From Pseudobdellovibrionaceae bacterium (GTDB taxonomy: Bacteria; Bdellovibrionota; Bdellovibrionia; Bdellovibrionales; JAMPXM01), in NCBI GenBank assembly GCA_947462815.1, contig CANHQR010000039.1, forward strand, positions 1 to 32,852: DNA of 32,852 bases, given 5' to 3'. Within the stretch, counting starts at the first letter, position 1; every line of letters begins with the position of its first letter. The notes beneath the pieces were generated by a model. The model did no database searches. It was not told the DNA's origin and saw only the letters and a list, made by a program, of their open reading frames with translations. Of the stretch, positions 1 through 32,852 are shown one piece after another. A program made the position numbers and the translations under genes.

Positions 1-1
1 T

Positions 2-151
2 GTATTGCGCCACTTCCCCGTGGAGCCCGGAGATGTTTTGCTCACCGGAACACCCTCGGGAGTCGCGAAACTCGAAAAGGGCGATCGAGCTCGGGCTCGG
101 GTCACACTCAATGCGTCTTGGATGGTGGAAGCAGAGTGGAGCTTTACTTGA
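2..151 (+). CDS. Fumarylacetoacetate hydrolase-family protein, C-terminal fragment
   Basis: This is the last 49 codons of a gene entering from the left edge. The reading frame begins at base 2 and ends with TGA at 149-151. The fragment contains GDVLLTGTPSGV, the glycine-rich C-terminal signature of the FAH superfamily (fumarylpyruvate hydrolases, 2-keto-4-pentenoate hydratase/isomerases). In this family the loop lies beside the metal-binding active site. The visible tail finishes with a short beta-rich segment typical of the fold's end. The substrate cannot be told from the fragment. The 3' end overlaps by 8 bases the end of the convergent exported-protein gene on the minus strand, so neither gene has room for a separate terminator between them. 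Confidence 0.85.
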   Translation, partial: VLRHFPVEPGDVLLTGTPSGVAKLEKGDRARARVTLNASWMVEAEWSFT

Positions 152-683
152 GCTCGCAGGAAGGCTTGCGGCCGCGATACTGAGGCTCTGCAACTAAACC
201 AACGCAGCCAAAGCTTCGCGCGGCGGCCGGTCCATAAATTCGAAATTGCAGTTTGTCGCGCACTTCACTGACGCTGTTGGCCTGGAGCCGAAACCGCCAA
301 ACAAACTCCAGCTCATAAAGACCCGTCTCGATCGGGCGAAGGCTCATCACTTTCGTCGGTTGCATTTCATCGAGCGCACGCGGCGCGGCTTCGCCATCGC
401 TACCACCTGTATCAGATACCGACACAAAGAGGTGCTGGAAATCTTTTTGCTGTAAACAAGCCGGCCGAAGGCGTGAGGATCGCCATCCCACAGCCTCCGC
501 GCGGAGCAGCTCCTGGGCCGCCGCCTGCGGAGTCGCACAGGCTGGCTCTTGAGCGACACTTCGCTTTTTGTTCTGCGCAAAGGCGAGCGGGGGCAGCGAC
601 AGGCTGCCCGCCACGATCACGCCCCCAATCACGCCAAAAGCGCCGCCCATCAGACGCGACACGAGCTGCTGCAGATTGATCAT
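144..683 (-). CDS. Small exported protein of unknown function
   Basis: A 179-residue product. I chose the ATG at 683 because it overlaps the TGA of the upstream gene (680-682) as an ATGA junction, which implies translational coupling; an upstream in-frame start at 704 would add seven residues. The N-terminus is a hydrophobic signal peptide (about residues 1-36) ending in AFA before QN. The mature part is rich in Arg and Ala. It has one cysteine soon after the cleavage site and three more later. A predicted beta segment around LYELEFVWRFRL resembles the edge of a small beta domain, but I recognise no family. Its coupling to the NlpC/P60-like exported protein suggests a related envelope role or an accessory partner, which is inference. 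Confidence 0.7.
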   Translation of the reverse strand: MINLQQLVSRLMGGAFGVIGGVIVAGSLSLPPLAFAQNKKRSVAQEPACATPQAAAQELLRAEAVGWRSSRLRPACLQQKDFQHLFVSVSDTGGSDGEAAPRALDEMQPTKVMSLRPIETGLYELEFVWRFRLQANSVSEVRDKLQFRIYGPAAARSFGCVGLVAEPQYRGRKPSCELK

Positions 684-2212
684 CGCGTCCTCCCGTGTGT
701 GCACTCCCGCACGCAGTCTTCACCCTGCACCACGCCGGGTTCATTTTCACGACAACCCGCCACAGCATCTCCCACATGACGAACGATCGCAATTTGCCGC
801 CGGGAACCATTCGGTGTCATTCGCATCGCTTCTCGAGGCCGACCGAACTTTGCTTGGCAGGCGATGATCGCCATTTCAAATAGCTGTGAGCCAAAGCTTC
901 CCTGCTCTCTTACTCTCGAGCGCGCGAGCAGATCCCGAGCCGTCATACGATTCAAGGCCGGATATCCGGCATGGCTCGAACTCTGAATAATATTGAAATC
1001 AAACTGAGCCGGATCGAGATCTCGACTGCACTGACGAACATCGGTAATTCGCGAAAGGCCAAAGGGATCCGGACCTACACTTTCAATGATCAAGGAGTGC
1101 CCATAGGCATCTCCCGGATTATGTTTCGCAAAGACATCGCCCGCCCGAATACTTTCGTTCGCGGTGAAGCTCACCACATTCATGCAATCACCTGATCGCC
1201 GACCGAGGTTAGTGTATTCCGCCGCGCTCAACTGAAAGGCAGAACGAGGATCATCCGTCGCTCGCAGCCTAAGCCCCGCAGCCGCAAAGGTGGCCGACAG
1301 GTAGCCCGAACAATCCAAGGTGGTGAGCTGTCCGCCCGTGCGGTTTCGTCGCGCATTGAAGATATCGACCTGCACGCGATCATTCTGACGTTGGATCTCT
1401 GCCTTGCCACCGACATGGAATACGGGGGGCGACTGGCGCATGTCTCGACAGCCGGGTGCATACTGAGATTGCAAATACGGATGCGAAGCTCGCACCTCGC
1501 CTGTGTCGAAGAATCGCGTCGCAGGATGCAAGTGCTTCTGTGACTCGGGGATTTCCGCCGGCAAGCTGTAGCCGCGCATACTTTCATGTGCGGGAATCTG
1601 TCGATCCAAGGACTCACAGGACTGATGAAGAGTCGCAAAAATTCGTCGAGCCGCATCGCTCACTGGATTGCCCGTTGGACCTCGTCCTGCTGCTCTCGCG
1701 ATGTCTTCAAGAGGTCCGCGAGGCCGCGGCGGAACAACTTCGGGTTGGCGGCAGGCTATGCAAGGCGGCTGCGCTTCCATCTCAGCGCGAGGGTCAGGCG
1801 TCGGAGACGGCGGCGGTGTCGGCGTCGGAGTGGACGCGGGCGGCGGTTGAGATTCATCTCTTCGGCCAGGGAAACGCGCCGGACGAGATTCTGGAGGCTC
1901 GGTTCCGAACACTTCTTCAAGGCTGGGTCGCTCGCGATCGGTGTACGGATCGAGACGCTCCGTACGCGCAGCCTCTCTCTCTCGATAGGAATAACTTCGG
2001 CGACGACGGCGCTCAGGCTCGGCCCAACCGTAAGGGCCCATCGGAAACACGGCACTATTCCAGAAACCCACCATGCTGAGATTAGGTGCGACCCGCATCG
2101 AGGGAGGAATTATGAAAAACGGCGGATAAAAGAATTGCGCCTTCACCTCGAGCGAGATGAAAAGTGTCACGAGAGCCAATGAAACCGGATGCAAACCAAT
2201 TCGAAAGTGCAT
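680..2212 (-). CDS. Exported NlpC/P60-like cysteine hydrolase with proline-rich linker
   Basis: A 510-residue product from the ATG at 2212. The frame stays open to an ATG at 2290, but 2212 gives a canonical signal peptide of about 25 residues ending VKA before QFF. After it come a short Pro/aromatic segment, an Arg-rich stretch, and a long Pro/Thr/Ser linker around residues 115-170. The C-terminal half holds DCSGY (Cys301) followed by GDVFAKHNPGDAYGHS (His372). This matches the Cys and His of the NlpC/P60 and CHAP papain-like amidases that cut peptidoglycan peptides. The third polar catalytic residue is not obvious, so activity is unproven. Extra cysteines could form disulfides in the periplasm. 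It is coupled by ATGA to the small exported gene downstream. Confidence 0.68.
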   Translation of the reverse strand: MHFRIGLHPVSLALVTLFISLEVKAQFFYPPFFIIPPSMRVAPNLSMVGFWNSAVFPMGPYGWAEPERRRRRSYSYREREAARTERLDPYTDRERPSLEEVFGTEPPESRPARFPGRRDESQPPPASTPTPTPPPSPTPDPRAEMEAQPPCIACRQPEVVPPRPRGPLEDIARAAGRGPTGNPVSDAARRIFATLHQSCESLDRQIPAHESMRGYSLPAEIPESQKHLHPATRFFDTGEVRASHPYLQSQYAPGCRDMRQSPPVFHVGGKAEIQRQNDRVQVDIFNARRNRTGGQLTTLDCSGYLSATFAAAGLRLRATDDPRSAFQLSAAEYTNLGRRSGDCMNVVSFTANESIRAGDVFAKHNPGDAYGHSLIIESVGPDPFGLSRITDVRQCSRDLDPAQFDFNIIQSSSHAGYPALNRMTARDLLARSRVREQGSFGSQLFEMAIIACQAKFGRPREAMRMTPNGSRRQIAIVRHVGDAVAGCRENEPGVVQGEDCVRECTHGRTR

Positions 2213-2406
2213 CGTCTCGCTATCGGACGTTTGCGCGAATCTCTTGAGATTTTTAGCGTGGGCCACTTGATTGTGCTCAACCAAATCCATCTCCCAAGCA
2301 CCCGTCGCAACGGCGTCTTTTCGAGCCCCTCGCAGTTAACCTAAGTATTTAAGTTAACTTGCAATTATGGCTTTTTTAGCACAATCAACGGGCCCAGTTT
2401 ACAAGC
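2213..2406 (-). promoter_or_regulatory. Intergenic region with an AT-rich inverted repeat
   Basis: This gap separates the NlpC-like gene from the caspase-like gene upstream of it. It contains an inverted repeat near 2335-2366 (AGTTAAC, then 12 bases, then GTTAACT, with matching flanks). This is the only clearly AT-rich patch nearby. It has no T-run typical of a terminator, so an operator or promoter for the NlpC-like gene is the more natural reading. No convincing -35/-10 pair was found. Confidence 0.3.
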
Positions 2407-3909
2407 TTAATGAGAACGATTTCTAAAGAAGTTCTGCAAACGCAGAGGGGACACCGGTCGCCCCGCGTATTCATTGAAGGTGGAGAGTGCTCCGTCAAAG
2501 TCTTCTTCGCAGCGCATAGCAAGAGTTGAGTCGATCGCCAAGAAAGTCTGCGCCATATTCGATTCAAAGTAGGCGTTTGGCCCCATCAACATCAGTCCCG
2601 TCTGAGGCGCCGCTCGCCGCAAGCCATCGCCAAAAAAACGTGCCGAATCGCAAGCGAACATTCCCAAAATCTTGGGAGCACGGCCACTCAGTTGTGCGGC
2701 CTGTAGCTCGGTCAACAGCCGATTGTAACCCGGTCGCTCTCGACGATAATAATCAAAGTCGGTTCGACGACCTGAATTCAGAACAGAGGGCGAAAAGTCA
2801 GGTCCGCCGCCCTGACGAGCGTGTCCCACATACAGAAGGAAGTCGGCCTCGCGAAGTCCACTGTAGAAGTTATCTTCCGCACGCAGAGACTGAATCTTTT
2901 GATCCAGAGTCTCGCGTCGATTCCTCGTTTCAGAATTCGAATGCGAGCTCGTCGACAATCGCAATTTCACACGATGAGTACGACCATTTGGACCCACGAC
3001 ATTCTTCGTCAAGAGTTCCATATCATCGGGATCGCGACTGAATCCACAGGCCGCTACACCCGGCTCGCAAGGCTTGGTCAGTCTCTCGATCAGAGCGGCG
3101 GCTTGAATTCGATCTTCTGTGGTTTGAAAAGCATCTAAGTATCCAAACGCAATCCGCATATCAATTTCGGGCTTCGAGTAGAAGTTTTCCCAAGCGCGAC
3201 GGCAAGGCGTTCGCGAATCGAAAACGCTATCCGCCGTCGTCGCGCCGCAATCCATACAACTGGGCTGCATATCGCGTACGGCATGATTGGCGAGGTCAAC
3301 AATGTTGGTGTAGAGCTCACGCGCTTGATTTTCGGTGAGATCAAGGCCGCTTGCGCCGACACCCGTACCAGCTGATTGTGGCTGTGTCCGCTGTTCAGAT
3401 GTCGGTGTCGAACGAGGCCGAGCTGGAGGTGTGGCGGTTGCTCGCGGAGCCGAGGGCGCCGGAGGCGAGACTCGAGATTGCGGGGTGGGACTCGCCGAAT
3501 CCTGTGCAGTTGGCACAGCGGCGCCGCGTGACGAAGGCGTAGCCGATGCTCGCGTGACCGGCGTTCCTCCTACTTGAGGTGAAGCAAAGGGTCGAGGCGG
3601 CGGCAAAGGTGCGCTCAGCTGCTGAGCGGGCACAAGCATAATGGGCGTACCCACCGCACGAGGTGTCGGCGTTGCACGAGCCGAGCCTGAGGCAGCACGC
3701 GGACTCGCCTCGCCCCGTACGGGAGGACTGAGCAAAGGTAACGGCGGCAACTCCTCGACTTCAATGCCACCAGTTCGCGACTGAGCTTTCACCTGAGGAG
3801 CTGTCATCACACAGATCACCGAAAACAAGAATACGAACGGCAGCACCCGAGCCCCATCACCGCCCAATTGAAAGTCCGACTTGTGTCCTCGAATCCGGAG
3901 AGTGTTCAC
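2407..3909 (-). CDS. Exported caspase-fold (clan CD)-like protein with Pro/Ala/Ser-rich linker
   Basis: A 500-residue product starting at GTG 3909. That GTG overlaps the upstream stop as GTGA and is preceded by GGAGGAG; the frame also allows an ATG at 3927. A signal peptide ends near VKA before QSR (about residue 43). A low-complexity linker rich in Pro, Ala, Ser and Thr covers about residues 50-185. The C-terminal domain has a hydrophobic strand running into GH (YVGHARQGGG, His363) and, 57 residues later, a strand running into Cys (LGMFACDS, Cys420). This His/Cys arrangement at strand ends is the hallmark of caspase-fold peptidases (caspase, CHAT, clostripain, gingipain types). Further cysteine pairs, including CMDC, lie before the dyad. 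Substrate and activation are unknown. Assignment to clan CD rests on motif layout only. Confidence 0.6.
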   Translation of the reverse strand: MNTLRIRGHKSDFQLGGDGARVLPFVFLFSVICVMTAPQVKAQSRTGGIEVEELPPLPLLSPPVRGEASPRAASGSARATPTPRAVGTPIMLVPAQQLSAPLPPPRPFASPQVGGTPVTRASATPSSRGAAVPTAQDSASPTPQSRVSPPAPSAPRATATPPARPRSTPTSEQRTQPQSAGTGVGASGLDLTENQARELYTNIVDLANHAVRDMQPSCMDCGATTADSVFDSRTPCRRAWENFYSKPEIDMRIAFGYLDAFQTTEDRIQAAALIERLTKPCEPGVAACGFSRDPDDMELLTKNVVGPNGRTHRVKLRLSTSSHSNSETRNRRETLDQKIQSLRAEDNFYSGLREADFLLYVGHARQGGGPDFSPSVLNSGRRTDFDYYRRERPGYNRLLTELQAAQLSGRAPKILGMFACDSARFFGDGLRRAAPQTGLMLMGPNAYFESNMAQTFLAIDSTLAMRCEEDFDGALSTFNEYAGRPVSPLRLQNFFRNRSH

Positions 3910-4916
3910 GGCTCTCCTCCGGACCATTTCTTGAGCGCGTCTTGGCAGGCTCTGACAACCTGAGCATCATCTTTCAGATCACAGGCCTTCGGAAGCGCTC
4001 GCTTTAAGGACTTTCGATACGCGGCCTCCGGCTGATCCCAAGACGCGATACTTCGGTAGACTCGTTCACGCAATTGCTTCGGCTTTGATTCGCGTGCCGC
4101 ACGTAAGAACTTTTCAACATGCGAAGGATTCGTCGGCGACAGAGTCAACCAGTCCAGTGCCGCCAGGCGAATTTCAGGATCGGGAGACTTGAGCAACAGA
4201 TCCAGCTCGCGCGCCTCCGCTGGAACTCCTGAGTCCATCGCAGCCGTCATCAGAGATAAGCGTGTCACGATCGATGAACTCGAATTATTGATGACGGAGA
4301 ACAAGGCTCGTCTTCGAAGCGAGTCGAGTTTTCCAGCCTGTACCGATGCGGCCGCCCACTGCGCCCAGATTTTGGAGTCCGCGGTTCGAGTCGCTCTTTG
4401 ATCCTCTTTGGCCGAGGAGCTGCGGGCACCAACGTTTCCACTCGCGATCAGCGGATCGAGCTGAGCTTCTAGAGCCGTCCACAAAGTTTCATTGGCCGAG
4501 GCCGGCATACCCACACTTCGCCATCGAGCCATCGCGTCCAGGGCGTAGTGGCGATCGTTTTCGTTCCCGCCTCTGATCTCGAGAGCCAATTGCTTGGCCA
4601 AACGCTGCACATCGCTCTGAGGTAACTTTCCCAGTCTATTTTTAATGGCATCTTCCGCCGAATCATCGGCTCGAAGATCGCCCAAGAGAGAGCGCACCCA
4701 CCTGTGATCTGCAGATGAATTCCTCGCCGGCTGCGCCTCGACATCCGACTGAGGAGTCAACGACAGCGGCTTGGATTTCGTCTCAGCCCCTGACTCGTTC
4801 GAGGCAGCCAGGAGGAACAGAGTTCCCAATACTGCAAGACATCGCACGGCGGCTTCTCGGCCGCGACAAAAATCGACGATGTCCTGACGACGTTTCTCTT
4901 TCACAGTCTTCCCCAT
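3906..4916 (-). CDS. Exported alpha-helical (HEAT-like) repeat protein
   Basis: A product of about 336 residues. I chose the ATG at 4916, but the start is uncertain: the frame also opens at GTG 4961, and a later GTG just before RCLAVLGTLFLL would give a shorter signal peptide. The hydrophobic segment CLAVLGTLFLLAA followed by SNESGAE looks like an export signal. The rest is a chain of amphipathic helices with recurring Leu/Ala patterns, for example around EIRLAALDWL and ALFSVINN, consistent with HEAT or ARM-type repeats. These normally serve as binding scaffolds. It is the first gene of the cluster and shares a GTGA overlap with the caspase-like gene, so the two are probably made together. 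Confidence 0.6.
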   Translation of the reverse strand: MGKTVKEKRRQDIVDFCRGREAAVRCLAVLGTLFLLAASNESGAETKSKPLSLTPQSDVEAQPARNSSADHRWVRSLLGDLRADDSAEDAIKNRLGKLPQSDVQRLAKQLALEIRGGNENDRHYALDAMARWRSVGMPASANETLWTALEAQLDPLIASGNVGARSSSAKEDQRATRTADSKIWAQWAAASVQAGKLDSLRRRALFSVINNSSSSIVTRLSLMTAAMDSGVPAEARELDLLLKSPDPEIRLAALDWLTLSPTNPSHVEKFLRAARESKPKQLRERVYRSIASWDQPEAAYRKSLKRALPKACDLKDDAQVVRACQDALKKWSGGEP

Positions 4917-5090
4917 CGAACTGATTTCCCACGACGCAATTTCGAAGAACCTCCACGGCACTTGGCAACAGGTCCCCGATCAACGTATCGGCAAATCGAA
5001 CTGGAATTGAGAGCTGACCTTGTGGCCAGTTCCTCTTCCCCTCTTCGATATGGACTTGGATTGCGGACCCTGGCCACCTAGACTCAGGTC
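4917..5090. promoter_or_regulatory. Divergent promoter region, with weak promoter candidate for the Smr gene
   Basis: This lies between the minus-strand exported cluster and the plus-strand Smr gene. A possible plus-strand promoter is TTGGAT (5056-5061), a 17-base spacer, then TAGACT (5079-5084). If used, the transcript would begin at or next to the Smr start codon, making it leaderless, which fits the lack of a clear ribosome binding site there. Both boxes match the consensus only partly. Confidence 0.25.
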
Positions 5091-5336
5091 ATGCGACGAG
5101 ATCGAAGTGAGGAACGAATTCCTGAACTGGACTTACATGGCCGTCGCGTGGATGAAGTTGCGGACCAGGTCGATCGCTTTCTGCGGACTTGTCAGGCAAA
5201 GAAGGCCGTGCGAGCGCGAATCATCACAGGGCGAGGCACCGGGGCCGTTGAGCGCGCGACCCTGGACTGGTTGCGACTCGGCGGATTCCCCACCAAACGC
5301 GAAAACCCTGGCTCTTGGATTGTTTTTCTCGATTGA
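5091..5336 (+). CDS. Stand-alone Smr-domain protein
   Basis: An 81-residue protein that is almost entirely an Smr (small MutS-related) domain. LDLHG at residues 13-17 begins the domain, the helix after it carries the conserved acidic pattern, and TGRGTG at 46-51 forms the Gly-rich loop. Smr domains bind branched DNA or RNA and many are nucleases; short stand-alone versions occur widely in proteobacteria. No MutS2 part is attached. The gene is 159 bases ahead of orn on the same strand, giving a two-gene nucleic-acid-processing context. The start codon has no good ribosome binding site, so it may be leaderless or initiate differently. Confidence 0.82.
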   Translation: MRRDRSEERIPELDLHGRRVDEVADQVDRFLRTCQAKKAVRARIITGRGTGAVERATLDWLRLGGFPTKRENPGSWIVFLD

Positions 5337-5495
5337 GCTCACTGTCCATGAGGCTCCTCCCTCAGATCGGTGCCCCTGGGCTGCGAGCGCCCGAGGGACC
5401 GGGACGAACATTCGCCCAGCCAAAAATGCGGAAGGACAGAAAACCCGGCGGGAGAGAAATGGACGAGCCTTCGAAAGTCCTTTAGGCTTCGAGAC

Positions 5496-6056
5496 ATGGC
5501 AAAAGCTCCGAACTCAATGACGAAAATGCTCTGGTTGGATATGGAAATGACGGGTTTAGAAGTGACCCGCGAAGTTCCCATCGAAGTCGCCGTCCTGATT
5601 TGCGATCTTCAGTTCAACGAAATTGAATCCTATCACGCCATCATTAAGCAGCCTCAAAGCTACATCGATAAAATGGACGATTGGAATCGAGATCATCATG
5701 GAGCTTCGGGCCTCATCGCCCAGATCCCGCAAGGCCGAGACCCTGCCGCTGTTGAGTCCGACCTTGTGCAACTGATCGATCGGCATTTTCAGGGCGAGGC
5801 CGCCGTTTTGTGCGGAAACTCCATCAATCAAGACCGACTCTTCATCAACGCTCACTTTCCGATTCTGGCTCGCAAGCTGCACTACCGCATGCTGGATGTC
5901 ACAGCTTGGAAAATCGTGTTTCAAAGCCTTTATGGGATAAAGTTCGAGAAAAAGAATCAGCATCGTGCCATCGACGACATTCGCGAATCGATTGCCGAGC
6001 TTCGTCACTATATGCAGTTCATCAAAGTCCAAGAATCTTCGACGGGATTGAATTGA
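5496..6056 (+). CDS. orn: Oligoribonuclease
   Basis: Degrades RNA di- to pentanucleotides, including pGpG from cyclic-di-GMP turnover, in the cytoplasm. The 186-residue length fits the family. The DEDDh signature is visible: WLDMEMTG near the N-terminus supplies the first Asp/Glu, NSINQDR the second Asp, and HRAIDDI the His and last Asp. I chose ATG 5496; a second in-frame ATG at 5517 is equally plausible, and neither has a strong ribosome binding site. The frame is open further upstream, but those residues are unlike the family. The stop overlaps a TTG start of the next gene, suggesting coupling. Orn is common in gamma-, beta- and some delta-type bacteria and in Actinobacteria. Confidence 0.93.
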   Translation: MAKAPNSMTKMLWLDMEMTGLEVTREVPIEVAVLICDLQFNEIESYHAIIKQPQSYIDKMDDWNRDHHGASGLIAQIPQGRDPAAVESDLVQLIDRHFQGEAAVLCGNSINQDRLFINAHFPILARKLHYRMLDVTAWKIVFQSLYGIKFEKKNQHRAIDDIRESIAELRHYMQFIKVQESSTGLN

Positions 6057-6922
6057 AAAACTGGCTCGGCCGTGGGTTCAGCCTTCTCTTTACGTTCGGC
6101 GGAACGCTTGTGGCTCACGCACAGCTGGTGCAGATCACGCAAGTGTCTCAACCGCCTCGGCCCGCTTGCGCCACAAAAGACCTCCGCCCCCCTCAGAAAA
6201 TGCGCGTTGAATTGGCCGAGCGGCCTTCGGAAGACCCAGATTCCCAAAAAGTAACGTGGCGAGCTGAAATCCCGGTAGAAGCCGTTCGGCAGCGATGGAA
6301 CAATCAGCGCGAAGTCTGCGAATTTCGCTTGCGACTGGACGAATCCACGGATTGTTGGCGATGGAACCGTTGGCGCGACAGTCAATCGCAGAAGCTCAGT
6401 TGCGAAGATGGGGAAATCTGGCTCTCTACGGAAGCCGAATGGGCCGAAGCTCCACGTGCCGCGGGCGAGCGCTCCGCAACGAGCAAGGATCACATGCCAG
6501 AGGCATGGAGCAAAGCGAACTCAAAGTCGCCAACCAGCAACGCACGACCTCGACTCGATGACTGCGGTCTGAAAATCGCGCGGCGCCAGAAACATCAGCG
6601 GTCAAAGTCCGCTCTGGCCCGTCAGGCCTGTGTGGACCGCGGAAGTCGCGTGTGGAGAAGCGAGAATTGCACTCACAAAGTCTGCGAGCCGAGCCTGGCG
6701 CCTCCGGTGAGTTGGCCACCAGAGGCGGATCTCGCCTCAGGCCTTTGCAAAAGTTTCGGCGGCCAGCTCGCCGTGTTCCTCGTCCATCCTCAACCTCTAC
6801 CTATCGAGTCTTGTGAATTTGGGAATGAACAATTCATGAGCCCGAGCCTCATCCTCGATCGACTCAGCTTTTCGACGAACTCGAACCTGCAGGTTCGACT
6901 GATCGAGACCCCAAAAAAATGA
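6053..6922 (+). CDS. Exported cysteine-containing protein of unknown function
   Basis: A product of about 289 residues from a TTG start at 6053, which overlaps the orn stop as TTGA. This start was chosen because it places a signal peptide (LLFTFGGTLVAHA before QLV) right at the N-terminus; the open frame further upstream is antisense-like overlap with orn. The mature protein is basic, rich in Arg, Ser and Trp, and has about ten cysteines in loose pairs, compatible with disulfides in the periplasm. A Ser/Lys/Arg-rich middle region separates a Trp-rich N-terminal half from a hydrophobic C-terminal half. I recognise no family. Translation would depend on the orn message. The gene ends immediately before a strong hairpin. 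Confidence 0.6.
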   Translation: MKNWLGRGFSLLFTFGGTLVAHAQLVQITQVSQPPRPACATKDLRPPQKMRVELAERPSEDPDSQKVTWRAEIPVEAVRQRWNNQREVCEFRLRLDESTDCWRWNRWRDSQSQKLSCEDGEIWLSTEAEWAEAPRAAGERSATSKDHMPEAWSKANSKSPTSNARPRLDDCGLKIARRQKHQRSKSALARQACVDRGSRVWRSENCTHKVCEPSLAPPVSWPPEADLASGLCKSFGGQLAVFLVHPQPLPIESCEFGNEQFMSPSLILDRLSFSTNSNLQVRLIETPKK

Positions 6923-6949
6923 CGGGCGAAAGCTTCTCACTTTCGCCCG
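6923..6949. terminator. Bidirectional intrinsic terminator
   Basis: A perfect 10-bp stem (CGGGCGAAAG, 6923-6932, with CTTTCGCCCG, 6940-6949) and a 7-base loop lie directly after the stop of the plus-strand gene and 36 bases past the ahcY stop. On the plus strand the stem is followed by CGTTTTGCT. On the minus strand it is followed by a seven-T run (the complement of 6913-6919). It therefore can end both converging transcripts, more strongly for ahcY. Confidence 0.88.
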
Positions 6950-6985
6950 CGTTTTGCTCTAAAAACCGTCTGAAGCAGCCGAGAA

Positions 6986-8383
6986 TCAGTAGCGATAGTG
7001 TTCCGGCTTGTAGGGACCGTTTTTCGGCAAGCCGAGATATCCCGACTGTTTGTCGGAAAGCTCAGTCAAATGCACACCGAGCTTTTTCAAATGCAAGCGA
7101 GCCACTCGCTCATCCAATTCCTTCGGCAAGCGATAGACCGCGATCGTTTTGTACTTCTCCCGATTCATCCAAAGTTCCATCTGCGCCAAGACCTGATTGG
7201 TGAATGAGGTCGACATGACGAAGGAGGGGTGGCCGGTCGCACAGCCGAGATTCACCAAACGGCCTTTGGCGAGAACGATAATTTCTCGGCCGTTCTTCAG
7301 TGTGTGGATATCAACCTGCGGCTTCACTTCACGCATCGACGAATTCTTGTTGAGCCAAGCCATATCGATCTCGACATCAAAGTGTCCGATATTGCAGACG
7401 ATCGCGCGATGTTTCATCGCCGAGAAGTGCTTCTCTGTGATGATATCGCAGCAGCCTGTCGACGTGACAAAGACATCGCCGACCGGTGCCGCTTGCTCCA
7501 TCGTGGTGACTTCAAAGCCTTCCATTGCGGCCTGAAGAGCGCAGATCGGATCGATCTCGGTGATCAAAACCCGCGCACCGTAATGACGCATGGAGTGCGC
7601 GCAACCCTTACCCACATCTCCATAACCCGCTACAACCACAACTTTGCCCGCGAGCATGACATCGGTCGCTCGCTTGATTCCATCCGCCAGCGACTCGCGG
7701 CAACCATAGAGGTTGTCGAACTTCGACTTGGTGACCGAGTCGTTGACGTTGATGGCTGGGATTTTCAGCTTTCCCGAGGCGAGCATTTTCTCGAGATTGT
7801 GAACGCCTGTGGTGGTCTCTTCGCTGACGCCGATCACTTTCTTCAACATCGGAGCGAAGCGATCCTCATGCATCATGATGGTCAAGTCGCCGCCGTCGTC
7901 GAGAATGATGTCGTAGCCTTCAGCTCCCCATCCCGTGATCGTCTGTTCCACACACCAGTTGTACTCTTCTTCAGTTTCACCTTTCCAAGCAAAAACCGGG
8001 ATGCCCGCGGCTGCGATGGCGACCGCGGCGTGATCTTGAGTCGAAAAGATGTTGCAGCTCGACCAACGGACCTTGGCGCCCAAGTGAGTCAAGGTCTCAA
8101 TCAACACTGCGGTTTGGATCGTCATATGAAGACAGCCTGTGATTCGAGCGCCTTTCAGCGGTTGCTTGGCGCCATACTCCTCACGAAGTGCCATCAAACC
8201 CGGCATTTCGGTTTCAGCCAGACGAATCTCTTCTCGACCCCACCGAGCCAAATCCTCGAAGGTCTTGGCATCGTCCATCGCGGCTCGGCAGACTCGATAG
8301 TCCGGGCTTCCGTCGGCCTTTTTCGGAACACCGGTCAAAGCTGAAGTTGCGGTCGAAGACGATAAGCCTGCATTAAATGCCAT
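6986..8383 (-). CDS. ahcY: S-adenosylhomocysteinase
   Basis: Hydrolyses S-adenosylhomocysteine to adenosine and homocysteine with tightly bound NAD, clearing the product inhibitor of methyltransferases. The 465-residue length fits bacterial enzymes. Visible signatures are [13 protein letters not shown] near residue 86, [14 protein letters not shown] at 214-227 (the catalytic Lys/Asp region), the Rossmann motif [10 protein letters not shown] at 251-260, and the C-terminal Lys/Tyr-rich tail ending PEHYRY that closes the NAD site of the neighbouring subunit. Initiation is from ATG 8383 after GAGGTGGATCT. TTGACTTGACC at 8443-8453 may be a -35 region, but no clear -10 follows at normal spacing. 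No SAH riboswitch match was found in the leader. It appears to be monocistronic and ends at a shared terminator. Confidence 0.97.
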
Positions 8384-8694
8384 AGATCCACCTCGGACTG
8401 AGTGTTTTTGAACGCCCTGACACTAAAAGCGCCTCGGAAAATGGTCAAGTCAACCGACCTCGCCATCAGTTATTTCGGAAATTCGTAGATTAGAGCATCT
8501 GGAGCCTTCGGCGTCAGGACACAAGGGACGCTCTGAGTTCGATGATCGATTCGACGTTGGATTCGACGTTGGATTCGGCGCTGAGCTCGGCGCTGGACTC
8601 GGCCCCGACTTCGAACTGTCGACTTGATCGCCGAGCTCGCGGGTGTCGCCTAGGACCCGGCCACGAGCCACTCACGACCGCCTCCAGAAAGCGC
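8384..8694 (-). other. ahcY-map intergenic region with a doubtful short open frame
   Basis: About 310 bases between map and ahcY. It holds a 12-bp tandem repeat and the ahcY leader. A 73-codon minus-strand frame runs from GTG 8671 to 8450. Its translation is low-complexity (Ser/Pro/Asn four-residue repeats mirroring the 12-bp units) and resembles no family. A GGAGG lies 10 bases ahead of that GTG, so expression is possible, but I regard it as unproven. Confidence 0.3.
8548..8607. repeat. 12-bp tandem repeat, five copies
   Basis: Units start at 8548, 8560, 8572, 8584 and 8596. The first two are identical (GATTCGACGTTG), the third is GATTCGGCGCTG, and the last two drift further (AGCTCGGCGCTG, GACTCGGCCCCG). 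The period is a multiple of three, so any coding frame through it stays open. The array sits between map and ahcY. Confidence 0.85.
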
Positions 8695-9462
8695 TCAAAG
8701 CGACGGTAAAGTCAGGATGCGAGGGCCGGCCTCGGTAATGAGGACCGTGTGCTCAAACTGCGCAGAGAGCGTCTTATCGCCTGTGGCATAGTACTTAATG
8801 GTCGAGTTCGGAATTGAAAGTTCCACCAAGGGTGCCGAGGTCTCGTTCACCATCGGCTCAACCGTAATGCAGCCGCCCGGCAGCAGTTTATCGCCCTTAC
8901 CTTTTTTTCCCACGGAAGGCACAAAAGGCTCTTCGTGAAACTTCCGTCCGATACCATGACCGCCGATTTCTTCGACCGCATAGAAGCCGTTTCGGGTCAC
9001 AAATTTGTTGACGGCAAATCCGATGTCACCCGTCGTACCAAAGGGTGTGATCGCCTCGATACCCTTTTCCATGGCCTTCAAAGCGATGTCGGTCACACGC
9101 TGTGCGCGCTCCGAAACTTGACCAACAAAAAAGGTCGCCGAGGTGTCGCCGTGGAAACCATTGAGAAGGCAAGTGACATCGACGTTCACAATGTCACCTT
9201 CCTTCAGGACTTCATCGCCCGGCACGCCATGGCAAACCACCTCATTGATGGAGGTGCAGATCGACTTCGGAAAGCCGTGATAGCCGAGTGGCGCGGAACT
9301 CGCCCCATGTGAGAGCGCAAAATCATGAGCAATGTCGTTGAGCTCGTTGGTGGTGATTCCGGGCTTCACGAAGCGCCCGGTGTGCTCGAGGCAGCGCGCC
9401 GAAAGCTTGCAAACAGCTTCCATAGCTTTGATTTCGTCTTTGCTCTTCACGATCATCGGCAT
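8695..9462 (-). CDS. map: Type I methionine aminopeptidase
   Basis: Removes the initiator methionine from nascent proteins in the cytoplasm. The 255-residue length is typical of type I enzymes. All five metal ligands are visible: Asp95 and Asp106 (DVTCLLNGFHGDTS), His169 (GGHGIGRKFHEEP), Glu202 (TVEPMV) and Glu237 (AQFEHTV). His78 in VCHG is the substrate-contacting histidine. The start is ATG 9462; a second ATG two codons later would serve equally, and neither has a clear ribosome binding site. The gene stands alone, not beside the usual secY/adk or rps genes. Nearly 380 bases without a confident gene lie upstream. Confidence 0.96.
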   Translation of the reverse strand: MPMIVKSKDEIKAMEAVCKLSARCLEHTGRFVKPGITTNELNDIAHDFALSHGASSAPLGYHGFPKSICTSINEVVCHGVPGDEVLKEGDIVNVDVTCLLNGFHGDTSATFFVGQVSERAQRVTDIALKAMEKGIEAITPFGTTGDIGFAVNKFVTRNGFYAVEEIGGHGIGRKFHEEPFVPSVGKKGKGDKLLPGGCITVEPMVNETSAPLVELSIPNSTIKYYATGDKTLSAQFEHTVLITEAGPRILTLPSL

Positions 9463-9837
9463 GCGCCATGAATAACATGGGCGAAGGCAAAACGCCGCAT
9501 TTTTTCCCGACCGGAGGGGCGAAGGAACGGCCCGAGAATCCGGATCGAGTCGCGACGAACGGCCTACGAGGTATCATGAGACTCTACGGAAGCGATCGAC
9601 CGGCGCGATCTTGCGCGCAGGAGCAAACTGTCGATTTTTAAAGCACAGTCTCGGGAATTCATAGGTCGATACAAGGCGACGATCGCCTTGAGCATCGGCT
9701 TCGATATCGGCAATAAATAAAACGGCCAGGCTCATCGCCCGGCCGTTCTAATTCTTCGAAACTGACCTTCGATCTCCCGCTGCCGCTCAACGCCGATCAA
9801 CTTTGTCGACCGCCTGCCAGCAGCGAACGAACTCAGC
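9463..9837 (-). other. map upstream intergenic region
   Basis: No confident gene. It contains the terminator of the SWIB gene (9721-9747) and a perfect 8-bp hairpin with a 3-base loop, CAAGGCGA/TCGCCTTG at 9672-9690, that has no T-run and may be part of the map leader. A 57-codon plus-strand frame (9468-9641) is open but has no supporting signal. No consensus map promoter was recognised. Confidence 0.5.
9721..9747 (-). terminator. Intrinsic terminator of the SWIB gene
   Basis: The stem AACGGCC (9721-9727) pairs with GGCCGTT (9741-9747). Read on the minus strand it is followed by TTATTTATT, a good T-rich tract. It lies about 90 bases past the SWIB-gene stop and is in the right orientation. 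Confidence 0.75.
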
Positions 9838-10206
9838 TCAGCCCTTAGTGAGGTGCTTCGAAGCGAACTTTGTGAGTTCGAACATTGTCACTTTCGACTT
9901 GCCCCCGAAGATCGGCTTCAGCTTGTCGTCAGCGTGGATCATGCGGCGGTTCACTTTGTCCTGAAGACCATGCTTGTGGATATAGTCCCACATTTTCTTA
10001 GCAACCTGAGGACGGGGCAACGGCTTCGAGCCGACGATCTCAGCGAGTTGTGCGCTGGGTGTCAGCGGTGCCATGAAGGCTGCATTCGGCTTGCGCTTCG
10101 TTTTTGCCTTCTTGGGGGCAGCTTTTTTAGTGGCTTTTTTAGTCGCTTTTTTTGCCGACTTTTTTGTCGCCTTCTTCGCTGCTTTCTTAGTGGCTTTCTT
10201 CGCCAT
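9838..10206 (-). CDS. SWIB/MDM2-domain protein with lysine-repeat (histone H1-like) tail
   Basis: A 122-residue protein in two parts. Residues 2-39 are a Lys/Ala/Thr repeat tail (KKATKKAAKK type), like the C-terminal tails of histone H1 and of bacterial Hc1 or AlgP-like proteins, and should bind DNA through charge. Residues about 44-120 form a SWIB domain (FMAPLTPSAQLAEIVG, LPRPQVAKKMWDYIHKHGLQD, then LKPIFGGKSKVTMFELTKFASKHL). This domain is known from eukaryotic SWI/SNF complexes and from chlamydiae and some other bacteria. Start is ATG 10206 after GAGGAGTAGGTCG. A nucleoid or topology-linked role is the likely guess. The gene is followed by its own terminator and preceded by an unusually long regulatory-looking region. 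Confidence 0.9.
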   Translation of the reverse strand: MAKKATKKAAKKATKKSAKKATKKATKKAAPKKAKTKRKPNAAFMAPLTPSAQLAEIVGSKPLPRPQVAKKMWDYIHKHGLQDKVNRRMIHADDKLKPIFGGKSKVTMFELTKFASKHLTKG

Positions 10207-10353
10207 CGACCTACTCCTCGGCGCTACCGCGCCTGAATATCGCTCCGAAACTTCGGAGTTAAAGAGCCAAGGTTGCCCTCAACTCTGGTTTAAAATTTTC
10301 GGCGCCCACCGCAAGTTCCACTCTTTCAATCTGAAGTTGGTTGATTCCCCAAT

Positions 10354-10387
10354 TTGGGAGACTCACCACGTTGGGAGACTCGCCAAG
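10354..10387. repeat. 17-bp direct repeat, two copies plus a partial third
   Basis: The units are TTGGGAGACTCACCACG (10354-10370) and TTGGGAGACTCGCCAAG (10371-10387), and a third copy starts TTGGG at 10388 before diverging. This lies upstream of the SWIB gene. Confidence 0.8.
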
Positions 10388-10587
10388 TTGGGTCATTCCA
10401 AATTCAGGCAATCGAACAGTTCTCGACTTCCCTAGCACCTAATCTTCTCCCCTGCCCCGCTTGAAGCCTTTCGGGTTTCCGCGATCTTGGCCCGGACATG
10501 AAACGTCTGTTCGGCCCTGTGTGTCTGTTCACAGCTCTGGCTTTTCAAACGTCCTTCTCACACCTGACTTCGATCTCAAAACCCCAA

Positions 10588-10784
10588 TTTCCCTAGGGAG
10601 TTTTAACTTTTAACCACCGTGTTCCAGCGGCCGTACATAGTGGATGATAGACAAGTGAGGACGCTTGTCCAAAGTTTTTTTCAAAAACTTTGCGATTTTC
10701 TCCTAGGGAAGTCCTTCGAGCCCCCTTGGCGAGGGCCATTTCGCCCTAGGGAAACTCTATTTGAGACGAATTTCCCCTAGGAAG
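10588..10784. repeat. Cluster of CCTAGG-centred palindromic sites
   Basis: CCTAGG occurs at 10592-10597, 10702-10707, 10745-10750 and 10776-10781, each within a longer match to TTTCCCTAGGGAA. A degenerate half-site, TTCCCTAGCACC, lies at 10428. The last three centres are 43 and 31 bases apart, close to whole helical turns, as expected for a protein binding one DNA face. The protein is unknown. Confidence 0.7.
10650..10692. repeat. Two adjacent inverted repeats
   Basis: GACAAG (10650-10655) pairs with CTTGTC (10664-10669). Immediately next, CAAAGTTTTT (10670-10679) pairs with AAAAACTTTG (10683-10692) across a 3-base loop. They abut with no gap. The second is very AT-rich and could be a cruciform, a melting site or the end of a small transcript. 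Confidence 0.7.
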
Positions 10785-10794
10785 AACTGAAAAG

Positions 10795-10803
10795 TTATCC
10801 ACA
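10795..10803 (+). promoter_or_regulatory. Perfect-consensus DnaA box
   Basis: TTATCCACA exactly matches the bacterial DnaA box. It is 13 bases from the nearest CCTAGG site. Only one perfect copy was seen in this region. dnaA, dnaN and parAB are not in the window, so an origin is not established. Confidence 0.5.
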
Positions 10804-10992
10804 TTTCGATGAAACTCCGCCGACCCTCACCCACGGAAAATACCCCATCGCAACCTCAGCCGTCGCTCCTTCACCCCGACGGGAAGGGGCCAACGGACGA
10901 GTACTTTCTCGGCTTGCCCAGCTCAACCTCTGGGTTCTGGGCTCTGTTTCAATCGCGATTTTCGGTGCGCTGGAGGGCGACGGTCGCCCAAC

Positions 10993-12504
10993 TCAAGAGG
11001 TGGACGAGTGGATCACGGCCCCTTCGACCCGAAGCAGGCGTCGAAGAGGCCCTAGGAGGATCAGAGCGATTGCCAAACTTCCCAGGGAAATCACCAGCAG
11101 AGCCGAGCGAAGTCCGTAATGATCTGCTCCCCATCCAAGGAGAAGATGCATGCACATGGCCGCTGCAGATTGGAGAGTCACCGCAAGGCTCAACACGCGC
11201 TGCCGACTCGCTCCGAAAGCTTGCGCGTACCAGGTGATGGCCAAAGGATAGGCCATCGCGATAGGAAATCCAAAGACCATCAGCGCCGTGAGAGATGCCT
11301 GAGTTGGCCAACCGAAATCCGCGAGGCCAATCACGAGAAAAGGCATGGCCATCCAAAGAACGGTCCGTAGTCGACGACTCGGATCCGAGGAAGGTCCTCG
11401 GCGTAGATCCGGAGGGAGCTTTCGAAACCGACGTATCATTGAGGTCGCCTGACGTTCCAGTCGATCCCAAAGGCCTACAGCAAGACTCAGTCGCGCTAAA
11501 GTCAAAGCGATAAAGAAGCCCGTTAACCAGAGACCGGCCGTCGCCGTTGGCCAGCGACTTTCCTCTGCAAAGAGCACCAGACGGCTTGAAATTGAAACCT
11601 CAGCCACAACCATGAAGGCAAGAAGACAGGCCGCCAACCAAGCGGAAGCGGCCCGCGGGGACGGCTCCTGATCGCCTCTCGATCCGGCGCCTCTCTTCGC
11701 CGCTTGAGCCTCTCCCGAAACTCGTTCGGTCTGGAATTCGGCAGCTTCGGGATGAGGGGAACCCGAGGCACCGGAGAGGTGTATCGGGCTTGGGCTCTCA
11801 CGAAGCTCTCGAGAGATCAGCGGCCACAACGCCAAAGCAGGAAGAGCGCAAATCACAAAGCTGAGCGACCAGCTCTGAGCGTCACCCGCCAAGCCCCAAG
11901 TCCGAAGCTGCACGATCAAAAATGGGCTACTGAGACTCGCCAGGCCGTACATAGCATGCAGCAGAGCCGTGCTCTGAGCGCGAAACTCGGCCGGGGCCTC
12001 TTGCACACAGGCATTCTGGGCCACCCCGAGACCACCGAAGCCGACTCCCAAGGCAACTGCACCGATCAAAAAGACCTCGTAGGACGAGGAAATGAGTGGC
12101 GTGATTCCGAGAATCAACACACCGAACGCCATAATACCCATATACAGGCGAAGTAAACGTAGGGGCTGCGCGCGACTGAGGTAATTGAGAAAGATCGCGT
12201 TGTGAATCAAACCCGCGCCCGAGGCCAAAAAGAAAAACCAACTCGCTTGCGTATGATTGAGGGAGTAGGCCCCCATGATCGCCGAGAGCAGCGGACCTCG
12301 TGCGTTGTCGACAAGTCCCAGTGCTAAGAGGCTGGCGCAGGCAAGCCCCACGACAAGCGTCCAGGGATATCGCTGCAAGACTCGTCGGGTTCGAGCCGAA
12401 AGGCTTGCACCCAAGTTCCCGGATCTCAGATCAGATCGGGAAGATGAAGCAGGACGATCTTCTGGCGTCGGACGAGACGTAGGCGGAGCCCTTTGCGGAG
12501 ACAT
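10993..12504 (-). CDS. Major facilitator superfamily transporter
   Basis: A 503-residue membrane protein from ATG 12504; the frame is open to 12648 but the extra residues look non-coding and hydrophilic. After a disordered Ser/Arg/Pro-rich N-terminus of about 50 residues there are two blocks of roughly six membrane helices. They are separated by a long charged cytoplasmic loop (from the SRELRES region to EPSPRAAS). Two Gly-rich stretches, GVGFGGLGVAQNA and FGFPIAMAYPLAITWYAQ, are typical of MFS helices. The substrate is not predictable, though the general look is of a sugar or drug-type permease. It lies divergent from the J-domain-like gene, with 88 bases between their starts, so the two may share a regulatory region. 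Confidence 0.82.
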   Translation of the reverse strand: MSPQRAPPTSRPTPEDRPASSSRSDLRSGNLGASLSARTRRVLQRYPWTLVVGLACASLLALGLVDNARGPLLSAIMGAYSLNHTQASWFFFLASGAGLIHNAIFLNYLSRAQPLRLLRLYMGIMAFGVLILGITPLISSSYEVFLIGAVALGVGFGGLGVAQNACVQEAPAEFRAQSTALLHAMYGLASLSSPFLIVQLRTWGLAGDAQSWSLSFVICALPALALWPLISRELRESPSPIHLSGASGSPHPEAAEFQTERVSGEAQAAKRGAGSRGDQEPSPRAASAWLAACLLAFMVVAEVSISSRLVLFAEESRWPTATAGLWLTGFFIALTLARLSLAVGLWDRLERQATSMIRRFRKLPPDLRRGPSSDPSRRLRTVLWMAMPFLVIGLADFGWPTQASLTALMVFGFPIAMAYPLAITWYAQAFGASRQRVLSLAVTLQSAAAMCMHLLLGWGADHYGLRSALLVISLGSLAIALILLGPLRRLLRVEGAVIHSSTS

Positions 12505-12592
12505 GTCAGCACACTGCCGAGTCCACAGAAAATCCTCTCGATTCTCCGGACCGGCCCTCGAGTTTGTCTCAAATTGTGCCGTTAGAAAGGGT

Positions 12593-13273
12593 ATGAAGCC
12601 AGCGCCTCGCGAAGATTTTTTCGATGTCCTCCTTGACCGGCTGGTCAAGGATGTGGCGTCGGATCTTGCGAAACGCTTTAACCTGGAACCGGCCGACGCC
12701 GCCCCTGGCGATCGAGGCAGTGAGCGCGCCCGCGCCTACGAACTCGATGCAACGGATCTCGCCGCTCGAGTTCTCGATTGGCGAGTTCGAAGTCAATCGG
12801 CTTTTGAATCGCCAAGCGGCCTGGCCCAGATCCGCACCGCCCTGACCCCGCCTCGAATACGAGAAGTTGAAAGCTTCGAGGTCGGCGCATCCGCCGCTGA
12901 ACGGGCTCATCTCGAAGAGCAAAAAGCCTCGCAAGATCCTTGGATCGCTCTGCGATCCCCGCGCGCTCTCCTGTCGCTGCGAATTTTAGAGCGTGAAGGC
13001 CTCGCATTTACGGCCCAAGAAAGAATAATTCATGAATCGCACGTCAGTGTCCAAGAACGAGCCCTGCGCCGCGAGCGTCGTCGCGTCCTGATGCACCTTC
13101 ACCCCGATCGCCGGGAATCTCAAACAATGAGCGAGCAAGATCGGCGAAGAATCCATGAACAGTTTCTCGCCGCATACGAAGCTTTCGAAACGATCTTTGC
13201 CGAACTCGAAGACATCACCAAGAGCTCACAAGATCGGCGTGAACACGCCTCACGCCCAGCGCGAGCGGCTTGA
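12593..13273 (+). CDS. Protein with C-terminal J-domain-like (DnaJ-type) motif
   Basis: A 226-residue soluble, highly charged protein. The last 65 residues resemble a DnaJ J-domain: a basic helix (RRERRRVLMHL), the invariant HPD loop at 170-172, then a helix pattern EQFLAAYEAFETIF that fits J-domain helix III. The HPD motif contacts DnaK and stimulates its ATPase. The first 150 residues are helical, Arg/Glu-rich and unrecognised; they could hold a client or scaffold. No signal peptide. Start is ATG 12593 with GAAAGG very close. The gene converges on the next minus-strand gene with only 7 bases between them. Confidence 0.65.
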   Translation: MKPAPREDFFDVLLDRLVKDVASDLAKRFNLEPADAAPGDRGSERARAYELDATDLAARVLDWRVRSQSAFESPSGLAQIRTALTPPRIREVESFEVGASAAERAHLEEQKASQDPWIALRSPRALLSLRILEREGLAFTAQERIIHESHVSVQERALRRERRRVLMHLHPDRRESQTMSEQDRRRIHEQFLAAYEAFETIFAELEDITKSSQDRREHASRPARAA

Positions 13274-13280
13274 CGAAAAG

Positions 13281-14204
13281 TCAGCAGCCCTTCGGATAAG
13301 TCACCCGAAGCTTCCAATGCCCATCCCGATCCAAGAAATCGCGAAGGGGTAAAGTTCTGGGCTTGGGATAAGGCGCATCCGGTTTGGGGAAATCAGGATC
13401 ATCCTCTTCGCCACAGGGCATGTCGCGAGGATCCGGATCGCGATACCGAAGTGTCGCGGTGTTGGCAAAGAGGCCCGCAACTTCAATCAACACGATCTCA
13501 TGAGGCGTCCCGCCCAAATCGGCCGTCCAAACCCCTCCACGAGACAAGGCTTCGATCAGATCCGGCTTCTCCTGCCAATCGCGCCGAATGTTGATCCAGA
13601 CATCTTGGGGAAAAGGACGACGAGGCAACTTGAGCCAGTCACCCTGTCGACCGCGAACAGATTGGTGGGCGAAAGGACCATAACCCCAGTCCGACTCATA
13701 GAGATCCGGTTTGAATCCCTGTGCTTGTCCCTTGCTGTTGACATAGGAAAACACGAAGCCAAGCCCGGGAGTTGCCTGAACTCGAACTTCCCCCAGGGAT
13801 GCTGTCGCCTCTTCAGCCCCCGGTGAAGCGTAAAGATTAAGCTTCCAAATTTTCGGTTGTAACTTCTCTCGGCGACAGGCCACAGGATCCTGAGGCGCCG
13901 GTCGCGCATCCGAGCCACAAAGGCTCTCGAGCAAACTCTTGTTTTCAAGCCAAATGGGTGCATCCTGCGGGAGTAAGCTCACCCATTGGATTTGCGAATC
14001 ACTCACGGACTCGCCCACAGAAGACTCCCTCAAAGGAGCGGACGGCTCCACGATCTGCGCAACGGGTCCTTTTTTCGCTGAAACCGCTCGAGTTGACGCC
14101 TTGGTCGAGGACTCGATCGCTCCGACCTCCGCGCCCCATGGCCACCCCAACAGAAGCATCGCCAACAGCGCGAGATTTCGCAAATGGAGAGCCTTCGCGA
14201 TCAT
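13281..14204 (-). CDS. Exported protein of unknown function
   Basis: A 307-residue product. ATG 14204 was chosen because GGAGAGGTGAGGGA precedes it and a clean signal peptide (LALLAMLLLGWPWGAEVGA) follows; the open frame upstream to 14309 looks non-coding. The mature part has a beta-rich middle with a repeated aromatic/Gly pattern (GLGFVFSYVNSKG, WGYGPFAHQS) and a C-terminal region ending WKLRVTYPKGC. It contains about five cysteines, one of them the final residue. I recognise no family. An envelope location is likely from the signal sequence. Confidence 0.6.
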   Translation of the reverse strand: MIAKALHLRNLALLAMLLLGWPWGAEVGAIESSTKASTRAVSAKKGPVAQIVEPSAPLRESSVGESVSDSQIQWVSLLPQDAPIWLENKSLLESLCGSDARPAPQDPVACRREKLQPKIWKLNLYASPGAEEATASLGEVRVQATPGLGFVFSYVNSKGQAQGFKPDLYESDWGYGPFAHQSVRGRQGDWLKLPRRPFPQDVWINIRRDWQEKPDLIEALSRGGVWTADLGGTPHEIVLIEVAGLFANTATLRYRDPDPRDMPCGEEDDPDFPKPDAPYPKPRTLPLRDFLDRDGHWKLRVTYPKGC

Positions 14205-14271
14205 TCCCTCACCTCTCCACTGTCTTAAATGTCGCAATCTCCGCACGATGGATCCAATCTGGGCCATTTGC

Positions 14272-14306
14272 GCTGAGCTAATTCCATGAGTCCATTTCAG
14301 CTCAGC
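14272..14306. repeat. Inverted repeat between ettA and the exported gene
   Basis: GCTGAGCT (14272-14279) and AGCTCAGC (14299-14306) are exact complements separated by 19 bases that themselves contain CCAT twice. There is no T-run, so this looks more like an operator or leader structure for the exported-protein gene than a terminator of ettA. Confidence 0.4.
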
Positions 14307-14394
14307 CACATCTTCACGTTGAACTGAGCCAGGCTGAACTTTGAAACTTGGATCGGGTCCGAGCTCGTCGCGAAGGCCGTCGTCGCGCTTGAAC

Positions 14395-16083
14395 CTATTG
14401 GAGTCTTTTGTACTTGAATCGCTTCGGCTGAAGCGCGGCTTCGCCCAAACGTTTTTTCCGATCTTCCTCGTACTCCGTGAAGTTGCCGGGGAAGAAGGTC
14501 ACCACACCTTCGCCTTCAAATGCCATGATGTGTGTGCAAATCCGATCCAAGAACCAACGATCGTGCGAGATCACAACCGCGCAGCCGCCAAACTCCAACA
14601 GAGCTTCTTCCAAGGCGCGCATCGTATTGACGTCCAAATCGTTGGTCGGTTCGTCAAGCAAGAGCAAGTTCCCACCGGATTGAAGAACTTTGGCCATTTG
14701 CACGCGGTTACGTTCACCGCCCGAAAGATCGCCCACTTTCTTCTGTTGTGCATCTCCAGCGAAGTTGAAGCGCGACACATAAGCTCGCGAAGGCATTTCG
14801 CGAGAACCCACCATCATGAGGTCATTGCCGCCGGAGATCTCCTCCCAAACCGATTTGTTGGGATTCAGGTTATCGCGCGATTGATCCACGTAAGCCAGTT
14901 TCACGGTCGAGCCGACTTTGAACTCTCCCTGATCCGGCTTCTCTTGGCCTGTGATCATACGAAACAGTGTCGTCTTTCCCGCACCGTTGGGACCGATCAC
15001 ACCGACAATGCCACCTTTGGGTAGCGAAAAGTTCATATTTTCGATGAGTAACTTGTCGCCGTAGGCTTTGGACACCCCATGAGCTTCGACCACAATGTCT
15101 CCCAGTCTCGGGCCCGGTGGGATGTAGATCTGAAGATCTTGAAGTTTCTCGGGCGACGGCTCTTTCAATAAACTTTCGTAGTTCGAGATGCGCGCTTTGG
15201 ACTTCGCCTGTCGAGCGCGAGGACTCATGCGCACCCATTCTAATTCGCGCTCCAGAGTTTTCGCGCGCTTTTCGCTCGCGCGCTCCTCCTGCGCCATCCG
15301 ACGTTCCTTCTGTTCTAACCAGGACGTGTAGTTGCCCTTCCACGGAATGCCCTCGCCGCGATCCAATTCCAGAATCCAACCCGCGACATTGTCCAAGAAG
15401 TAGCGGTCGTGAGTGACGGCGATGACCGTGCCGGGAAACTCGGCCAAGTAGCGCTCCAACCACGCGACACTTTCGGCGTCTAAATGGTTGGTCGGTTCGT
15501 CGATCAACAAAATATCGGGATTGGAAAGCAAAAGACGGCACAAAGCCACTCGGCGCTTCTCGCCACCCGACAGCTTGTCGACCGACCAATCGCCGGGAGG
15601 ACAGTTCAGCGCGTCCATCGCTTTCTCGAGCTTCTGATCGACCTCCCAACCACCTTGGGCCTCGATCTTTTCCTGCACCTTGCCCTGACGTTCGATCAAC
15701 TTTTCCATGTCTTCCGGCGACATGTCTTCGGCGAACTTGGCTGAAATCTCTTCGAACTCCTTAAGAAGTTTAGGCAACTCACCCAAGCCGTCCATGACGT
15801 TCTCTTTAACACTCTTTTTTAAGTCGAGCTCAGGCTCCTGGGGTAAGTAGCCGACTTTAAAATCTCGCGCTGGAAAAGCTTCGCCGACAAAATCATGATC
15901 CACACCCGACATAATCTTCAGCAGGCTGGATTTACCCGAGCCGTTCAAACCCAAAACACCGATTTTCGCGCCGTAAAAGTAGGACAGATAAATGTCTTTT
16001 AACACCCATCGATTGGGCGGATAGACTTTGCCGACGCCCTTCATAGTGTAGATGATTTCTTGTCCAGCATTGGGTGCAGCCAT
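14395..16083 (-). CDS. ettA: Energy-dependent translational throttle A (ABC-F ATPase)
   Basis: A 562-residue ABC-F protein with two ATPase domains and no membrane part. It binds the ribosomal E site and gates the first elongation steps according to ATP/ADP level. The first domain has GLNGSGKSS near 45-53, LSGGEKRRVAL and LIDEPTNHLD. The second has GPNGAGKTT, LSGGERNRVQMAKVL and LLDEPTNDLD. The long charged linker between domains is present. The DEPTNHLD and DEPTNDLD pair, the EttA-like arm, and the QEPELD segment fit EttA better than Uup or YheS. The start ATG 16083 follows a good AAGGAG; the longer open frame to 16209 is spurious. It appears to be transcribed alone. Confidence 0.95.
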   Translation of the reverse strand: MAAPNAGQEIIYTMKGVGKVYPPNRWVLKDIYLSYFYGAKIGVLGLNGSGKSSLLKIMSGVDHDFVGEAFPARDFKVGYLPQEPELDLKKSVKENVMDGLGELPKLLKEFEEISAKFAEDMSPEDMEKLIERQGKVQEKIEAQGGWEVDQKLEKAMDALNCPPGDWSVDKLSGGEKRRVALCRLLLSNPDILLIDEPTNHLDAESVAWLERYLAEFPGTVIAVTHDRYFLDNVAGWILELDRGEGIPWKGNYTSWLEQKERRMAQEERASEKRAKTLERELEWVRMSPRARQAKSKARISNYESLLKEPSPEKLQDLQIYIPPGPRLGDIVVEAHGVSKAYGDKLLIENMNFSLPKGGIVGVIGPNGAGKTTLFRMITGQEKPDQGEFKVGSTVKLAYVDQSRDNLNPNKSVWEEISGGNDLMMVGSREMPSRAYVSRFNFAGDAQQKKVGDLSGGERNRVQMAKVLQSGGNLLLLDEPTNDLDVNTMRALEEALLEFGGCAVVISHDRWFLDRICTHIMAFEGEGVVTFFPGNFTEYEEDRKKRLGEAALQPKRFKYKRLQ

Positions 16084-16273
16084 GCAAATCTCCTTCAGCG
16101 CTCTCGAGGCATTGCGAGTGTGGCGCAAAGACGCGCCTGGGGTCAATTCCCTAGCGAGCTCGGCGTTTCGAACCCAGGGCGCCACCTTTCGACAGGAGGC
16201 CCACAGCAAATTAGGTAGGCAATCGCCGAGAAGAGCTTGTCAAAGAGACTGAAGCAGCGCGACACTTTCCGAG

Positions 16274-16690
16274 ATGCACGATGATTCGAACGATCACCGA
16301 CATTCCCCCGATTCGAAGGGCGACTTCCCAAGCCCATCAGGCAGCCCTTCTGCTCGGCAACCGAGCCGCGATTCTGGTGCCAATTCGGGCTCCTTGGAGC
16401 CTACCGCCCGTGCGGTCGGATCAGCTCCAGCCCCTCACGACGATCTGAAAGTCAGCGATTCGAAATTGAATGAGCGGAAGACCAAGTCGGTCGCACAACT
16501 GGCGAACGCTCTTCGGGAATTGGAAGGGGCGCTTTCAGCTTGGGACCAAGAGACGATTCACAAGGCGCCGAATCAAGAAAGTGCAAGCGCAAATCGCCGG
16601 GACGCCCAACGCGGGATTTCCCCCGATGAGTTGCGCCGCAAGACACGAGAGCTGTTAATCGAACTCAAAGCACAAATCGACGAACTTTGA
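16274..16690 (+). CDS. Small charged, partly disordered protein
   Basis: A 138-residue product. The first 70 residues are disordered and rich in Ser, Pro, Asp and Ala. The last 70 are helical and charged (around LANALRELEGALSAWDQET and DELRRKTRELLIELKAQIDEL), suggesting a short coiled coil. No recognised domain, signal peptide or metal motif. The ribosome binding site is weak. It faces the BolA-family gene and ends 29 bases from it. Codon use looks like that of its neighbours, so it may be genuine, but function is unknown. Confidence 0.5.
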   Translation: MHDDSNDHRHSPDSKGDFPSPSGSPSARQPSRDSGANSGSLEPTARAVGSAPAPHDDLKVSDSKLNERKTKSVAQLANALRELEGALSAWDQETIHKAPNQESASANRRDAQRGISPDELRRKTRELLIELKAQIDEL

Positions 16691-16700
16691 TCCAACCCAG

Positions 16701-16715
16701 CGAAAATTTCTTTCG
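16701..16715. terminator. Weak bidirectional hairpin between convergent genes
   Basis: CGAAA (16701-16705) pairs with TTTCG (16711-16715) over a 5-base AT-rich loop, between two genes that converge. The stem is short, there is no clear T-run, and the role as terminator is only plausible by position. Confidence 0.25.
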
Positions 16716-16719
16716 GGAA

Positions 16720-17082
16720 TTAGTCTCCAGAGCCCGAGCTACGCGCCCCTGCACAAGGCGGCGACACAAAACCATCCGCGAGACCTCTGGCCGCTTCTTC
16801 AGGAGAAAGCGCCCGAAGGCTCAAGGCGTGCACACCTGACTTCATCAAGTTCTCAAGTCGCGACATCACGGCTCGAGTTCTCTCCAATCGCGTCCATGGA
16901 CCAAAGACTTCCGCCACGATCAGGACTTTAAAGTGCGTCTCGGAGCCCGCCGGCACCGCATGCTGATCCGACTCGTTGATCACCTCAAGCCGCGAGGGCT
17001 GGAAAGCCTCTCGCAGAATCTCTTGAATCTGGCCTTGGAGGCGGCGAGGTGGCGAATTTTTGGCGTTACTCATATCCGCCAC
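16720..17082 (-). CDS. BolA-family protein
   Basis: A protein of 120 residues (117 if translation starts at ATG 17073 rather than GTG 17082; neither start has a strong ribosome binding site). The BolA fold signatures are clear: LEVINES followed by a conserved His (residues 32-41), SETHFKVLIVAEVF (47-60), and GVHALSLRALSPEE near the C-terminus. BolA proteins work with monothiol glutaredoxins in iron-sulfur and redox control, or as stress-linked DNA-binding regulators. No glutaredoxin gene is next to it, so the subtype (BolA, IbaG or other) is not assigned. Its start lies just after the stop of the DUF4234-like gene, so the two are probably co-transcribed. Confidence 0.88.
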   Translation of the reverse strand: MADMSNAKNSPPRRLQGQIQEILREAFQPSRLEVINESDQHAVPAGSETHFKVLIVAEVFGPWTRLERTRAVMSRLENLMKSGVHALSLRALSPEEAARGLADGFVSPPCAGARSSGSGD

Positions 17083-17087
17083 TCACT

Positions 17088-17447
17088 TCAGGCTGTACGC
17101 GGCATGCCGCTCGAGGCCGATGCCTCCGCGAGCTTATTCAGCTCCAGCTGGCAAACGATCCAATAAGCTGGGCTAAACAGAATGTAGAGAGCCAGGCCGA
17201 GAAGCTTATTGAGGCTCGATTTGGAAATCACATCGAGCTCCGAGGCATGAATATACATCGCATAAAAATTGGCAAAGGGAATGAAAAGCAAAACCGTCAT
17301 CAACACCGGATTCGTCTTCGACTTATTGGTTCGCGCCATTTCCTCCATCGTCGAATAGTGCCAATAAATGCAGTAGATCCCGAAGGTCACGATCGCCAGG
17401 AGAAATTGTACGAGCATATTGCGGCGTTTGATCGGCGTGGTCATCAT
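17088..17447 (-). CDS. DUF4234-like small membrane protein
   Basis: A 119-residue integral membrane protein with about three hydrophobic helices. The N-terminal IKRRNMLVQFLLAIVTFGIYCIYWHYSTMEEM matches the DUF4234 family pattern (KKR, then TFGIYxxYW and a polar Glu/Met patch). Function is unknown; some relatives occur near signalling or envelope genes. The start at 17447 (ATGATG) has GAGGT 6-10 bases upstream. It is probably an operon partner of the BolA-family gene downstream. Confidence 0.7.
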   Translation of the reverse strand: MMTTPIKRRNMLVQFLLAIVTFGIYCIYWHYSTMEEMARTNKSKTNPVLMTVLLFIPFANFYAMYIHASELDVISKSSLNKLLGLALYILFSPAYWIVCQLELNKLAEASASSGMPRTA

Positions 17448-17584
17448 GTTGGGACCTCACGTAAATGTTGAAGAACTCGTTGGGGATCGACTGTATGACA
17501 GCACAACCCGAAGCACAGATCAAACTCTGCGTCGATCCGCACTACCAAGGTGTTGGGAAGGAACGCGTTGATCAGGGAAATTGT

Positions 17585-18274
17585 TTAGCAGTTCGGCAAA
17601 ATGGCTGGACGAACACAAGGCCCACCTTCGATTCGCTCATCGGTCCATTCATCGATGACAAGATCACCTCCTGTAGGGAGCGAGCCAAAGGGCGTGGACC
17701 AGTAGACTCCATAAGGAGAGGGACTCACAGTGGCCTGACCAATGCCAATTCCTTGGAACTGCGCACGCAGCATATTGGCATTATGACCCGATGAATTCTT
17801 CCACTGACAAAAGGTCGCGACCGCATCGCGATTGCCGGCGGCCGCATTTTCGCCTTGGCAACCCGAGTAACCAAACTGCGCGGTTCTCTCCCACGGACTT
17901 CGACCCAATGAGTCTGTGTGGGAAAAGTAGGATTTCTCTCCCATGTCCTGCGCATGCCAACGGGAAGCTAAGGTTGCGGCCTTCGATACACGCAACGGAC
18001 CTAAGCCATTCTGTGCTCGATACATATTGATCAGAACCAGGAATCGAGCTTCTTCGCAGTTCAAGAACTTGGCGCTCGAGGCGCTGGATGGAGCGTCAGC
18101 CCCCCCCTCGGAGGTCGAGGATCGCTGTACAATTTCACCGCCCAAGGGACCTTGGGCTCCACATCCCGTCAAGAGTCCTGCGCCAAGAAACAGGAGCATC
18201 AAAAAAAGTCTCGCGGAAAAATGTCTCACCGAATCGTAAGTTCGAATGCTGACTCGCTGACTCTCTGCCTTCAT
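17585..18274 (-). CDS. CAP/SCP-domain lipoprotein
   Basis: A 229-residue product from ATG 18274, preceded by GAGGAG; the longer open frame to 18532 includes a repeat and was rejected. The lipobox LTGC at 35-38 marks Cys38 for lipidation. After a Ser/Ala/Gly-rich linker, the CAP domain carries the conserved metal-site residues: His107 (WHAQDM), Glu142 (GENAAAG), His164 (SGHNANML). His119 (FSHTD) also matches the family. CAP proteins of bacteria (YkwD-like) are exported, of mostly unknown activity, with links to spore coats and envelope binding. Start and repeat details suggest the upstream 200 bases are leader. Confidence 0.88.
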   Translation of the reverse strand: MKAESQRVSIRTYDSVRHFSARLFLMLLFLGAGLLTGCGAQGPLGGEIVQRSSTSEGGADAPSSASSAKFLNCEEARFLVLINMYRAQNGLGPLRVSKAATLASRWHAQDMGEKSYFSHTDSLGRSPWERTAQFGYSGCQGENAAAGNRDAVATFCQWKNSSGHNANMLRAQFQGIGIGQATVSPSPYGVYWSTPFGSLPTGGDLVIDEWTDERIEGGPCVRPAILPNC

Positions 18275-18791
18275 AAACTCCTCAAGCCTCTCGTCGCGCC
18301 GACCAGCCATCTCAACGCTCATCTCAACTGGCATCTCAAATGGCATCTCAACAAGACCATCGAGAGGAGCATCGAGATCACGCGATTTCGTCGACCATGA
18401 GTTGATTGTGTCGTCCGGACGACCTACATGGCGAAGCGTGACGTAGGAAAGACGCTTTTGTATCGGGCCGAGGCGTCTCATCATGAAGTGTCTAAGGCGT
18501 TGACACTGACAAAGAATTTTCCTGGCGACCAAAAGCGGCCTGCTCTCGGTAAGGCTTTCCTAAGCCTTGTTCAAGAATGGCCGTAAAAGCCATTCAGCCG
18601 CGATTGACCTGAGAATCGCGCACCTCTTTCCGCAGTCTCCATTTTGCTAACCTCTCTTTCGAAATCAAACCGCCGTCGAAGACTCCAGCCGCAACCTCAT
18701 CAAGTGAATCAGGTACGAATAACTGAGTCAGAGCCCGGGGCCACAGATTGTTGGATCCACTGTTCAGCGGAAAATGGGTAGGAGGAATATT
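18275..18791. other. Divergent intergenic region between the CAP lipoprotein and M23 peptidase genes
   Basis: About 517 bases. It contains a 12-bp tandem repeat (18306-18353), an inverted repeat AGTGTC/GACACT with a 9-base spacer (18487-18507), and two hairpins at 18551-18568 (AAGGCTT/AAGCCTT, 4-base loop) and 18576-18594 (AATGGC/GCCATT, 7-base loop). No convincing gene was seen, although the CAP frame remains open through part of it. Confidence 0.5.
18306..18353. repeat. 12-bp tandem repeat, four copies
   Basis: Units GCCATCTCAACG, CTCATCTCAACT, GGCATCTCAAAT and GGCATCTCAACA begin at 18306, 18318, 18330 and 18342. On the minus strand this would encode a repeating Val-Glu-Met-Pro/Ser motif if the longer CAP frame were translated. 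Same period as the array between map and ahcY, but no shared sequence. Confidence 0.8.
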
Positions 18792-20273
18792 GTGAACGAA
18801 AACACAATGACGAAGTTAGCCCACTCCCTGTGCGCCTTGGCTATGTTGGCTTTCGGATTATCTCCCGCCGCGCAAGCCTTGGAGGAAAATCACGGGAACC
18901 ACGCCGATCAAGTGAGCCGCTCCGCAGCTCGTCAAAGTCGATCGTCGATCAACGCAGTTCCAAATGCCCGCCCGAATCCCCCTCCGGCCCCCTCCCCCCG
19001 CGCGGCCTCGGCGCGAACTGCGACCGTCACCGCGACTCCAGCACCGGCTGCGGGATCAGGTCGTCGAGCCCCACCTCGCCCCGCATCCACACCTCGAGCC
19101 GAAACGCCAGCCCAGACCCTGGAGCGACTTCGCGGACCGCTCATCGAACTTCAACAGCAAGAACAAAATCTCGTGGGACGCCTTGAAGCTCTGCACATGG
19201 CGCAAGTCGATGACTTGGAAGGCATGGCGAACTCGGCATTTCTCAGCCAAATTCTCACCCAGGTTTTCCAAGAAGCCCATCGTCGAAACTGGCGGCAGAG
19301 CGAGCGCTTTCGCATTTTCCCGGTGAGTTCCCTATACACCGAAGAGCTCAATTCGCGACCCAGCCTCTTCGCTCAGGGGAGCCCCGTGAACCAAGAGAGC
19401 CTTCGCGTCGGGATCATGGGCTTAACCGTCGGCTCAACTCAGCGAGGCTTGATGCTGACCGCGAGCTACCAGGGTGGCGATACCAATGAAATCAAAGCCT
19501 ATTTGCGGACGCGCCGAATTTCCGATCTCCTCATCGAGTCGGAACGCGAATTCCGGTCCTTCGCCGTCGATCTGGTCGATCGCTTTCGCGATGGCAACAA
19601 CCGCATCAGTCGATATCTTCCCGTTGCCGGCGATACCGCCACTTGGGTTCTCGGCTGTGAAACGCTGTTAGCAGGTCGATTCTGCATTCAAGCTCGGGTC
19701 TTCGACGCAAAGGATACGAGTCTCAATGTCTTCATCGATGCTCTTCTCGGCGACTCAGCCACACCACAGAGCCAACTCATTCAGAGCATTCGCGATTCCA
19801 ATCTTCGCTGGCCCATCGACAGCACTTGGATTTCGCGCGGCTACCGAGTTTGCGGCTGCACAGGCCAACACTATGGCCTGGATCTCGCTTCACCCATAGG
19901 CACGATCGTGCGCAGCGTGCAAGACGGCGTTGTTTGGAAAGTTGAGAGTCTGCCAGGCTGGGGGCGTACAGTGGTCGTCGAACATACGCTTCCCGATGGA
20001 CGAAAATATATTTCTCTGTACGCGCACTTGTCGCGCTTCGCGCGAGGCCTTCGTACGGGCCAAACTGTACGCAAAGGCGAGATCATCGCCCTCGTGGGCA
20101 ATAGTGGTCGAAGCTCAGGTCCGCACCTGCACCTTGAGATTCGGCCCTTGGTGGAAGGACGAGATCCCTTGCTTCTTCCCTCACGCGAAAATCGCCCCAT
20201 TGATCCTATGCGTGTTCTCAACTTGCTGCACTTATTCGTCGACACAAGCCCAGATGCCGTCAACGCCCTCTAA
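18792..20273 (+). CDS. Exported M23-family (LytM-like) metallopeptidase
   Basis: A 493-residue product starting at GTG 18792, chosen for its AGGAGG six bases upstream. A signal peptide ends near AQA before LEEN. A Pro/Ala/Ser-rich linker is followed by a helical region around EQNLVGRLEALHMAQVDDLEG. The C-terminal M23 domain shows HYGLDL (His360, Asp364), LYAHLS (His412), and HLHLEI (His445, His447), the complete zinc-binding set. It should therefore be an active endopeptidase cutting peptidoglycan cross-bridges, rather than a degenerate EnvC- or NlpD-type activator. It is convergent with the helicase gene, with 38 bases between. Confidence 0.93.
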   Translation: MNENTMTKLAHSLCALAMLAFGLSPAAQALEENHGNHADQVSRSAARQSRSSINAVPNARPNPPPAPSPRAASARTATVTATPAPAAGSGRRAPPRPASTPRAETPAQTLERLRGPLIELQQQEQNLVGRLEALHMAQVDDLEGMANSAFLSQILTQVFQEAHRRNWRQSERFRIFPVSSLYTEELNSRPSLFAQGSPVNQESLRVGIMGLTVGSTQRGLMLTASYQGGDTNEIKAYLRTRRISDLLIESEREFRSFAVDLVDRFRDGNNRISRYLPVAGDTATWVLGCETLLAGRFCIQARVFDAKDTSLNVFIDALLGDSATPQSQLIQSIRDSNLRWPIDSTWISRGYRVCGCTGQHYGLDLASPIGTIVRSVQDGVVWKVESLPGWGRTVVVEHTLPDGRKYISLYAHLSRFARGLRTGQTVRKGEIIALVGNSGRSSGPHLHLEIRPLVEGRDPLLLPSRENRPIDPMRVLNLLHLFVDTSPDAVNAL

Positions 20274-20311
20274 GCCATGCTTCAAGAGGCGCATTGAGGA
20301 TCGGATCGAAA

Positions 20312-22573
20312 TCACCGCGGCTTGGTCGAATTGACCTTCGGACTTGCGGGCTTGAAGGGCGAGGAAGCTTTCGGATTCACAACCTCTTCCCGTCGCAAAA
20401 CAGTCTCACCTTGCGTCTCAGCTTGAGCCTGCATGTCGGCCGCCTGTTCGGAGGCCAAAGCCGCCACTCGATGATCCAGTTTGGCAAACAACTGCGCCAA
20501 TTTATCCTGCCTCGCGGCGGCCGCAAGTGGCCGCGCACCGTCGGGGTAGCGAGTGAGTAAATTGTCGGGAATCTCGACCACGAAACGCGAAATGCTGACA
20601 GGCTGCAGCCGACCAAAGCGTCGACGCTGACGGGCCTGCGAGAGGACCAGATGCTTCCGAGCCCTCGTGATGCCGACGTAAAACAGTCGGCGCTCTTCAC
20701 TCAAATCCCCACCCAGCGTTCGATGCGGTAAGAGATCTTCTTCACAACCAATCAAGCAGACCGCATCAAACTCAAGCCCTTTGCAAGCATGCAAGGTGAG
20801 CAGCTGCACCTTAGGTGTTGTCTCTCCGTCCCGACTCTCTTCGATTTGATCGCGAAGCTCCATGGAATCTAAGAACTTCACCAGACTCGATTCACTCAAC
20901 TCGCGCCCCGCCTCAATCTCACGCGCAAGAAACGAGTCCAGAACTTTGCCGAGAACCTCGAGAGCAAACCATCGCTTTTCAAAGGCCTCCATCTCGCGAT
21001 GAAGCCCCCTGACATAATCCCGATAGCCCAGTTCATTTAAAAACTGCAACAGCCTCCGACCTGGTGAGTCCGCAGCATCTTCACCTGCGCGAGGTGGTTT
21101 CACCAGCAACAGGCCCGGCAAGCGATCCAGATGTGAAAACAGCGTCTCGATCGATAGTCCGGCGGCTTCGGGAACCTGGGCATTCACCCACTTCCGAGCG
21201 CTGACGTGAAAGCGAATCCCCTGCTTCTCACTCCAAGCTTGAAGTCGCTCGATGGAGGTCTCACCGATGCCACGAGGGGGCGTGTTGATAATTCGACGAA
21301 AGGCCACCTCATTCGGAGCGAGCGAGCATCGTAGATAAGCCAAAACATCTTTGACCTCCTTGCGATCAAAAAAGGCCTGTCCCCCGGTGATCGCATACGG
21401 AATCGCTTCGCGACGCAACTCGCCCTCCAGAAGTCCGCCTTGACCGTTCGAACGGTAGAGAATAGCGATCTCGTGGGCTGGAGTTCCCTTGTCGAGGAAC
21501 TCGCGAACGCGCAATACCGTCTGCGCCACTTCCACGTCCTCGCTATCGTAAACAAAAAACTCGGGAGCCTCGCCTCGTTCGGCTTGCGGGTCACTCCTCA
21601 AACGTTTTCCGTGGCGTTCCTCATTCTTCTCGATCACAAAGTTTGCGAGATCCAAAATCGCCGGTGAAGACCGATAGTTTCTCTCCAGGCGAATCACCTC
21701 GGCACCCGGAAACTCTCGCGGAAACTCCAGAATGTTCGCGACCCGAGCGCCGCGCCAACCATAAATGGATTGATCGTCATCACCGACCACCGCAAGATTT
21801 CCGGAGCCTCGAGAAAGCTCGCGAACCAATTCGAGCTGGGCCCCGTTGGTATCTTGGAACTCGTCCACCATAAGGAAATCGAAGATTTCGCCAAACTCAC
21901 GCCGGAGTTGGTCGCTGTCACGCAAAGCTTGAAGAGGTCGAGTCAAGAGATCACTGAAGTCCGTGACCCCCAACAGCTCAAGGCGTCGCAAATACTTCGG
22001 TAGCAAGGCGCTCGCCATGACTTCGTACTCATCGGCGTCATTGCGACCCAGTTTCGCAGGATCCACCCCCCGGATCACAGCCTCCTCACGCCATTGATTC
22101 ATGAGCTCCAGAAGTTGATCGATGCGAAAGGCATCCTTCTGGGCCCGCGTATCTTTGAGCAACTCTCGTACGATGCCTTCGGCATCCGATGAGTCGATCA
22201 CGCCAAAACTCGAAGGCAGTTTCATAGCGCGATGATGTCGCCGCATCCATTGCAAACCGAAGGAGTGAAAGGTTCCTGTCCAAATCTTCTGAGCTTGCGC
22301 GCCAAGCTTAAGTGCGACTCGATGCTTGAGTTCGCGAGCCGCCTTATTCGTGAACGTCAAAACGCCCACACGCTCAGCCTCGACTCTCTCGACGTCGAGA
22401 AGACGCCCCGTGCGCGACACCAACACCGTGGTCTTTCCGGAGCCTGCTCCCGCCAAGATCAGCAAGGGGCCCTGCACATGACGAACTGCTTGGATCTGCT
22501 CGGGATTCAACCCTTGCGTCCATCGCGCGTCGCTGTTGCCAGGCTTTGGCGAGAACTTCCGCTTATCCGCCAT
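20312..22573 (-). CDS. UvrD/Rep/PcrA-family superfamily-1 DNA helicase
   Basis: A 753-residue ATP-dependent 3'-to-5' helicase acting in repair or replication restart. The motifs are all present: AGAGSGKT (41-48), VDEFQDTN, GDDDQSIYGWRGA, LERNYRS, TLHACKGLEFDAV and RRLFYVGITRAR. The C-terminal tail is basic and disordered. It is not clear whether it is the UvrD, PcrA or Rep member. The start ATG 22573 lies inside the last codons of the TauE/SafE gene, an 11-base overlap, so it is the last gene of a four-gene operon. Confidence 0.94.
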   Translation of the reverse strand: MADKRKFSPKPGNSDARWTQGLNPEQIQAVRHVQGPLLILAGAGSGKTTVLVSRTGRLLDVERVEAERVGVLTFTNKAARELKHRVALKLGAQAQKIWTGTFHSFGLQWMRRHHRAMKLPSSFGVIDSSDAEGIVRELLKDTRAQKDAFRIDQLLELMNQWREEAVIRGVDPAKLGRNDADEYEVMASALLPKYLRRLELLGVTDFSDLLTRPLQALRDSDQLRREFGEIFDFLMVDEFQDTNGAQLELVRELSRGSGNLAVVGDDDQSIYGWRGARVANILEFPREFPGAEVIRLERNYRSSPAILDLANFVIEKNEERHGKRLRSDPQAERGEAPEFFVYDSEDVEVAQTVLRVREFLDKGTPAHEIAILYRSNGQGGLLEGELRREAIPYAITGGQAFFDRKEVKDVLAYLRCSLAPNEVAFRRIINTPPRGIGETSIERLQAWSEKQGIRFHVSARKWVNAQVPEAAGLSIETLFSHLDRLPGLLLVKPPRAGEDAADSPGRRLLQFLNELGYRDYVRGLHREMEAFEKRWFALEVLGKVLDSFLAREIEAGRELSESSLVKFLDSMELRDQIEESRDGETTPKVQLLTLHACKGLEFDAVCLIGCEEDLLPHRTLGGDLSEERRLFYVGITRARKHLVLSQARQRRRFGRLQPVSISRFVVEIPDNLLTRYPDGARPLAAAARQDKLAQLFAKLDHRVAALASEQAADMQAQAETQGETVLRREEVVNPKASSPFKPASPKVNSTKPR

Positions 22574-23354
22574 AGGAGGACCAGCCCTTCAAAATGAAGC
22601 GCGCACCTAAAAAAATCAAAATCGTCGCGACACCTGCGATTCGCACACGTTCCGGCAGTCGACCCTGCCATCTCAGTCCGTAGAGGGAGCTCACGAAGCC
22701 ACCCGCCATCAACCACAGCACACAATCATAGCGGACCAAGGAGGAGGTGCCCGGCGAGTTCCCATCTTCCCAGGCAAAGGTCAACGCACCGCTGAGGCTC
22801 GTGAGCGCCAGCGCACCGATCGAGGTCGGCACAGCTCGAGGAACTGCGAGGCTCTTTAAGCGAAGCAAATAGGGCATCATCACGACACCGCCCGAAAGGC
22901 CGGTGAAGCCACTCACGAGTCCCGCACCCAAGCCGACGACAGGGTCAAAAATTCGACGGGCTTCAAACTTGGACTTGGGGCGAAACAACACACTCTGCAG
23001 TCCCATCATCAAGACGGCCGTTCCAAAGCTCAGCTGCAAGACCGCATCGCTCACCCAGCCGGTCGCACGCGCGGCAAAAGCGGCACCAAAGACCGAGCCT
23101 GCTGCAAGGCTCGCGGAGCGCGAAGGCGCCATCGTACCATTTCGAAAAGATCGGATCGCATTGAAGAGCGCAATGGGCGTCATGGTCACGAGGCTTGTGG
23201 CGATCGTCTCCCGTGTCGAGATCGCAACCACCATCGGCAGAAGCGGCACCATGACCACGCCGCCACCGAAGCCGAGCATAGTTTGCGTCAGCCCGAACAA
23301 GAGTCCGACCCCGAACAAACTTAAGACCGTAACGGGATCCCCGATTAACTCCAT
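22563..23354 (-). CDS. TauE/SafE-family membrane permease
   Basis: A 263-residue membrane protein of about eight helices. It has the two family-typical glycine-rich repeats, LGFGGGVVMVPLLP near residue 27 and GLSGGVVMMPYLL in the second half, marking an inverted duplicated fold. The family includes sulfite, sulfoacetate and organosulfur exporters or importers; the substrate cannot be assigned here. Start at ATG 23354 overlaps the end of the EEP-family gene by 10 bases, and its own end overlaps the helicase gene by 11. Such tight packing suggests one transcript, although the helicase and permease have no obvious shared function. Confidence 0.88.
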   Translation of the reverse strand: MELIGDPVTVLSLFGVGLLFGLTQTMLGFGGGVVMVPLLPMVVAISTRETIATSLVTMTPIALFNAIRSFRNGTMAPSRSASLAAGSVFGAAFAARATGWVSDAVLQLSFGTAVLMMGLQSVLFRPKSKFEARRIFDPVVGLGAGLVSGFTGLSGGVVMMPYLLRLKSLAVPRAVPTSIGALALTSLSGALTFAWEDGNSPGTSSLVRYDCVLWLMAGGFVSSLYGLRWQGRLPERVRIAGVATILIFLGARFILKGWSSYGG

Positions 23355-24358
23355 TGCACCATCACTCCAAAATGATCACTGGCACAAAAGCCCTCGGCAT
23401 TGGGCCGATCCAAAATCAGCTGGGCTCGTGCCGGCGCGTGGGCCAGAGCGCCCTTCGCCCACAGATAGTCGATTCGACGAGGCCGATCGTCAAAGGCTCG
23501 ATACAGTTTCTGCAGTTCGGGATTTCCAAAAGTCGGCAGCGGAAACTCAAAGTCGGCTTGTAGACGATGATTGGCGTGATTTCGTGTCGCATCCCAAGTC
23601 GGCTCGGCCGCACCGCGCACCGCGTGGAGATCGATCCAGCCGTTCGCCGCGAGAACTTTGGCCACGACTCCCTCGGGCGGAGAGTTCAAATCGCCGCCCA
23701 GCAAGATCGCGTCGACGGGTCGGCGACGCTCCGCTCGATGCACAGACTCGAGCAAACGATCGAGCTCAAGAAGTCGGCGATCGCGAGCTTCCGCGAGGGC
23801 TATTTCGAGCAGTTCCATCTGCGAAGCCTGCACACGGCCATCCTCTTGAGCCTCATTGAGCAACTCTCGCAAGGCCGGCGTCGCTTCAAAGCCGTGATGT
23901 AAATGCGTATTGACCACAAGAATCCGCCCGCGATCGGGATGATCGATCCAGGCCAAGAGAGCCGTCCGAATCTCACCGAGATGTAGGGAAAATCGCGCAC
24001 CGCTGAATCCAACACCCGAAAGCTGCAGACTTTCGGATTCGATCAAGCGGACTCGCGAGCTCAAGTGGAGACCTAATCCTGTCGAAAGGTTCTCTGGCAA
24101 TCCACGGCCTAAAACCTTAACTCCAGCTTGATCGTGCCGATGCAGCACGCGCCCACCCAAACGCTGACGGAGAGCCCGCACCCGAGCTTCGAGGGGGTTG
24201 AGCTCTTGCAACAAGGCAAGATCGGCTTTGCGGCGATCGAGCTCATCCAAGGTCATCTTCCAGCGCGCTTCGCGGCGAGCGGAATTCTCAAATTCCCGAA
24301 AACGAACATGGCCTCGTCCTGCGAGGCCATGCCACACATTCATCGTGAGAACGATCAT
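23345..24358 (-). CDS. Endonuclease/exonuclease/phosphatase (EEP) family protein
   Basis: A 337-residue metal-dependent phosphoesterase-like protein. The fold markers are TMNVWHGL at the N-terminus, LLQELNP (metal-binding Glu), VNTHLHHG, GGDLNSPPEG, and SDHFGVM at the end, with the His of the catalytic pair. Relatives include DNase I, sphingomyelinases, inositol phosphatases and CCR4-type nucleases. No signal peptide, so it acts in the cytoplasm if the start at ATG 24358 is right. It starts 3 bases after the stop of the zinc-ribbon gene. Substrate is not predictable; DNA or nucleotide, inositol and lipid phosphates are all possible. Confidence 0.85.
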   Translation of the reverse strand: MIVLTMNVWHGLAGRGHVRFREFENSARREARWKMTLDELDRRKADLALLQELNPLEARVRALRQRLGGRVLHRHDQAGVKVLGRGLPENLSTGLGLHLSSRVRLIESESLQLSGVGFSGARFSLHLGEIRTALLAWIDHPDRGRILVVNTHLHHGFEATPALRELLNEAQEDGRVQASQMELLEIALAEARDRRLLELDRLLESVHRAERRRPVDAILLGGDLNSPPEGVVAKVLAANGWIDLHAVRGAAEPTWDATRNHANHRLQADFEFPLPTFGNPELQKLYRAFDDRPRRIDYLWAKGALAHAPARAQLILDRPNAEGFCASDHFGVMVQWS

Positions 24359-24361
24359 AAT

Positions 24362-24913
24362 TCATCCGCGATTGTGCACCAGGGGTTTCACACCTTCGAC
24401 AAAGGCAACTTCAATGCGGTCGCCCGAAGCGGAAGTCACAAATCCCAAGCCAAACTTGGCATGTTGAATCGCATTGGCTACTTCAAATCGGGAGCTAATT
24501 TTATAGGGCATAACTCGAGCTGTACCGATTTGATTTTTGAGGGTCTCGTACTGCTTTTCATACTCGGCGCGTAGATCAGCTTCTTTTTTTGCCGCAACTT
24601 CGGCCTTCTTTTCAGCTAGGGCCGCTCTGCGCTTTTCATTTGCCGCTTTCAGACCATCCACATTGCGGGGCTTTTTCTCTTTGGGCTCTTTTGCGCTCTT
24701 CGACTTTCCACCTGATGCCGTACTCGGATTGCCCGATTCATCGCTCATATCTTCTCCCACTCGAAGAGTTTTCGAACGCCCGCAAACTTCACACTTGGCC
24801 TTGGCTGCCGAGGTACTGATGTGGGCAATGACTTTGAAGAAACGTTCGGCGTCGCAATTTCCGCACGTGAGGGAAATACTGCGAGCCACAGCCGGTAGAG
24901 TCTCTAGACGCAT
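24362..24913 (-). CDS. Zinc-ribbon protein with lysine-rich coiled segment
   Basis: A 183-residue protein from ATG 24913, with AAGG four bases upstream; the longer open frame to 25006 adds residues with no family look. Two CxxC pairs at 17-20 and 41-44 form a zinc ribbon. The central part is Lys/Glu/Ala-rich and probably an extended helix or coiled coil (about 55-125). The last 50 residues look like a small beta domain (FGLGFVTSASGDRIEVAFVEG), similar in feel to SH3-like barrels. This could be a nucleic-acid-binding protein, an inference from charge and architecture. It heads the operon that ends in the helicase. Confidence 0.7.
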   Translation of the reverse strand: MRLETLPAVARSISLTCGNCDAERFFKVIAHISTSAAKAKCEVCGRSKTLRVGEDMSDESGNPSTASGGKSKSAKEPKEKKPRNVDGLKAANEKRRAALAEKKAEVAAKKEADLRAEYEKQYETLKNQIGTARVMPYKISSRFEVANAIQHAKFGLGFVTSASGDRIEVAFVEGVKPLVHNRG

Positions 24914-25076
24914 AGACCTTAACTTTACCCTGATTTTTGCCGCCTCGTCACGGTAAGAAGCTGACGACCTTACGAAGATTTCGCACCGGCAGCCGGACTC
25001 ACCCACTGGCCTTCTGTCGAGCGAGGCTCATACGCGACTCAGCTCCAGCACCAAATTCTAAGAACTTGTCCCAATT

Positions 25077-25100
25077 GGCTCATGGCGTCGCCTATGAGCC
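25077..25100 (-). terminator. Hairpin downstream of lepB
   Basis: Arms GGCTCAT and ATGAGCC with an inner GGC/GCC pairing over 25077-25100, 49 bases past the lepB stop. The stem is long, but on the minus strand it is followed by AATTGGGAC instead of a T-run, so termination would be inefficient or factor-assisted. It could instead be a transcript-end stabiliser. Confidence 0.4.
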
Positions 25101-25148
25101 AGTCCCCGAGGGCGCCGCGAAACTCAACTTCATTTTTGGCACGGACCT

Positions 25149-25838
25149 TCAGTTTAAGCCCGAAAAGAAGCGTTCCCATTGCACGCGCTCCTCATTGGCG
25201 CCGCCAAAATCAAAGGACATCAGAATCCCAAAGGCCCGGCCAATCAGGAGCTCACGCGGCACAAGCCCCCAAAAGCGACTGTCTTGGCTGTTGTCGCGAT
25301 TGTCGCCCAACATAAAGTACTCACCCTGCCCCACGACAAAACTTTGCGGAGGAAGTTTTGGTGCAAGTCGCAGTCGCTGCACCACGAACTTCCTTTCTCC
25401 CATGACCTCGGGATACTTCGCCACAGCCCGCTCAAAGTCTTCGTTCAATTCATCTAAACGCGCCGTCATCTCGCCATTGAGTTTTACGAGGCCATCATCC
25501 ACCTGGATTTCGTCTCCCGGAATGCCGATCAAACGCTTGATCATGACCTTACCATCCGAAGGATTGACGAAGACCACAATGTCGCCTCGTTGGGGTTCAC
25601 CCAATTTCATCAGCGAAGTGTTCATGAGCGGGAGTTTAAAATCATAGGCCACTCGATTGACCAACACCCGATCGCCCACAATCAAAGTGGGAATCATTGA
25701 TCCCGAGGGGATCAAATACTGATTTACGATCGAACCGCGCACGAACAAGATCACCGCAAGAGCGATGAGCAAGCCCTTGTTGACGCGAAAAAACTCACGA
25801 ACTTGGAACTTAAAACCGGAAGTTTCGGATTGCGACAC
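25149..25838 (-). CDS. lepB: Signal peptidase I
   Basis: Cleaves signal peptides from exported proteins at the outer face of the inner membrane. The 229-residue protein has one N-terminal membrane anchor (GLLIALAVILFV). The catalytic Ser47 lies in PSGSM and the general-base Lys101 in MIKRLIG. Box E, GDNRDNSQDSRFWG, is intact. It starts at GTG 25838 after AAAGGA. It sits 3 bases behind the unknown gene at the end of an operon, not beside lepA or rnc as in many proteobacteria. It would process the many exported proteins encoded in this window. Confidence 0.95.
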   Translation of the reverse strand: MSQSETSGFKFQVREFFRVNKGLLIALAVILFVRGSIVNQYLIPSGSMIPTLIVGDRVLVNRVAYDFKLPLMNTSLMKLGEPQRGDIVVFVNPSDGKVMIKRLIGIPGDEIQVDDGLVKLNGEMTARLDELNEDFERAVAKYPEVMGERKFVVQRLRLAPKLPPQSFVVGQGEYFMLGDNRDNSQDSRFWGLVPRELLIGRAFGILMSFDFGGANEERVQWERFFSGLN

Positions 25839-25841
25839 AAA

Positions 25842-26750
25842 TTATCCTTTAATGCGCTTCCGCCGATATACGGTCAGCGGTTCACCAATTTGTTTTTGAA
25901 GTGTCTGCGCACCATCGATGTAGAATGGGCCTTCTTGGGCCTCGAGGCGACGCTGAAAGCTCACGAGTGAATCCTCACGGGTAGGATGTACATCAAAACC
26001 CGCCGGCTCATAGTGATGCCCAAAGTCCCGAGCTTCTTTCTTGCGGAAAAACTCTCCCCAAATTCGGGTGTCGACCTCGACCCGATAGGTGAGCGTGTGC
26101 GCATACGAATGCACGGGCGTGTAAGCCGTCAGCACCTCGAAATCACCGTAGTGGGCGTGTAAGCGCACCGAGGGCGAAGTCCACTGGGTCATACCGCAAC
26201 AAGTTCGAACATTGGCATGCCAAAGACCAAAGGCTTTCGAGATAAATCCAATGCCATGGTACTGAAGCTCCTTCGGCAAAATCGAGTTCACCGAACAAAG
26301 ATTGTGTGCCACCCACTCGCCCTTATCCGACATCGTCGGGATAATGATGAATAACGAAAGTGGGGTCCACTCCTCTTCATGCACCGCTTGATCCGTGGCC
26401 ACCTCAAGAATCTCTCGAGTGGCTTGCGGAAGTGAGGACGTGCGGGCCGCGAACCCCGCCACAAAACCGGGTACAATGGCACAATCGTAGAAAACCCAAC
26501 GCGGCATGGCCATACCGCTGGGACCAAAGGCCTTGGTCTCCAAGTTCAAAATTCGATCGGCGAACTTCACCTGATCCATCTCCAAAGGGTTCTTCAGAAT
26601 CGGAGCGTGTCGAAACCAGTCCAACTCATGATGGAGGCTTCCCGGATGATGAATCGCATTTTCAGGCCGCACGAAAACGTAGGGACGAACGTTGTCGTCC
26701 TTCAGCCAAGCCAGTCGAGGGTTGTCGTGAACGGGATGTGATACGCTCAT
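25842..26750 (-). CDS. Uncharacterised 302-residue soluble protein between the LOG gene and lepB
   Basis: A full-length, well-composed protein of unknown family, linked to the LOG-family gene by an ATGA overlap (26747-26750) and to lepB by a 3-base gap. It has no signal peptide or membrane helices. It is rich in His, Trp and Tyr, with a conserved-looking core: EEEWTPLSLFIIIPTM, then ILPKELQYHGIGFISKAF, a Cys-Cys pair at 184-185, and a dense run of His around RLHAHYGDFE and PVHSYAHTL. The strand pattern suggests a mixed or beta-rich fold. The His clustering is compatible with metal binding, but no catalytic family is recognised. A role in a fumarate or nucleotide process is only suggested by its neighbours. 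Confidence 0.75.
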   Translation of the reverse strand: MSVSHPVHDNPRLAWLKDDNVRPYVFVRPENAIHHPGSLHHELDWFRHAPILKNPLEMDQVKFADRILNLETKAFGPSGMAMPRWVFYDCAIVPGFVAGFAARTSSLPQATREILEVATDQAVHEEEWTPLSLFIIIPTMSDKGEWVAHNLCSVNSILPKELQYHGIGFISKAFGLWHANVRTCCGMTQWTSPSVRLHAHYGDFEVLTAYTPVHSYAHTLTYRVEVDTRIWGEFFRKKEARDFGHHYEPAGFDVHPTREDSLVSFQRRLEAQEGPFYIDGAQTLQKQIGEPLTVYRRKRIKG

Positions 26751-27340
26751 CGCGAGTCTTTCGCGTGGGGATCCAACCCACGAGCTGCAGCCGCTTCCTT
26801 CTGCATTTGCACCACCATTTCAAGAGCCTGGACACCATCTCGGGCCACTCCGAAAACCTGAAGGTTTTCTTTGCGAATCACCTTTTGACCGACGAGCTCC
26901 TGAAAGACCGCAAGGGTCGAATCCCAAAAGCCATTGAGATTCACAAAGACGATGGGCTTGGTGCCGAGTTCGCCGAGAACTTTCCATGTGATGACTTCCA
27001 AAGCTTCATCTAACGTCCCGAAGCCGCCCGGATAGATCACAAAGGCATCGCTTTGATTGATGAACCAACGCTTGCGTTCAAAGAGATCGGCCACCACCGC
27101 CAACTCATTGAGTCCTGTGTGGCCCACTTCCCAATCTTGAAGCCCCTTGGTGATACAGCCTCGCGAGGACACGCCTTGTCGGAGAGCCTCATTGGCAAAG
27201 ATCCCCATCAAGCCGACGCGGCCACCTCCGTAAAGGAACTCACCACCTCGACTCTTCAAGGCCGAAATGAAGCTCGGCACATCCGCCGCGATTCGCGGGT
27301 CCAAGCCGTCTGAAGCCGAACAGAACACACAGATCTTCAT
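26747..27340 (-). CDS. LOG-family protein (TIGR00730-type, cytokinin riboside 5'-monophosphate phosphoribohydrolase-like)
   Basis: A 197-residue cytoplasmic protein of the LOG family, which splits N6-substituted AMP into free base and ribose 5-phosphate; many bacterial members act on AMP or on unknown nucleotides. The family motifs are GGGRVGLMG (38-46), ERK at 88-90 as the RK part of the signature, and PGGFGTLDE at 104-112. Start at ATG 27340 overlaps the fumC stop as ATGA, so it is coupled to fumC. Confidence 0.92.
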
Positions 27341-28731
27341 TTTCGGATAGGTCCCAACATATCTTCAGGGCGTACGAGTTGATCGAACTTTTCAGCTGTC
27401 AAGAGTCCCAGTTTTTGTGCGGCATCTTTCAGAGTCGTATCGTTCTCATGAGCGTACTTCGCAACCTTCGCCGCATTGTCGTAGCCGATGTGCGGATTGA
27501 GTGCGGTGACTAACATGAGCGAGTTTTCAAGATGGCGCTTCACTTGAGGACGATTGACTTCAATTCCTTCCACGCAATGCTCGTCGAAAGAGACGCAGGC
27601 ATCAGCCAGCAGTCGGATCGACTTTAACACATTGTGGACGATCACCGGCTTGAAGACATTGAGCTCGAAGTGACCGTTCATACCACCGACGGCCACCGCC
27701 ATGTCATTACCGACAACTTGCGCACAAACCATGGTCATGGCTTCACTTTGCGTGGGATTCACTTTTCCCGGCATGATGCTCGATCCCGGTTCGTTGGCCG
27801 GCAAATTCAGTTCACCGATCCCCGAGCGAGGCCCACTACCCAACAGACGAATGTCATTGGCGATCTTCATCAACGCGCAAGCTGTGGTCTTAAGAGATCC
27901 GCTGAGTTCAACCAAAGGATCATGCGATGCCAAAGCCGCAAACTTATTTGGCGCACTCACAAAGGGTAGCTGGGTCTCTTGCGCGATGCGAGCGGCGGCT
28001 TTGACCGCAAAATCAGGATGAGTGTTCAAACCCGTTCCTACCGCCGTCCCGCCCAATGCCAATTCAAAAACATGTCCTAAATTGCGCTCCAGCCGAATCA
28101 AGCACTGATCCAGCTGAGTGACGTAGCCGGAAAACTCTTGTCCCAAGGTCAGAGGGGTGGCGTCCATCAAGTGCGTGCGTCCGATCTTCACCACATCTTT
28201 GAACTCAGCCGATTTCTTGGCCAAGCCATCACGAAGAGTTTTGATCGAAGGCAACAGCAAGTGCTTCACTTGTTCGGCGACGGCGATGTGCATGGCCGTG
28301 GGAAAAGTGTCGTTGGAAGACTGAGCTTTATTGACGTCATCATTGGGGTGCACGCCCTTCGTGCCTCGTTGTCCGCCCATGATTTCCATCGCGCGATTGG
28401 CGATCACCTCGTTGGAATTCATATTCGTCTGCGTGCCGCTTCCCGTCTGCCAGACCACCAAAGGAAACTCATCATCCCATCGGCCTTCGATAACCTCGTC
28501 GCAGGCTTTCACGATGGCGTTGCCTTTGTCTTGAGCCAAGAGACCCAGTTCCATATTAGTCAGTGCCGCGCATTTTTTAAGAATTCCGAGTGCGCGAATC
28601 ATCTCGCGAGGAAAACGATCACCGCCTATTTTGAAGTGCTCCAGCGATCTCTGCGTTTGTGCGCCCCAAAGACGATGGGCCGGCACCTTAATTTCTCCCA
28701 TGGAGTCCTTTTCAACGCGAAACTCAGCCAT
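27337..28731 (-). CDS. fumC: Class II fumarate hydratase
   Basis: Interconverts fumarate and malate in the TCA cycle without an iron-sulfur cluster. The 464-residue protein has the family signature [11 protein letters not shown], the early [13 protein letters not shown] and [11 protein letters not shown] segments that bind substrate, and the [12 protein letters not shown] region near the C-terminus. Start at ATG 28731 was chosen because AAGGAG lies seven bases ahead; a GTG six codons upstream is in frame but lacks that spacing. It follows the SDR gene by 24 bases and is coupled to the LOG gene. Confidence 0.96.
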
Positions 28732-28755
28732 CTCATACTCCTTCGTCACAACGAA

Positions 28756-29559
28756 TTACTTACGATCAAAAAATAGCGCCCCAGCCTGGGCTTGAGGCAT
28801 CAAAATCATCTCATGAACATTCACATGGGTCGGGCGATCGCAACTCCAGACAATCGCCTCGGCAATATCGCGCGGTTTGAGCGCTTCCACACCGGCGTAA
28901 ACTTGTGCGGCCTTGGGCGCATCGCCCTTAAAGCGCACCAAGCTAAAGTCACTTTCCACCATTCCAGGCTCAATATTCGTCACGCGAACCTTATGGCCCA
29001 TCAGGTCGAGGCGAAGACCTTCCGAGAACAATCGAACCGCAGCTTTGGTCGCTCCGTAAACAGCTCCGCCCGCATACATCCACAGCCCCGTCACGCTGCC
29101 GATGTTCACGACGTGTCCCGAGTTTTCAATCAATCGCGGCAGCGCATGATGTGTGACCTGAATGAGGCCGCGCAAGTTCGTATCCAGCATCTGCTGAATA
29201 TCGCTCCACGAGGAGTCCTGAAGCGCTTGGCGCTCGAGCGCGAGGCCCGCGTTGTTAATCAAATGCGATAAGTCCTGAAGTTGGCTCGCATGAGATTGAA
29301 AGAAGTTGTCGATCGCAGCGGCGTCACTCACATCAAGTGACGCGATCTCGACAGCCGAGGCTCCAAGCCGCCGACAATTCTCGGCAACGCCCTGCAATTT
29401 CTCAAGGCGCCGGGAAGCCAGAACAAGGGAAGCCCCTTCGACGGCAAAGGCCTCAGCCGTGGCGGCACCGATGCCCGATGAGGCGCCCGTGATCAACACC
29501 TTGGCGCGGGCCAATTGAGATCTCGATGCGGATGTGGGACGGGATGCTTGAACGTCCAT
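28756..29559 (-). CDS. Short-chain dehydrogenase/reductase
   Basis: A 267-residue SDR of the classical type. It has the NAD(P)-binding TGASSGIG (24-31), NNAG (102-105), and the catalytic Ser155, Tyr168 and Lys172 in YGATK. Features such as the Arg residues soon after the cofactor motif (ASRRLEKL) favour NADPH. Its closest feel is to YdfG-like oxidoreductases that act on hydroxy acids such as serine or 3-hydroxypropionate, but the substrate is open. It is the first gene of the operon that continues with fumC. Start at ATG 29559 is tentative, with no strong ribosome binding site. Confidence 0.93.
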   Translation of the reverse strand: MDVQASRPTSASRSQLARAKVLITGASSGIGAATAEAFAVEGASLVLASRRLEKLQGVAENCRRLGASAVEIASLDVSDAAAIDNFFQSHASQLQDLSHLINNAGLALERQALQDSSWSDIQQMLDTNLRGLIQVTHHALPRLIENSGHVVNIGSVTGLWMYAGGAVYGATKAAVRLFSEGLRLDLMGHKVRVTNIEPGMVESDFSLVRFKGDAPKAAQVYAGVEALKPRDIAEAIVWSCDRPTHVNVHEMILMPQAQAGALFFDRK

Positions 29560-29672
29560 GGATGCGCCAGCTTCACCGCATCACGAAGCGAGGGTCAAGT
29601 TCTCCTCGCGACAGGCGAATTCCTCACTTCAACGCTTGGCGCAAGACGGCGAATCCGCTACAAGGCAGGGTC

Positions 29673-30146
29673 ATGGCTTACTGGCTCATGAAGTCCGAAC
29701 CCGAAGTGTACTCCATTGACGATTTCCGTCGCGATCAACGCACGCTGTGGACAGGCGTGCGCAATTATCAAGCACGAAACTTCATGATGGCAGATCACCC
29801 GACGGCTATGAAGTTGGGCGACTCGTTCATTTTTTATCATTCAAACGCTGAGCCCTCAGCTGCCGTCGGCCTCGGAAAGATTCATCGCCTGTCCGTCCCT
29901 GATCCCGAACAGTTTCAGAAGAAGTCGGAGTATTTCGAACCAAGAGCCACAAAAGCCAAGCCGATCTGGTATTGCGCAGAAGTGGAATTCGAGCTGCGTT
30001 TCGCGAGGCCTGTCACTTTGGAGGAAATGCGCGGCGAAAAGGCATTGGCGAAGCTTGAACTTCTTAAACGCGGCACTCGGCTTTCCATCTTTCCCATGAG
30101 TGAGGCTGAGTTTCAGCACATTTTGAGGATGGGTTCGGGTGACTGA
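29673..30146 (+). CDS. EVE-domain protein
   Basis: A 157-residue protein that is a single EVE domain, part of the PUA-like fold family that reads modified bases (5-methylcytosine-type or modified RNA). It begins AYWLMKSEPEVYSIDDF, the standard family opening, followed by WTGVRNYQARNFM and FYHSNAEPSAAVGLGKI. Start at ATG 29673 follows AGGCAGGG; upstream residues to 29526 are antisense to the SDR gene. The end overlaps dusC by 8 bases, which suggests co-expression with a tRNA-modifying enzyme, interesting given the family's link to modified nucleobases. Confidence 0.92.
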   Translation: MAYWLMKSEPEVYSIDDFRRDQRTLWTGVRNYQARNFMMADHPTAMKLGDSFIFYHSNAEPSAAVGLGKIHRLSVPDPEQFQKKSEYFEPRATKAKPIWYCAEVEFELRFARPVTLEEMRGEKALAKLELLKRGTRLSIFPMSEAEFQHILRMGSGD

Positions 30147-31188
30147 ACCCCTTGCATTTTATGAGCACCGCCAGTTCTTTTCTCACGAAGCGCCGCCGCG
30201 AACGGTGCTCGCACCTATGGAGGGCGTCGTCGATGCGATGACTCGATCGGTGCTGACCTCGTTGGGCGGTGTCGACCTTTGCCTAACCGAATTCGTTCGC
30301 GTCACCACACAACTCCTGCCGGAGCATGTGTTTTATAAATATGCACCAGAATTGCGATCAGGCTCCAGGACGGCCGCGGGAACACCCCTCTTGATTCAAC
30401 TTCTCGGCAGTGATCCCGTTTGTTTGGGCGAAAATGCCGCGCGCGCCGTTGAACTGGGAGCTTATGGCATTGATCTCAACTTTGGCTGCCCCGCCAAAAC
30501 CGTGAATCGACATGACGGTGGCGCCTCGCTTCTGAAAAACCCTGAACGTGTGGCGAACGCCGTTCGCGGTGTGCGCTCAGCCCTCCCCTCGACCGTCAGT
30601 GTGTCGGCTAAAGTTCGTCTGGGCTTTCACGACAAGTCTTTGCATCGCGAGATCGCACAAGCTGCCGAAAGTGGCGGAGCCGATTGGTTGACCGTCCACG
30701 CCCGAACCCGAGATGAGGGCTATCAACCGCCCGCTCACTGGGCATTCATCGCCTCGATGCGCGAGTCTATTCGCATCCCGGTGATCGCCAATGGCGAATG
30801 CTGGACCCCAGCCGATGTGATGAACATGCAGCGCGTGAGCGGCTGCCGCCATGTCATGCTGGGGCGCGGGTTGCTCGCGCGCCCCTCACTCGCCCGTGAG
30901 ATCCGCGGCGGATCTGAACTCACTTGGGCAGAGACCCTTGATCTCTTGCGAAACTTTTACCTCGAGTCTTTCGATGCCCGAGGCGAGGCCTTTGCGTCAG
31001 CACGACTGAAGCAATGGTTGAGATTCATGGCGAACGGGGCAAGGCCGACGAGCGAGATCTCAGAGGGCTCATCGGTCCACTCGATGGTCGACGTCGGGGT
31101 CACGCCGAGCTCACGCGCGCAGAATTTGTTTGAACGACTGAAACGACTTGAACCCATACGAAAGATCGACTTCGAGACCCTCGCATGA
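30139..31188 (+). CDS. dusC: tRNA-dihydrouridine synthase (DusC-like)
   Basis: Reduces a uridine of tRNA to dihydrouridine with FMN and NADPH, in E. coli DusC at U16. The 349-residue sequence has LAPMEGVVDAMTR, the DusC-like LCLTEFVRVTTQLLPEHVF, the active-site NFGCPAKTV with Cys117, HARTRDEGY and VIANGE, GRGLLARPSL. Alignment-style similarity by eye is far better to DusC than to DusA or DusB. Start is GTG 30139, inside the last codons of the EVE-domain gene. Confidence 0.88.
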   Translation: MTEPLAFYEHRQFFSHEAPPRTVLAPMEGVVDAMTRSVLTSLGGVDLCLTEFVRVTTQLLPEHVFYKYAPELRSGSRTAAGTPLLIQLLGSDPVCLGENAARAVELGAYGIDLNFGCPAKTVNRHDGGASLLKNPERVANAVRGVRSALPSTVSVSAKVRLGFHDKSLHREIAQAAESGGADWLTVHARTRDEGYQPPAHWAFIASMRESIRIPVIANGECWTPADVMNMQRVSGCRHVMLGRGLLARPSLAREIRGGSELTWAETLDLLRNFYLESFDARGEAFASARLKQWLRFMANGARPTSEISEGSSVHSMVDVGVTPSSRAQNLFERLKRLEPIRKIDFETLA

Positions 31189-31255
31189 GCCCACTCCACG
31201 TCGGATCATCGTGCCAAAAAAATTCCAGAATCGCGCGACGTTGGTGGCCCGATCT

Positions 31256-32377
31256 CTAGTAGCGAAGCTCGGTCTTGGCCGTCATCAAGATTTCTTGGAG
31301 AAAAAAGCTGTGGATCGTTTCTCGAGCCGCAGATAAGGTCTTGCAGCGCGAAAGCCTCGCTTCAAGATCCAACCCGAAGCTCAACCAAGCCGCTCCATTC
31401 TTCACGAAAAATCGAAGCTTTCTCAATAGCAGATCTTCGTTCCAATGCGGCCTCGCCCCATCGGCCACACGTCGAAACCAATCCGCTTCGGACTCCTCAG
31501 CCCTCGGTAAAGGATAGATCGCCTCCAGGGCATCGATGAACTGAAGAAGCATTCGCCCGTATTCTCGACCTTCCTCGACAGGACCCTGTGGCGCCCGTTC
31601 CCCAGAACGTCCTTCGGGCCCGGGCCAACCCCAAATTTCGGCCAATTGCCAAAAAATCCAAGGACGCGCCGTCGCCGCCCGACCAATCATCACGGCATCG
31701 ACCTGCGTTTCCTCAAACATGCGCAAAACATCTTCGGCGACTTGAATATCGCCGTTACCAATGACTGCGACATCGATATGCTCTCGAAGAACGCGAAGCT
31801 GCGACCAATCGGCTCGGCCGCGACGCTTTTGCTCGGCCGTCCGAGGATGCAGGGTCAACCATTCCGCCCCCGCATCGACCAGCCCTCTTGAGAATCGCTT
31901 GATGAACTCGCCATCGCCTTGCGGACCCGCGCGAAGCTTCACACTGATCGGCAACCGAGTTGCCTCCCGAGTCATCGCCACAACTTCGCGGGCGTAGCCT
32001 TCATCACCCATGAGTGAAACGCCGTAATTGTGAGCAATCGCCTTGCGAACAGGACACCCCATGTTGATATCGATACCACTCGCTCCCCACTCGACCTCGA
32101 GGCGCGCACAGGATCGCTGAATAGGAAGGGCCTCGTTGCCGAGGATTTGTGGTACAAGATTCGATTCATCTGCAAACCTTCGAACTTCAGGCACAACCGC
32201 AAAGTTTTCATTCGGCAATCGGCGCGAGTTGAGCATTTCGGTGGGCCAAAGAGTTCGCGCCGAGCTCGGTATGTAGCCTCGAACGACTCGACGTAAGGCC
32301 GCATGACTCAAGCCGACCATGGGGGCCAAGGTCAGAGGGAAATTCACATTGCCACGCAAGATCGGCCGCTTCAGCAT
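31256..32377 (-). CDS. tRNA-dihydrouridine synthase (DusB-like)
   Basis: A second Dus family enzyme, 373 residues. It has LAPMVGLSHAALRRVV, the active-site NMGCPVRKAIAHNYGVSLM with Cys108, the Lys-containing SVKLRAG, HPRTAEQKRRG, VIGNGDI, and MIGRAATARPWIF for FMN phosphate binding. The pattern fits the DusB side of the family, but the C-terminal region (from about residue 280) is divergent, so the target uridine is not predicted. It converges on dusC with 67 bases between them. Start ATG 32377 lies 46 bases from the divergent purK start. Confidence 0.88.
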   Translation of the reverse strand: MLKRPILRGNVNFPLTLAPMVGLSHAALRRVVRGYIPSSARTLWPTEMLNSRRLPNENFAVVPEVRRFADESNLVPQILGNEALPIQRSCARLEVEWGASGIDINMGCPVRKAIAHNYGVSLMGDEGYAREVVAMTREATRLPISVKLRAGPQGDGEFIKRFSRGLVDAGAEWLTLHPRTAEQKRRGRADWSQLRVLREHIDVAVIGNGDIQVAEDVLRMFEETQVDAVMIGRAATARPWIFWQLAEIWGWPGPEGRSGERAPQGPVEEGREYGRMLLQFIDALEAIYPLPRAEESEADWFRRVADGARPHWNEDLLLRKLRFFVKNGAAWLSFGLDLEARLSRCKTLSAARETIHSFFLQEILMTAKTELRY

Positions 32378-32423
32378 CGGTGACCTTCTTGACCCGAACC
32401 GCGCCCAGTGTCAAAACCGAATC

Positions 32424-32852
32424 ATGCCAAATCGATTGGGAATTCTGGGTGGAGGTCAACTCGCACGAATGATGGCGCTCGAAGCCCATCGTCTCGGCAT
32501 TGAAATCGCCGTCTACTCGGAGTCGGAAAGGGATCCAGCGGCCCAAGTCGTGCGACACCACCACGCGGGAGGCCTCACCGATGAACCCCGCTTGGCCGAG
32601 TTTTTCAAAGCCTGTGACTCGGTGACGTTTGAAAGCGAATTTCTCGATGCGGAACTCATTCATCGACTGAGTCAGTCGCAAGGCAAGCCGGTGTTTCCGC
32701 ACCCTGACCTCATGGGTCGCGTGCAAGATCGTCTGACACAAAAACAGCTCCTCGACGCACACAACTTGCCCACATCGCCGTGGCGTACTGTTGATTCATC
32801 CCACGACGCGATCGCAGCCTGGGTGGGTTATAAAAATCGAAGCGTCTTCAAA
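32424..32852 (+). CDS. purK: N5-carboxyaminoimidazole ribonucleotide synthase (PurK), N-terminal part
   Basis: The first 143 codons of a gene cut by the right edge. It opens RLGILGGGQLARMMALEAHRLGI, the nucleotide-binding Rossmann-like start of PurK, followed by the VTFESEF and QDRLTQKQLLDAHNLPTSPW segments that begin the ATP-grasp part. PurK uses ATP and bicarbonate to make N5-CAIR in purine synthesis. The frame is open to the end. Start at ATG 32424 is the natural one by family length. It diverges from the DusB-like gene. Confidence 0.95.
   Translation, partial: MPNRLGILGGGQLARMMALEAHRLGIEIAVYSESERDPAAQVVRHHHAGGLTDEPRLAEFFKACDSVTFESEFLDAELIHRLSQSQGKPVFPHPDLMGRVQDRLTQKQLLDAHNLPTSPWRTVDSSHDAIAAWVGYKNRSVFK

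Follow-up and report, generated by a model that had tools for sequence, protein, structure and literature searches.

A predicted exported clan-CD-like cysteine peptidase family and its coupled HEAT-like partner at a four-gene locus of a Bdellovibrionota genome

The window, by which we mean the whole 32,852-nucleotide stretch of DNA that was analysed, is contig 39 of a 3.43 Mb draft genome of a Pseudobdellovibrionaceae bacterium. Among relatives of the locus, those with names belong to Bdellovibrionota MAGs and Bdellovibrio species. Four open reading frames on its minus strand were confirmed, the smallest of which is open over 144-704 (Table 1). They make up two pairs, referred to here as unit 1 (a HEAT-like and a caspase-like protein) and unit 2 (an NlpC/P60-like and a small protein). 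A preliminary description had reported four exported genes on one strand, coupling within each pair, Pro-rich linkers, and two Cys/His pairs, and all of these are present. The couplings can be read directly: GTGA at 3906-3909 holds the stop codon of the HEAT gene and the start codon of the caspase-like gene, with GGAGGAG upstream, and ATGA at 680-683 holds the stop codon of the NlpC-like gene and the start codon of the small gene, with GGAGGA. Because of this second overlap, we take the small gene to begin at 683 and not at 704. As judged by eye, all four proteins have Sec-signal-peptide-like N termini (VKA-QS, VKA-QF, AFA-QN, and SGA-ET), and a hydrophobic N-terminal segment is present in 51 of 53 homologues of the caspase-like protein, 19 of 21 of the HEAT protein, and 19 of 20 of the NlpC-like protein, compared with 3 of 21 control open reading frames. 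An anti-phage defence system was rejected as a reading, as the PADLOC defence models gave no matches (0) to the four proteins.

Table 1. Features of the locus (positions are those of the window)
Feature	Position	Strand	Remarks
smr-domain gene	5091..5336	+	divergent; marks conserved site
orn	about 5496-6056	+	neighbour on the other strand from the four-gene region
ahcY	6986-8383	+	opposite-strand neighbour after orn; map also in this stretch
Exported HEAT-like solenoid protein	3906..4916	-	upstream member of unit 1, 336 aa
Exported caspase-like (clan-CD-like) putative cysteine peptidase (P0003)	2407..3909	-	catalytic member of unit 1, 500 aa; starts at GTG
Pro-rich low-complexity linker of P0003	3340..3777	-	residues 45-190; signal peptide to catalytic domain
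Asp259 of P0003	3133..3135	-	part of GYxD, shortly after beta-1; near-invariant
Caspase-like domain of P0003	2410..3288	-	residues 208-500; AlphaFold2 pLDDT 91.5, pTM 0.89
Putative catalytic His363 of P0003	2821..2823	-	in YVGHARQGGGPDF; invariant
Putative catalytic Cys420 of P0003	2650..2652	-	in ILGMFACDSA; invariant
Inverted repeat AGTTAACCTAA-4-TTAAGTTAACT	2334..2359	.	in AT-rich inter-unit gap
Exported NlpC/P60-like putative peptidoglycan hydrolase (P0002)	680..2212	-	510 aa; unit 2 first gene
Putative catalytic Cys301 of P0002	1310..1312	-	in DCSG; invariant 22/22
Putative catalytic His372 of P0002	1097..1099	-	invariant 22/22
Asp382 of P0002	1067-1069	-	invariant; candidate third residue
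Small exported Cys-containing protein	144..683	-	unit 2 second gene; ATG start

Homologues of the caspase-like protein were found in 44 of the 99 genomes of the order by single-sequence search and in 46 of 99 by profile search. The family spans the phylum Bdellovibrionota, Bdellovibrio bacteriovorus included, and also occurs, as outliers, in Verrucomicrobium and Elusimicrobia. Most homologues lack the Pro-rich linker of the window protein. His363 and Cys420, which had been proposed as a catalytic pair, are invariant in an initial 42 of 42 and then in 54 of 54 homologues, and lie within the family motifs YxGH[SA]RxGGGPDF (His) and [AS]CxS (Cys). No member reached any family in Pfam, NCBIfam, or the PDB. 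A search for a C14 gene in the window's genome found none, and a search for CHAT across the genomes gave no match.

The catalytic domain was modelled with AlphaFold2 from an alignment of window residues 208-500 with 53 relatives (in domain numbering, His363 is residue 156 and Cys420 is residue 213). The predicted chain runs from β-1 (41-48) through a helix and an extra strand (89-98) to β-2 (104-113), and then, after a further helix, through β-3 (150-154), a helix, and β-4 (207-211), followed at the C terminus by a helix, β-5, and a helix. His156 lies just past β-3 and Cys213 two residues past β-4. In clan CD, the catalytic His follows β-3 and the Cys follows β-4 (PMC4357240, PMC4626109), with a Gly before the His (PMC12445089). 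The order of elements in the model fits this arrangement, the Gly is found as the invariant G155 of the domain, and the His-then-Cys order that a clan CD dyad requires is strictly kept. The domain gave no match to the PDB in Foldseek at E ≤ 0.001; caspase-4 and caspase-1 appeared at ranks 29-50 (probability 0.66-0.77, TM 0.35-0.42, with no higher TM to the query in any other listed match), and the top rows included GTPases and α/β hydrolases. As to the caspase fold that had been proposed, the model is confident and clan-CD-like in the order of its elements, with a weak likeness to caspases themselves.

We also compared the family with individual clan CD families. The hhalign comparisons with C14 (0.3%) and C11 (0.1%) were non-significant, although the catalytic Cys regions came into register in the C14 alignment. 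Membership of C14 (caspase/metacaspase) is unsupported, given this score and the absence of any Pfam C14 match in 54 members, and so is membership of C11 (clostripain), given its score and the Ser/Ala-Arg that follows the His in place of the Gly of the His-Gly-(X)n-Ala-Cys motif. Membership of C50 by family profile is likewise unsupported, as just two members matched separase, weakly (best E 0.021, far below the cut-off). Because clan CD families often have no detectable sequence homology, as has been said of YabG (PMC12445089), we do not regard the non-significant C14 and C11 comparisons as decisive. The family probably belongs to clan CD.

By following up weak matches of the caspase-like profile, we reached another exported family (L213-L221), with proteins of about 420 aa and the motifs YxGHSGLGGN and FFFDxCSSYSYY. 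The sister family has no PDB match, and the members scanned have no match in Pfam. Profile alignment joins it to the caspase-like family over 201 columns (98.4% probability, E 6e-15), and the two motifs line up in register; by profile, the two families are homologous.

These results bear on whether the caspase-like protein is a peptidase at all. It might instead be an exported α/β protein whose conserved Cys and His have another role, such as a transferase, a binding protein, or a dead enzyme, a reading that draws on the GTPases and α/β hydrolases near the top of the Foldseek results and on the lack of a significant fold or profile match to any known peptidase. We consider it unlikely, however, as the His and Cys are strictly invariant at the clan CD positions and the motifs of the related sister family, GHSG and DxCSS, are near-canonical. 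Furthermore, the sub-threshold Pfam matches include some to clan CD families, namely C50, which in one homologue (L143) is positioned over the His motif, and gingipain C25 (one member, E 0.07), and at four loci a gene for a trypsin-like protease takes the upstream coupled place otherwise held by the HEAT gene.

The HEAT protein of the window matches Pfam HEAT_2 at E 6e-4, below the cut-off, and is homologous to a wider family of HEAT partners (hhalign 98.9%, E 1e-17), among which a C-terminal C...C pair is conserved. In two genomes, the HEAT and caspase-like proteins are naturally fused in one open reading frame (G005:C713 and G062:C6). The model of the G005 fusion has a confident helical solenoid at residues about 45-230, which Foldseek matched to HEAT/ARM/alphaRep solenoids with a probability of 1.0; its catalytic half was poorly modelled from a shallow alignment. 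A HEAT-type solenoid, defined by tandem antiparallel helix pairs, is predicted in the fused homologue, and the window protein is linked to this family by hhalign.

The association between the two genes is specific. In every one of the 21 pairs examined, the window's included, the HEAT and caspase-like genes overlap, and a profile search of the 99 genomes returned 19 HEAT matches, of which 17 either immediately precede a caspase-like gene or are fused to one. A further match (G087) is at a contig edge in a genome where a truncated caspase-like gene lies at the edge of another contig, and the last (G009:C669) is an orphan. In a caspase-domain tree, the HEAT label has to change 4 times, compared with 18.2 times in shuffles, and we conclude that the pairing is old and stable. 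About half of the caspase-like homologues, those of Bdellovibrio included, have no HEAT partner, indicating that the peptidase does not always depend on one. Upstream coupling in every examined pair means that the HEAT protein is made first, as in many protease-inhibitor pairs, and its role could accordingly be to inhibit or guard the peptidase, and not to serve as a substrate adaptor or permanent subunit. We think this rather unlikely, as the natural fusions better suit a permanent subunit and many caspase-like homologues do without HEAT.

The first protein of unit 2 scores 14.8 bits against Pfam NlpC/P60, under the 23-bit cut-off. All 22 NlpC-like homologues match PF00877 (best 1.2e-6), and the proposed Cys301 and His372 do not vary among them, so the identification of an exported NlpC/P60-like protein holds for the family, with the window member itself below the gathering score. 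The protein resembles NlpC/P60 endopeptidases (PF00877; Spr/MepS, RipA) in its DCSG nucleophile and later His and Asp, and differs from them in having extra invariant cysteines and a Pro-rich N-terminal region. The family is present in 56 of the 99 genomes. The small partner is recognizable solely in a sister genus, where it also directly follows the NlpC gene; in G094, a small protein adjoining NlpC has a similar Cys pattern, with a non-significant hhalign score.

The preliminary description had treated the four genes as a single cluster. Each pair does stay together in relatives, but the four do not: the caspase-like and NlpC families are neighbours in the window genome alone among the 99. 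Where another genome has both, the NlpC-like gene is on a different contig or far off, and in closed genomes the two are hundreds of kilobases or more apart (in G051, at 2.14 and 0.70 Mb), with two exceptions at about 130-160 kb. At the site marked by smr, orn, and ahcY, most relatives, from three genera, have HEAT-caspase and no NlpC (G010, G008, G004, G012, and G002), and orn and ahcY also adjoin HEAT-caspase in G005. In the sister genus (G003 and G007), the smr-orn site carries NlpC-small without HEAT-caspase, and the window alone has both. Since this site can hold either unit by itself, the units are separable. The idea that unit 1 was inserted between smr and unit 2 was dropped, since relatives carry unit 1 itself beside smr and orn; differential loss is no less likely than insertion of unit 1 at that site, and a shared ancestral four-gene cluster with different losses is possible.

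A single four-gene module was rejected on gene neighbourhood across the 99 genomes of the order. A functional envelope module in which the protease would process or activate the NlpC/P60 enzyme accords with the adjacency, common strand, and export of all four proteins, and with the occupation of one site by unit 1 in three genera and by unit 2 in a sister genus, as might follow from losses in a four-gene ancestor. We judge it improbable, as the units never occur together in the other 98 genomes, are far apart in closed ones, and are divided by an AT-rich gap of 116-194 bases with an inverted repeat of its own. This repeat may be an operator or promoter of unit 2; a scan of the gap for sigma-70 promoters and terminators found none that was convincing.

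On balance, we lean towards two separable units: an exported complex of a HEAT protein and a clan-CD-like peptidase, and an exported NlpC/P60 peptidase with a small partner. In unit 1, coupled translation would yield two exported proteins, a HEAT solenoid and a clan-CD-like cysteine peptidase, most likely joined in a single extracytoplasmic complex. Translated first, the solenoid would bind the catalytic subunit and hold it, restrain it, or feed it substrate. The helical region of separase offers an analogy for such control (layout: PMC4626109). The peptidase may cut after a basic residue by means of His363 and Cys420, with Asp259 in the S1 position. In MALT1 and gingipain, an Asp that recognizes P1 sits at the corresponding place (PMC4626109), and it is because the near-invariant Asp of the GYxD motif appears to occupy this position, that of the P1-selecting residue of other clan CD peptidases, that we guess at a basic P1. 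Unit 2 would comprise an exported cell-wall peptidase of the NlpC/P60 type and a small exported partner, perhaps its regulator.

Each kind of protein involved (a clan-CD-like dyad, a HEAT solenoid, NlpC/P60) is already known. Separase (clan CD, C50) is similar to unit 1 in combining a helical HEAT/ARM/TPR-like region with a C-terminal caspase-like domain and a His-Cys dyad (PMC4626109). Unlike separase, which acts in chromosome cohesion, unit 1 would belong to the bacterial envelope; it is exported and small (a HEAT part of about 200 aa, mostly encoded by a gene of its own), and has no sequence homology to separase above threshold. Prokaryotic metacaspases and orthocaspases (C14) also have a His-Cys dyad after β-3 and β-4, and one cyanobacterial metacaspase has HEAT_PBS repeats (PMC3501461), but the caspase-like family lacks a Pfam C14 match and a significant hhalign score. 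Clostripain (C11) and gingipain (C25) are, likewise, exported bacterial clan CD peptidases, themselves with a basic P1 preference; the motif GH[SA]RxGGGPDF, with Ser or Ala after the His, differs from the His-Gly of clostripain. An exported caspase-like protein had been called unusual. It is less so given that clostripain and gingipains are secreted and that in many prokaryotic metacaspases the N terminus bears a helix or a signal peptide (PMC3501461, PMC12445089).

We found no description of the exported caspase-like family, its sister family, or the HEAT pairing in the libraries and papers that were searched, and open-licence literature on Bdellovibrio caspases, metacaspases, or clan CD held nothing on the caspase-like family. 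We put at about even the chance that this family and its sister are a new exported clan CD group, widespread in Bdellovibrionota, of which one large branch forms an obligate, separase-like, extracytoplasmic complex with HEAT. Present findings tie neither unit to predation, and the caspase-like family extends, as noted above, to Verrucomicrobium and Elusimicrobia. For the Bdellovibrio lineage, no catalogue of exported cysteine peptidases exists. The caspase-like gene is a candidate for knockout in a predator, which could ask whether its target is prey, the cell's own envelope, or other exported proteins. If our reading is correct, the extracytoplasmic pair of solenoid and caspase-like protein would provide a simple bacterial model for the control of caspase-like proteases by helical repeats.

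At four loci the caspase-like gene is immediately preceded, with an overlap or a gap of at most 8 bases, by a gene for a trypsin-like (S1) protein, lipoprotein-like in three of them, and the two genes possibly encode a protease cascade pair. In several relatives a small lipoprotein-like gene adjoins the HEAT-caspase pair on the opposite strand.

Weak profile matches led to a second exported family of about 420 aa, which is homologous to the caspase-like family, carries the motifs YxGHSGLGG and FFDxCSSY, and has members in several genomes of the order; the members scanned had no Pfam match.

The window's genome holds another caspase-like gene, which lacks a HEAT partner and is directly followed by an overlapping gene for a 275-aa exported protein, and also a second NlpC-like gene. 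At L104, each tandem NlpC-like copy is followed, with a 4-base overlap, by a small exported gene; these small proteins share a Cys spacing with that of the window, and their similarity to it is not significant. The inverted repeat upstream of the window's NlpC-like gene is operator-like.

Additional features (L, homologue locus; G000, the window's genome; C, contig)
Feature	Location	Remark
Tandem duplication of NlpC-like gene	L104:1178-5251	
Second caspase-like gene and second NlpC-like gene	G000:C30:30246-31019 (L048); G000:C19:28606-29358 (L097)	window's genome
Second exported, unnamed family	L213, L214, L215, L216, L217, L218, L219, L220, L221	
Trypsin-like (S1) gene	L133:8831-9865; L148:8883-9872; L158:8730-9692; L027	directly 5' of caspase-like gene
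Near-perfect 11-base inverted repeat	window 2334-2359	AT-rich gap 5' of NlpC-like gene
Small lipoprotein-like gene	L116, L120, L122, L125 (downstream), L205:1019-1390	strand opposite to HEAT-caspase pair
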